DNA of 53,599 bases, from assembly GCF_017302315.1 (NCBI RefSeq), contig NZ_JAFLDT010000018.1:1-53599 (forward strand), in the 5' to 3' direction. Of this stretch, positions 1 to 53,599 are shown one piece after another. The position numbers and the translations under genes are program-made. Source of the stretch: Zoogloea sp. Lineage in GTDB: Bacteria; Pseudomonadota; Gammaproteobacteria; Burkholderiales; Rhodocyclaceae. The notes beneath the pieces were generated by a model. That model was not told the origin of the DNA. It saw nothing but the letters and a program-made list of their open reading frames with translations, and ran no database searches. Each line of letters starts with the position of its first letter. Position 1 is the stretch's first letter.

Positions 1-385
1 CATACCACAGGCATTCGCCACTGCCATCCCGCAGATCGGGCAGGTTGAGGGTGAGGTAGGGCAGGCGGCCGACCACGGGTTGGCCCTGCTGGCCGCAGGT
101 TTCCGAGGAGCCATCGCCGTCCAGGTCGGGACAGGGCAGGTAGCCGAAATCGGCCGTCGGATGCTCCTTGTTGCGGTAGGTGGCGGCGAAGCCAAGCAGG
201 GCGTCCCGGGCAGTCTGCAGTGCCCGTTCGGTGCGGAGATCGGCCGCGAGCTGGTGGGCGGCCCGATCTGCGGCGGTATCGAGGCGGGCCAGCAGCCAGC
301 CAAGGCCGCCGAAGCCGAGCAGCAGCACCAGGGCGGGCAGCATCATGCCCCGCTGGGCAGAGCCTGTGGCGCATCCAAGGGTCAT
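1..385 (-). CDS. Prepilin-like protein, 3' end cut off by the window
   Basis: Reading leftward from an ATG at 385, the frame stays open to the window edge (about 128 codons visible). The N-terminus has a short polar stretch ending in QRG, then a hydrophobic helix (MMLPALVLLLGFGGLGWLLA), as in type IV prepilins or pseudopilins cleaved after Gly. A charged helix with RTERALQTARDALLGFAATY follows, then a Cys-containing stretch (LPCPDLDGDG, GRLPYLTLNLPDLRDGSGECLWY). I recognise this pattern from prepilin-like proteins near MSHA/type II-like pilus genes of betaproteobacteria. Its ATG overlaps the TGA of the gene before it (ATGA), implying translational coupling. The exact pilus system cannot be told because the gene and its neighbours leave the window. 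Confidence 0.7.
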   Translation of the reverse strand, partial: MTLGCATGSAQRGMMLPALVLLLGFGGLGWLLARLDTAADRAAHQLAADLRTERALQTARDALLGFAATYRNKEHPTADFGYLPCPDLDGDGSSETCGQQGQPVVGRLPYLTLNLPDLRDGSGECLWY

Positions 386-711
386 CGGGGGGGCGGATCG
401 CCGACCCGCAGGCGGTGCCAGCGCCCGTCACGCGCGGCGACCCGGGCGGTGGCATCGCCCATGCGCACCTGGCCGGGATGGGCTGCGGTGGCCTGGCCAT
501 CGAGAAACAGGGTGGGATTGCCGGCACTGCGGGTGATGATGCCGTCGAGCCGCGGCGGCGCGGCGGGTGGTGGGGAGGCCACCAGCTGCTGGTTGGAGCC
601 GACACGCTCGGCAGGGCTGAAAAAGAGCCGGCCGATGGGCTCCGCCGCCAGCGTGATTGCCGGCAAAAAGACGAGGAGTGCGTATGCTGAACGTATCGAG
701 ATGAATGTCAT
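382..711 (-). CDS. Small secreted protein, possibly a pilus-assembly accessory (MshK/GspC-like)
   Basis: A 109-residue protein with a cleavable signal peptide (hydrophobic residues about 10-21, LAAEP at the likely cleavage site). The mature part begins GRLFFSPAER and has a Pro-rich linker, then a short beta-rich domain (RLDGIITRSAGNPTLFLDGQ ... RVGDPPPR). This resembles the small periplasmic adaptor domains of MSHA and type II secretion clusters (MshK, the HR domain of GspC), which is a family-level guess. The stop codon overlaps the start of the prepilin-like gene, supporting a joint role. It lies 46 bp after the diguanylate cyclase stop, in the same direction. Confidence 0.6.
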   Translation of the reverse strand: MTFISIRSAYALLVFLPAITLAAEPIGRLFFSPAERVGSNQQLVASPPPAAPPRLDGIITRSAGNPTLFLDGQATAAHPGQVRMGDATARVAARDGRWHRLRVGDPPPR

Positions 712-757
712 TTCGATACGACTTTAGCATAATCCGGCCGTCGCGACCGGTATGCGC

Positions 758-2557
758 TCAGGGGGCGGCGAGCACCCGGTTCTTGCCGGAACGCTTGGCG
801 ATGTACATGGCCTTGTCGGCGCGGTCGATGGCGTCTTCGGGCGTTTCGCTGTCGCGGAGTTCGGCCACGCCGGCGCTGAAGGTGATCAGCAGCTTCTGTT
901 CCCGCGCCAGGAAGAAGCGCTTGGTGAGGGCGCGTTGCAGCCTGACCAGGGTGGCAACGGCGCTGTCGAGGCCGGTGTCGGGGAGGAGGATAACGAACTC
1001 CTCGCCACCGTAGCGGGCAACGGAATCCTGCGGGCGCACGTTTTCGCGGACCACTTCGACGAGGTGTTGCAGGGCTTCGTCACCGGTCTGGTGACCGTGG
1101 TTGTCGTTGATCTGCTTGAAGTTGTCCACGTCGAGCAGGCCCAGGCACAGGCCGGTTCCGCGGCGTCGGGCCAGGGCCGTCTCACGGGCCAGGGCTTCGT
1201 CAAGACCCTTGCGGTTGAGCACACCGGTGAGGGGATCATGGCGGATCATCTCGCTGGTCTGTTCGAGTTCGACCTGCAAACGGCTGATCTCGTGGTTGGC
1301 GTCGTGAACGCGGGCCTGCAGTTCCTGGATCTGCTCGCGGGAGCGGCGGGTGGATTCCTGGACCGTGCGCGTCTCGCGCATCACTTCCGCAATGACGTCG
1401 GTGAGTTCGGTGATGTCCGCAGCGCCGACGATGCGCTCGGCGCACTTCTCGATCTTGTCGTGATAGTCACCGGTCGATTCGGAGAAATCCCCCAGACGGT
1501 CCACGAAGCGGGCGAGCATTTCCTTGAGCCGTGCCTGAGCTTCACCAAGCTCGGTCTTGATGGCGCCCTGGCGGGTGATGACGTCGCGCAGACGGCTTTC
1601 CAGTTCCCCGAGGATACGCACGTCGAGTGGCTGGTCGAACATCTCTCCCATCAGGGTGATCTGGCCGTGCAACCAGCGGTCGTCGATGACGAGTTCGCTG
1701 ATGTTCTCAAGGATCAGGTGGAGTACGCGCTCCAGTGCTTCACGCAGGGCTAGCTGGTCCTCCGCCGCCCAGTCCAGACCGGCACGCAGGCGATCCAGGC
1801 GCTCGCGCACGGCGGCGGGTTCGGGGTTAGCACGGAGGATATTGGCGAGGGCGTCCGCTTCGCACGCAAGCTCGGGGGCTGTTGCACGTAACTGGCCTGC
1901 CAGGCTGGCCAGCAATGTAGCAAGCATCTCGGCCAGGGCTCCGTTCGATTCCGGCGCGCATGCAGACTGGGGGATGGCGACGGCAACGCTCGGGGCGTCG
2001 GTGTTGTCCGCAGGGAGGAGGGGCGCGCTGCCGGGCAGCTCCTCGTCCCCATTTCGGGACCATGCTCGGAGCAGGCCTTGAAGACGTTCGTGGAGTTTGT
2101 CAGGGTTGCCACCGGATGCGGAGAGGACGCGGTCCAGCATGTCCCGTTTGCGGGCCTGGGTGAGTCCGGACTGGCGTCGGTCCCATTCGGTGATGAGGTC
2201 CCGCAGCAGGGGGCTCCAGTTGAAGCTGAGTTGTTCGGTGCGGGCGAAGCCTTCGGTAAGCACGCCACGCAGGGCATTCCAGTCGGATGCGGCAATCGCC
2301 GTTTCGAAGTCGCGGGCAAGACGCAGGGATTCGTGGTTGTGCCGCGGCAGGGCTGCCGCGATCTGCTTGAGCGCACGTTCCGGAAAGATGTCTTCGGCCG
2401 CCGATCCGGCGATCTCATGGTAGAGGGCACGGTAGTTGTCCGGCGTCGGTGCGATGCGCCTCAGGGCGAGCTGGCGCAGGGTTTCACGTGCGACGTCAGA
2501 GGGTTGGCTGGTGTCGGTCATTTTGGGTCGGCGCGGGGCTGGGGGGCGTTGAATCAT
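758..2557 (-). CDS. GGDEF-domain diguanylate cyclase
   Basis: A 599-residue protein predicted to make cyclic di-GMP from two GTP in the cytosol. The C-terminal GGDEF domain spans about 430-598. The active-site signature GGEEF is at 517-521, and an RxxD inhibitory site (RPQD, 508-511) lies five residues upstream, so product inhibition is likely. The N-terminal ~400 residues are helical with no transmembrane segment. Residues ~22-50 (ETLRQLALRRIAPTPDNY) match the N-terminal module of a common betaproteobacterial cyclase family, and a coiled coil (~400-435) precedes the catalytic domain. The start at 2557 has an AGGA ribosome-binding site; an ATG at 2521 is the alternative. It follows a two-component pair in the same direction, 171 bp apart. 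Confidence 0.9.
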   Translation of the reverse strand: MIQRPPAPRRPKMTDTSQPSDVARETLRQLALRRIAPTPDNYRALYHEIAGSAAEDIFPERALKQIAAALPRHNHESLRLARDFETAIAASDWNALRGVLTEGFARTEQLSFNWSPLLRDLITEWDRRQSGLTQARKRDMLDRVLSASGGNPDKLHERLQGLLRAWSRNGDEELPGSAPLLPADNTDAPSVAVAIPQSACAPESNGALAEMLATLLASLAGQLRATAPELACEADALANILRANPEPAAVRERLDRLRAGLDWAAEDQLALREALERVLHLILENISELVIDDRWLHGQITLMGEMFDQPLDVRILGELESRLRDVITRQGAIKTELGEAQARLKEMLARFVDRLGDFSESTGDYHDKIEKCAERIVGAADITELTDVIAEVMRETRTVQESTRRSREQIQELQARVHDANHEISRLQVELEQTSEMIRHDPLTGVLNRKGLDEALARETALARRRGTGLCLGLLDVDNFKQINDNHGHQTGDEALQHLVEVVRENVRPQDSVARYGGEEFVILLPDTGLDSAVATLVRLQRALTKRFFLAREQKLLITFSAGVAELRDSETPEDAIDRADKAMYIAKRSGKNRVLAAP

Positions 2558-2728
2558 CCGGCGTCCTGCTGTGATGCAATGCCGCTTGGGCTCATGTTCG
2601 GATCGAAGGAAAATCCTTTTGAATATCGGCGGTTCGATCGCCGTCTTGAGCCCCGAAGCCCTTCTTACCCTGATTAATTCTGTCTTGCCGCGTTGGCGAC
2701 GGTTCGAGTGGCGCGGGCCGCGCGAGCC

Positions 2729-3370
2729 CTACTCGGCCAGACCGTGCTTGAGGCCGTAGTGGGTGAGTTCGGCGTTGTTGCGCAGATGCATCTTCTCGAG
2801 CAGGCGGGCGCGATAGACGCTGACGGTCTTGACGCTCAGATTGAGCGCTTCGGCAATTTCGGTGGGGGTCTTGCCCGAGGCGATCATGCACAGGGTCTGG
2901 TATTCCCGATCAGACAGTTTCTCGTGGGCGGGGCGCTCGGTGTCTTCACCGATGGCATTGGCCAGCTCTTCGGCGAGGGAGGGGCTGACATACTTCTTGC
3001 CGCTCGCCACCTGTCGGATGGCGGTGACGAGGAGGTCGGGCGCGCTCTGTTTGGTAAGGTAGCCGGAGGCGCCGGCCTTGAGGGCGCGGATGGCGTATTG
3101 CTCTTCCGGGTACATGCTGAGAATGAGTACGGGAAGGCGTGGGAATTCCTTCTTGATCAGTTTGAGGGCGTCAATGCCGTTTCGGTCCGGCATGGAGACA
3201 TCCATCAGGACCACGTCCCATTCACCCGAGCGCACCATCTGCACCGCCTGGACGCCGTTCTCGGCTTCGCCCGCCACGGTGAGGTCGGGCGTGTCGGAGA
3301 GAATCTGGCGCAGTCCCTGTCGAACGATGGCGTGGTCATCGGCAATCAGGACTCGGATGGGCTTGCTCAT
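2729..3370 (-). CDS. NarL/FixJ-family response regulator
   Basis: A 213-residue regulator with an N-terminal receiver domain (acidic pair D11/D12, phospho-acceptor D57 in VVLMDVSMPD, Lys in GYLTKQ near 107) and a C-terminal LuxR-type helix-turn-helix (LSDREYQTLCMIASGKTPTEIA ... SVKTVSVYRARLLEKM). It should bind DNA when phosphorylated. Its ATG overlaps the TGA of the upstream histidine kinase gene by four bases, so the two are almost certainly made together and form a cognate pair. The target promoter is unknown. The overall length is normal for the family. Confidence 0.92.
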   Translation of the reverse strand: MSKPIRVLIADDHAIVRQGLRQILSDTPDLTVAGEAENGVQAVQMVRSGEWDVVLMDVSMPDRNGIDALKLIKKEFPRLPVLILSMYPEEQYAIRALKAGASGYLTKQSAPDLLVTAIRQVASGKKYVSPSLAEELANAIGEDTERPAHEKLSDREYQTLCMIASGKTPTEIAEALNLSVKTVSVYRARLLEKMHLRNNAELTHYGLKHGLAE

Positions 3371-4929
3371 CTTGGGTCACTCCGGTTGTTGTTCTGTGCC
3401 TCGTCGCTCTGGTACGGCAATAGTGGAGCCCGCAGTACGAGGCAAGTGCCATGGGGAGCGACCGGGTTGAGCTCGAGGCGCCCGCCAAGGCTGCTCATGC
3501 GCTCCCGGATGCCCCGCAGCCCGAAGGAGCGGGGCTTCTGGAGGTCGGTGGCAGCCAGTCCGCAACCGTCGTCGGCAATCTCGAGTACGACCTCATCGCC
3601 CTCCTGCATCAACCGTACGCGAACTTCCGTGCCGCCCGCGTGCTTGCTGACGTTGGTCAGCGCTTCCTGGAAGATGCGGAACAGGGCCAAGGCCGTATCG
3701 TAGTCCGGGTCGAGGTCGTGATCGGTGCAAAGAATGTTACAAGTGATGCCGGTGCGCTGGGCGAAGTCTTCTCCCTGGGATTCGATGGCGGCAGCGAGGC
3801 CAAAGTCCTTGAGGATTCCGGGGCGCAGCTCGCGGGTGACGCGGCCGACCGTGGCAATGGCGTCGTCCACCATGCGGCCCACGTTGCGGGCCCGTTCCCG
3901 GGCCTGGGCGAGCTGGCTGTCGAGCTTGGATTCAAGCAGGGACATCTCGAACTTCATGGCCACCAGGGTGCCGCCGAGCACGTCATGTACGTCGCGGGCG
4001 ATGCGTTCCCGCTCTTCTTCCTTGATGCGCTGCAGGTGGTTGGAGAGGGCGGCGAGCTGGCTGCGGGACTCGCGCAGGTCGGCCTCCACATGCTTGCTGT
4101 GGGTGATGTTCCACATGACGCCTTCCCATACCACCTTGCCGCATTCGGACAGGCGTGGTGAGCTGCGCAGGTTGATCCATTTCTGTTCGCCGGTGGGAAG
4201 CTGGATGCGGCCCTCCCAGTTGAGGGTCGACAGGCTTTCTGCAGAGCTCTCGGCGGCGTCGATGAAGCCGGGCAGGTCTTCATCCAGCAGCCAGCTCATC
4301 CAGCCGGAGGAACCACCGATGAGTTCTTCTGCCGGGGCGCCGAAGAGCATTGCAGCGGCTTCGCTGAGGTACTGGAAGCCCAGTGTGCGATCCGGCGTGT
4401 AGCCCATCTGGAAGACCACGCCGGGGATGTTGTCGGTCAGGGCACGCAGGCGCGCTTCGCTCTGGCGCAGGGTGTGTTCGGCCTGACGCTTCTCGCGACG
4501 ATTGGCCACCTCGCGCAGCTCGCGTTCGACAGCGGGGATCAGGCGGTCGAGTTTGTTCTTGCTCAGGTAGTCGTGGGCACCTGCCCGCATTGCCGCGATG
4601 GCTTCGTCTTCCTGCATCACGCCCGAGACGATGATGAAGGGAAGGTCGAGGGCCAGCTCGCGGCTCAGGCGCAAGGCCCCCTGGGCGCTGAAGCCGGGCA
4701 GGTTGTGGTCGCACAGGATGAGATCCCAGGGTTCCCGTTCCAGGGCAGCGCGCATCTCGGCGGGCGAGGCCACGCGCAGATGGGTAGGGGCATAGCCCGC
4801 ATTCCGGAATTGATGCAGGATGAGCAGGACGTCGTTCTCCGAGTCCTCGATGAACAGCAGACGGATGGGGGGCTTGGCGGTGCTGTCTGGCTCCCCGCGG
4901 GGGGCGTCCGGCTTGATGGCAGGTGGCAT
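3367..4929 (-). CDS. Receiver-PAS-histidine kinase (NarX/UhpB type)
   Basis: From the ATG at 4929 the product is 520 residues. The order is a receiver domain (LLFIEDSENDV; acceptor Asp in LILCDHNLPG, about residue 74), a coiled linker, a PAS sensor domain (about 160-280), then a HisKA_3 dimerisation domain with the phosphorylated His in RIARDVHDVLGG (about 315) and a HATPase_c domain (FQEALTNVSKHA, IADDGCGL, FGLRGIRERM). No membrane segment is visible, so it senses a cytosolic signal. A receiver placed in front of the kinase allows input from another kinase. An in-frame ATG at 5040 would add 37 residues, but that stretch covers a tRNA promoter and has poor character; neither start has a clear ribosome-binding site. 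Confidence 0.88.
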   Translation of the reverse strand: MPPAIKPDAPRGEPDSTAKPPIRLLFIEDSENDVLLILHQFRNAGYAPTHLRVASPAEMRAALEREPWDLILCDHNLPGFSAQGALRLSRELALDLPFIIVSGVMQEDEAIAAMRAGAHDYLSKNKLDRLIPAVERELREVANRREKRQAEHTLRQSEARLRALTDNIPGVVFQMGYTPDRTLGFQYLSEAAAMLFGAPAEELIGGSSGWMSWLLDEDLPGFIDAAESSAESLSTLNWEGRIQLPTGEQKWINLRSSPRLSECGKVVWEGVMWNITHSKHVEADLRESRSQLAALSNHLQRIKEEERERIARDVHDVLGGTLVAMKFEMSLLESKLDSQLAQARERARNVGRMVDDAIATVGRVTRELRPGILKDFGLAAAIESQGEDFAQRTGITCNILCTDHDLDPDYDTALALFRIFQEALTNVSKHAGGTEVRVRLMQEGDEVVLEIADDGCGLAATDLQKPRSFGLRGIRERMSSLGGRLELNPVAPHGTCLVLRAPLLPYQSDEAQNNNRSDPR

Positions 4930-4967
4930 GCGTGTTCGGAGGGCTGCGTGAATGGGTCGGTTCTGTT

Positions 4968-4973
4968 TATAAT
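4968..4973 (+). promoter_or_regulatory. Possible -10 box for tRNA-Thr
   Basis: A perfect TATAAT on the plus strand lies about 100 bp before tRNA-Thr. No good -35 box is visible 16-18 bp upstream, so this is tentative. It lies beside the divergent sensor kinase start. Confidence 0.35.
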
Positions 4974-5073
4974 CCGGCCCTCGCTCGGGCCTGCGCCTTC
5001 TGAAAGGATAGTGCAGTGCAGCCTTCTCCGTCCATGCCATGCATTGCCGGAGACGACTCGTTTGCCTCCACGA

Positions 5074-5147
5074 GCCCCCTTAGTTAAGTGGTATAACAGT
5101 TGACTTGTAATCATCAGTTGGCGGTTCGATTCCGTCAGGGGGCACCA
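5074..5147 (+). tRNA. tRNA-Thr (anticodon TGT)
   Basis: The 7-bp acceptor stem GCCCCCT/AGGGGGC, a 4-bp D stem (GTTA/TAAC), anticodon loop CTTGTAA and a T arm with TTCGATT fold as a normal tRNA with encoded CCA. The anticodon TGT reads Thr ACN codons. The anticodon stem GTTGA/TCATC contains one T-T mismatch (27-43 pair normal, 28-42 mismatched), and the T stem has one G-T wobble. Confidence 0.93.
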
Positions 5148-5284
5148 GATCGGGTTTGCGCGCGGGTTAGTTCCCAGGGCTGGCACTTCTCGCTGTTGGT
5201 TCGGGCCGGGTTCTGTGCTTTTCGGGGGGAAGGCCGGTGTCGTCCCTTTCAAATCGTCGAGCGACCATGGCCGAGAGAAATCGC

Positions 5285-5313
5285 TTGGCGTTTCATTGAT
5301 TAGCGCTTAGTAT
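5285..5313 (+). promoter_or_regulatory. Promoter for initiator tRNA
   Basis: TTGGCG (5285-5290), a 17-bp spacer and TAGTAT (5308-5313) form a sigma70-type promoter. The predicted start is near 5320, a few bases before the tRNA. Confidence 0.55.
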
Positions 5314-5327
5314 TCGCCCCCTCCAGA

Positions 5328-5405
<78 letters not shown>

Positions 5406-5406
5406 A

Positions 5407-5456
5407 CACAAGCAAAAAGGCTCAAGCATTTAGGTGCTTGGGCCTTTTTGCTTGTG
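5407..5456 (+). terminator. Long Rho-independent terminator after tRNA-fMet
   Basis: A near-perfect inverted repeat of about 22 bp per arm (CACAAGCAAAAAGGC ... GCCTTTTTGCTTGTG, with inner CAAGCA/TGCTTG). A and T tracts within the arms would make it work in both directions. Confidence 0.9.
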
Positions 5457-5626
5457 CGCGCTGCTTGTACGTCCTTCCGAGGGGGCGGGACACCGCTTCG
5501 TCACCGCGACCTCCGGGCGCGTGTCGTTCGCTGGGGCGATCCTGGATCTGGAGAATAAGCATTCCAGGATTTGATATTTAGGGCTCTTCTGCCGTGACGC
5601 TAAGATCCGGCCTTTCCATGCCTTGA

Positions 5627-7438
5627 ATGCACAGAATGCTGTTTCCCGAGACTTATGCAGCGTCCTTTGTCGGTCTTGTTCTGATCGGTCTGTTTGTCAC
5701 TTTCCTGCGGGAGTGGGTCAAGCCCGATGTGGCGGTGATGGGGGCGGTGGCGATCCTGTTGGTCGCGGGCGTATTGAAGTCCAAGGAGGTGCTGGGGGTG
5801 TTCGGCAATAGTGCGCCGATCACCATCGCCTGCCTTTTCATCATCAGCGGCGCCTTGGCGCGCACCGGCTGCGTGGACGCCCTGGGCGGGTGGCTGTCTG
5901 CGGTTGCGGGGGGCAGCGAGCGGCGCTTGTTGGCGGCGTTGATGCTCACCAGTCTGTTGGTGTCGCCTTTCATCAACAACACGCCGGTGGTGATGGTCAT
6001 GATCCCCGCGGTCATCGCAGTGGCCAGCCGCAGTGGCCTGGCCCCCTCACGGCTGCTGATTCCCCTTTCCTACGCCACCATTCTCGGTGGGCTGGTCACC
6101 ATGGTGGGAACATCCACCAACATCCTTGTGGACGGCGTGGCCCGGGCGCAGGGCCTGGAGCCCTTCTCCATGTTCGAGATCAGTCTGCCGGCCCTGGTGA
6201 TGGCGGCTGTGGGTTTCGCGTTCATGCTGGTATTCGCACCGCGTCTCTTGCCTACGCGGGAGACCTTGACCCAGCAGTTCACAGGGAGCGGCGAACGCTG
6301 GTTCATGACCGAGCTGTTCGTGCCCGAACACTCGCGCCTGCGGGGTAAAACCCTGAAGGAGGCCTCCCTCAGCAACGGCACGATTCAGGTGCTCAATCTG
6401 GTGAGAGGGGAAGCCGAGCTTGCCAATCCGGATCCGGATACCCGCCTGGAGGCAGGAGACCGGGTGGTGGTGCATAGCTGCAGCAGTGCGGTCATGGTCC
6501 TGCACAGTACGGATCTGGTGGGGCTGCAGGCGCAGCCTCAGGTCAGCGATCAGGATCTGGAAACCCTGCGGCGTCGTGATGTGGTGACGGTGGAGGCGAT
6601 CGTCGGCCAGACGTCGCGCTATGTGCTGCGCCCGGTCCGCGATCTCGATCTGCTGGCCCGTTACGGTATCCACCTCGTCGCCGTCCATCGGCGCGACGCG
6701 TCGATCTCGCAGGTTGGTGGCGACTTTCAGTTGCAGGTGGGGGATGTGTTGCTCGTCGAAGGCACGCCAGAGCAGATCAAGCGCTTCTGCGACAACGGCG
6801 ACCTTATTCCCCTCACCGAGGGTCGGCAACTGGCTAGTCGCCGTCACAAGGCGCCGATCGCCCTGGGGACCATTGTCGGGGTGATGCTGCTGGCGGCCCT
6901 GGATGTGATGCCAATCGAGGGCTTGGCCCTGATTGGTGCGGTGCTGGTGGTGCTTACCGGCTGCATCACCAGTGAGGAAGCCTACAAGTCCATCGAATGG
7001 CCTATTCTGATACTGATCTTCGGCATGCTTGCCATCAGCATCGCCATGCGTAGCTCCGGGCTCGACCGCATGCTGGCCGTGGAGCTCGCGGAACTGGGGC
7101 GGGGGCAGTCGCCGTGGTTGATGCTGTCACTGGTTATCCTGATCACCTCCATCGCCACCGAAGTGCTCAGCAACAATGCCATTGCTGTGCTCTTCACCCC
7201 GGTCGTGATCGGTCTGGCCCAGCAGATGGGTGTTGACCCTCGCCCCTTTGTGGCGGGTGTCATGTTTGCGGCAAGTTGTAGTTTTGCCACCCCCATCGGC
7301 TACCAGACCAACACCCTTGTGTATGGTGCGGGGAACTACCGCTTCGGCGACTTTGCCCGTCTGGGCATTCCTATGAACATCATTAGCTGGCTACTGTTCA
7401 GTGCCCTGATCCCCCTGTTCTGGCCCTTCCAGCCATGA
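5627..7438 (+). CDS. SLC13/DASS-type anion permease with two TrkA-C (RCK_C) domains
   Basis: A 603-residue membrane protein. N-terminal hydrophobic helices contain SPFINNTPVVMVMIPA and a second repeat near the C-terminus contains LSNNAIAVLFTPVV, the paired Asn-Thr/Ser hairpin signatures of the SLC13/ArsB-NhaD superfamily. Two cytoplasmic RCK_C regulatory domains lie between them (about 215-295 and 310-395; GDRVVVH and GDVLLVEG). Members carry sulfate, dicarboxylates or other anions; the substrate cannot be deduced here. Starts at 5627 or 5636 are both possible and no strong ribosome-binding site is seen. It stands alone between the tRNA terminator and a convergent operon. Confidence 0.87.
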   Translation: MHRMLFPETYAASFVGLVLIGLFVTFLREWVKPDVAVMGAVAILLVAGVLKSKEVLGVFGNSAPITIACLFIISGALARTGCVDALGGWLSAVAGGSERRLLAALMLTSLLVSPFINNTPVVMVMIPAVIAVASRSGLAPSRLLIPLSYATILGGLVTMVGTSTNILVDGVARAQGLEPFSMFEISLPALVMAAVGFAFMLVFAPRLLPTRETLTQQFTGSGERWFMTELFVPEHSRLRGKTLKEASLSNGTIQVLNLVRGEAELANPDPDTRLEAGDRVVVHSCSSAVMVLHSTDLVGLQAQPQVSDQDLETLRRRDVVTVEAIVGQTSRYVLRPVRDLDLLARYGIHLVAVHRRDASISQVGGDFQLQVGDVLLVEGTPEQIKRFCDNGDLIPLTEGRQLASRRHKAPIALGTIVGVMLLAALDVMPIEGLALIGAVLVVLTGCITSEEAYKSIEWPILILIFGMLAISIAMRSSGLDRMLAVELAELGRGQSPWLMLSLVILITSIATEVLSNNAIAVLFTPVVIGLAQQMGVDPRPFVAGVMFAASCSFATPIGYQTNTLVYGAGNYRFGDFARLGIPMNIISWLLFSALIPLFWPFQP

Positions 7439-7448
7439 TCGGGGGGCA

Positions 7449-7706
7449 TCAGGGTTCGCCTTGGGGGTGGGCTTGCGATGTCTTGAGACCTGGGCCGGAG
7501 GTGCGAAGCGGCTGAAGCAGGGCGCGCAGGTCATTGTGGTCGAGCTCGTGCATCAGCGCTAGGAGGTGGCCCAGCCGGCCTGGGGGAAATCCGTGGCGGG
7601 AGAACCAGGCCAGGTAATGGCCCGGCAGATCGGCAATGGCACGCCCCTTGTACTTGCCAAAAGGCATGGGCAGATCGACCAGGGCTTGGAGATCGTCCGG
7701 GGTCAT
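7449..7706 (-). CDS. DUF3820 family protein
   Basis: An 85-residue cytosolic protein whose core ([32 protein letters not shown]) is the DUF3820 signature. Proteins of this family are small and of unknown biochemical function; some are labelled quorum-sensing-regulated virulence factor. The start ATG overlaps the stop codon of the flavin-dependent oxidoreductase gene (ATGA), so the pair is co-translated. The last ~20 residues ([15 protein letters not shown]) look disordered. Confidence 0.85.
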
Positions 7707-8731
7707 GCGCTCGTGCCACGGCCCAGGGCGTCGCGGGCGGAGACGGCGAGGTCAAGGGAGCGCAGGCGCAGAGCCGGGTCGAAGATGTCGCAGACCAGCA
7801 TCAATTCGTCCGCGCCTGTGGCCGAGATGAGGCGGGCAAGTCCGTCGCGCACGGTGTCGGGGCCACCAATGACGGCGGCGCCGAGAAAGTCGGCGATGGC
7901 GGCCCGTTCGTCGGCGGATAGCCGGGCCATGAAATCAGGCTGGGGCGCTTGCAGGCGACGCCGATCACCCCGCAGGATCCCTAGAACGCGCTGGAAGGTG
8001 CTGCTCGCCAGGAAGTCTGCCTCGGCGTCGGTGGGGGCCGCGATGAGTGGCACACCGATGATCACGTAGGGCTTGGTGAGCGTGTCGGAGGCTTGAAACT
8101 CCCTGCGATAGAGGTCGATCGCCTGCAGCAGGAGACGTGGCGCGAAATGTGACGCAAAGGCATAGGGCAGCCCCCGGGCGGCGGCCAGTCGTGCCGAGAA
8201 CAGGCTCGAGCCAAGCAGCCAGATCGGAACCCGGGTGCCGGCACCGGGCATGGCGATGAGTTGCTGGCCGGGCTTGGCCGGGGCCAGTAGGTTTTGCAGC
8301 TCGGCCACGTCCCGCGGGAAGTCTTCTTCCCGTTCGATGCGATCCCGGCGCAGGGCACGCAGGGTCATGCCGTCGGTGCCGGGGGCACGCCCCAGGCCCA
8401 GGTCGATCCGACCCGGGTAGAGCTCGGCCAGGGTGCCGAAAGCTTCGGCCACTACCAGCGGCGCATGGTTGGGCAGCATGATGCCACCGGAGCCGACCCG
8501 GATTGTTCGGGTGCCGCCGGCGATGTGGCCGACCAGCACTGCGGTGGCGGAGCTGGCGATGCCTGCCATGTTGTGGTGCTCGGCGAGCCAGTAGCGGGTG
8601 AAGCCAAGGGCTTCGGCATGCCGGGCAGTCTGGAGCGCAATGGCGAGCGCCTCGGCCACGGTACCGCCCTCGCGGACGGCCACAAGATCGAGAAAGGAGA
8701 GGGGGACGGGGGAAACGGGGGGCGTTGTCAT
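7703..8731 (-). CDS. LLM-class flavin-dependent oxidoreductase (luciferase-like)
   Basis: A 342-residue protein with the luciferase-like monooxygenase fold. It begins with [20 protein letters not shown], followed by [11 protein letters not shown] (the conserved WxxEHH near 50), [14 protein letters not shown] and [10 protein letters not shown], all typical of the YhbW/alkanal-monooxygenase-like single-component subgroup. Such enzymes use reduced flavin and oxygen to oxidise small organic substrates, or act as flavin-dependent reductases. The substrate is unknown. The gene is followed by the DUF3820 gene with a four-base overlap. Length and motifs are complete. Confidence 0.9.
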
Positions 8732-8765
8732 GTCCGCCAGTTTCCACCAGAAGCGGGTGAGAGGG

Positions 8766-8843
8766 AAGCCGCCCGGCGGCTTGCGGATGCTGGCAGTACC
8801 CCTTGTACGGGTGTGTTTCTCGGCGAGCGCTCGAACCGCTCGC
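8766..8843. other. Two GC-rich palindromes between operons
   Basis: A perfect 17-nt palindrome (AAGCCGCC-C-GGCGGCTT, 8766-8782) and a second hairpin (GCGAGCG/CGCTCGC, 8823-8843) lie between the HD-GYP stop and the oxidoreductase start. Neither is followed by a T-run. They may be processing or pausing hairpins, or remnants of repeats. Confidence 0.45.
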
Positions 8844-8861
8844 TACGCTTTCTCCACAAGC

Positions 8862-9680
8862 TCAGGCGAGCATCCACCAGTCACCGTCCCAGCCGGCCGT
8901 GGCCTGGCTGAAGCGCTCCTGCTCGACGATGCGCTGGCGAGCGGCCTTGATCTGGCCGCTGATACGCAGGAAGGCGTCGACGACCTGGGGGTCGAACTGT
9001 TCACCGCGGCGCTCGCGGATCATCGACAGCACGGTATCCACGGGCAGTGCCTTGCGGTAGCTGCGGTCATGGGTGAGGGCGTCAAAGAAGTCGGCCACGC
9101 CGACGATTCGCCCGGCAAGGGGGATGTCATTGCCACACAGGCCCCGGGGGTAGCCAGCTCCGTTGTAGTGCTCGTGGTGGGTCAGGGCGATCTCGCCGGC
9201 CAGCTGGAGCAGCGGTTCCTCGGACTGTCCGATGATGGCGGCGCCAATGCGGGGGTGCTCGCGCATGATTCGCCATTCCTCGGTGGTGAGCGGGCCGGTC
9301 TTGCTGAGGATGCTGTCGTGGATGCCGATCTTCCCGATGTCGTGCATCTGCGCTGCGGTCTCGAGCATCTCGCTCCAGGCCGGCGTGCAGCCCAGACTGG
9401 TGGCGATCAGGCTTGCGTAGGCACCTATCCGGACCGTGTGCATGGGGGACTCACCATCCCGCCTTTCGGCGTCGCGGGCCAGATTGAAGAAGGTTTCCTT
9501 GCGTAGCCCGATGAGGGCGCTTACGGCGCGATCCCGTTCACTCTGGGTACGGGCCAGTTCGGCTCTCGCCCTTTCAAGCAGGCTGAGGGCGTTTGCACGT
9601 TCCTGCTCTGCTGCTTCGAGTTGACGGGCCAGGCACTCAAGCCGGCGGGACTGGGAGGTGTTGGAGTTGGGGTCGGTCAT
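8862..9680 (-). CDS. HD-GYP domain protein, probable cyclic di-GMP phosphodiesterase
   Basis: From the ATG at 9680 the product is 272 residues; a TTG at 9710 is the alternative. An N-terminal coiled coil (~15-60) precedes an HD-GYP domain with all main motifs: HTVRIG, HDIGK (metal-binding HD), EHPRIGA, THHEHYNGAGYPRG (HHExx and GYP) and DALTHDRSYR. The intact motif set supports hydrolysis of cyclic di-GMP to GMP. There is no receiver domain or membrane segment, so activity may be controlled through the coiled coil. It stands alone with an AT-rich upstream region carrying a short repeat. It could oppose the diguanylate cyclase at 758-2557. Confidence 0.9.
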   Translation of the reverse strand: MTDPNSNTSQSRRLECLARQLEAAEQERANALSLLERARAELARTQSERDRAVSALIGLRKETFFNLARDAERRDGESPMHTVRIGAYASLIATSLGCTPAWSEMLETAAQMHDIGKIGIHDSILSKTGPLTTEEWRIMREHPRIGAAIIGQSEEPLLQLAGEIALTHHEHYNGAGYPRGLCGNDIPLAGRIVGVADFFDALTHDRSYRKALPVDTVLSMIRERRGEQFDPQVVDAFLRISGQIKAARQRIVEQERFSQATAGWDGDWWMLA

Positions 9681-9754
9681 CGTGTCGGGTTGGATCGGGC
9701 CTTTGTCCAAGGCTATCCAGGGCTGTCTTTGGTCTCATCTGCACTGTAGTTCAT

Positions 9755-9778
9755 GTTTAAATGTTAAATACGTTAAAT
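9755..9778. promoter_or_regulatory. Three GTTAAAT-type repeats before the HD-GYP gene
   Basis: GTTTAAAT (9755-9762), GTTAAAT (9763-9769) and GTTAAAT (9772-9778) occur at 8-9-bp intervals in an AT-rich intergenic stretch. They may be a binding array for a regulator of the HD-GYP gene. Confidence 0.35.
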
Positions 9779-9815
9779 TCGCCACAAGTGACTGTGTTGT
9801 TTGCGGACCTGCGAA

Positions 9816-10385
9816 CTAGTTCATGTTGGTGCGGGTGAGCCAGGGTTTGAAGAGCCTCACCAGGTGGGGCATGACCAGCCAGGTCATCATGAGGACGGCC
9901 AGCGCCGTGATCACCGCCGTGCGCACCAGGAAAGGCAAGGCTGAGAGCAATGGCGCCACGACATGGAGCAACAGGGATACGGTCGGGAAAATCCCCAGCC
10001 AGGTAAGTGCCGCCATTTTCCAGCGTACCGGTGGATGATTCACCGCTGTGGCCGGTAAGGAAAACCAGGTTTCCAGACCCGTCAGCAGACGGTAATCCGG
10101 ATCGCCGTCCGCCACAGTCTGGAGGCGTGCATGCCATGCCTGCCGCGCTTCCGAGGCATCCCAGCGGTCGAGGTCTGCCTGGGAGGCAAAGCGCATGACC
10201 ACCTGATGGAGCTCGCCGGGGGCCGAGGGGGGAATGAGGTCGGCGCCCAGGAAGCCCGGAAAACGGGCTGTTTCCGCAAACATGCCACGCACGATGGCCT
10301 CGTAACAGCCATCACAGCCTGTTTTCGCCTTGCGCCGGGCGATTCGGCTGACGGGGCCGTCGGCCGGTGTTGACGGGGTGTTCAT
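9816..10385 (-). CDS. Antibiotic-biosynthesis-monooxygenase (ABM) domain membrane protein
   Basis: A 189-residue protein from the ATG at 10385, chosen because GGAG lies 9 bp upstream. The N-terminal half is an ABM dimeric alpha-beta-barrel domain (MFAETARFPGFLGADLIPP, ELHQVVMRFASQADLDRWDAS). The C-terminal half has two hydrophobic helices (MAALTWLGIFPTVSLLLHVV and FLVRTAVITALAVLMMTWLV) ending WLTRTNMN. This ABM-plus-two-helix architecture is a recognised family of unknown substrate. The motif KTGCDGCYEAI near the N-terminus contains two cysteines. It stands alone, divergent from the YeeE pair. Confidence 0.85.
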   Translation of the reverse strand: MNTPSTPADGPVSRIARRKAKTGCDGCYEAIVRGMFAETARFPGFLGADLIPPSAPGELHQVVMRFASQADLDRWDASEARQAWHARLQTVADGDPDYRLLTGLETWFSLPATAVNHPPVRWKMAALTWLGIFPTVSLLLHVVAPLLSALPFLVRTAVITALAVLMMTWLVMPHLVRLFKPWLTRTNMN

Positions 10386-10586
10386 GGGCATGGGCTCCGG
10401 ATGTGGAGAAGTGACGCTGATTGTGGCCGGGATCTTCGGTCGCTTCAATCGACGCACCCATGCCCTCTTCCGGACACCGCGTCGCCGTGGTGGGTGTCAC
10501 GGCGAGTCCGGGGTACACTCGCGCCCTCTCGGGTGCCGGCGCTAGCGAGACAGGCTGCCGGGCGGATGTATGACGGAGGTTCTCGA

Positions 10587-11027
10587 ATGATCATCGACTG
10601 GGCTCAATTTACGCCCGGGACGTCTCTTGGCGGTGGTGCCCTGATCGGGCTTGCCGCGGCCTTGCTGTTTGCAGTGACCGGCCGGACTGCCGGCGTCAGC
10701 GGGATCTTCGGCGAGGCGCTGCGGGGCGCCCGTGACGGGGGCGGGTGGCGATGGGCTTTCCTGATGGGGCTGGTGGCGGCGTCCTGGGTGCTTGGAGGGC
10801 AGCCTTCCGGGGGCGAGGGCCGGTTCGATGTGCCCCTGCCCGTGCTCTTCGTGGCCGGATTGCTGACCGGCTATGGAACGCGCATCGCCCGCGGTTGTAC
10901 CAGCGGCCACGGGGTGTGCGGGCTGTCTCGCCTCTCGCCGCGCTCGCTCGTGGCCGTGTTGTGTTTCATGGGGGCGGGCATGGCGACGGTGGCCGTGTTG
11001 CGATGGCTCTCGATGGCGCAGGCATGA
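10587..11027 (+). CDS. YeeE/YedE family transporter, first half
   Basis: A 146-residue, mostly hydrophobic protein (DUF395/YeeE-YedE). The signature ARGCTSGHGVCGLSR holds conserved cysteines thought to relay sulfur species in this family, whose characterised members import thiosulfate. The start at 10587 has GGAGG seven bases upstream. The stop overlaps the start of the second half (ATGA), so the two polypeptides probably assemble as one split transporter, as is common in proteobacteria. The family link to sulfur uptake is known; the substrate here is inferred. Confidence 0.88.
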   Translation: MIIDWAQFTPGTSLGGGALIGLAAALLFAVTGRTAGVSGIFGEALRGARDGGGWRWAFLMGLVAASWVLGGQPSGGEGRFDVPLPVLFVAGLLTGYGTRIARGCTSGHGVCGLSRLSPRSLVAVLCFMGAGMATVAVLRWLSMAQA

Positions 11028-11440
11028 GGCATCTCGTGGAAGGGGGCGTTGCCGGCGTGGCGGGGCTGCTGTTCGGTATCGGCCTGATGGTGTCGGGCAT
11101 GGTGGAGCCGGCTAAGGTGCAGGCTTTTCTCGATGTCGGCGGGCGCTGGGATCCGTCCCTCGCTCTGGTGATGGGGGGAGCGATAGCGGTTGCGCTGCCG
11201 GTGTTCCAATGGGGGCGGCGGAGCCGTTTCCCTGCGCCACCCCACGGGCCGGTCGAGGGGCGTCTGGTCCTTGGCAGTCTCCTATTTGGCGTGGGTTGGG
11301 GGCTGTCCGGGTACTGCCCCGGCCCGGCTCTGCTGGTCGCTGCAGGGGGGAACGGCGAGGCCATGGGCTACGTGGTCGCCATGGGGCTCGGGATGATGTT
11401 GGGTACGCGTTTCGGTGCGCGGGATCTCGAACGCGGCTGA
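11024..11440 (+). CDS. YeeE/YedE family transporter, second half
   Basis: A 138-residue hydrophobic protein beginning MRHLVEGGVAGVAGLLFGIGL, with the second conserved YeeE motif WGLSGYCPGPALL (Cys in GYCPGP). It is translationally coupled to the preceding gene through ATGA. Together they give the two-fold repeat of a full YeeE-type transporter. A charged loop in the middle (WGRRSRFPAPPHG) is cytoplasmic. The Epd-like gene follows after 54 bp and may share the transcript. Confidence 0.87.
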   Translation: MRHLVEGGVAGVAGLLFGIGLMVSGMVEPAKVQAFLDVGGRWDPSLALVMGGAIAVALPVFQWGRRSRFPAPPHGPVEGRLVLGSLLFGVGWGLSGYCPGPALLVAAGGNGEAMGYVVAMGLGMMLGTRFGARDLERG

Positions 11441-11494
11441 GGCCTTATGCGGTGCCGCCCGGGGGCGGTTGCCGGACAGGACAGGATGAAGGGT

Positions 11495-12523
11495 ATGGCG
11501 CTACGGATTGCAATCAATGGCTATGGGCGGATCGGGCGGTGTTTCCTGAGGGCCTTGCTGGCCTCGCCGGCACGCGGGCACTTCGAGGTGGTGGCCATCA
11601 ATGAGCCGTCCAACCTGGAGAGCATGGCCTATCTGACACGCTTTGACTCGACCCATGGCTGCTTTCCGGGCACCGTAGAGGTGGGGCCGGGCAGCCTGTG
11701 CATCGACGGGCGGACGATTCGGGTCTTTCACGCGGATACGCCGGAGGGCGTGGCTTGGGGCGAACTGGGGGTGGATGTGCTGGTCGAGGCTTCCGGCCGC
11801 TACAGCCATCGCCCGGATCTGGAGCGCTTTCTCGCTGCCGGTTGCCGGCGTGTGCTGCTATCCCACCCCGGCCAGACGGCCGAAGACGTGGATCAGACCA
11901 TCGTGTTCGGCATGAACCACGAACTCCTCACGGGTATGGAGCGCATCGTTTCGGCCGCGTCCTGCACCACCAATGCCATCGTGCCGGTGCTGTCCATCCT
12001 CGATGAGGCCTTCGGGTTGGAGCACGCCATGCTCACAACGCTGCATTCGGTGATGAACGACCAGCCCTTGATCGACGGCTACCATCATAGCGACCTGCAT
12101 CGGACCCGTTCGGCCATGCAGTCGATGATCCCGGTGTCCACGGGCTTGGCCAGGGGCGTGCAGCGTTTGTTGCCCGAGCTGGCCGGGCGTATCGAATCCA
12201 AGGCAATCCGGGTGCCCGTGGTGAATGTGTCCGCCATCGATCTGGTGGCCACCCTGGGCCAGGGTACCACAGCGGCGGAGGTCAAGGCCTTGCTGCGCAA
12301 GGCGACGGAGGGCGGGGGCGCGGGGCGCATGATGTACACCGATCACCCCCATGCCTCCATCGATTTCAATCACAGTCCGCACTCCGCCATCGTGGATGGA
12401 GGCCAGACGCGCCTGAGCGGTGATCGCCTTCTCAACCTCTTGGTGTGGTTCGACAACGAGTGGGGTTTTGCCAACCGGATGATCGATGTGGTGGACTTCT
12501 GGGGCCGGCGCATGTCCCCTTAG
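11495..12523 (+). CDS. epd: Erythrose-4-phosphate/glyceraldehyde-3-phosphate dehydrogenase family protein
   Basis: A 342-residue NAD-dependent dehydrogenase. The Rossmann motif INGYGRIGR opens the protein; the catalytic Cys is C157 (SAASCTTN) with His H184 (TTLHSVMNDQ). The sequence from MNDQPLIDGYHHSDLHRTR through IPVSTGLARG, and the ending SIDFNHSPHSAIVDG, resemble E. coli Epd more than GapA, so erythrose-4-phosphate oxidation (to 4-phosphoerythronate, for pyridoxal phosphate synthesis) is the better guess. A GAPDH role cannot be excluded. The start at 11495 has AGGA eight bases upstream; an ATG at 11486 is also in frame. Confidence 0.82.
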   Translation: MALRIAINGYGRIGRCFLRALLASPARGHFEVVAINEPSNLESMAYLTRFDSTHGCFPGTVEVGPGSLCIDGRTIRVFHADTPEGVAWGELGVDVLVEASGRYSHRPDLERFLAAGCRRVLLSHPGQTAEDVDQTIVFGMNHELLTGMERIVSAASCTTNAIVPVLSILDEAFGLEHAMLTTLHSVMNDQPLIDGYHHSDLHRTRSAMQSMIPVSTGLARGVQRLLPELAGRIESKAIRVPVVNVSAIDLVATLGQGTTAAEVKALLRKATEGGGAGRMMYTDHPHASIDFNHSPHSAIVDGGQTRLSGDRLLNLLVWFDNEWGFANRMIDVVDFWGRRMSP

Positions 12524-12587
12524 CACGGTCTGCCGGACGCACCGAGCCCTTGCCGCTGCGGTATGGCGTTTGCCGGAGGGACTGTGA

Positions 12588-12605
12588 GGGCGACTTCAGT
12601 CTCCC
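12588..12605. repeat. REP-like palindrome
   Basis: GGGCGACTTCAGTCTCCC folds as a hairpin with one mismatch. The same GGGCGACTTCAG core recurs at both ends of the neighbouring inverted-repeat element, and its TCTCCCGT flank recurs (complemented) at 12829-12837. Confidence 0.55.
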
Positions 12606-12644
12606 GTGGGTCAATCGACGGCCTGCCTTTGCTCAGCGCGCGAT

Positions 12645-12827
12645 GGGCGACTTCAGAGGGTGTTGTAAAACCATTTTGCACAGCCGAGACACCTGCGTTA
12701 TGAGATCAAAAACGGCATTTAGCTTGCAAAAACGTGGCATTTTCGGGTGACTGAACCGCGTTTGGTGCCGAGTCCATCGTGAATGCCTAGTTGGCGACGA
12801 GTTTTGCGACACCCTCTGAAGTCGCCC
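12645..12827. mobile_element. MITE-like element with 27-bp terminal inverted repeats
   Basis: A 183-bp non-coding element bounded by inverted repeats 12645-12671 and 12801-12827 that match at 25 of 27 positions (both begin GGGCGACTTCAGAGGGTGT read inward). The interior is more AT-rich than the surroundings and has no sizeable reading frame. The size, ends and lack of a transposase fit a miniature inverted-repeat element mobilised in trans, or an IS remnant. The rest of the 12524-12865 gap shows only the REP-like palindrome. Confidence 0.7.
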
Positions 12828-12865
12828 CTACGGGAGACGCGTGCAGACGCCTGTCAGGCGATCGC

Positions 12866-14929
<2,064 letters not shown>

Positions 14930-15000
14930 TCAGAGGCCTACCGGAGGAATGTCAATTTTCCCCCACGGAAACCGGTGCTTCCGAGCCGGGGGAGACGGCC

Positions 15001-16164
15001 TCAGTCGCCCCGGGAGAGGGCGGGGCGGCGACCGATTTCGACTTTCAGATCCAGTTTTTCCTTGCCGCGGCGCAGCTCGAAACCCGCCTTGCGGCCGGGG
15101 GCCAGCGCTGCGATGGCTTCCAGCATGGCCTGCGGGTCGTTGACCTTGCGACCTTCGACGGCGAGCAGGACGTCTCCCGGCCTCACGCCGGCCCGTTCAG
15201 CCGGGCTGCCGCGCATCACGCCGGCGATCAGGGTGCCTTCACTGGAGACCATTCCAAAGGACTCGGCGAGCTCGGCAGTGATGGCCTGGACTTCGACGCC
15301 GATCCAGCCCCGTGTGACCGAACCGTTCTGGATGATTTGCTCCATCACGCTGCGGGCCAGGGAGACGGGGATGGCAAAGCCGATGCCCAGGGAGCCCCCG
15401 GAGCGGGAGTAGATGGCGGCATTGATGCCCACCAGGGTGCCGGCCGTATCGATGAGGGCACCACCAGAGTTGCCCGGGTTGATGGCCGCGTCAGTCTGGA
15501 TGAAGTCCTCGAAGGTGTTGATGCCCAGATGGGAGCGTCCGAGGGCCGACACGATGCCCATGGTGACCGTCTGGCCGACCCCGAAGGGATTGCCGATGGC
15601 GAGCACCACATCGCCCACGTGGAGCTGCTCGGTGCGCCCGAAGGTGATGGCCTTGAGCTTGCCGTCGGCCTTGATCTGCAGCACCGCCAGGTCGGATTCC
15701 GGATCACGGCCGACGATCCGGGCGGGCAGCTTGCGCCCGTCATTGAGAGCCACCTCAATCTCGTCGGCGGCTTCGATGACGTGGTTGTTGGTGAGGATAT
15801 AGCCTTCCGGCGAGACGATCACCCCGGAGCCGAGACCCGAGGCACGCTGCTGGGGACGGTTGTCGAGGCGATCCCCGAAGAAGTGCCGGAACAGGGGGTC
15901 GTCGGCAAACGGATGGCGCTGAGCCTTGACTTCCTTGCTGGTAAAGATATGCACCACCGTCGGCAATGCCACGCGGGCGGCGTCGGCGTAGGAGGCGACC
16001 GGCCTCGGCCCAGCTATGTCTGTCGGCGTGGCGGCCTCCTGGATGGTCACGGAGGGCAGGGCGGGGCGCTCACCGGTCCACTCGGGTTTGAGTGTGCTGA
16101 CAACGAACAGCACGGCCACTGTGACCGTAACTGTTTGAGCAAAGATCATCCACAGGCGATGCAT
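15001..16164 (-). CDS. Membrane-anchored HtrA-family serine protease (DegS/AlgW-like)
   Basis: A 387-residue protein with one N-terminal transmembrane helix (~7-24), a trypsin-like domain with catalytic triad H128 (TNNHVI), D158 (ESDLAVLQI) and S233 (NPGNSGGAL), and a single C-terminal PDZ domain (~275-385). One anchor and one PDZ is the DegS/AlgW layout: a periplasmic protease that in gammaproteobacteria cleaves an anti-sigma factor on outer-membrane stress. Whether it does so here is unproven. The start near 16164 is close to the divergent Nif3-like gene, so the two share a short promoter region. Confidence 0.9.
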   Translation of the reverse strand: MHRLWMIFAQTVTVTVAVLFVVSTLKPEWTGERPALPSVTIQEAATPTDIAGPRPVASYADAARVALPTVVHIFTSKEVKAQRHPFADDPLFRHFFGDRLDNRPQQRASGLGSGVIVSPEGYILTNNHVIEAADEIEVALNDGRKLPARIVGRDPESDLAVLQIKADGKLKAITFGRTEQLHVGDVVLAIGNPFGVGQTVTMGIVSALGRSHLGINTFEDFIQTDAAINPGNSGGALIDTAGTLVGINAAIYSRSGGSLGIGFAIPVSLARSVMEQIIQNGSVTRGWIGVEVQAITAELAESFGMVSSEGTLIAGVMRGSPAERAGVRPGDVLLAVEGRKVNDPQAMLEAIAALAPGRKAGFELRRGKEKLDLKVEIGRRPALSRGD

Positions 16165-16232
16165 CGTAAAATCGGTCGGAGGTGGCGCGCGGGTGCGCAG
16201 CCAGGGTGCTTGGGTTTCAAGGAGAGGCGGCC

Positions 16233-16979
16233 ATGGAAAGAGCCGAATTGCAGCGTTATCTCGACAATCTGCTGGAAGTCGGGCGCTTCAGGGATTATTC
16301 CCCAAACGGGTTGCAGGTGGAAGGACGTGCTGAGATCCGTCGCATTGTGTGCGGGGTGACGGCCAGTCAGGCACTGCTGGATGCTGCGCTTGCCCGGGAT
16401 GCGGATGCGGTGCTGGTACATCATGGTTACTTCTGGCGCGGCGAGGATGCCTGCGTCACGGGCCTGCGCCGCAAGCGTCTGGGTACGCTGCTGGGCAGCG
16501 ACATCAACCTGTTTGCCTACCATCTACCCCTCGATGCCCATCCCAAGCTGGGCAACAATGCCCAACTCGGCCGCCTGATGGGCTGGACTCCGGAGGGGCA
16601 TTTCGGGGAGCAGGAGATCGGCTGGATCGGGCAGCTTGCCCAGCCGACCCCGGCCGAATTGCTGGTGCGGCAGCTTGCCGCGAGGCTCGGGCGGGAGCCC
16701 CTGCTGCTGGGGGAGCCGGCCCGCGTGGTAAAGCGGATCGCTTGGTGTACGGGCGGTGCCCAAAGCTATTTCGAGCAAGCCATCGCCTGTGGGGTGGATT
16801 GCTTTGTCTCGGGTGAGGCATCGGAGCAGACCACCCATCTGGCGCGGGAATCGGGGGTGGCGTACCTCGCCGTAGGTCACCACGCCAGCGAACGCTATGG
16901 GGTCCAGGCACTAGGGGCGCATCTGGCCGAGCGTTGGGGCCTGGAGGTGGACTTCGTCGATGTGGACAACCCGGTCTGA
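16233..16979 (+). CDS. Nif3-like dinuclear metal-centre protein (DUF34)
   Basis: A 248-residue protein of the Nif3/YbgI family, hexameric proteins with a two-metal site. Likely ligands are visible: [12 protein letters not shown] (adjacent His pair), [10 protein letters not shown] and [10 protein letters not shown] near the C-terminus. The biochemical function is unsettled (GTP cyclohydrolase-like or metal-chaperone roles have been proposed). The ATG at 16233 has AAGGAGAGG eight bases upstream. It is divergent from the HtrA-family protease gene, a neighbourhood I recall from other betaproteobacteria. It is convergent with fimV with only 3 bp between stops. Confidence 0.9.
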
Positions 16980-16982
16980 GGC

Positions 16983-18845
16983 TTACGCCGCGGCCGGGTC
17001 GGCGCGCCCCTCCTCAGGTGGATCCATGTCGACCAGGCTGAGCTCCACCGGCGGCTTGTAGGCGCCAAGCTCATCATCGAGGATCGCTAGCAGCAGCAGC
17101 AATTCTTCGACCACCGTCAACGGGAAACCCTGGCGCGTGCCGTTGCGATTGTCACGCAGGATCTGGTGGATGTAGGCCTGTGCTTCTTGTGTGCCCCAGA
17201 GCTCCTGCAAACGTTGGACGACATGGGGCATCTGCTCAACGGTTTCGGCAGCGCCATTTACGACAACCTTGAAGTCGCCCCAGCCGATCATCTTGACGTT
17301 GAAGGTCTTGTTGAGCTGGCGGGTCAGGGCTTCGAATTCGGCGCGCATGCCAGCGACGTGATAGACCTCAAGGAGCTTCAGCCAGGGCTTCACCGCCTGG
17401 CGGGGGTTGTTGCGAATGTAGTCGGCAAGGGTCTCCGCGGCACCCTGGGTGCGCCCGAAGGACATCATGATCTCGGCCAGTTCAAGGGCCGAGTCGTGCT
17501 CATCGACCGTTTCGTCAAAAGGAATGGGGTGGGCCGGGGCGAAGGTCGGTTCGGCCCATTCGGCGGAAGCCGTGTCGGCCGATGGCGAGGTTCCCGTCGA
17601 AACGACGGGCTTCCGCATTTCGGGTAACGCGGACTTACCTCCCATTGCCGTCGTGGTCGTCTTGGCTGCGGGTGGTTTCAGCCCGGAGCTCTCGGTGTCG
17701 GCAAAGGGGCCAGGATGCTGCAGTGTGGTGTGGAATTCGGCCTCGGTCGTGACGGGCGAATCCGCGGTGTTGTGGCGCCGACGTCGAAGGTAGATCAGGG
17801 CTCCCCCGCCGACGAGAACTGCCAGCAGGCCGCCGAGCGGAGCCGCCCATTGGGCGAGCAGTGTTTCAGCACGCTCTTCCGTTGCGGGGTGGGAGGTGGT
17901 GGGCGCGGATGAAGCCGCTACGGCGGGGGAGGCGGCCGGCTGTCGAAGATCCAGCTGTGCCACCCGTTCCTTCAACAGGGCCTGGTATTCCTCAAGCCGC
18001 TTGATCTTCTCATCCAGTTCGATCTGAGCCGCGATACGGTCGTCTATCTCCGCGAGGGTCCGCTGCTCCTGGTTCAGGGGGCGCTGGGCGGCAGCGTCAT
18101 CACTCTTTGGAGGGTTGGCGAGCTGCACCGACATACGCAGCGGAATAAGCGCTGCCTCATCACCAGCTCCGATCAGAAGACGATCCTGCTGGAGTACGGG
18201 GGCGGGAAGGCGCGGCGTTACGGCCCGCGCGACGGGGGCATCAGCCGTTGCTGCGAATGCTTGCCGGTGCGTCGGTGGCGCGGATGTGGGGAGCGGCTGG
18301 GCCGAAGCCGCCGCGCGCACGCGCGGTACCCGTTGCGGTGCCACCTTGGCCGGAGCCCCACCCTGACCGGCCGCGGCCGTGGCGGCGGGGGCGCTGGGCA
18401 GGTCCGGATATCCGGGGGGGGCACCTATGGGAAGATCGACGGGCCGCCCGGCATCGCGGATCGTCGGAGGAGACAGGAGAAGGGTGAATTCCTTGCGCAG
18501 CTCTGACCCACAGGCGATCCGCAGACCGAGCATGGCCACGGGATGGTTGACGGGCTCCCGGGTGCTCAACAGCAGCCGGTCATTGACCAGCCGGATCCGT
18601 GCATGGTGAATCCAGGGAATGTCGTCGCCCGCACCCATCATGGCCTTGAAACAATCCGCGTCGATGGCTTCGCCTGGCGCTCGTACCAGCCCGACCTCGG
18701 CCCTTAGCGGTTCTCCCAACGACGAATGGACAACCAGCTCACCGAATCCGGCTGCACGGAGGGTGCCACTGAGGAAGGGGGCGAGCGTCGCGATCAGTAA
18801 GAGGAGGGGCTTGCGCGCGCAGTTCATCAACGAGTCGTTGGACAT
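16983..18845 (-). CDS. fimV: FimV-like pilus/polarity protein
   Basis: A 620-residue protein from the ATG at 18845; an ATG at 18827 is an alternative. It has a signal peptide (KPLLLLIATLAPFLSGTLRA) and the FimV N-terminal motif GFGELVVHSSLGEPLRAEVGL. A Pro/Ala-rich periplasmic region, a coiled coil (LAEIDDRIAAQIELDEKIKR), one transmembrane helix (LGGLLAVLVGGGALIYLRRRR) and a cytoplasmic part with a TPR-like segment (LELAEIMMSFGRTQGAAETL) follow. FimV proteins act at the inner membrane in type IV pilus assembly and polar organisation. No LysM domain is obvious, which makes this a shorter variant than Pseudomonas FimV. Confidence 0.87.
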   Translation of the reverse strand: MSNDSLMNCARKPLLLLIATLAPFLSGTLRAAGFGELVVHSSLGEPLRAEVGLVRAPGEAIDADCFKAMMGAGDDIPWIHHARIRLVNDRLLLSTREPVNHPVAMLGLRIACGSELRKEFTLLLSPPTIRDAGRPVDLPIGAPPGYPDLPSAPAATAAAGQGGAPAKVAPQRVPRVRAAASAQPLPTSAPPTHRQAFAATADAPVARAVTPRLPAPVLQQDRLLIGAGDEAALIPLRMSVQLANPPKSDDAAAQRPLNQEQRTLAEIDDRIAAQIELDEKIKRLEEYQALLKERVAQLDLRQPAASPAVAASSAPTTSHPATEERAETLLAQWAAPLGGLLAVLVGGGALIYLRRRRHNTADSPVTTEAEFHTTLQHPGPFADTESSGLKPPAAKTTTTAMGGKSALPEMRKPVVSTGTSPSADTASAEWAEPTFAPAHPIPFDETVDEHDSALELAEIMMSFGRTQGAAETLADYIRNNPRQAVKPWLKLLEVYHVAGMRAEFEALTRQLNKTFNVKMIGWGDFKVVVNGAAETVEQMPHVVQRLQELWGTQEAQAYIHQILRDNRNGTRQGFPLTVVEELLLLLAILDDELGAYKPPVELSLVDMDPPEEGRADPAAA

Positions 18846-19043
18846 CCGGCAAAGGTGGCCTTGTGGGTATGTTGGGCGGCGGCGGAACCTTCGCACCGCG
18901 ACCGAAGCTACAGTATTCTAAAGAAGTTTGCGGCCTGTCGCGCCGACTTGTCTGCCGATGCGGGGCCGGAGTGTTGCAGGGAGTGCCGTGCACGCCTGTT
19001 TTTACCTAATTTTTCGCTCCAAGCCGATCTTTTTACCGCTGCC

Positions 19044-19595
19044 ATGCCTCTTTCCGAACCCACCTGCGGACGCGCCCGCGTCCATACCCGCCGAATCGAG
19101 GTTCAAGGGTTCCTCCGCGATGACGGCCTCTTTGACCTAGATGCCCGTATCACCGATCTCAAGGAAGCCGATTACCAGATTGCTTCCGGCGTACGCAGGG
19201 CCGGTGATCCCGTTCACGATCTGCTCATCCGCGTCACCATTGATGCGAGCTTCGTCATTGTTGACGTCGAGGCCGTGTCCGATTGGGTGCCCTACCCCGG
19301 GGGGTGCGACACCATCGGGCCTGCGTATCGGCACTTGATCGGTCTAAACCTGGTCCGTGGGTTCCGGCGCACGGTGGGCGAGATGTTCGCTGACGTCAGG
19401 GGGTGTTCCCACCTGACCGAACTCTTGCTGTCCTTGCCGACTGCGGCCATCCAGACCTTCGCCACCTTTCGCAGGGACAACGAGGACGATGGGGAAAAAC
19501 CGTTCCAGCTGGACCGCTGCCATGCGCTGGAAACCACCTCCGACACCGTCATGCGCTACTACCCCCGCTGGTACCGTCGGCGTGATGCGGAATGA
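19044..19595 (+). CDS. DUF2889 domain protein
   Basis: A 183-residue protein recognisable as DUF2889 by HTRRIEVQGFLRDDGLFDLDA, ITDLKEADY, DPVHDLLIRVTID, VPYPGGCDTIGPAYRHLIGLN and GCSHLTELL. The function of this domain is unknown. It is found mainly in proteobacteria, often alone. The start at 19044 puts translation just before PLSEPTCGRARVH; the upstream in-frame extension lacks conserved character. It is divergent from fimV. No membrane segment or signal is visible. Confidence 0.82.
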   Translation: MPLSEPTCGRARVHTRRIEVQGFLRDDGLFDLDARITDLKEADYQIASGVRRAGDPVHDLLIRVTIDASFVIVDVEAVSDWVPYPGGCDTIGPAYRHLIGLNLVRGFRRTVGEMFADVRGCSHLTELLLSLPTAAIQTFATFRRDNEDDGEKPFQLDRCHALETTSDTVMRYYPRWYRRRDAE

Positions 19596-19652
19596 GAGTC
19601 TGTGCCCGCATGTGCACTGCAGCGCGAAACCGGTCATGCGGTCTCTTTCGTA

Positions 19653-19658
19653 TATAAT
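19653..19658 (+). promoter_or_regulatory. Probable -10 box of the sucCD promoter
   Basis: TATAAT lies in an AT-rich patch 230 bp before sucC, with no strong -35 box. If used, the transcript has a leader of about 225 nt that includes a stable hairpin (CGGAGT/ACTCCG, 19805-19824). The 19596-19888 gap holds no convincing gene. Confidence 0.45.
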
Positions 19659-19888
19659 CCATTGATCCGAAATCCGACATGTTCCGGCGTTTCCGGGATG
19701 TGGCGGTGGCAGGGTCGTCTTTCCTGCGTCTGGTCAGTGTGTCCAGGAGCAAGAAGAACGGAGCGGTGCGTGTGCTGGACGAGGGAGAACGGCATGCAGC
19801 ATCGCGGAGTGTACAAGTACTCCGAAGAGTCCCATCAACCAAGCGTGAGCGGTCCAAACAGGGCCAAGACTTCGATCGAAGGGCAACC

Positions 19889-21049
19889 ATGAAAATTCAC
19901 GAATATCAGGGCAAGGAAATCCTGAGAAAATTTGGCGTCACGACGCCGCGCGGCGTGCCGTGTTTCTCAGTCGATGAGGCAGTCAAGGCAGCGGAAACGC
20001 TGGGCGGCAAGGTCTGGGTTGTCAAGGCCCAGATTCACGCCGGTGGCCGTGGCAAGGGCGGTGGCGTCAAGGTCGCCAAGTCCCTGGACGAAGTGCGCCA
20101 GTACGCCGGGCAGATCCTCGGCATGCAGCTGGTCACTCACCAGACCGGCCCCGAAGGCCAGAAGGTGCGTCGCCTGCTCATCGAAGAAGGCGCCGACATC
20201 AAAAAGGAATACTACGTTGCCGCGCTGACCGACCGCGCCACGCAGAAGGTCGCCATGATGGCCTCCAGCGAAGGTGGTATGGACATCGAGGAAGTTGCTC
20301 ACTCGACCCCCGAGAAGATCCTCAAGGTCTTCGTCGATCCGGCCACCGGCCTGACCGACGAACAGGCCCTGTATCTCTCCAACGGTATCGGCGTTCCCGA
20401 AGGCTCCACCGCCCAGGCTGTGGACACCCTCAAGAAGCTGTACACCACCTACATGGAAACCGATGCTTCCCTGGCGGAAATCAACCCGCTGATCCTGGAA
20501 GGCAACGGCACCATCAAGGCTCTGGACGCCAAGTTCAACTTCGACTCCAACGCCCTCTACCGTCATCCCGAAATCGTCGAGTTCCGCGATCTGGATGAAG
20601 AGGATGCCGACGAGATCGAAGCTTCCAAGTTCGATCTGGCCTACATCTCCCTGGACGGCAACATCGGCTGTCTGGTGAACGGTGCCGGCCTGGCGATGGC
20701 CACCATGGACACCATCAAGCTGTTCGGTGCCGAGCCCGCCAACTTCCTCGATGTGGGCGGCGGCGCCACCACCGAGAAGGTGACCGAAGCCTTCAAGATC
20801 ATGCTCAAGAACCCCAAGGTCAAGGGCATTCTCGTCAACATCTTCGGCGGCATCATGCGCTGCGACACCATCGCCACCGGCGTTGTGACCGCGGCCAAGG
20901 AAGTGCATCTGTCGGTTCCGCTGGTTGTCCGCATGAAGGGCACCAACGAAGAAATCGGCAAGCAGATCCTGCGCGATTCGGGCCTCCCGATCATCGCTGC
21001 CGACACCATGGCCGAAGCGGCCCAGAAGATCGTCGACGCGGTCAAGTAA
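19889..21049 (+). CDS. sucC: Succinyl-CoA ligase, beta subunit
   Basis: A 386-residue subunit of the TCA-cycle enzyme that converts succinyl-CoA to succinate with formation of ATP or GTP. The N-terminal [17 protein letters not shown], the ATP-grasp segment ([18 protein letters not shown]) and the C-terminal CoA-ligase segment ([13 protein letters not shown]) are all diagnostic. GAAGGG upstream of 19889 acts as the ribosome-binding site. Codon use is strongly biased, as for a highly expressed gene. sucD follows after 11 bp. Confidence 0.97.
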
Positions 21050-21060
21050 GGAGTTAGCGA

Positions 21061-21954
21061 ATGTCCATCCTGATCAACAAAGACACCAAGGTCATCACCC
21101 AGGGGATCACCGGCAAGACCGGTCAGTTCCACACGGAAAAGTGCCAGGAATACGCCAACGGCAAGGAATGCTTCGTTGCCGGCGTTAACCCCAAGAAGGC
21201 TGGCGAGAAGATCTTCGACATCCCCATCTACGCCTCCGTCAAGGAAGCGGCTGCCGAAACCGGCGCCACCGTCTCCGTGATCTACGTGCCGCCCGCTGGC
21301 GCGGCTGCGGCGATCTGGGAAGCCGTTGAAGCCGACCTCGACCTGGCCATCTGCATTACCGAAGGCATCCCCGTCCGGGACATGCTGGAAGTGCGCAACA
21401 AGATGAAGAAGAAGGTTGCGGCTGGCGGCAAGGAAACCCTGCTGCTGGGCCCCAACTGCCCGGGTCTCATCACGCCCGAGGAGATCAAGATCGGCATCAT
21501 GCCGGGCCACATTCACCGCAAGGGTCGCATCGGCGTGGTTTCCCGCTCCGGCACCCTGACCTACGAAGCTGTTGCCCAGCTGACCGAAATCGGTCTGGGC
21601 CAGTCTTCCGCCGTCGGTATCGGTGGTGACCCGATCAATGGTCTGAAGCACATCGACGTGATGCGCATGTTCAACGACGATCCCGATACTGACGCCGTCA
21701 TCATGATCGGTGAGATCGGTGGTCCGGATGAAGCCGAAGCTGCCCAGTGGTGCAAGGCCAACATGAAGAAGCCGATCGTTGGCTTCATCGCCGGTGTGAC
21801 TGCCCCCGCGGGCAAGCGCATGGGTCATGCGGGTGCACTGATCTCCGGCGGCGCCGACACGGCCGACGCCAAGCTCGCCATCATGGAAGAGTGTGGCTTC
21901 ACCGTGACGCGTAATCCGTCCGAGATGGCCAAACTGCTGAAGGCCATGCTGTAA
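21061..21954 (+). CDS. sucD: Succinyl-CoA ligase, alpha subunit
   Basis: A 297-residue subunit carrying the phosphorylated active-site histidine H256 ([14 protein letters not shown]) and the CoA-binding Rossmann fold ([13 protein letters not shown]). It pairs with SucC from the preceding gene. It is slightly longer than the E. coli protein (289). A ribosome-binding AGGAG lies before the ATG. A strong terminator follows, closing the sucCD operon. Codon use is highly biased, as in sucC. Confidence 0.97.
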
Positions 21955-21975
21955 CCAGGCTCCTGAGCTTGTGCG

Positions 21976-22009
21976 AACCGCGCCCGTGCTTTTGCCCGGG
22001 CGCGGTTTT
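21976..22009 (+). terminator. Rho-independent terminator of sucCD
   Basis: An 11-bp perfect stem (AACCGCGCCCG/CGGGCGCGGTT) with a TGCTTTTGCC loop is followed by TTTT. It separates sucCD from the phosphatase cluster. Confidence 0.9.
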
Positions 22010-22092
22010 CATTTGTAGGGCTGACTTCGGGGGATGGCAGCTTGCCTGCGAGCCGCGTCGGGTACAGTGTCTATAGTCCCGCTTGTGACGGA

Positions 22093-22872
22093 ATGTTCAA
22101 TGTGAGCGAAGGGAAGGCTAACTGGCGAATGGCAATGGCTTCCCATGTCGGGTTGGTGCGCTTGCGCAATGAAGACTGCGTGGCTTTCAACGAGAAGCGC
22201 GGTCTGGCGGTCCTGGCTGACGGCATGGGGGGGCATGCGGGGGGGGCTGAAGCCTCGCAGATGGCGGTATTGGCCTGGATGGAGCGTTTGCTTGCGGTCG
22301 ACGGCGAGATGCTTGTGGAGGACGATCTGCGGCATGCGGCGTATCTTGCCAATCGGGCGGTATTCATGGCCTCGCGTCGAGATCCGGGCCTGCGAGGGAT
22401 GGGGAGTACCCTCGTCGCAGGGTGCTTTCGTGCAGACGGCGTCCTGCTTGTTGCCAACGTAGGCGATTCGCGACTCTATCGATTGCGTGGTGATGACCTG
22501 GAGTGTCTTACACACGATCACAGTGTATTGCGGGCACAGTGCGACGCGGGCATGATTGGATCTGCATCCGAGGGTCCTGTGGCCCTGCGTGGCCTGCTGA
22601 CAAGGGCGATCGGTGTTGAGGCAGATGTCGTGCCTGATGTGACCGCGTTTTTTCTGGCGCCCGACGATCACTATCTGTTGTGCTCGGATGGCCTCACCGA
22701 CATGGTTTCGGAAGCGGATATTGCCGAAGTGCTGGTCACGCTTGGTGGTAGTCCCCAAGTTGCGGCTGAACATCTGGTTGATTTGGCCATTGATCGGGGG
22801 GGGGTGGATAATGTGTCGGTCATCGTTGTGTCGTCCTGTACATATGTGCGCCTTGGTACAGAACTCGGTTAA
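22093..22872 (+). CDS. PP2C-family serine/threonine phosphatase
   Basis: A 259-residue cytosolic protein with the PP2C metal-binding motifs in order: RNEDC (26-29), LADGMGGHAGG (D43), GMGSTLVAG, NVGDSRLYRL, CSDGLTDMV and DNVSVIVV. It should remove phosphate from Ser/Thr residues with Mn or Mg. The start at 22093 is the best ATG, although its ribosome-binding site is weak. It is the first gene of a same-strand cluster with an FHA protein 25 bp downstream. No Ser/Thr kinase is encoded in the window. The gene contains G tracts of 7, 8 and 9 bases (22227-22233, 22239-22246, 22796-22804), two of them inside the catalytic motif. Confidence 0.92.
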   Translation: MFNVSEGKANWRMAMASHVGLVRLRNEDCVAFNEKRGLAVLADGMGGHAGGAEASQMAVLAWMERLLAVDGEMLVEDDLRHAAYLANRAVFMASRRDPGLRGMGSTLVAGCFRADGVLLVANVGDSRLYRLRGDDLECLTHDHSVLRAQCDAGMIGSASEGPVALRGLLTRAIGVEADVVPDVTAFFLAPDDHYLLCSDGLTDMVSEADIAEVLVTLGGSPQVAAEHLVDLAIDRGGVDNVSVIVVSSCTYVRLGTELG

Positions 22873-22897
22873 GGCTCGTTTCGGATAGGAAAAAGCA

Positions 22898-23578
22898 ATG
22901 CCCAGGTTGATTTTGAGCATGGATGGTCTGGTTCTGAAGGAAATGCCCCTCGAGAAGGAGCGCACCACCATCGGTCGCAAGCCCCACAATGATATCCAGA
23001 TTGACAATCTGGCCATCAGCGGGGAGCACGCTGCGATAGTTACAATCCTGAATGATGCCTTTCTTGAGGATCTGAACAGCACCAACGGTACATACGTCAA
23101 CGGCCAGCCCGTCAAGAAGCATGTTCTTCAGAACAATGATGTGGTGGAGTTAGGGAAGTATCGTCTCAAGTTCCTGGCGGAGCAGAATACCGCGGGCTCG
23201 GAGCATGACGAGGCCGTGTCCTTTGGTGCCGCCCTTGCCGTCGATGCACCGGCCAGCGGGGGGGGGGCGGCCGAGGCGGCGGTATCGGCTGCGCCTACGG
23301 TGAGCGTTGTAGGGATGATCCAGATTCTTAGCGGGACCCACGCCGGCCGCACGCTCGAGTTGTCGAAGTCCTTGACCACATTGGGCAAGCCGGGCACCCA
23401 GGTTGCTGTGATTACTCGCCGTCCTCATGGCTATTTCATTACGCATGTCGAAGGCACCGTGTTTCCCGTGGTCAACGGGCACTCCCTTGATGCCCAGGCG
23501 CATCGCCTGAATGATCATGACATCATCGAGATCGCGGGCGTGAAGATGGAATTCTTCTCCCAGACTGTCCAAAATTAG
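22898..23578 (+). CDS. FHA-domain protein with a second degenerate FHA-like domain
   Basis: A 226-residue protein. The first FHA domain (~5-95) has the phosphothreonine-binding residues: G26-R27 (TTIGRKPHND), S41-GE-H44 and N60-STN-G (LNSTNGTYVNG). After an Ala/Gly linker, a second domain (~135-222; IQILSGTHAGRTLEL ... LNDHDIIEIAGVKMEFF) keeps the FHA strand pattern but lacks the Arg and Ser-x-x-His residues, so it should not bind phosphothreonine. The linker codes through an uninterrupted run of ten G (23258-23267). Its position after a PP2C gene suggests it reads the phosphorylation the phosphatase removes. Confidence 0.9.
   Translation: MPRLILSMDGLVLKEMPLEKERTTIGRKPHNDIQIDNLAISGEHAAIVTILNDAFLEDLNSTNGTYVNGQPVKKHVLQNNDVVELGKYRLKFLAEQNTAGSEHDEAVSFGAALAVDAPASGGGAAEAAVSAAPTVSVVGMIQILSGTHAGRTLELSKSLTTLGKPGTQVAVITRRPHGYFITHVEGTVFPVVNGHSLDAQAHRLNDHDIIEIAGVKMEFFSQTVQN
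23258..23267. repeat. G10 homopolymer in the FHA gene
   Basis: Ten consecutive G in the linker between the two FHA-like domains. This is the longest G tract I noticed. A slip of one base would keep the first domain and remove the second. Confidence 0.8.
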
Positions 23579-23607
23579 CAATCATTGCGGGTCTGCGTTA
23601 CCGAAGC

Positions 23608-23733
23608 GTGATATTTCTGACGTCCGGCATTCTCGTCGGATCGTATTCTGATGAACTGGCGCTGGATCTTATTTCGGTATCTGGGCGTGCCGTCCAGTTG
23701 CCCCTCTTGCGGAAATTCATGGATACAAGATGA
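23608..23733 (+). CDS. Possible 41-codon leader/small protein
   Basis: A frame open from a GTG at 23608 encodes VIFLTSGILVGSYSDELALD and ends FMDTR; its TGA overlaps the ATG of the next gene (ATGA). It fills most of the 151-bp gap between the FHA and metallo-hydrolase genes. There is no clear ribosome-binding site and no ATG start, so it may be chance. Confidence 0.25.
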   Translation: MIFLTSGILVGSYSDELALDLISVSGRAVQLPLLRKFMDTR

Positions 23734-24500
23734 AGGTGCGGGTTCTGGGGTGCAGTGGCGGGATCGGTGGGCGCAACCAGCGCACCACTGCTCTGCTGGT
23801 CGATCATGACATCCTGATCGATGCGGGTACCGGGGTTGGTGATCTGGAGTACGACGAACTCCTGAAGATTGATCACGTCTTCGTGACCCATGCGCACCTT
23901 GACCACATTGCGATGATTCCGCTGTTGGTGGACACCGTGGGTGAGGCGCGATCCATGCCCATCGTCGTCCATGGGTCGCCGGAAACCTTGCGTATCCTGC
24001 GCTCCCATATCTTCAACTGGCTTGTTTGGCCGGACTTCTCTTCCATACCTGATCGACACAATCCTTTCCTGCGCTTTCAGGAAATGCGGGTCGATGAGGT
24101 CGCCAAGCTGGGTGGCGGGCGTCAGATCAGGGCCCTGCCCGCCCTACATACGGTTCCGGCGGTCGCCTATCAGGTGTCGGGTGAGGGTGGAAGCCTGGTT
24201 TTCTCGGGTGATACGACTTATTCAGAGCCCCTGATCGCGGCGATAAATGAGATTCCCGATCTGCGCTACCTTATCATCGAGACTGCCTTCCCGGACGCCC
24301 TGCATGATCTCGCTTTGGCCTCGCGTCACCTGTGTCCGAGTCTGCTGGCTGTGTTTCTCGAACGGGTCACGTCGAATCCGGAGGTGTGGATCACACATCT
24401 CAAACCCAGCCGGGCTCAAACAACCCTTGATGAGATCTTGAGCTACTGTGGCAGATTTTCTCCACGGGCGCTCTACAATGGGCTGGAGTTGGTGCTCTAG
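23730..24500 (+). CDS. Metallo-beta-lactamase-fold protein, class II cyclic-nucleotide phosphodiesterase-like
   Basis: A 256-residue metallo-hydrolase with the metal-binding signature THAHLDH (~52-58), a further His in ALHTVPAVAYQV, Asp in FSGDTTYS and a final His in WITHLKPS. The overall pattern, including VRVLGCSGGIGG at the N-terminus and LIIETAFPD, matches class II cAMP/cGMP phosphodiesterases (CpdP/PDE1 type) more than RNase Z or glyoxalase II. The substrate is inferred. It is the third gene of the PP2C-FHA-ATPase cluster; spacing to the next gene is 97 bp. Confidence 0.85.
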   Translation: MKVRVLGCSGGIGGRNQRTTALLVDHDILIDAGTGVGDLEYDELLKIDHVFVTHAHLDHIAMIPLLVDTVGEARSMPIVVHGSPETLRILRSHIFNWLVWPDFSSIPDRHNPFLRFQEMRVDEVAKLGGGRQIRALPALHTVPAVAYQVSGEGGSLVFSGDTTYSEPLIAAINEIPDLRYLIIETAFPDALHDLALASRHLCPSLLAVFLERVTSNPEVWITHLKPSRAQTTLDEILSYCGRFSPRALYNGLELVL

Positions 24501-24597
24501 GCGCCTCGTTCGGGGGGCTTTGCTGCAGCGCCTCGAATACCGTTTCAACCTCCCCGCCCCATGCCATGAGGGCCTATTTTCCGGAACCTGATCGAAC

Positions 24598-26955
24598 ATG
24601 AGCAGTATCCATAAGGGTGGTGCGAGCGACGTAGCCAGTCGTCTGGCCTTTTTCAAAGGGCTCCAGACCGTTACCAACCGCATTCACGCGACCGAGAACA
24701 TTGACGAGATCATGTTCGAGCTTTCGGCGGACATTTGCTCGTTGTTTGCCGCCGACAGATTGACCATCTACGTGGTCGACGAGAGCAAGACCACGATCTC
24801 GTCGCGGGTCAAGACCGGGTTGCACAGTATTCGCACCATCCGTCTTCCAATTGCCGAAAACAGTGTGGCGGGCTACGTAGCCCTCACCGGGCAGATGCTG
24901 AACATCCACGATGCCTACGACGAGCAGGAGCTCAAGGCCATCTCGATGCGCATGGAGTTCCGCAAGGAGGTTGATGAGCGGACGGGCTATCGTTGCCATC
25001 AGATGCTTGTGGCGCCAATTTCCAGTGCCGAGACTGGCGATATCCTAGGCGTGATTCAGCTTATCAACTCCCGGAGCGGTGAGGTCTTCTCGGCCATCGC
25101 TGAGGAGGGTATCCAGGGGCTCGGGCAGACGCTTGCGGTGGCATTTGCTCAGCGCCGCCACGCTTTGGTGCAGCCCAAGTCCAAATACGAGGGTTTGGTG
25201 AATGATGGCAAGCTCACCGGAGCGGAGCTCGAAGCGGCCACGAGCATTGCGCGGGACCAAGGGGTCTCCCTTGAGCATCTCCTCCTCGAGCAATACAAGC
25301 TGAAGCCGGCGGATATCGGTAGCGCGATCTCGCGGTTCTTTGGCGTTCCCTACGAGCCCTTTCGGCCTGATCGGGTCAAGCCCCTGGATCTGCTCAGGAA
25401 CCTCAAACGTGACTATGTGCAGCAGGCCCAGTGGCTTCCGCTCGAAGAAAACCCTGAAGGCCTGCTCACCCTGGTGACCGACCCCGAGCAGGCAATCGCC
25501 TCGCGCGTCGTCCAGAACGTCTTTCCCAAGGCTGCGCCCGTATTTTGTGTGACCACCCAGGTGGAGTTCACACAGACTGTCGCCCAGTTTTTTGGGGGGA
25601 GTGCATCCGATGATGCATCTGTGTCGGACCTCCTGTCGGACATGCAGGATGACGATGGTGAGGGCTCCCCGGTTGCCGAGGATGTCTCGGCAGCCGCCGA
25701 CAATGAACTCGTGAAGCTGGTCAACCGCATCATCATTGATGCCCACCGCCAAGGTGCATCCGACATCCATATCGAACCGCGTCCCGGCAAGGAAAAGACG
25801 CAGATTCGTTTTCGCCGTGATGGCTCTCTGGTGCCTTACATCGAAGTTCCGTCGAGCTATCGAAACCCGATTGTCACACGCATCAAGATCATGTGTGATC
25901 TCGACATCTCCGAGCGGCGAAAACCCCAGGATGGCAAGATCAAGTTCCGGCGATTCGGCCCCCTCGATATTGAGTTGCGCGTGGCGACCGTGCCGACCAC
26001 TGGTGGCATGGAAGATGTGGTCATGCGCCTGCTGGCCAATAGCGAACCCATTCCACTCGAGAAACTCGGCTTGCTGGAGAGCAATTTTGATCGGCTCCAA
26101 CAAACAGTTGCCAAGCCCTACGGCATTTTCTTCGTGTGCGGCCCCACTGGGTCCGGTAAGACGACTACCCTGCATTCGATTCTGGGCCATATCAACACGC
26201 CAGAGACCAAGATCTGGACGGCTGAGGATCCCGTGGAAATCACCCAGAAGGGGCTGCGTCAGGTGCAGGTGAACCGCAAGGCGGGTCTCGATTTTCCGAC
26301 GGTCATGCGTTCTTTCCTGCGTGCAGATCCGGATGTGATCATGGTTGGCGAAATGCGCGACAAGGAGACGGTGTCAATCGGTCTGGAGGCCTCCCTGACC
26401 GGTCACCTCGTCTTCAGCACCCTCCATACCAACAGTGCTCCGGAGTCCATCGTGCGCCTGCTTGATATGGGTATGGATCCTTTCAACTTTGCCGATGCCC
26501 TCCTCGGCATTCTCGCCCAGCGCTTGGCCAAACGTCTCTGCGGCAAATGCAAGAAACCCTACCATCCGTCGGAAGATGAGGTTCGGGGGATGTTGGATGA
26601 ATATTGTGAAGACCTCCGCCAGACTCCCGCCTTCATGGATGATCCCGTTGCCGCACGGGAGCAGATATTGGCACGCTGGCGTCAGAGCTACGCCGATGAG
26701 AACGGGAGATTTACCCTGTACGAGCCGGTTGGCTGCGATCAGTGCAACGGCGGATACAAGGGGCGGCTGGGCCTGCACGAGCTCATGGTGGGATCTGATC
26801 GCATCAAGTCCCTGATCCAGGAGCGCGCCCGGGTGTCCGCGCTCCTTTCTGCCGCGTTGGATGAGGGCATGCGAACCTTGCGCCAGGATGGCATTGAAAA
26901 GGTGTTCGGTGGCGTCACGGACCTCAAACAGGTGCGCAAAGTGTGCATCCGCTGA
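24598..26955 (+). CDS. GAF-MshEN-PilB/GspE-type ATPase
   Basis: A 785-residue hexameric-motor-type ATPase. An N-terminal GAF domain (~20-185) is followed by an MshEN/T2SSE-N domain (~197-335), which in other ATPases can bind cyclic di-GMP, an acidic linker (~336-367), and the PulE/PilB core. That core has Walker A GPTGSGKTTT (515-524), Asp box, Walker B DPDVIMVGEMRD (577-588), His box STLHTN, and four zinc-ligand cysteines C648, C651, C713 and C716 (CGKC, CDQC). PilB/GspE proteins power pilus or pseudopilus assembly, but no platform protein or pilin is encoded nearby. It is the last gene of the PP2C-FHA cluster and converges with amiC. Confidence 0.92.
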   Translation: MSSIHKGGASDVASRLAFFKGLQTVTNRIHATENIDEIMFELSADICSLFAADRLTIYVVDESKTTISSRVKTGLHSIRTIRLPIAENSVAGYVALTGQMLNIHDAYDEQELKAISMRMEFRKEVDERTGYRCHQMLVAPISSAETGDILGVIQLINSRSGEVFSAIAEEGIQGLGQTLAVAFAQRRHALVQPKSKYEGLVNDGKLTGAELEAATSIARDQGVSLEHLLLEQYKLKPADIGSAISRFFGVPYEPFRPDRVKPLDLLRNLKRDYVQQAQWLPLEENPEGLLTLVTDPEQAIASRVVQNVFPKAAPVFCVTTQVEFTQTVAQFFGGSASDDASVSDLLSDMQDDDGEGSPVAEDVSAAADNELVKLVNRIIIDAHRQGASDIHIEPRPGKEKTQIRFRRDGSLVPYIEVPSSYRNPIVTRIKIMCDLDISERRKPQDGKIKFRRFGPLDIELRVATVPTTGGMEDVVMRLLANSEPIPLEKLGLLESNFDRLQQTVAKPYGIFFVCGPTGSGKTTTLHSILGHINTPETKIWTAEDPVEITQKGLRQVQVNRKAGLDFPTVMRSFLRADPDVIMVGEMRDKETVSIGLEASLTGHLVFSTLHTNSAPESIVRLLDMGMDPFNFADALLGILAQRLAKRLCGKCKKPYHPSEDEVRGMLDEYCEDLRQTPAFMDDPVAAREQILARWRQSYADENGRFTLYEPVGCDQCNGGYKGRLGLHELMVGSDRIKSLIQERARVSALLSAALDEGMRTLRQDGIEKVFGGVTDLKQVRKVCIR

Positions 26956-26976
26956 GGTGTTCGGCCATGCGTTGCA

Positions 26977-28383
26977 TCAGTTGAGGCTGGCAAGCTTGGA
27001 CTTCGACAGGGGCGGATTCTTGGCAAAGTAGCGTCTCAGCCCGCGCAGGATCGCTTCAGCCATCCTGTCCTGGTACGCTTCGTCGTTGAGGCGGGCTTCT
27101 TCTTCCGGGTTTGAGATGAACGCCGTCTCGATCAGGATCGAGGGGATGTCGGGTGCCTTCAGGACGGCAAAGCTGGCCTGCTCGACTTCGCCTTTATGCA
27201 GCCGGTTGATCCCACCGAGTTCTCCGAGCACCGCCTTGCCGACTTTCAGGCTGTCATTGATGGCTGCGGTCTGGGACAAGTCCAACAATGTACGCGCCAG
27301 GTGGCTGTCCTTGACCCCGAGATTGACCCCCCCAATCAGATCAGCGGCGTTTTCCTTTTGAGCAAGCCAGCGGGCCGCCGTGCTCGACGCGCCCTTGTCG
27401 GACAACACGAACACCGAGCTGCCCCGTGCGGTGGGACTGATGAAGGCATCGGCGTGAATCGACACGAAGAGGTCGGCCTGTACACGGCGCGCCTTCGCAA
27501 CGCGTTGCTGAAGCGGCACAAAGTAGTCGGCGTCGCGGGTCAACATGGCACGCATGTTGGGTTCGGCGTCGATGCGCGCTTTCAGACGTCGCCCGACGGA
27601 AAGGGTGACGTGCTTCTCGAAACTACCCGCTGCACCTACCGCACCGGGATCTTCACCGCCGTGGCCAGGGTCGATGGCAATGGTGATCAGTCGGCTCACC
27701 ATTGGCTCATCCTCGCCGGCCGGTCTGTGCGCACGGTCAGTGGTGGCCTCGCGTTTTGGCGGATCGATTTTCCGCTCAGCTTCTGCAGTGCGTCTGGGGG
27801 GCTTTTCCTCTGCTTTCCCGACGACAGGCGGGGGAGTGGCGCCGCCGGCAGCGGCTTCCTCGGGAGAGAGCTTTTCGAGGAAGGCCAGCAGGGGGTCTAT
27901 GGGCTCTGTGGGATAGAGGTCGAGTACAAGGCGATAGCCATAGTCACCAATGGGTTTCAGAGTGAAAACCTGTGGAATGACCTCGGTCTTTAGATCAATG
28001 ACCAGTCGAACGACGCCTGGGCGATTTCTCCCGGCGCGGATGAGCTGGATATACGGATCTTGTCCGGTGATTTTGGCCGGGAGGGACTGAAGAACACTAT
28101 TGAGTTCAAGCCCTTCCAAGTCCACCACCAGCCGTTCTGGTTGGTGGGCGGAATGGTGACTGAAGATCAGCGGTTCCCGGCTCTCGAGCGTGATCCGGGT
28201 GTAGTCCCGCGCTGGCCACACGCGCACAGCAAGGACGGATGCCGGGGCGGCGGCGACATTCCTGCTGACGAGCAGTAGCAGACTTGCGGCTGCCGAACCC
28301 AGGAGGCGCCGACGGGTCACGTTCCTGATATCGCCGGATGTCAGGGTGGTGCGGCTGTGCTTGAATCCAGATTTTGAAGACAT
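26977..28383 (-). CDS. amiC: N-acetylmuramoyl-L-alanine amidase AmiC
   Basis: A 468-residue periplasmic amidase that cuts stem peptides from septal peptidoglycan during daughter-cell separation. A twin-arginine signal (TRRRLLGSAAASLLLLV, ~23-39) directs Tat export. An AMIN domain (~50-155) targets the septum, a Pro/Lys-rich linker follows, and the Amidase_3 catalytic domain (~230-460) has its zinc ligands in IDPGHGGEDPG (H241), SIHADAF and LIETAFISNPEEE. The gene overlaps tsaE by 43 bp, giving a tsaE-amiC operon as in many proteobacteria. Confidence 0.95.
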   Translation of the reverse strand: MSSKSGFKHSRTTLTSGDIRNVTRRRLLGSAAASLLLLVSRNVAAAPASVLAVRVWPARDYTRITLESREPLIFSHHSAHQPERLVVDLEGLELNSVLQSLPAKITGQDPYIQLIRAGRNRPGVVRLVIDLKTEVIPQVFTLKPIGDYGYRLVLDLYPTEPIDPLLAFLEKLSPEEAAAGGATPPPVVGKAEEKPPRRTAEAERKIDPPKREATTDRAHRPAGEDEPMVSRLITIAIDPGHGGEDPGAVGAAGSFEKHVTLSVGRRLKARIDAEPNMRAMLTRDADYFVPLQQRVAKARRVQADLFVSIHADAFISPTARGSSVFVLSDKGASSTAARWLAQKENAADLIGGVNLGVKDSHLARTLLDLSQTAAINDSLKVGKAVLGELGGINRLHKGEVEQASFAVLKAPDIPSILIETAFISNPEEEARLNDEAYQDRMAEAILRGLRRYFAKNPPLSKSKLASLN

Positions 28384-28808
28384 ATCCTTCCTTCCGGGCT
28401 CAGCGGAAACAGGGTGAGGGTACGCCCACCGCCGCTGACGATCTGCAGCCGAATTTCCAGGTCAGCCTCGGGCAAGAAAGGTTGGGCGCGCTCGGGCCAT
28501 TCCACGAGGCGGATCCCCGAACCTTCAAAGTACTCATCAAGGCCTGCTTCGAGAAATTCAGCTGCATCCGTGAATCGATAAAAATCAAAGTGATATACGA
28601 CTATTCTAGAATCTTTATACGGTTCAACCAAGGTATATGTCGGGCTCTTCACCTTGCCGAGGTAACCGAGGCCGCGGAGCAGGCCGCGACATAGGGTCGT
28701 TTTCCCTGCGCCAAGGTCGCCGATCAGGTGGATCGTCAGCCGGTCAGGCAGCGCTTCGGCCAGCTGTTCGCCGATGGACAGAGTCGCACTCTCATCCAGG
28801 AGGTGCAT
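28341..28808 (-). CDS. tsaE: tRNA threonylcarbamoyladenosine biosynthesis ATPase TsaE
   Basis: A 155-residue P-loop ATPase that works with TsaB and TsaD to make t6A37 on ANN-decoding tRNAs. The Walker A motif GDLGAGKTTLCRG lies at ~30-42, followed by SPTYTLVEPY and VYHFDFYRF. The ATG at 28808 is chosen because conservation starts with LDESATLSIGEQLAEAL; further upstream lies the divergent queG. Its 3' end overlaps amiC by 43 bp. Confidence 0.94.
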   Translation of the reverse strand: MHLLDESATLSIGEQLAEALPDRLTIHLIGDLGAGKTTLCRGLLRGLGYLGKVKSPTYTLVEPYKDSRIVVYHFDFYRFTDAAEFLEAGLDEYFEGSGIRLVEWPERAQPFLPEADLEIRLQIVSGGGRTLTLFPLSPEGRICLQNLDSSTAAPP

Positions 28809-28838
28809 GCTGGCGGTCGGGCCGTTATCATCAATGGA

Positions 28839-29936
28839 ATGAGCTTGGGGCACGATAAACTTTCCGGTGGGCAGGGTGATTTCGCGACGCTGGCTGCGAG
28901 TATCAAGGCTTGGGGGCAGGCGCTTGGCTTCGATGAGGTCGGTATTTCCGATATCGATCTCGGGGACGCCGAGTCGGGGCTGTTGGCCTGGCTGGATGCC
29001 GGTTGTCACGGGGAGATGGATTATATGTACAAACATGGGCTGAAGCGGTCCAGGCCGGCTGAACTTGTGCCCGGCACCTGCCGCGTCATCTCGGTACGAA
29101 TGTCCTACCTCGCGCAGGGGGAGAGCCCCCATGCGATCCTGCAATGCCCCGGGAAAGCCTACGTATCGAGGTACGCCTTGGGGCGGGATTACCACAAGGT
29201 GTTGCGAAGTCGCTTGCAGCGCCTTGCGGACCGGATTTCTGCCGAGACTCCGCATGGATATCGAGTCTTCGTGGATTCCGCCCCGGTCATGGAGGTGGCG
29301 CTTGCGGAAAAGGCCGGACTGGGTTGGCGCGGAAAACATACGCTGTTGTTATCGCGGCAAGCGGGTTCCTTCTTCTTTCTTGGAGAGATCTACACTGACT
29401 TGCCGCTGCCCCTTGATGTGCCGAAGCCTGGCCATTGTGGCGACTGTTCGGCCTGCATTCCCGCTTGTCCAACGGGCGCCATCGTGGCGCCTTACCGCGT
29501 GGATGCGAGGCGCTGCATCTCGTACCTGACAATCGAGCTGAAGGACGCCATACCCGAGGAGTTCCGACGGCCGATAGGCAACCGCATCTACGGATGTGAC
29601 GATTGTCAGCTAGTTTGCCCCTGGAATCGCTTCGCCCGGCCCGCCGCTGTGTCTGATTTCACACCTCGGCATGGGCTAGATGGCGCGGGGCTGGTAGAGT
29701 TGTTCCTGTGGTCGAAAGCGAACTTCGAAGAGCGAATGACAGGTAGTCCTATCTACAGAATCGGTTACGAGCGCTGGTCCCGAAATATTGCGGTTGCGCT
29801 TGGAAATGCCATTGGGGTTCCGATGGCAGTCGCCGCTTTGGAGTCCCGTCGCGATGATCCCTGCGCCATGGTCAGGGAGCATGTCTTGTGGGCTTTGAGG
29901 CAACACGATATTCCAAGCCCGGAAGCCGCGGTATAG
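28839..29936 (+). CDS. queG: Epoxyqueuosine reductase
   Basis: A 365-residue cobalamin- and iron-sulfur-dependent enzyme that makes queuosine from epoxyqueuosine in tRNA wobble position 34. Two [4Fe-4S] ligand sets are visible: CGDCSACIPACP (C200, C203, C206, C210) and C226 with CDDCQLVCP (C253, C256, C260). The catalytic region VFVDSAPVMEVALAEKAG and GWRGKHT are intact, as is a C-terminal HEAT-like segment. The start at 28839 lies 30 bp from the divergent tsaE start, an arrangement common in proteobacteria. Confidence 0.94.
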   Translation: MSLGHDKLSGGQGDFATLAASIKAWGQALGFDEVGISDIDLGDAESGLLAWLDAGCHGEMDYMYKHGLKRSRPAELVPGTCRVISVRMSYLAQGESPHAILQCPGKAYVSRYALGRDYHKVLRSRLQRLADRISAETPHGYRVFVDSAPVMEVALAEKAGLGWRGKHTLLLSRQAGSFFFLGEIYTDLPLPLDVPKPGHCGDCSACIPACPTGAIVAPYRVDARRCISYLTIELKDAIPEEFRRPIGNRIYGCDDCQLVCPWNRFARPAAVSDFTPRHGLDGAGLVELFLWSKANFEERMTGSPIYRIGYERWSRNIAVALGNAIGVPMAVAALESRRDDPCAMVREHVLWALRQHDIPSPEAAV

Positions 29937-29942
29937 TATCCA

Positions 29943-30719
29943 ATGATGTTTCGAAAACCGCCCAAACTCCCTGTTCAGGATGATCGTGCCCCGCAGACGC
30001 TTGCGGAGGTGACGGCTATGGAGTCATGGCGATTTGATCCGCTGTGCATTGCCGAAGATGATCCCAAGGTCGATGCGCCAAGCGAGCGTCAAGACAAGTT
30101 CCGGATCAAGATGCTGATGCGCGATGGGGAGCGCAGGCGGGAGACGGAGCTGCTCATCCAGAAGCGGTATGCCTGGCGTGGTTACGGGCAACTCGGTTCG
30201 CTGGACGAACCGAATCAGCTCACGATGAACGCTGAGTTGTTCGGCCGGGTCTATGCAACCTTGACTGTCAATGTGGACTCCCCCGCCGGTCTGGCCCTTG
30301 ACAAGACTTATGGCATGGAAGCCGCTCGGCTGCGCTCCCAGGGGCGTAAACTCTGTGAGTTCGGACGGTTTGCCATTGATCCTTCTGCGCGCTCCAAGCG
30401 TCTTATCGCTTCGCTTTTTAATCTGCTTTATATCTACTCGTATCGTGTGAAGGGCTGCACCGACATCCTCATCGAGATCAATCCCCGGCATCGGGATTTT
30501 TACGAGAAGCTGCTGGAATTCAAGCAGATGGGGGGCGAGCGGATGTGTGAGCGAGTCAAGGCGCCGGCGCTGCTGATGCATCTGTCGTGCGCCACCATCG
30601 AAAGCCGTCTCCGGGAGATTGGCGGAAGATGGCGTGAGCTACCCGACGAAAAATCAATCTACAAGTTCGCCTTCACCCCTGAGGAAGAAGCCGAGCTGGT
30701 GGCTCGCCTCGGCTACTGA
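29943..30719 (+). CDS. FeeM-like N-acyl amino acid synthase/GNAT-fold protein
   Basis: A 258-residue protein. The middle (KLCEFGRFAIDPSARSKRLIASLFNLLYIYS, DILIEINPRHRDFYEKLLEF) resembles the acyltransferase core of FeeM-type N-acyl amino acid synthases, which link fatty acyl chains from acyl-ACP to amino acids. The N-terminal 60 residues and a C-terminal segment (SIYKFAFTPEEEAEL) differ from simple GNATs. Substrate and product are unknown. It starts 6 bp after queG, so they are likely co-transcribed. A hairpin without T-run (30725-30749) follows. Confidence 0.68.
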   Translation: MMFRKPPKLPVQDDRAPQTLAEVTAMESWRFDPLCIAEDDPKVDAPSERQDKFRIKMLMRDGERRRETELLIQKRYAWRGYGQLGSLDEPNQLTMNAELFGRVYATLTVNVDSPAGLALDKTYGMEAARLRSQGRKLCEFGRFAIDPSARSKRLIASLFNLLYIYSYRVKGCTDILIEINPRHRDFYEKLLEFKQMGGERMCERVKAPALLMHLSCATIESRLREIGGRWRELPDEKSIYKFAFTPEEEAELVARLGY

Positions 30720-30787
30720 GTTGCGTCCGCCGGTCTCCCCGGGGCGGACTGGCGTAGAATCCGCCCTACCTCTTTTTGTCCAATACC

Positions 30788-31597
30788 ATGTCTGAAACCG
30801 GTACGCTACCCATCGGAGTCTTCGATTCCGGCGTGGGTGGCCTCACTGTCGTGCGAGCGCTGATGGAGCGCCTACCCCTCGAGAACATCGTTTACTTCGG
30901 CGATACGGCCCGGGTGCCCTATGGCGTCAAGTCGGTGGCGACCATTGAGCACTTCACGGGGCAGATCACCGATCATCTGCTCGACAAGGGGGTGAAGATG
31001 CTCATCATCGCCTGTAACACCATGGCAGCGGTGGCGTCCCAGGTGGTCAAGGACAAGGCCGGCTGCATTCCCGTGCTGGACGTGATCGATGCGGGGGCCC
31101 GCGCGGCGGTGGCGGAGTCCCGCTCCCGGGCGATTGGCGTGATCGGTACCCCGACGACGGTTAATAGCAATGCCTACGCCCGGCGCATGCATGCCCTTGA
31201 TCCTGGTGTGCGTGTGTACTCCCAAGCCTGTCCGCTCTTCGTCCCGCTGGTGGAGGAGGGTTGGTTGGAGCACGAGGTGACGCGGCTCACCGCCCAGGAG
31301 TATCTCAAGCCCGTGCTGGCGGAGAACGTCGATACGCTGGTGTTGGGGTGTACCCACTACCCCTTGATCAAGCCCCTGATCCAGGATGTGGTCGGGCCGG
31401 ATGTGCGTCTCGTCGATTCAGCCATTACCGTTGCTGAGCAGGCGGCCCGCAAGCTGGCGGAACTGGGCATCGCCAATTCCGGCGAGTGTCTGCCGACCTA
31501 TCGCTATACCGTTACCGACATACCGTTGCGTTTCCAGACCATTGGTGAGCGTTTCCTGGGGCGTTCCCTCGGGCTGGTGGAAAAAGTTGATTGGTAA
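30788..31597 (+). CDS. murI: Glutamate racemase
   Basis: A 269-residue cofactor-independent racemase making D-glutamate for peptidoglycan. The two catalytic cysteines are C76 (IIACNTMAA) and C188 (LGCTHYPL); the N-terminal IGVFDSGVGGLTV carries the Asp-Ser pair. The ATG at 30788 is preferred over an upstream TTG at 30776. A terminator begins five bases after the stop. Confidence 0.96.
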   Translation: MSETGTLPIGVFDSGVGGLTVVRALMERLPLENIVYFGDTARVPYGVKSVATIEHFTGQITDHLLDKGVKMLIIACNTMAAVASQVVKDKAGCIPVLDVIDAGARAAVAESRSRAIGVIGTPTTVNSNAYARRMHALDPGVRVYSQACPLFVPLVEEGWLEHEVTRLTAQEYLKPVLAENVDTLVLGCTHYPLIKPLIQDVVGPDVRLVDSAITVAEQAARKLAELGIANSGECLPTYRYTVTDIPLRFQTIGERFLGRSLGLVEKVDW

Positions 31598-31601
31598 AAA
31601 T

Positions 31602-31629
31602 GGGCTGCCGGTCGGGCAGCCCTTTTTTT
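31602..31629. terminator. Bidirectional terminator between murI and the adenosyltransferase gene
   Basis: GGGCTGCC/GGCAGCCC stem with a short loop. T7 follows on the plus strand and a run of T on the minus strand (from TAAAAAT at 31596-31602), so it can end both convergent transcripts. Confidence 0.92.
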
Positions 31630-32180
31630 CAGGCGTTCTTCCTTTTCTGCCATAGCACATCGCCGCGGCCGCCGGCCCGGTTGAGCACCCGGCCGAGCAC
31701 GAAGAGGAGGTCGGAAAGGCGGTTCAGGTACTGGCGCGGTGCGTCATTCACTGCTTCCTCCTGGGCCAGCGCAACGATCATCCGCTCGGCCCGCCGGCAG
31801 ATGGTGCGTGCCTGGTGACTCAATGCCGCGGCACGCGTGCCACCTGGGAGGATAAAGTCCTTCAGGGGCTCCAGATCATCGTTGAACCGGTCCAGTTCGT
31901 CCTCGAGATATTGCACCTGTTTGGCGGTGATCATCTCCATGCCCGGAATGCACACCTCGCCGCCCAGGTCGAAGAGGTCGTGCTGTACGTTGGTGAGCAG
32001 GGCGCGCACGTCTTCCGGCAGATCTTCACAGAGCAGGATGCCGATGGCTGCGTTGGCTTCGTCCACCTCGCCGAGGGTGTGGATGCGCAGGCTGTTCTTG
32101 GAGACCCGGTTGCCATTGCCGAGGCCGGTGGTGCCGGCATCGCCGGTGCGGGTGTAGATCTTGGAAAGGCGGTGGCCCAT
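31629..32180 (-). CDS. PduO-type cob(I)alamin adenosyltransferase
   Basis: A 183-residue enzyme that transfers adenosyl from ATP to cob(I)alamin to make coenzyme B12. Diagnostic segments are the N-terminal IYTRTGDAGTTGLGNGNRVSK (ATP-binding), VDEANAAIG, FILPGGTRAAALSHQARTICRRAER and YLNRLSDLLFVLGR. These place it in the PduO (not CobA or EutT) family. It is monocistronic. The window also has B12-dependent QueG. No cobalamin riboswitch is visible upstream. Confidence 0.94.
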   Translation of the reverse strand: MGHRLSKIYTRTGDAGTTGLGNGNRVSKNSLRIHTLGEVDEANAAIGILLCEDLPEDVRALLTNVQHDLFDLGGEVCIPGMEMITAKQVQYLEDELDRFNDDLEPLKDFILPGGTRAAALSHQARTICRRAERMIVALAQEEAVNDAPRQYLNRLSDLLFVLGRVLNRAGGRGDVLWQKRKNA

Positions 32181-32327
32181 GGTTGCTGTCTCCTGGTGGA
32201 GTTGATGTTATTGGAGGGGCGATTATAGCCAGCCGGGCGAGGCGGGGAGGGATGCTACAATTTCAGGCTCTGAAACCTGACCTTTCCCCGACCGTCGCTG
32301 TCCGAGACACCCGGAGACCCCACGCCG

Positions 32328-34952
<2,625 letters not shown>

Positions 34953-34959
34953 GGGTGTG

Positions 34960-35511
34960 ATGAGCCAAGCGTCCTGGCGTTTCTGTCCCCAGTGCGGCAG
35001 CCCCCTTGAATGGGGGCATGTGGCCGGAGCCGAGCGGCAGGCCTGCTACACGCCATCCTGTGGTTTCGTCCGCTGGGACAATCCCTTGCCTGTGGTGGCG
35101 GCGGTGATCGAGTGCGTGGACCGGGAGGGTGCAATCCTGCTGGCCCGCAATCATGCCTGGCCGGAGCGGATGTTCGCCCTGGTCACCGGTTTTCTGGAGA
35201 AGGGCGAGTCGCCGGAAGAGGCGGTAGCCCGTGAGGTGAAGGAAGAGGTCAATCTCGACGCCGTGTCGGTGCGACTGCTCGGTGCTTATCCGTTCCTGCG
35301 CAAGAATGAGCTGCTGCTCGGCTACCACGTGCAGGCACGGGGCGACATCGTGCTGAATGAAGAGCTGGCCGAGTTTCGATTGATTGCCCCTGATAGGCTG
35401 CGCCCGTGGCCTCAGGCCACCGGGCAGGCCGTGCGCGACTGGATGCTGTCCCGGGGGATGGCGCTGCCGGAGATCGTGGAAGGTAATCTGTTCGCCCACG
35501 CTGATCCATAG
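34960..35511 (+). CDS. Zinc-ribbon Nudix hydrolase (NudC/YfcD-like)
   Basis: A 183-residue pyrophosphohydrolase. An N-terminal zinc ribbon has C9, C12, C29 and C34 (FCPQCG, CYTPSCG), followed by a Nudix domain with the box GFLEKGESPEEAVAREVKEE (77-96). Zinc-ribbon Nudix proteins include NADH pyrophosphatase NudC; this one is shorter and lacks the long N-terminal domain, so the substrate is open. The start at 34960 is 7 bp after the alaS stop, implying co-transcription. A bidirectional terminator follows. Confidence 0.88.
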   Translation: MSQASWRFCPQCGSPLEWGHVAGAERQACYTPSCGFVRWDNPLPVVAAVIECVDREGAILLARNHAWPERMFALVTGFLEKGESPEEAVAREVKEEVNLDAVSVRLLGAYPFLRKNELLLGYHVQARGDIVLNEELAEFRLIAPDRLRPWPQATGQAVRDWMLSRGMALPEIVEGNLFAHADP

Positions 35512-35533
35512 CCGGTTCCGGAGCGATCCATGC

Positions 35534-35563
35534 AAAAGGGCCACCCGACTGGGTGGCCCTTTT
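35534..35563. terminator. Bidirectional terminator
   Basis: A 13-bp perfect stem (AAAAGGGCCACCC/GGGTGGCCCTTTT) with a 4-base loop lies between the convergent Nudix and phosphomannomutase genes. A and T tails on either side allow function on both strands. Confidence 0.93.
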
Positions 35564-35589
35564 GCTTCTTCACGCCTGTTGCCAGGGTG

Positions 35590-36972
35590 TCAGAAAGGCA
35601 GCTGGATGCCGGGCCACACGCCTTCGATGGCGTGGCGGAAATCAGCCTGGATGCGTTCGATAGCCTCCTGGGTATCCGCTTCGAAGCGCAGCACCACCAC
35701 CGGGGTGGTGTTGGACGGGCGGGCAAGGCCAAAACCGTCCGCGTACTCGACGCGCACACCGTCGATGGTAAGCATGCTCTCGGCGCCTTCGAAGCTCGCT
35801 TCTGCCTTGAGCTTGTCCACCAGGGCGAAGGGCTCGCCTTCGTTCATCTTGATGTTGAGTTCCGGCGTGCTGATGGCGTCGGGCAGGCCCTTTAGGACGG
35901 GGTTTGCGTCAGGCTGACGGGACACGATCTCGAGGAGGCGGACGCCGGTGTACAGGCCGTCGTCAAAGCCGTACCAGCGCTCCTTGAAGAAGACGTGGCC
36001 GCTCATCTCGCCGGCCAGGGGGGCGCCGGTCTCCTTGAGTTTGGCCTTGACCAGGGCGTGGCCGGTGTTCCACATGGTCGGCTTGCCACCGCGATCCTTG
36101 ATCCAGCCCGCCAGGTTGCGGGTGCATTTGACGTCGTAGATGATCTCGCCGCCCGGCACGCGGGTGAGCACGTCTTCGGCAAACAGCATTAGCTGACGAT
36201 CGGGGAAGATGATTTCGCCGTCCTTGGTCACTACGCCCAGGCGGTCACCGTCACCGTCGAAGGCCAGGCCGATCTCGGCGTCCGTTTCCTTGAGGGCGCG
36301 GATCACGTCGGCCAGGTTCTCCGGTTTCGACGGGTCCGGGTGGTGGTTGGGGAAGTTGCCATCCACGTCGCAGAACAGCTCGACCAGTTCGCAGCCGAGG
36401 CGCTTGAAGAGTTCCGGGGCAACCGCACCGGCCACGCCGTTGCCGCAGTCCATGACGATCTTCATGGGGCGGGAGAGCTTTACGTCACCGATGATCTTGT
36501 CGACGTAGGCGGGAACCACATCGGCCTGGGTCAGCTTGCCCGGGACGGCTGCGTTGACCAGGTTGCCGTCGATGATGCGTTGCCGCAGGGCCTGGATCAG
36601 TTCGCCGAACAGGGTCTGACCACCGAGGACCATCTTCAGACCGTTGTAATCGGGCGGGTTGTGGCTGCCGGTGACGGAGACACAGGAGTTCGTGCCCAGC
36701 TCATAAGCTGCAAAGTAGGTCAGGGGGGTGGGCACGCAGCCCACGTCCACCACGTCCACGCCAGCGGCACGAATGCCGTCGGACAGGGCGCCGGCCAATT
36801 CGGGCCCGGAAAGACGACCGTCCCGGCCGACGGCGATGGCCTTCTGGCCTCGCGCGACGGCTTCCGAACCGAGGGCATGGCCGATGGCTCGGACGGCTTC
36901 GGCGGTCAGTGTCTTGTCGACGATGCCACGAATGTCATAGGCCTTGAAGATCTCGGGGGCGGGGACAAACAT
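35590..36972 (-). CDS. algC: Phosphomannomutase/phosphoglucomutase
   Basis: A 460-residue alpha-D-phosphohexomutase interconverting mannose-6-P/mannose-1-P and glucose-6-P/glucose-1-P, feeding LPS and exopolysaccharide precursors. The phospho-serine loop is SVTGSHNPPDYNG (S103), the metal loop is LAFDGDGDRLGV and the sugar loop GEMSGHVFFKERWYGFDDG. The length and sequence match the AlgC group. The start at 36972 is the ATG directly before FVPAPEIFKAYDIRG. The symbol is by similarity to the bifunctional Pseudomonas enzyme. Confidence 0.93.
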   Translation of the reverse strand: MFVPAPEIFKAYDIRGIVDKTLTAEAVRAIGHALGSEAVARGQKAIAVGRDGRLSGPELAGALSDGIRAAGVDVVDVGCVPTPLTYFAAYELGTNSCVSVTGSHNPPDYNGLKMVLGGQTLFGELIQALRQRIIDGNLVNAAVPGKLTQADVVPAYVDKIIGDVKLSRPMKIVMDCGNGVAGAVAPELFKRLGCELVELFCDVDGNFPNHHPDPSKPENLADVIRALKETDAEIGLAFDGDGDRLGVVTKDGEIIFPDRQLMLFAEDVLTRVPGGEIIYDVKCTRNLAGWIKDRGGKPTMWNTGHALVKAKLKETGAPLAGEMSGHVFFKERWYGFDDGLYTGVRLLEIVSRQPDANPVLKGLPDAISTPELNIKMNEGEPFALVDKLKAEASFEGAESMLTIDGVRVEYADGFGLARPSNTTPVVVLRFEADTQEAIERIQADFRHAIEGVWPGIQLPF

Positions 36973-37054
36973 GCTGGAGGCTCCGGTATTGGGAAATGAG
37001 ACTTGGATTATACGCGGTGCACCATGACACCTCGGCGCCCGGGAAGCTTGTGCG

Positions 37055-38026
37055 TCAGGAATTGTGGCTGATCGTGAAAAAGTGCACCAGGCGTCGGGGG
37101 AGCCAGTCGAGATTTCCCGGCCATCCACCTGATACGAAGCCCACATGGCCACCTTCTGCAGGCTGCTCAAGGGTGACTGAGGCGGAGACGTCCAGATGAT
37201 CGGGGAGGAAGCTCGGAGGAAGGAAAGGGTCGTTGAGAGGATTGAGCACCAGGGTGGGGACGCAGATACCCTTCAGGTGGGGTTTGCTGGATGCGCGATG
37301 CCAGTAGTCGTCCGTATTGCGAAAGCCGTGCAGCGGTGCCGTCACCAGGTTGTCGAACTCATACAGGTTGGTGGTGCGAAGCATGTTTTCGAGGTCGAAA
37401 AGTCCGGGGTGCTGGCGCAGTTTGACGGCGGCGTTATGTTTGAGTGTGTTTAGAAAGTGGCGGGTGTAGACGCGATTGAAACCTCGTCCAAGGCTATGGC
37501 CGGCAGCGCTCAGATCCACGGGGGGGCAAATGGCAGCCGCGGCGTCGATAGTTCGGCAGGCATCGCGCCCTCGGGTTCCCAGCCAGAGAAGCAGGGCATT
37601 GCCGCCCAGGGATACGCCGGTTGCAAAGCGGGGGGCTGTTGGGTGCAGGCATGCGAGGCGTTCCAGTATCCAGCCAATCTCTTCCGCATCGCCTGAGTGG
37701 TATGCCCGGGGCAGTCTGTTTGGTTCACCGGAGCAGCCACGGAAGTGGGGCACGACGCCATTCCAGCCAGTGCGCTCGAGCCGTCGCATGAAGCTGCGGG
37801 CATAGGGGGAGTGACTTGAACCTTCGAGTCCATGAAAGAGGACGACAAGGGGGGCGCCAGGACGATGGGGGAGCCAGTCCAGATCGATGAAGTCGCCGTC
37901 GGGGGTGTCCCAGCGTTCGCGCCGGTAATCGGGGAGAGGCCCCTTGCGCAGAAGTGGCCAGATGGTCTGGGCGTGGCCACCGGGAAGCCAGAGAGGGGCG
38001 CTATAGGGCGTGAGCGACGGCGTCAA
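37055..38026 (-). CDS. YheT-family alpha/beta hydrolase
   Basis: A 323-residue alpha/beta-hydrolase. Recognisable pieces are WLPGGHAQTIWP at the N-terminus, VVLFHGLEGSSHSPYARSF (oxyanion region), the nucleophile motif GVSLGGNALL, the acid in NPLNDPF and the His in GGHVGFVSG. This is the YheT/ABHD1-3 group, esterases of uncertain natural substrate. Its start overlaps the stop of the SnoaL-like gene (ATGA), so the two are coupled. Confidence 0.91.
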   Translation of the reverse strand: MTPSLTPYSAPLWLPGGHAQTIWPLLRKGPLPDYRRERWDTPDGDFIDLDWLPHRPGAPLVVLFHGLEGSSHSPYARSFMRRLERTGWNGVVPHFRGCSGEPNRLPRAYHSGDAEEIGWILERLACLHPTAPRFATGVSLGGNALLLWLGTRGRDACRTIDAAAAICPPVDLSAAGHSLGRGFNRVYTRHFLNTLKHNAAVKLRQHPGLFDLENMLRTTNLYEFDNLVTAPLHGFRNTDDYWHRASSKPHLKGICVPTLVLNPLNDPFLPPSFLPDHLDVSASVTLEQPAEGGHVGFVSGGWPGNLDWLPRRLVHFFTISHNS

Positions 38027-38454
38027 TGGATGATGTGCGGGCTGTCGTTGCTGTGCAGGTTATCCATGTCGGGGGCGGGGGAGGCATGATGCATCACCAT
38101 CTTCCAGCCGAGGGCTCCACGGGCGAAGACGTTGGTGGCGATGATGGGTGGGTGAAGACGGTCGTCTCCTTCCACGTGCACGTGCTGGTGCACCGTATGG
38201 ACGGCGGTCATCAGGTTGGACCAGCGTACAGGGTGAGTCGCACTGACGGTGATGCGGGCTCCGCTGGCAAACAGCTGGCGCCAGGACTCGCGAATGGCAA
38301 CCAGTCCGATCAGGCGGATGCTGCCCGGATGAACGCAGACAACCTCGTCATCTTCGGACCAGATCGCCATCATGCGGTCGAGATCCGCGTGGGCGAGGGC
38401 CGCGTAAAAGGCCGCTTCGACCTCGTCAGGGGTGGTGAAGATAGGACTGCTCAT
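38023..38454 (-). CDS. SnoaL/NTF2-fold protein (DUF4440-like)
   Basis: A 143-residue cone-shaped NTF2-fold protein: TTPDEVEAAFYAALAHADLDRMMAIWSEDDEVVCVHPGS, then LIGLVAIRESWRQLFASG. The pattern is typical of DUF4440/SnoaL-like domains with unknown ligand. The ATG at 38454 starts just before SSPIFTTPDE. It is translationally coupled to the YheT-family hydrolase. A perfect 10-bp hairpin (38488-38511) lies upstream and may end the ilvE transcript. Confidence 0.83.
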   Translation of the reverse strand: MSSPIFTTPDEVEAAFYAALAHADLDRMMAIWSEDDEVVCVHPGSIRLIGLVAIRESWRQLFASGARITVSATHPVRWSNLMTAVHTVHQHVHVEGDDRLHPPIIATNVFARGALGWKMVMHHASPAPDMDNLHSNDSPHIIH

Positions 38455-38487
38455 GCGGCGGGCTCCAGGGTGGACGTCTTGACGTGA

Positions 38488-38511
38488 CACGGGGGCGTTT
38501 CCGCCCCCGTG
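38488..38511. terminator. GC hairpin between the zinc-finger and SnoaL-like genes
   Basis: CACGGGGGCG/CGCCCCCGTG is a perfect 10-bp stem with a 4-base loop. There is no T-run, so it may slow or stabilise transcript ends instead of acting as a classical terminator. Confidence 0.4.
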
Positions 38512-38534
38512 CTGGCCGAAGCCTGTACGAAAGC

Positions 38535-38735
38535 TCAGTGATGTCCCTTGGGCAGTTCGCCGGAGAAGACGTATTGGGCTCCACAGTAGGGGCAGGTAAC
38601 CCTGCCTTCGGCCGTCACGTCCAGGAAAACGCGAGGATGCCGCGCCCACAGCGGGGTGTCGGGCATCGGGCAGTGGAGCGGGAGCTCCTTGGCGGTGACT
38701 GTGATCGGCTTGGTCTTGTCCTGATTCTCGGGCAT
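38535..38735 (-). CDS. CHCC-type zinc-finger protein (NDUFS6-like)
   Basis: A 66-residue protein with one zinc-binding motif: Cys in LPLHCPMP, His in WARHPRVFLD, and the CPYC pair in TCPYCGAQY. This is the zf-CHCC family, related to the NDUFS6 accessory subunit of complex I, and found as small stand-alone proteins in alpha- and betaproteobacteria. Role unknown. It lies 17 bp after ilvE on the same strand, so the two are probably co-transcribed, an arrangement I recall from other betaproteobacteria. Confidence 0.88.
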   Translation of the reverse strand: MPENQDKTKPITVTAKELPLHCPMPDTPLWARHPRVFLDVTAEGRVTCPYCGAQYVFSGELPKGHH

Positions 38736-38752
38736 GGATCTCTCCTGGGATC

Positions 38753-39673
38753 TTAGATGAATGACAGCCAGTGTTCGTACTCAGGTGCCTTACCGTTCAC
38801 GATCTCGAAGAAGCGGGATTGCAGTTTCTCGGTGATCGGACCACGGTGGCCTTCACCAATCACACGTCCATCAAGCTCACGAATCGGCGTGACCTCGGCG
38901 GCGGTGCCCGTGAAGAAGGCTTCGTCGGCGATGTAGATGTCGTCTCGGGTGATGCGCTTGGAGATCACGTCCAGGCCGAACTCCTTGGCAACCTGAATCA
39001 TGGAGCTGCGGGTGATGCCCGTGAGGGCAGAGGCGATCTCGGGTTCGTAGACGGCGCCATCCTTGATCACGAAAAGGTTTTCGCCGGCGCCTTCGGCCAC
39101 GAAGCCATTGGTGTCGAGGAGCAGGGCCTCGTCATAGCCGGCGTCGGTGGCTTCCAGATTGGCCAGGATGGAGTTGGCGTAGGTGGAGGCCAGCTTGGCA
39201 CGGGGCATGGTGACGTTGACGTGATGGCGGGCGAAGGATGAGGTCTTTACCCGGATGCCGCGCTGCAGGCCGTCTTCACCCAGATAGGCACCCCACGGCC
39301 AGGCGGCAATGGCCACGTGCACCGTCGCTCCCCTGGTGGAAATGCCCATCTTTTCGGAGCCGTAGAAGGCGATCGGGCGGAGGTAGCAGCTTTCGAGCTT
39401 GTTCACGCGCACGACTTCCAGCTGTGCTTCCATGAGGACTTCCTTGGTGTAAGGAATGTTCATCATGTAGATCTTGCCGGAGTTGAGCAGACGCTGGGTG
39501 TGCTCGGCGAGGCGGAAGATCGCCGTGCCCTTGACGGTGTTGTACGCACGGACGCCCTCGAATACGGACAGGCCATAGTGGAGCGAGTGGGTGAGCACGT
39601 GGGTGGTTGCTTCACGCCACGGCACGAGTTTGCCGTCGAACCAGATGAAACCGTCGCGGTCTGCCATTGACAT
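38753..39673 (-). CDS. ilvE: Branched-chain amino acid aminotransferase
   Basis: A 306-residue fold-type IV PLP enzyme for the last step of Leu, Ile and Val synthesis. The PLP lysine is K160 (TMPRAKLASTYAN), with LHYGLSVFEGVRAY, YLRPIAFYGSEKMG, LLDTNGFVAEGAGENLFV and TGITRSSMI as diagnostic motifs. The start at 39673 has GGAG nine bases upstream. The zinc-finger gene follows closely. Full length. Confidence 0.96.
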   Translation of the reverse strand: MSMADRDGFIWFDGKLVPWREATTHVLTHSLHYGLSVFEGVRAYNTVKGTAIFRLAEHTQRLLNSGKIYMMNIPYTKEVLMEAQLEVVRVNKLESCYLRPIAFYGSEKMGISTRGATVHVAIAAWPWGAYLGEDGLQRGIRVKTSSFARHHVNVTMPRAKLASTYANSILANLEATDAGYDEALLLDTNGFVAEGAGENLFVIKDGAVYEPEIASALTGITRSSMIQVAKEFGLDVISKRITRDDIYIADEAFFTGTAAEVTPIRELDGRVIGEGHRGPITEKLQSRFFEIVNGKAPEYEHWLSFI

Positions 39674-39789
39674 TATGAGGATCTCCAGCTGAAACAGTGA
39701 ATTCAAACCCCCGATTCTAGCTCATTCCGGGCGGCTGCGGACCGTCGCTCGGAAGGGGGTAAAATACGATCTTTGTCTGCGGGATCGCC

Positions 39790-40245
39790 ATGAGAAGCTG
39801 GAAACCGAATGTCACTGTGGCGGCCGTGGTGGAGCGCGAGGGACGCTTCCTGTTGGTGGAGGAAGAGACCGAGGACGGCTTGCGCTTCAATCAGCCCGCT
39901 GGCCATCTGGAGCAGGGGGAGTCGCTGGTTGCGGCTGCTTCTCGTGAGGCCCTGGAGGAAACGGCCCATGGGTTCCGCCCTTCGTTTCTGGTCGGCATAT
40001 ACCAGTGGCCGCGGCCGGTCGGTGATGTGACCTACCTGCGTTTTGCCTTTGGTGGTGAGCTGTGCGGTTTCGAGCCGGAGCGTGCGCTGGATGCCGGCAT
40101 CGTGCGAGCAGTGTGGATGACGCTTGACGAGATCAAGGCGACGCGGGAGCGCCATCGCAGCCCGCTGATCCTGCAGTGTTGCGAGGACTACCTTGCCGGG
40201 TGCAGGTATCCGCTGGAACTGATCCGTCACTACGACGCATCATGA
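39790..40245 (+). CDS. nudJ: Nudix hydrolase NudJ-like phosphatase
   Basis: A 151-residue Nudix protein. The Nudix box GHLEQGESLVAAASREALEE (38-57) is intact, and WKPNVTVAAVVEREGRFLLVEE with FNQPAGHLE matches NudJ (thiamin-phosphate and nucleotide pyrophosphatase in E. coli). The stop overlaps the start of the secreted protein gene (ATGA), and mnmA follows that: the nudJ-mnmA pairing is common in beta- and gammaproteobacteria. The insertion of a third gene is the notable point. Confidence 0.9.
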   Translation: MRSWKPNVTVAAVVEREGRFLLVEEETEDGLRFNQPAGHLEQGESLVAAASREALEETAHGFRPSFLVGIYQWPRPVGDVTYLRFAFGGELCGFEPERALDAGIVRAVWMTLDEIKATRERHRSPLILQCCEDYLAGCRYPLELIRHYDAS

Positions 40246-40802
40246 AGTCAGTTGCCGCCGCCGCCTTGCTGTGGGCGGGCATCGTCCTGGCGGATGAGCG
40301 GGCCACCGTCTGTTTCAACTACGGCTGCGTGGCCCGGCAGGAGGTGTCTTTTTCGGAAACCAGGCTCACCGAGCTTGGGCGGCGGCTGGGGTTGGCGGAC
40401 ACTCCGGTGGCCGAACGGGCGATTCTGTCACTGGTGGTCGGCCAGTTGTACCTGTGGGCCGGTGAGCAGTCGCCGATCCACGCAGACCGCCCCGGGGACT
40501 TCCTCGATGACGGAGTCCATGGAATGATGGATTGCATTGATCATGCCGAGACGACTTCCGGTTTCCTGAGAATGATGGAAGGCCGTGGGATGATGCGTTT
40601 CCATGCGGTGGAGCCGATCCAGCGTCGGGTGCGCTGGCTGGTGACCCAGCATTTCTCGGCGGTGATTCGCGAGACCAATGGTGCGGCGCCCGAAGCGGGG
40701 GCGCGATTTGTGGTGGATTCGTGGTTCGGGGAGCATGGCGATCCGGCCGTGGTGTTGCCCCTGGAAGATTGGCTGGATGGAGAGGGACCGAATGTCTCGT
40801 AA
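40242..40802 (+). CDS. Secreted protein, possible papain/transglutaminase-type cysteine peptidase
   Basis: A 186-residue protein with a signal peptide ([15 protein letters not shown]). I do not recognise a named family with certainty. The order Cys-His-Asp is striking: C98 in [17 protein letters not shown]137 in [11 protein letters not shown] and D159 in [14 protein letters not shown], with predicted helix/strand/strand contexts like those of transglutaminase-like or NlpC-like peptidases. C24 and C29 lie near the mature N-terminus. It is coupled to nudJ by ATGA and overlaps the mnmA start by 11 bp, so it is part of the operon. Confidence 0.7.
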
Positions 40803-41904
40803 GCAGAAGGTTGTTGTCGGCATGTCCGGCGGGGTGGATTCGTCTGTGGCGGCATTGCTGCTCAAGCAGCAGGGCTACGAAGTGGTCGGCCTGTTCATGA
40901 AGAACTGGGAGGATGACGACGACAGCGAATATTGTTCGACCCGGGAAGATCTGGTCGATGTCGTATCGGTGGCCGATGTGCTGGGCATCGAACTGGAGGT
41001 GGTGAATTTTTCGAAGGAATACAAGGACCGGGTATTTGCCGATTTCCTGCAGGAGTACGAAGCGGGGCGTACGCCGAATCCGGACATCCTGTGCAATTCC
41101 GAGATCAAGTTCAAGGCCTTCCTGGACCACGCCCTGGCCCTTGGCGCCGACTACATTGCCACTGGCCACTATGCGCAGGTGCGTGAATGGACCAACGATG
41201 GGCGGACGGAATACCAGCTACTGAAGGCGGAGGACGGGACCAAGGACCAGAGCTACTTCCTGTATCGTCTGAACCAGGCCCAGCTTTCCAGAACCCTGTT
41301 TCCCATTGGTCACCTGTACAAGCGGGATGTGCGCAAGATGGCCGAAGCGGCCGGTTTGCACGTCCACGCCAAGAAGGACTCCACTGGCATCTGTTTCATC
41401 GGCGAGCGGCCTTTCCGCGAGTTTTTGTCCCGCTACCTGCCCGCCAGGCCGGGTGAGATCCGCACTCTGGAGGGCAACAAGGTCATTGGCCAGCACCAGG
41501 GCTTGATGCACCACACCATTGGTCAGCGCAAAGGCCTGCAGATTGGTGGCATCAAGGGTAACCAGGATGACGCCGGGGATCACGATGCCTGGTATGCGGC
41601 GGTCAAGGACGTGGCCAGCAATGTGCTTTACGTTGTACAGGGGCACGATCATCCTGCCTTGCTCAAGGACCGGATGATTGCTGCCGACCTGTCCTGGGTG
41701 TCGGGGCAGGATCCGCGCACCCACTGGGTTTACACCGCCAAGCCGCGTTATCGCACGCCGGATGCGCCCTGCGAGATTGATGTCTTGGCCGGCGGGCGGG
41801 CGGAGATTGCCTTTGCCCAGCCCCAGTGGGCGGTGACGCCGGGGCAGAGTGTGGTGATCTACGAGAGCCGGGTGTGCCTGGGTGGCGGGATCATCGTGGG
41901 GTGA
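40792..41904 (+). CDS. mnmA: tRNA-specific 2-thiouridylase MnmA
   Basis: A 370-residue PP-loop enzyme that makes 2-thiouridine at wobble position 34 of tRNA-Glu, Gln and Lys. The ATP motif is SGGVDSS (12-18) and the two catalytic cysteines are C101 ([11 protein letters not shown]) and C201 (STGICFIGE). The start overlaps the upstream gene by 11 bp, with GAGAGGG as ribosome-binding site. All domains present. Confidence 0.96.
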
Positions 41905-41925
41905 TTCAGGTAGCTTGAATGCGGA

Positions 41926-41948
41926 ACGGGCGCCTACTGGGCGCCCGT
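41926..41948. terminator. Hairpin between mnmA and the lytic transglycosylase gene
   Basis: ACGGGCGCC/GGCGCCCGT perfect 9-bp stem with a TACTG loop between convergent genes. The downstream T content is low on both strands, so termination strength is uncertain. Confidence 0.5.
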
Positions 41949-41968
41949 CTCGTTAATATGACTTTGTC

Positions 41969-42598
41969 TCAGGGGTTCTGGGCCAATCGATAGCTGGGAT
42001 AGGACCAATTGTGTTCCCAGGCAGCCCGAACCATGTTCGGATACTCGGCCTTGCCCAGGCTCCCGTTGTAACGACCGAGGGCGCGGAAGAGATCGCCCTT
42101 CTCGATGTCCAAGTAGTGGCGCAGGATCGTGCATCCGAAGCGCAGGTTGGTGCGCATGTGAAAGAGGTTGGTGTCTTCGGTGCCGATGAGACGAGCCCAG
42201 AAGGGCATTACCTGCATGTAACCACGGGCACCGACCGACGACACTGCATACTTCTTGAAGCCGCTTTCCACTTGGATCAGTCCCAGGACAAGCTGCGGGT
42301 CGAGACCCGCCCGGCTGGCTTCGTAGTGCACGGCGCGAAGGAGTTCCGAGCGATAGCTTTCGTCGGGAATGCGCCTCGCCAGGCGTTGCGACATCTCGGA
42401 GAGCCAGCGGGCCCGCTCCGCCGAACGCTGGAAGCTCGCATCAAGGGGCGCCTGATCCGCCACCGCAGCGTGCAGGGCTGCCTGCACGCTGGCGGCGAGG
42501 GGCTGATATTGCTGATTGCCGGCCCATGCGCCAGCTCCTGCTCCCATTAATGACAGGGCAAGGAAGCTTGAGGCGAGGGTGCGGTTCAATGCAGCCAT
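41969..42598 (-). CDS. Lytic transglycosylase (SLT domain)
   Basis: A 209-residue periplasmic murein lyase. A signal peptide ([20 protein letters not shown]) is followed by a helical region and an SLT domain: catalytic Glu E111 in GLIQVESGFKKYAVSSVGARG, then YMQVMPFW, RTNLRFGCTILRHYL and ALGRYNGSLG. It cleaves the MurNAc-GlcNAc bond to give 1,6-anhydro ends. Its start is 3 bp after the proS stop, so proS and this gene form an operon, as in many betaproteobacteria. Confidence 0.92.
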   Translation of the reverse strand: MAALNRTLASSFLALSLMGAGAGAWAGNQQYQPLAASVQAALHAAVADQAPLDASFQRSAERARWLSEMSQRLARRIPDESYRSELLRAVHYEASRAGLDPQLVLGLIQVESGFKKYAVSSVGARGYMQVMPFWARLIGTEDTNLFHMRTNLRFGCTILRHYLDIEKGDLFRALGRYNGSLGKAEYPNMVRAAWEHNWSYPSYRLAQNP

Positions 42599-42601
42599 GG
42601 G

Positions 42602-44320
42602 TCAGCCCTTCAGCTTGCCGATGACGAGGCTGGCCACTTCGTTGAGGGCCAGTTTGGTGGCTTCCGCGTCGCGACGCCCTTGATACTCGACCACACCTTC
42701 CTTCAGACCGCGGTCGCCAATGACGACGCGATGCGGCGTGCCGATCAGTTCATTGTCGGCCAGCAGCGAACCGGGGCGTTCGTCCCGGTCGTCGAGGAAG
42801 GCATCGATGCCCGCTGCAACAAGCTCAGTGTAGAGGGCGTTGGCTGCGTCGCGCACCGCATCCGACTTGGCGTAGCCCATGGGCACAATCGCGACCTGGA
42901 ACGGGGCGATGGCGTCGGGCCAGATGATGCCGCGCGCGTCGTTGTTCTGTTCGATGGCGGCGCCCAGGATGCGCGACACACCGATGCCATAGCAGCCCAT
43001 CTCCATGATCTGCTCCTTGCCCTGCTCGTTGAGGAACTTGCAGTTCAGGGCTTCGGCGTACTTGGTGCGGAGCTGGAAAATATGCCCGACTTCGATGCCG
43101 CGACAGATCTCCAGGGTACCCTGCCCGTCGGGTGAGGGGTCGCCGGCAACGACATTGCGCAGGTCGGCCACTTCGGCCTCCGGGAAATCGCGCCCGATGT
43201 TCACGCAGGTGTAGTGATGGTCGTCCTCGTTGGCGCCGGTAACGAAGTCGGCCATGGCGGCCACGCTGCGGTCCATCACCACGCGGCCCTCAAAGCCCAC
43301 GGGGCCGAGCGAGCCTGCGTTGGCTCCAAACGCGGCAAGAATGGCGGCAGGGGAGGCGAAGGTCAGCGGATTCTTTACACCGGCGATCTTCTGGGCCTTT
43401 ACTTCGTTCAGTTCGTGGTCGCCACGCAGGAGCAGCAGCACCGGCTTGTTGCCGGTGCTGTCGTCACCGTCGACGACGATGGCCTTGACGGTGCTCGTGG
43501 CCGGCACGTTCAGGAAGGCTGCCAGCTCGTCAATGGTCTTGACGCCCGGCGTGTGCACCTTGGTAAGGGCTGCGGTCGCGACCGGACGCGGACTGGAGGG
43601 CGCCAGAGCTTCGGCCAGTTCCACGTTGGCGGCGTAGTCGGATGTGGGGCAGTAGGCGATGTCGTCCTCGCCGGTTTCTGCGATGACGTGGAACTCGTGG
43701 GAGCCCGTGCCGCCGATGGAGCCGGTGTCGGCGGCCACCGCGCGGAACTTCAGACCGAGGCGGTTGAAGATGCGGTGGTAGGTGTCGTACATGTTGCGGT
43801 ATTCCCGCTGTAGGTCCTCGAAGGAACTGTGGAAGGAGTAGCCGTCTTTCATCAGGAACTCACGCCCGCGCATGACGCCAAAGCGCGGCCGGATCTCGTC
43901 ACGGAACTTCATCTGCACCTGATAGAAGTGCTTGGGCAGTTGCCGGTAGCTCCGCAGGTCACGACGCACGACGTCAGTGATGACTTCTTCGTGGGTCGGG
44001 CCGATCACGAAGTCGCGGTCGTGGCGGTCCTTGAAGCGCAGCAGCTCTGGGCCGTAGAAGTCCCAGCGTCCGGATTCCTGCCAGAGTTCGGCGGGCTGGA
44101 CTGCGGGCATCAGCAACTCGATGGCGCCGGCACGGTTCATCTCTTCCTTCACGATCGCCTCTACCTTGCGCAGGGCGCGGAGGCCAAGTGGCATCCAAGT
44201 ATAGATACCACCCGCGAGCCGTTTGATCAGGCCCGCCCGCATCATGAGCTTGTGACTGATGACTTCGGCGTCGGACGGGGCTTCCTTGAGGGTGGAGAGG
44301 AAGAACTGGGAGGCACGCAT
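42602..44320 (-). CDS. proS: Prolyl-tRNA synthetase
   Basis: A 572-residue class II synthetase of the bacterial type with an editing insertion (INS) domain between motifs 2 and 3. Diagnostic segments are [19 protein letters not shown] at the start, [54 protein letters not shown] and [11 protein letters not shown]. The ATG at 44320 is preferred because upstream sequence is not conserved in character. It is divergent from rppH. Confidence 0.97.
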
Positions 44321-44477
44321 GGACCGGATCCGTTTGAAAGTACAGCCTGCAATTTTACCGTGCACAAGGCAGACTGGCAGCGCTTGTCTTGCGGCGCACC
44401 GAATCAGGGCGTTGTTCTTTCACGACAGGGGGAAATGTGGAAGAATTCCGGCCAGTTCATGAATTAAAGGTTGCAAC

Positions 44478-45029
44478 ATGCTCGACCGTGAAGGCTATCG
44501 GCCTAACGTCGGCATCATTCTGGTGAATGCGCGCAACGAAGTTTTCTGGGGCAAACGGATACGAGAACATTCCTGGCAGTTTCCGCAAGGCGGAATCAAG
44601 CACGGCGAATCGCCGGAACAGGCTATGTACCGTGAGCTCTTCGAAGAAGTCGGCTTGAAGCCTGAGCACGTCCGCATCATTGGCCGCACGCGCGGCTGGT
44701 TGCGCTATGACGTGCCCAAGCACTGGATCAAGCGGGAGTGGCGAAACACTTATCGGGGGCAGAAACAGATCTGGTTTCTGCTCCGGTTGGTGGGGCGTGA
44801 CTCCGATGTTTGCCTGCGTGCGAGCAATCACCCTGAATTCGATGCTTGGCGTTGGAGCTATTACTGGGTACCACTGGAAGCGGTGATCGAGTTCAAGCGG
44901 GGTGTCTATCAGTCGGCCTTGCTCGAGCTTGCCAGGCTGTTGTTTCGCGATCGCTTCTTCGAGATCCCGGACAGTTACCGGCTGTTTGATTCGCCACCGG
45001 ATGGCGCGGATCCCCCTGTTTCCTCGTAA
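44478..45029 (+). CDS. rppH: RNA pyrophosphohydrolase
   Basis: A 183-residue Nudix enzyme that removes pyrophosphate from RNA 5' ends to start decay. The N-terminal [17 protein letters not shown], the Nudix box [20 protein letters not shown] (38-57), and [16 protein letters not shown] and FDAWRW are typical of RppH. It is divergent from proS, an arrangement common in betaproteobacteria. Confidence 0.96.
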
Positions 45030-45167
45030 GCGCCAGGAAACTCGAAGCGAGGGCTGCGGTCTCACGGCTGTTGTTGTCGGTTCTTTCGCCGTCGTCTGGC
45101 GGCGTGATTGCCGGGGCTGCTTCCGCAGATCCGGCTCCTGATGTAGGGCACAATGGGAGGAGACACC

Positions 45168-45761
45168 ATGGAGCGCTTGCACTATCAGCCGATCAAACAG
45201 TTTCGTGTCCGTAGCGGGGTCTGTGAGATTTCCGACCCATGGAGCATGGCGAAGGTCACGGCATCTTCGCCAGCCATTGAGGTCATGACTGACCTGCGCA
45301 AGATTCCCGCGGCAACAATTGCCCATGATCTTTCGCTGGCTCAGGCCAATCACAGCATGATTCTGCGTGGGGTTCGTCTGCTCTTTGTGACTGACCTCAG
45401 CCGGCGTGTCGTCGGTGTGATCACTTCCAACGATCTCTTGGGAGAAAAGCCGACGCGCGTGGCGGGTGAGCGGATGATGCGCCATGAGGAGCTTGTCGTT
45501 CGCGACATCATGGTTGCCACGGAAGAGCTCGATGCCGTTTCGCTCTCCGACGTCCTTCGCTCAGAGGTGGGTCATGTGGTTTCGACCCTAAAGGCGTGCG
45601 GTCGTCAGCATGCGCTCGTTGTGGAGGAGGGAGGGAACGGCGTTCTTTCGTTGCGAGGGATATTTTCTGCATCGCAGATTGCTCGCCAGATGGGTATTCC
45701 CCTCCAAACGACAGAAGTGGCGCGCACCTTTGCGGAAATCGAGGCAGCCATAGCAGGTTGA
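45168..45761 (+). CDS. CBS-domain protein
   Basis: A 197-residue protein built from a CBS pair (Bateman module). The first CBS is around LRKIPAATIAHDLSLAQANHSMILRGVRLLFVTD ... VVGVITSNDLLG, the second around VRDIMVATEELDAVSLSDVL ... HALVVEEGGNGVLSLRGIFSAS. Such modules bind adenosyl nucleotides and act as energy sensors. No catalytic partner is fused or adjacent. The ATG at 45168 is chosen for its AGGAG six bases upstream; 45153 is an alternative. Confidence 0.87.
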   Translation: MERLHYQPIKQFRVRSGVCEISDPWSMAKVTASSPAIEVMTDLRKIPAATIAHDLSLAQANHSMILRGVRLLFVTDLSRRVVGVITSNDLLGEKPTRVAGERMMRHEELVVRDIMVATEELDAVSLSDVLRSEVGHVVSTLKACGRQHALVVEEGGNGVLSLRGIFSASQIARQMGIPLQTTEVARTFAEIEAAIAG

Positions 45762-45824
45762 TCCGGGGCTCCTGCCACGGTGGTCCGGTCGGGCGGGAGG
45801 CGCTAGAATCCAAGGCCGCCTTTT

Positions 45825-46373
45825 GTGAAAGCTGTCATGGTTTCTGCCTTTTTCAGTTTGCGTCCCCCTATGGCGGGCGTGGTTGCCGTTGTCTTGGCCG
45901 CGCTGCTTTCCGCGTGTATGGGGGGGCGTACCGCCCTGTTCGAAGATGAGGCAAGGCCGGAGTGGAAGGAGGGCGCGCTTGAGCTCCCCCCCTTGCCGTT
46001 CGAGAAAGACCTCATCCCCTTTCATGTCAGTTCAAATGCCAGCGCGGCGTTCTATGTCGACGGGCGGTCGTTGCGCCTTGGCGATGACGGCATCGTGCGT
46101 TTTACGCTGCTTGTCCGGGCTGCGGGCGGGGCTGAGAATCTGAGTTACGAAGGTATGCGCTGTGAAACGGCCGAGCGGAAGCTGTATGCGATTGGCCGTG
46201 GAAAGAGCGAGTGGGTTCTGCCCCGGGTTGCGGAATGGCAACGCATCTCCGACAACTCGCTGAACCGCCAGTATGCCGTTCTGGCAAAAGAGTTCTTCTG
46301 TCCTCCCGGGGCCATCTTGCCGACCAGAGATGAGATCCTCGGCTTGCTGCGCAGTGCAGCCCCCGTTCGTTGA
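45825..46373 (+). CDS. CNP1-like lipoprotein
   Basis: A 182-residue protein with a lipoprotein signal (VVAVVLAALLSAC, lipobox LSAC). The mature domain has FEKDLIPFHVSSNASAAFYVDGRSLRLGDDGIVRFTLLV, SYEGMRCETAERKLYAIG and PRVAEWQRI, which I recognise as the CNP1-like family, known from Neisseria and other betaproteobacteria. Function unknown; probably inner or outer membrane-anchored. coq7 follows after 27 bp. Confidence 0.87.
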   Translation: MKAVMVSAFFSLRPPMAGVVAVVLAALLSACMGGRTALFEDEARPEWKEGALELPPLPFEKDLIPFHVSSNASAAFYVDGRSLRLGDDGIVRFTLLVRAAGGAENLSYEGMRCETAERKLYAIGRGKSEWVLPRVAEWQRISDNSLNRQYAVLAKEFFCPPGAILPTRDEILGLLRSAAPVR

Positions 46374-46400
46374 AGAGTTGTCTTTTCGGAGTCGTCAAAC

Positions 46401-47021
46401 ATGCTTGACCAACTCATCGTGGGTTTTGACAGGGCTTTGCGAACGGTTTTTGCGAACGCCAGCACCCTGCGACCCGTTCCAGGGGCAGGCCTTCCCGAGG
46501 CCGACCTGTCTGATGACGAGCGGAGTCGCGCTGCGTCGCTCATGCGCGTCAATCACTGTGGTGAGATCTGTGCTCAGGCCCTATACCAAGGGCAGGCCCT
46601 GATGTCCAAGGATGAAGGGATCAAGCGCGCCCTGGAGTCCGCGGCCCAGGAGGAAACTGAACACTTGGCATGGACGGAGCGCCGCATTGCTGAGCTTGGG
46701 GGGCGCAAGAGCCTGCTCAACCCGCTTTGGTACGGCGGGTCGCTGGCGATCGGCATCCTCGCGGCGCGATTCGGTGATGGCGTCAATCTGGGTTTCCTCG
46801 CGGAGACGGAGCGCCAGGTGGAGAGTCACTTGAAGAGCCATCTGGATCGCTTGCCTCCGCTGGATCTCAAGTCGCGGGAAATCGTGACCCAGATGAAGAA
46901 AGATGAAGCGGAGCACGCAGACACTGCCATACGGCTGGGAGCGGTAGACCTGCCTGGTCCGGTGAAGGCTGCAATGAAGGCCAGCTCAAGAGTCATGACG
47001 GGCGTCGCCTATTGGGTTTGA
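46401..47021 (+). CDS. coq7: 3-demethoxyubiquinol 3-hydroxylase (Coq7-type)
   Basis: A 206-residue di-iron hydroxylase for a late step of ubiquinone synthesis. Metal ligands appear in the ferritin-like pattern: E55 (HCGEICAQ), E85 and H88 (EETEHLAW), then VESHL and a final EAEHAD. It replaces UbiF, as in most alpha- and betaproteobacteria. It follows the CNP1-like gene on the same strand. Confidence 0.95.
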
Positions 47022-47061
47022 GTGTCCTGCCGCGCCACGCCACGCTCAATGACTGCTCGGA

Positions 47062-47478
47062 TCAGGCCTCCACGATCTCCCAGGTGTGTTCGATCTGGGC
47101 GGTCTTGCTGAGCATGATCGTGGCGGAACAGTATTTGTCAGAGGACAGTTTGATCGCCCGCTCGACGCTGTCCGGCTTCAGATTGCGGCCACTGACAGTG
47201 TAATGGAAGGCAATTCGGGTGAAGACCTTGGGGTCGGTTTCGGCGCGCTCCGCCTTCAGGCTGACGCTGCAGTCCGTGACGTCCTGTCTGCCACGTTTGA
47301 GGATGAGGACGACGTCGAAAGCCGTGCATCCGCCTGCGCCAGCCAGCATCATTTCCATGGGGCGTGGAGCGAGATTGCGCCCACCGGCTTCAGGTGCCCC
47401 ATCCATCATCACCGCATGGCCGGAACCTGTTTCGGCCATGAAGCTCATCCCACCCACCCACTTCACTAAGCATTCCAT
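47062..47478 (-). CDS. OsmC/Ohr family protein (YhfA-like)
   Basis: A 138-residue OsmC-fold protein. The peroxidatic Cys region GAGGCTAFDVVLILKRGRQ and a C-terminal SSDKYCSATIMLSK provide the two cysteines expected of an active peroxiredoxin-like OsmC member. The first half has HAVMMDGAPEAGGRNLAPRPMEM. The length and sequence favour the YhfA subgroup over OsmC or Ohr proper. It is convergent with coq7. Confidence 0.92.
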   Translation of the reverse strand: MECLVKWVGGMSFMAETGSGHAVMMDGAPEAGGRNLAPRPMEMMLAGAGGCTAFDVVLILKRGRQDVTDCSVSLKAERAETDPKVFTRIAFHYTVSGRNLKPDSVERAIKLSSDKYCSATIMLSKTAQIEHTWEIVEA

Positions 47479-47637
47479 GCTGCGCTATCTCCCTTGATCG
47501 CGTGGGGGCAGTTCCCGCGTTCCGACCTGCCCGATGAGCACGGATTGTAGCTTTGCTTAATCGTGATGGGCGCGGCAGTTGTGCTGCGATGCAACACGAC
47601 TGCCTTTGGCTGGCACCCCGGCGGGTTCTTGACGCTG

Positions 47638-47735
47638 GTTATTTTTGGCGTATTTTTTGTTTTAAATCAATTGTTTGGATGTGTTTTTGGGTAAATTAAT
47701 TTTGTTTATATATTAATCAAAAGATTTGTGGTGCG
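47638..47735. other. AT-rich island
   Basis: About 100 bp with long T and A runs (TTTTTTGTTTTAAATC, TTTATATATTAATC), far below the surrounding G+C. No gene is visible. It lies just upstream of the sRNA promoter and may be a curved/UP-element or a silencing-protein binding zone. The rest of the 47479-47637 gap shows nothing I can name. Confidence 0.7.
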
Positions 47736-47750
47736 ACGCACAAAAATAGC

Positions 47751-47779
47751 TTGCGCCTCGCCGTTTCTGGCGCGATAAT
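47751..47779 (+). promoter_or_regulatory. Promoter of the candidate small RNA
   Basis: TTGCGC (47751-47756), a 17-bp spacer and GATAAT (47774-47779). The predicted start is about 47786. Confidence 0.6.
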
Positions 47780-47785
47780 TCACTC

Positions 47786-47888
47786 AGTCCAGTTACTTTT
47801 GTTGTTTGAAGCGACTGAAAGGTGTCTCCTCCACCCTCCTCCTTTGGTGTGGATTTAGCGCAGATCTCCCCGATCTGCGCTTTTTTTT
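47786..47888 (+). ncRNA. Candidate small RNA with anti-Shine-Dalgarno loop
   Basis: A stand-alone transcription unit of about 100 nt between OsmC and rplM, with its own promoter and a strong terminator and no plausible ORF. It can fold as a 5' stem (TCAGT/ACTGA), a middle hairpin AAAGG/CCTTT (47818-47845) whose loop shows CTCCTCC (47826-47832) and CCCTCCTCC (47834-47842), and the terminator. These motifs complement GGAGG ribosome-binding sites, as in alphaproteobacterial anti-SD sRNAs. The identity is inferred; no known RNA family was recognised. Confidence 0.6.
47858..47888 (+). terminator. Terminator of the candidate small RNA
   Basis: GCGCAGATC/GATCTGCGC perfect 9-bp stem, 5-base loop TCCCC, followed by eight T. 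It insulates the rplM promoter immediately downstream. Confidence 0.93.
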
Positions 47889-47903
47889 ATCTCTCGTCAG
47901 GGT

Positions 47904-47933
47904 TTGACATGGGCGAAGGCATCGCGGTAGAAT
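47904..47933 (+). promoter_or_regulatory. rplM-rpsI promoter
   Basis: TTGACA (47904-47909), 18-bp spacer, TAGAAT (47928-47933). The leader is about 50 nt to the rplM start at 47991. Confidence 0.75.
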
Positions 47934-47990
47934 CCGCGGCTTTCCGAATTATGGTTGTTCCCGGTGTCGGGAAAAGTCTGAGGGATCTTC

Positions 47991-48419
47991 ATGAAAACGT
48001 TTTCTGCCAAGCCGCATGAGGTCAAGCGCGACTGGTTCGTTGTAGACGCGACGGACCTAGTCCTTGGTCGGCTTGCTTCCGAAGTTGCGCGACGCTTGCG
48101 CGGCAAACACAAGGCCATCTACACGCCGCACGTCGATACCGGTGATTTCATCGTCGTCGTGAACGTCGAAAAGCTGCGTGTTACCGGCAACAAAGCCCAG
48201 GACAAGAAGTATTATCGTCACTCCGGTTACCCGGGTGGTATTTACGAAACTAACTTTACCAAGCTGCAGCAGCGCTTCCCCGCTCGCGTGCTTGAGAAGG
48301 CTGTCAAGGGCATGCTGCCCAAGGGCCCGCTCGGCTACGCCATGCTCAAGAAGATGAAGTGCTACGCCGGTGCCGAGCATCCGCATGCCGCCCAGCAGCC
48401 CAAAGTTCTCGCGATCTAA
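47991..48419 (+). CDS. rplM: 50S ribosomal protein L13
   Basis: A 142-residue ribosomal protein: [53 protein letters not shown] and [13 protein letters not shown] are diagnostic of L13, a large-subunit 23S-binding protein. First gene of the rplM-rpsI operon, 12 bp before rpsI. Codon use is that of a highly expressed gene. Confidence 0.98.
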
Positions 48420-48431
48420 CAGGAGCCGATA

Positions 48432-48824
48432 ATGGCTGTGACTTACAACTACGGTACCGGTCGCCGCAAGTCGGCCGTTGCCCGTGTCTTCATCAAGAAG
48501 GGCTCTGGCAACATCGTCGTGAACGGCAAGCCGGTCGACCAGTTCTTCTCCCGTGAGACCGGTCGGATGATTGTGCGTCAGCCGCTGGTGCTGACAAACT
48601 TTGTCGATAGCTTCGATATCCTCGTCAATGTCTCCGGTGGCGGCGAATCCGGCCAAGCCGGTGCTGTCCGTCATGGCATCACGCGTGCCCTGATTGACTA
48701 TGATGCCGAGCTCAAGTCCCCCCTCAAGAAGGCCGGGCTGGTGACTCGTGATGCTCGCGAAGTCGAACGTAAGAAAGTGGGCTTCCGCAAGGCGCGTCGT
48801 CGCAAGCAGTTCTCGAAGCGTTAA
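48432..48824 (+). CDS. rpsI: 30S ribosomal protein S9
   Basis: A 130-residue S9 protein: [20 protein letters not shown] near the N-terminus, [20 protein letters not shown], and the tail [17 protein letters not shown], whose terminal Lys-Arg reaches the P-site tRNA. AGGAG precedes the ATG. A terminator follows. Confidence 0.98.
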
Positions 48825-48844
48825 TCCGGTTCGATGTTTCGCCA

Positions 48845-48869
48845 AAAGGCCGCCTCCGGGCGGCTTTTT
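48845..48869 (+). terminator. Terminator of rplM-rpsI
   Basis: GCCGCC/GGCGGC stem with a TCCG loop, preceded by AAAA and followed by TTTTT. Confidence 0.9.
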
Positions 48870-48944
48870 GTCATCTTGAGGTAGTATTTTTGTCGGTGGG
48901 CATGAGCCTGCGGCGACAGTCGTTCATTTTCTTTGGGAGCGAGC

Positions 48945-49973
48945 ATGATCAAGGTTGGTGTTGTTGGCGGGACGGGATATACCGGAGTGGAGCTCTTGCG
49001 CCTGTTGGCGCAGCACCCGAATGTGGAGATCAGGGCGATCACTTCTCGAGGTGAGGCGGGGCTTCCGGTGGCTGACATGTTCCCAAGCTTGCGTCGCAGG
49101 GTTGATCTTTGCTTCGTCGATCCTCAGGCCGCGGATCTTGCCGCGTGTGATGTGGTGTTCTTTGCAACGCCGAACGGCATCGCCATGCAGCAGGCCAAAG
49201 CCCTGGTTGATGCTGGCGTCAAGGTGATTGACCTGGCGGCGGATTTTCGCATCACTGACATCGCTGAATGGGAGAAGTGGTACGGGATGAAGCACGCCTG
49301 CCCCGAACTGGTTGCCGAGGCGGTGTATGGTCTTCCTGAGGTGAATAGGGAGGCTGTGGCTAGCGCGCGGGTGGTTGCGAATCCCGGGTGTTATCCCACG
49401 GCCGTTCAGCTTGGTTTCCTGCCGCTCGTGGAGGCGGGGGTGGTTGAGTTGGGGAGTTTGATCGCGGATGCCAAGTCCGGTGTTTCCGGGGCTGGGCGAA
49501 AGGCCGAAACCCACATTCTGTTTTCGGAGTCGTCCGATAATTTCCAAGCCTATGGTGTGGCAGGGCATCGACATCTGCCGGAGATCCGCCAAGGCTTGTC
49601 GCGTTTTGCGGGGGCCCCGGTCGGTCTGACCTTTGTTCCCCATCTAACCCCGATGATCAGGGGGATTCACGCAACTTTGTATGCCCGCCTGAACAAGGAA
49701 GTTGATTTGCAAGCGCTTTTTGAAGAGCGCTTTGCCGGGGAGGCGTTTGTCGATGTGATGCCCAAGGGGGCTCATCCTTCGACGCGTTCTGTTCGCTCGG
49801 CCAACATGTGTCGCGTCGCGGTACATCGCCCCCAGGGCGGCGACGTCGTGGTCGTGCTGTCGGTCATCGACAACTTGGTCAAGGGGGCGGCCGGTCAGGC
49901 AGTTCAGAACATGAACATTCTCTTTGGACTTCCCGAGGTGACCGGGCTGGGGCATGTCCCAGTGATGCCCTGA
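48945..49973 (+). CDS. argC: N-acetyl-gamma-glutamyl-phosphate reductase
   Basis: A 342-residue NADPH-dependent reductase of arginine synthesis. The nucleotide-binding motif [18 protein letters not shown] opens the protein; the catalytic Cys is C149 ([13 protein letters not shown]), and AGHRHLPEI with [12 protein letters not shown] complete the site. The ATG at 48945 has GGGAG five bases upstream; an upstream TTG at 48933 is less likely. No other arg genes are adjacent. Confidence 0.97.
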
Positions 49974-49976
49974 ACT

Positions 49977-50001
49977 AAATTCGACTAATTTTGTCGACTA
50001 T
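49977..50001. promoter_or_regulatory. IscR type-1-like site upstream of erpA
   Basis: TCGACTAATTTTGTCGACTA (49981-50000) is close to the E. coli type-1 IscR consensus YYGACT-RWWWY-AGTCRRSTAT: the right half is complete, the left flank is partial. It centres about 61 bp upstream of the predicted start. Confidence 0.45.
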
Positions 50002-50015
50002 TGGTTGCTGGTGCC

Positions 50016-50044
50016 TTGACCGTCCGTGGGGCGCTGACCATAAT
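50016..50044 (+). promoter_or_regulatory. erpA promoter
   Basis: TTGACC (50016-50021), 17-bp spacer, CATAAT (50039-50044). AAGGAG lies before the erpA ATG. Confidence 0.6.
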
Positions 50045-50072
50045 TCGAAGACAAATCTGAAGGAGTAGATCA

Positions 50073-50423
50073 ATGAACGCCGTGACTGAAATGCCCATCC
50101 CTCTTGTTTTTACTGACAGTGCCGCCAGCAAGGTGAAGGATCTGATCATCGAGGAAGGCAACCCGGATCTGAAGCTGCGGGTTTTTGTGACGGGCGGCGG
50201 CTGTTCCGGCTTTCAGTATGGTTTTACGTTTGACGAGATCCGCAACGATGACGACACGGTGATGGAGAAGGAGGGCGTGATGCTCCTGATCGACCCGATG
50301 AGTTATCAGTATCTCGTTGGCGCAGAGATTGACTACACGGAGGGGCTTGAGGGCTCCCAGTTTGTGATCCGAAACCCGAACGCCACGAGCACCTGTGGCT
50401 GTGGTTCGTCTTTCTCTGTTTGA
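50073..50423 (+). CDS. erpA: Iron-sulfur cluster insertion protein ErpA
   Basis: A 116-residue A-type Fe-S carrier. The three cluster cysteines are C44 ([12 protein letters not shown]), C108 and C110 (STCGCGSSF). ErpA passes [4Fe-4S] clusters to apo-proteins such as IspG/IspH in E. coli. It stands alone between argC and a convergent M23 peptidase, with its own promoter, an IscR-like site and a terminator. The window encodes several Fe-S clients (FadH, QueG). Confidence 0.96.
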
Positions 50424-50484
50424 TAGCGGAGCAGGAGAGCCGGTGGAGTGCTTGCTCTGCCGGATTTTCGGCAATAATAAAAGA

Positions 50485-50518
50485 GGCTGCCTTGCTTGTC
50501 TGCGGGGCAGCCTTTTTT
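50485..50518 (+). terminator. Terminator of erpA
   Basis: GGCTGCC/GGCAGCC 7-bp stem with a 14-base loop, followed by TTTTTT. Confidence 0.85.
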
Positions 50519-50537
50519 CAGACGATCCCGACGGCGC

Positions 50538-51863
50538 TCAATCGATGGAGGCCATCCGGCTCTCTTGCACTTGCGTGAGTCTGGTGCTCAAGTGGGCGAT
50601 TTGCTGGCGAAAGTTGAGTAATGTGTTCCCGCTCAATGGTTGTGCGTCGGGCAGTCGAACGGTGAGCGGGTCTTGGTGGACATTGTTCATCCGGAATTCG
50701 TAGTGAAGATGGGGGCCGGTGGCCCATCCGGTGCTTCCCACGTAGCCGATGGTCTCCCCTTGGTGGACGTGACTTCCGATCTGTAGGCCCTTGGCAAAGT
50801 TGCTGAGGTGTCCGTAGGCTGTCGTGTAGGTTTCGCCATGACGCAATACGACGAAGTTGCCATAGCCGGACTGCTTGCCGACAAAATCCACGATACCGTC
50901 TGATGTGGCCCTCACTGCGGTGCCATGTGGTGCTGCGTAATCGACACCTTTGTGTTCCCGCCAGTTGCCGAAGATCGGGTGCTGCCGCATCGAAAATCCC
51001 GAGCTGACACGGGAGAACTCGAGCGGAGAGCGTAGAAAGCCCTCTTTGTGGCTCTTGCCGTTCTCGTTGTAGTAATCCTCTGTTCCATTTGGGTGGCGGA
51101 AGAGGAAGGCGGAGTGACGAGTGCCCCGATTGACAAACTCGGCGGCCAATATCTTGCCTGTGCGTACTGCATGCCCCCGGTGATAGTAGACCTCATAGAT
51201 CACGCTGAAACGGTCACCGCGGCGCAGCTCGGTGTGAAAATCAATGTCGTCTCCAAAAATCCTGGAGAGATCCTCCGCCACGCTGTCTGGCAGGCCGGCG
51301 GCGTCCATTGCGGCGAAGAGTGAAGACTGGACAACCCCGCCCTGCATGTGGACGCGGCTTTCGAGTTGCACCGTCCTCGATGACACTCGAAGCTCTCCGT
51401 CGTGGGGCTCGATGATGTAGCTGAGTTCCGATCCCTGTCGTGTGATCGAGGCAGAGTGCAAGTGTCCTGTCGCTGTTGTGGCCACGGTGAGCAGAGAGCC
51501 AGGGCTGCTTGCACCGGCTAGCTGCTTGATAACCCCTTGTGAGCTTGCCTGTGATGCGAGTGCCACGTCGGTTAGCCCGAGTCTCCGCAGGGCGGCTCCC
51601 AGTGACTCTCCCGGGCGGATGCGGCTCTCGCGGATGAACGGCCGTTCGTCGCCGCGCGGGATGGTGACCTTGGGCGTGCCAAGGTGTTCAAGCACCGTTT
51701 CCTTGGGAGTGTTGTGGCCGGTCTGACCTGGAACAACGGCGATGGCGGCTGCCATGCCCACTGCTGAGCTGATTGCCACGCCAGCTAAACGCCACCGTAG
51801 CCCGGGGGCGTCTGCGCGGAGTTTTTTGAGATGCGCTAGAATCGCCGTCTTTTCTCCAAGCAT
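50538..51863 (-). CDS. M23-family peptidoglycan DD-endopeptidase (MepM-like)
   Basis: A 441-residue envelope protein from the ATG at 51863. A transmembrane/signal helix (~24-45; [19 protein letters not shown]) is followed by a coiled/LysM-like region and the SH3-like segment SFQ-type linker, then an M23 domain. The metal site is seen in [20 protein letters not shown] and [12 protein letters not shown]. Such enzymes cut 3-4 crosslinks to allow insertion of new peptidoglycan. It is divergent from tyrS, 74 bp apart, as in many betaproteobacteria. Confidence 0.91.
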
Positions 51864-51937
51864 CGGACTTTCCAAGCAAAAACAAGCCGCGAAGTCTAAC
51901 AAAAACGACGCGGACCTGTACTTGCTTAAGGACAAAT

Positions 51938-53134
51938 ATGACTGAAATCACAACGGCGCTGGAGCTTATCAAGCGCGGGGCTGACGAGCTCCTCATTGAA
52001 GCCGACCTCATTGAGAAGCTCAAGACCGGGCGGCCCTTGCGCGTCAAGGCCGGGTTCGATCCCACCGCCCCTGATCTGCATCTCGGCCATACTGTCTTGA
52101 TCAATAAGTTGCGCCACTTTCAGGAGTTGGGGCACCAGGTCTTGTTCTTGATCGGTGATTTCACGGGGATGATCGGTGATCCGTCAGGCAAGAACACCAC
52201 CAGACCGCCCTTGACTCGTGAGCAGGTTCTTGAGAACGCCAAGACCTATCAGGATCAGGTTTTCAAGATCCTTGATCCGGCGAAGACGGAGGTCTGCTTC
52301 AATTCCACCTGGATGGAGGCCCTTGGCGCGTCAGGCATGATCCGCTTGGCAGCGCAGCACACGGTGGCGCGAATGCTGGAGCGCGACGACTTTTCAAAGC
52401 GCTATGCCGCTCAGCAGCCCATCGCCATTCACGAGTTCCTGTACCCATTGTGTCAGGGCTACGACTCTGTCGCCATGAAGGCTGACATCGAACTTGGCGG
52501 GACTGATCAGCGCTTCAACCTGCTGGTGGGGCGTGAGTTGCAGAAGCACTATGGGCAAGCTCCCCAGTGCGTCTTGACGATGCCTCTTCTCGAAGGGCTC
52601 GACGGTGTCAACAAAATGTCCAAGTCGCTGGGTAACTACATCGGGATCTATGAGCCTCCGAATGAGATTTTTGGCAAGGTCATGTCGGTCTCTGATGAGC
52701 TCATGTGGCGCTACTACGACTTGCTCTCTTTCAAGTCTGAGTCGGAGATTCTTGGATTGCGTCAGTCCATATCCGAAGGCAGGAATCCAAGGGATGTGAA
52801 GGTACTCCTTGCTCAGGAGTTGGTTGCGCGCTTCCATGGGCCGACGGCTGCGGTTGCCGCCCTTGAGGACTTTCAGGCCCGCTTTCAGCGGAATGCGATC
52901 CCTGACGACATCCCTGAAGTATCGCTTGCGGGCGAGGGCGGCATAAGTGTTGTGGCCGTGCTGAAGCAGGCTGGTCTGACGGCCAGTACCTCGGAGGCGA
53001 TCCGGATGATTGACCAGGGGGGGGTTCGTCTTGACGGAGACAAGCTCACGGATCGTGGGTTGATGCTCGAGTCTGGGGCTGTCGTTGTGTTGCAGGTCGG
53101 GAAGAGGAAATTTGCCCGCGTCACCGTTCGATAG
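51938..53134 (+). CDS. tyrS: Tyrosyl-tRNA synthetase
   Basis: A 398-residue class I synthetase. HIGH-type motif HLGH (48-51 in [10 protein letters not shown]), KMSKS in [12 protein letters not shown], and the tyrosine site in [23 protein letters not shown]-terminal S4 RNA-binding domain (~335-398; [16 protein letters not shown]) completes it. The sequence resembles the longer TyrZ-like bacterial group. The rrn promoters begin about 20 bp after the stop, with no obvious terminator between. Confidence 0.97.
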
Positions 53135-53154
53135 GATTTATTTTCTTAATCTTG

Positions 53155-53182
53155 TTGACACGTAGCGATTGGTCTTTATAAT
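53155..53182 (+). promoter_or_regulatory. rrn promoter P1
   Basis: TTGACA (53155-53160), 16-bp spacer, TATAAT (53177-53182), then a GC-rich discriminator (TCGGCC). Both hexamers are perfect. Confidence 0.88.
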
Positions 53183-53310
53183 TCGGCCTCTCTTCGCTGC
53201 GGCGCACGATGAAGTGTTCCGAAGCGGTGGAGGGGGTGTTGCGGTAGGTATTGCGATGCTTGCGCCAAGTGGTTTGTTTCGGTGGTCAAGTGGTTTTCGA
53301 AACAAAGTGC

Positions 53311-53338
53311 TTGACAGGGTTTTTAGGCTCTGTATAAT
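53311..53338 (+). promoter_or_regulatory. rrn promoter P2
   Basis: TTGACA (53311-53316), 16-bp spacer, TATAAT (53333-53338), GC-rich discriminator GCGCAC. Tandem with P1, 156 bp apart. Confidence 0.9.
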
Positions 53339-53365
53339 GCGCACCTCTTCGCTGCTGTGGCAGCC

Positions 53366-53377
53366 GTTCTTTAAAAA
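53366..53377 (+). promoter_or_regulatory. rrn boxA antitermination site
   Basis: GTTCTTTAAAAA matches the betaproteobacterial rrn leader boxA (Nus-factor binding). A small hairpin CTGGT/ACCAG (53421-53434) lies between it and 16S. Confidence 0.7.
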
Positions 53378-53492
53378 GATGAACAACCGATAGGTGTGGG
53401 TACTCGGTTCTGAGGGGTAACTGGTTTATACCAGAAGCCACGAAGAAATTGAAGTATCTGCAGAAACGTCAAGTTTCTGGAGTTTTTGGATT

Positions 53493-53599
53493 GAACTTAA
53501 GAGTTTGATCCTGGCTCAGATTGAACGCTGGCGGCATGCTTTACACATGCAAGTCGAACGGTAACAGGGAGCTTGCTCCGCTGACGAGTGGCGAACGGG
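53493..53599 (+). rRNA. rrs: 16S ribosomal RNA, 5' end (runs off the window)
   Basis: AGAGTTTGATCCTGGCTCAG starts at 53500, equivalent to E. coli position 8, placing the mature 5' end near 53493. The following GATTGAACGCTGGCGGCATGCTTTACACATGCAAGTCGAACG is betaproteobacterial. Only the first ~107 bases are present. Confidence 0.97.

What the first reader, a model, noticed from the sequence alone, without database searches (positions are those of the whole stretch)
47751..47888. Unannotated small RNA with two anti-Shine-Dalgarno motifs before rplM
A promoter (TTGCGC-17-GATAAT), about 100 nt of non-coding sequence and a perfect terminator with T8 form a complete unit. A hairpin loop exposes CTCCTCC and CCCTCCTCC, complementary to GGAGG ribosome-binding sites. 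Alphaproteobacteria have stress sRNAs with such loops; I know of no named betaproteobacterial family matching this. The sequence elements are visible; the function is inference.
Basis: partly seen in the sequence, partly recalled or inferred. Interest (0 to 1): 0.75.

Follow-up and report, generated by a model that had tools for sequence, protein, structure and literature searches.

The report
Storage-polymer-linked small RNA before rplM
The sequence before rplM is a real small RNA of an already named family that can block ribosome-binding sites; its promoter carries what looks like the docking site of PhaR, the repressor that senses the carbon-storage plastic PHB, which suggests that full carbon stores switch on a brake on carbon use.

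Summary
In detail: promoter, about 103-nt RNA, two anti-Shine-Dalgarno stretches and terminator lie at 47751-47888. The claim that no named family fits is wrong: the RNA scores 65 bits against Rfam RF02278, "Betaproteobacteria toxic sRNA" (cut-off 50). By gene order it is the positional ortholog of B. pertussis S17, a published Hfq-dependent, RBS-blocking repressor. The RNA is thus a new member of a known family. New is its wiring: the promoter carries the published PhaR operator TGCRNYGCA (PhaR is the repressor titrated by PHB granules). TGC-N3-GCA occurs in 132 of 186 distinct family upstreams (shuffles: mean 13.5, maximum 21). An exact box lies within 150 nt of 40 of 57 copies tested in phaR+ genomes and 0 of 26 in phaR- genomes. 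Seven family-like RNAs, all below the Rfam cut-off, lie within 1.3 kb of phaR, six of them behind a phasin-position gene. My searches showed no report of this link in betaproteobacteria. Proposed circuit: PHB granules titrate PhaR, the sRNA is derepressed and blocks RBSs of carbon-uptake and oxidation genes. No binding or expression was measured.

The parts
47585..47593 (.). distal PhaR-type box TGCGATGCA, 147 bp from the proximal box
   Evidence: sequence; a box at -300..-200 in 48 of 89 rplM-linked loci; could equally serve osmC
47732..47743 (.). proximal PhaR-type box TGCGACGCA (47732-47740) with CAA
   Evidence: matches published PhaR consensus
47751..47779 (+). sRNA promoter: -35 TTGCGC 47751-47756, -10 GATAAT 47774-47779
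47786..47888 (+). predicted primary sRNA of about 103 nt (start inferred from the -10)
   Evidence: start not measured
47790..47817 (+). 5' stem-loop
   Evidence: fold of one sequence
47823..47888 (+). RF02278 match; probable processed short form by analogy with S17S
   Evidence: processing by analogy
47824..47832 (+). Site 1, GUCUCCUCC, complement of GGAGGAGAC
   Evidence: site name
47834..47842 (+). Site 2, CCCUCCUCC, in stem end and loop
47857..47888 (+). intrinsic terminator with T8
   Evidence: (compensated changes)
47904..47933 (+). separate rplM promoter TTGACA-18-TAGAAT (context)
47991..48419 (+). rplM (context; synteny marker)
47062..47478 (-). osmC-like gene (context; synteny marker; name recalled)
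46401..47021 (+). coq7 (context; synteny marker; name recalled, coq7 neighbour of S17)

Best explanation
A trans-acting, probably Hfq-dependent sRNA of family RF02278, the positional ortholog of B. pertussis S17, controlled by the PHB-sensing repressor PhaR. Shown here by computation: family membership, conserved promoter, core and terminator, conserved gene order, a PhaR-type operator, its co-occurrence with the phaR gene, and linkage of related RNAs to phaR and phasin-position genes in other genomes. Inferred: without PHB granules PhaR sits on the box or boxes and represses the sRNA; when granules form they titrate PhaR, the sRNA is made and probably cut near 47823, and Sites 1 and 2 cover GGAGGAGAC-like ribosome-binding sites of carbon-uptake and acyl-CoA-oxidation genes, so that full stores brake further intake.
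For: RF02278 65 bits, cut-off 50. Gene order coq7/osmC/sRNA/rplM and S17 beside coq7. TGC-N3-GCA in 132 of 186 distinct upstreams, shuffles mean 13.5, maximum 21, nine other palindromes of that shape 1-19. It equals the core of the published PhaR consensus YTKNTGCRNYGCANMAR and fits the footprinted PhbF motif. Exact box within 150 nt: rplM-linked copies 26 of 37 phaR+ against 0 of 6 phaR-; unlinked copies 14 of 20 against 0 of 20. Own genome: phaR present; 17 TGCRNYGCACAA matches against 4 reversed, among them both sRNA promoters and two genes matching Pfam Phasin_2. 7 of 150 listed RF02278 rows lie within 1.3 kb of phaR, about 0.15 expected. Precedent: S. meliloti PhaR represses sRNA MmgR. 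Site 1 complement kept at two candidate target RBSs, 11 of 17 and 11 of 23 upstreams, against 0 of 42 for four other genes.
Against: No binding, expression or PHB data. The 186 upstreams and the genomes are related, so the tests are not independent; many phaR- genomes may form few clades. 11 of 37 linked and 6 of 20 unlinked phaR+ copies lack an exact box, and the 20 unlinked phaR+ rows were picked by hand, mostly high-scoring. With one mismatch allowed the contrast shrinks to 35 of 37 against 2 of 6 and 19 of 20 against 7 of 20. The seven RNAs beside phaR score 32-40 bits, under the cut-off of 50, and only three of the seven reappear at E 0.001 in cmscan. PhaR can also activate (phaP3). Target genes were chosen because the own copy has the site. 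Own phasin RBSs match poorly.
Confidence: 0.72

Rival explanations
1. RF02278 sRNA as published, but the TGC-N3-GCA box belongs to another regulator that recognises the same palindrome, or PhaR acts there as an activator.
For: No binding assay here; PhaR activates phaP3 in R. eutropha; the box lies upstream of the -35, a place that would also allow activation; S17 is higher in the Bvg+ mode.
Against: The box matches the PhaR consensus, is absent where phaR is absent (0 of 26 within 150 nt) and recurs at phasin promoters of the same genome.
Confidence: 0.17
2. The element is a leader or attenuator of rplM-rpsI rather than a separate sRNA.
For: It lies before rplM in 75 of 123 copies.
Against: Terminator with T8 and a separate rplM promoter follow; coq7-type loci have no rplM after it; many family copies sit elsewhere; S17 and its kin are mapped as separate transcripts in print.
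Confidence: 0.03
3. A non-specific ribosome-sequestering toxic RNA that competes for the 16S anti-SD partner sites of many mRNAs at once.
For: Members were found toxic when introduced into E. coli on a vector, as reported in PMC4603805.
Against: S17S overexpression did not impair exponential growth of E. coli and repressed a target with compensating base changes; one copy is kept at one locus with its own promoter box.
Confidence: 0.06
4. No functional transcript: a chance or decayed element.
For: No expression data for this organism.
Against: Conserved promoter, core and terminator, compensated terminator changes, gene order.
Confidence: 0.02

Closest known systems
RF02278 Betaproteobacteria toxic sRNA; ncS03/05/27/62 of B. 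cenocepacia; Hsnc059/063/086/107 of H. seropedicae
   Same: Covariance-model match over the whole model, two CU-rich stretches, two hairpins with terminator
   Different: The RNA here has an extra 5' stem-loop; PhaR control is not stated in the passages seen, and a word search of three of these papers found no PhaR in the main text
S17 of B. pertussis
   Same: Same gene neighbourhood in kin, same 5' core type; a box forms the -35 of the S17-type promoter in kin such as L094
   Different: S17L is 190 nt in print, this RNA about 103 nt; B. pertussis DNA was not fetched; the S17 paper does not mention PhaR or PHB
NmsR (RF02877) of Neisseria
   Same: Three-stem layout with two anti-SD stretches; RF02278 also picks up loci that score as NmsRb
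   Different: Window scores 42.7, cut-off 52; no box printed upstream of the three NmsR copies and phaR not found in G079 and G160
MmgR (RF00519) with PhaR/AniA of S. meliloti
   Same: PhaR represses a Hfq-dependent sRNA through a similar box
   Different: Other RNA family (window 21.6 bits, cut-off 41); MmgR lowers phasins, whereas own phasin RBSs match Site 1 poorly

Membership tests
RF02278 | covariance-model score at or above the gathering score | tested here: met
   65 bits against 50, positions 1-64 of 64
RF02278 | two CU-rich anti-SD stretches and intrinsic terminator | tested here: met
RF02278 | toxic to E. coli when cloned | not testable with these tools
   reported for members; not for S17S in exponential growth
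S17 orthologs | same gene neighbourhood | tested here: met
   through Bordetella and Achromobacter kin, not B. pertussis itself
S17 orthologs | Hfq binding and RNase E processing | not testable with these tools
   published for S17
NmsR RF02877 | score at or above the gathering score | tested here: not met
   42.7 against 52
MmgR RF00519 | score at or above the gathering score | tested here: not met
   21.6 against 41
ar14 RF02344, ncS54 RF02871, ncS16 RF02866 | score at or above the gathering score | tested here: not met
   21.7/58.8, 24.9/43, 17.6/48
PhaR regulon | operator matching the published consensus at the promoter | tested here: met
   TGCGACGCA 47732-47740
PhaR regulon | phaR gene in the genome | tested here: met
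   G000:C111:40449-40628, PF07879
PhaR regulon | PhaR binds and the level changes with phaR or PHB | not testable with these tools
   needs EMSA and mutants

The most novel reading that the evidence does not exclude
Across betaproteobacteria the RF02278 'toxic' RNAs are the RNA arm of the PHB regulon. PhaR, titrated by the storage granule, represses them from an operator at their promoter, in many rplM-linked loci perhaps by looping to a second box. In some lineages a related RNA sits behind the phasin-position gene beside phaR. The RNA then shuts translation of carbon-uptake and acyl-CoA-oxidation genes. PhaR would also be the repressor that was postulated for S17. Lineages without phaR carry another promoter motif in its place.
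Probability: 0.58. Interest if true: 0.75.

Novelty: new variant of a known kind. Interest (0 to 1): 0.6.

Why it matters
What controls the RF02278 RNAs is open in the papers read: the S17 paper postulates an unknown repressor of its promoter, and a 2021 review calls riboregulation of PHB in Cupriavidus necator undeciphered. A PhaR operator gives a testable signal (granule load), a regulator and a logic (full stores brake intake), and parallels PhaR-MmgR of alphaproteobacteria with another RNA family. The label 'new variant' is for this circuit; the RNA itself is a new member of a known family.

Tried and rejected
rplM leader: rejected (separate rplM promoter; other copies elsewhere). Membership in NmsR, ncS54, ar14, MmgR, ncS16: below cut-offs. 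Phasin mRNA as target: own RBSs read AAGGAGATCATC and AAGGAGATTGTC, a poor match. First hairpin: 98.8% of cells paired but no compensated change, so no support by covariation. GGAGGAGA-N3-9-ATG: 36 matches against 1 for the reversed pattern is not a fair enrichment, as a reversed SD is a weak control; of 30 loci read several are spurious or duplicate. Of 38 rplM upstreams fetched from genomes without a listed linked hit (18, 20), the anchor pattern found the RNA in one, L226.

The match lists were cut, so 43 of 150 genomes with a listed rplM place is a lower bound. RF02278 also rang, below its cut-off, in 1 of 14 control genomes (Caulobacter). For one search I fetched 20 phaR- copies, one per genome, out of the listed ones (left out: G165, G192 and second copies, and G079, G160 and G193 dealt with), and 20 phaR+ copies picked by hand. 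The printout was cut; its count is its first line.

Full report
What is there. The finding sits between an osmC-like gene (47062-47478, minus) and rplM (47991-48419), with coq7 before and rpsI after (names osmC and coq7 recalled). The predicted RNA 47786-47888 folds better than all 200 shuffles. rplM has its own promoter behind the terminator (TTGACA-18-TAGAAT, 47904-47933). The organism is probably a Zoogloea: L131, 100% identical in RplM, and L103, L118 and L126 at 96-97% carry that name; L082 at 96% is named only as Proteobacteria.

Family. Rfam names it RF02278, 65 bits against a cut-off of 50 over all 64 positions. The own genome has a second copy, G000:C85. Of 60 relatives 49 match at E 0.001 and 40 pass the cut-off; of 160 genomes drawn from the order 113 match at E 0.01 and 60 pass. 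So 'no named betaproteobacterial family' is wrong.

Orthology. Of 31 loci have neighbours recognised by tblastn, in the order coq7, osmC, sRNA, rplM, rpsI; L012 and L014 are cut by contig ends, coq7 was not seen in L015 and L028, and the other 8 loci showed none of the four genes. A scan of named genomes for the exact 26-nt core stopped at its limit with 120 stretches. Of their 123 copies 75 have rplM downstream, 16 have coq7 directly upstream without rplM, 11 have osmC upstream without rplM seen, 4 end before rplM, 7 are too short to tell, 10 lie elsewhere. The coq7 type includes Bordetella, Achromobacter and Alcaligenes, and B. pertussis S17 lies beside coq7. The window copy is therefore the positional ortholog of S17, by inference through these kin. 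In the order sample 43 of 150 genomes with a listed rplM place have the RNA 72-430 nt before rplM, a lower bound.

Anatomy. In 15 Zoogloea-genus loci the -35 is 83%, the spacer 47%, the -10 92%, 47823-47855 100% and the terminator 98% identical to the window. In 43 rplM-linked RNAs the terminator stem has compensated changes at 7 pairs; the first hairpin is 98.8% paired but hardly varies. The start of the core resembles the published GU/GU cleavage context of S17, so a short form from about 47823 is likely by analogy.

Published function. S17 is Hfq-dependent, is cut by RNase E, and represses BP2158 through Site 1, shown by compensating changes; 70 of the genes raised in its deletion carry matches, 32 transporter-related genes or operons among them; two other reporters fell about 2-fold and two tested candidates did not respond. 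Overexpressed NcS27 attenuates growth on several substrates, according to a review. NmsR lowers six TCA-cycle enzymes.

The new point: a PhaR operator. TGC-N3-GCA occurs in 132 of 186 distinct 130-nt upstreams; 60 rounds of dinucleotide shuffles gave a mean of 13.5 and a maximum of 21; nine other triplet palindromes of that shape occurred in 1 to 19. TGCRNYGCA is in 131 of 186: 21 of 33, 91 of 116, 19 of 36 and 0 of 1 in the four sets. Of the 55 without it, 19 have an exact box further up within 260 nt, and many of the rest have a one-mismatch form near the usual place. Of 89 rplM-linked loci with 330 nt upstream 82 have an exact box somewhere, 68 at -135..-30, 48 at -300..-200, 35 both. Their 35 spacings fall into 143-148 (13), 154-158 (14), 196-197 (6), and one each of 111 and 180. 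Two groups differ by about one helical turn, which would suit looping, but they also follow lineages. The window has boxes at 47732-47740 and 47585-47593, 147 bp apart; the distal one may serve osmC. The whole window has 11 such boxes.

Identity of the operator. I suspected PhaR from memory. R. eutropha PhaR: YTKNTGCRNYGCANMAR, with one site directly upstream of the phaP1 -35. H. seropedicae PhbF: TG[N]TGC[N]3GCAA, footprinted. Three tests agree. First, the own genome has 17 TGCRNYGCACAA matches against 4 for the reversed pattern, among them both sRNA promoters and two genes whose first 70 residues match Phasin_2, and it has phaR. Second, exact boxes within 150 nt: rplM-linked copies 26 of 37 in phaR+ and 0 of 6 in phaR- genomes (Fisher p 0.002); unlinked copies 14 of 20 and 0 of 20 (p 1.7e-6). 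With one mismatch allowed: 35 of 37 against 2 of 6, and 19 of 20 against 7 of 20. Six phaR- genomes appear in both sets with different copies, and the genomes are related, so the p-values overstate. Third, of 150 listed RF02278 rows 7 lie within 1.3 kb of phaR, about 0.15 expected by a crude estimate. These seven score only 32-40 bits, and three of them reappear at E 0.001 in cmscan. In six (families f29 and f22) the RNA starts at the stop codon or 33-66 nt behind the gene in phasin position (for L255 the phasin match ends about 60 nt before it), with phaR divergent and one or two boxes between. Of these six genes two pass Pfam's phasin cut-off, one is just below, one 118-aa piece has no Pfam match but resembles its neighbours by tblastn, and two were compared by tblastn only. 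A phaB-like reductase follows in two. In the seventh, L256, the RNA has two boxes of its own.

Link to S17. Of 23 coq7/osmC-type loci printed, 22 show an exact box within about 230 nt; L044 does not. In L094 the box supplies the -35 of TTGCAT-17-TACTAT, the hexamers and spacing published for the S17 promoter. B. pertussis DNA was not fetched.

Without phaR. TATTAGA(N1-2)AT precedes 17 of 20 unlinked phaR- copies and 1 of 20 phaR+ copies; among linked copies 4 of 6 and 0 of 37. It may be a replaced control element or just a lineage-specific -10 region. NmsR copies (L257, two; L258, one) carry no exact box in the 170 nt printed, and phaR was not found in their genomes. G193, a phaR+ genome, also has a box-free copy, L259.

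Targets. GGAGGAGA at RBS distance from ATG: 36 matches in the own genome, some spurious. Two were followed: an acyl-CoA dehydrogenase (11 of 17 distinct upstreams keep GGAGGAGA) and a DUF485 gene (11 of 23, its paralogs lack it); rplM, rpsI, coq7 and osmC have it in 0 of 42. Both were picked because the own copy has the site. That the DUF485 gene belongs to an acetate-permease operon is recalled.

Mechanism. PHB granules titrate PhaR, the sRNA is derepressed, Sites 1 and 2 cover RBSs of uptake and oxidation genes. Repression is inferred from phaP1 and from S. meliloti, where PhaR represses the sRNA MmgR through a similar box. Activation is not excluded (phaP3).

Novelty. The RNA is a new member of a known family; the PhaR circuit in betaproteobacteria is what I could not find in print. 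Searches that joined PhaR or phasin with sRNA terms: 102 papers, 20 listed; 51, 20 listed; 7 listed; 5 listed; others were. A word search found no PhaR in the main text of the S17, Herbaspirillum and two B. cenocepacia papers. PMC5688073 mentions a common upstream motif of three family RNAs in a supplementary figure that I could not see; it may be this box. Only openly licensed PMC papers were searchable, and the original NcS27 paper was not read. What I saw of papers: PMC11722255 outline with abstract, sections 4 and 13; PMC5688073 section 6 and passages; passages only of PMC7011215, PMC4603805, PMC10987360, PMC5362039, PMC3206438, PMC12849132, PMC12542648, PMC8401924, PMC9049629; the rest as search listings.

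Noticed in passing
L351-L370 promoter regions (phaR- genomes): TATTAGA(N1-2)AT, often as ATTAG-N5-9-CTAA, precedes 17 of 20 family copies where phaR was not found, against 1 of 20 phaR+ copies; perhaps another regulator's site.
   Followed up: partly
L257 (G079), L258 (G160): RF02278 also detects loci that score 77-107 bits as NmsRb, so the two Rfam families overlap and may be one superfamily.
   Followed up: partly
G003:C54 and G015:C147: A family copy lies about 1.3 kb from the isovaleryl-CoA-dehydrogenase-like candidate target gene.
   Followed up: no
L152 (IMG/VR contig end): One viral-collection contig holds the exact 19-nt core and hairpin near its end, with a degraded terminator tail.
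   Followed up: no
window 45156-45170: GGAGGAGACACCATG, a full 9-nt Site 1 complement, precedes a CBS-domain-like ORF in the same window (CBS match 23.7 bits, just under its cut-off).
   Followed up: no
L139: A record titled Chloroflexi MAG carries the betaproteobacterial coq7-osmC-sRNA-rplM locus, probably a binning error.
   Followed up: no
window 53493-53599: The window ends in the first 106 positions of a 16S rRNA gene.
   Followed up: no
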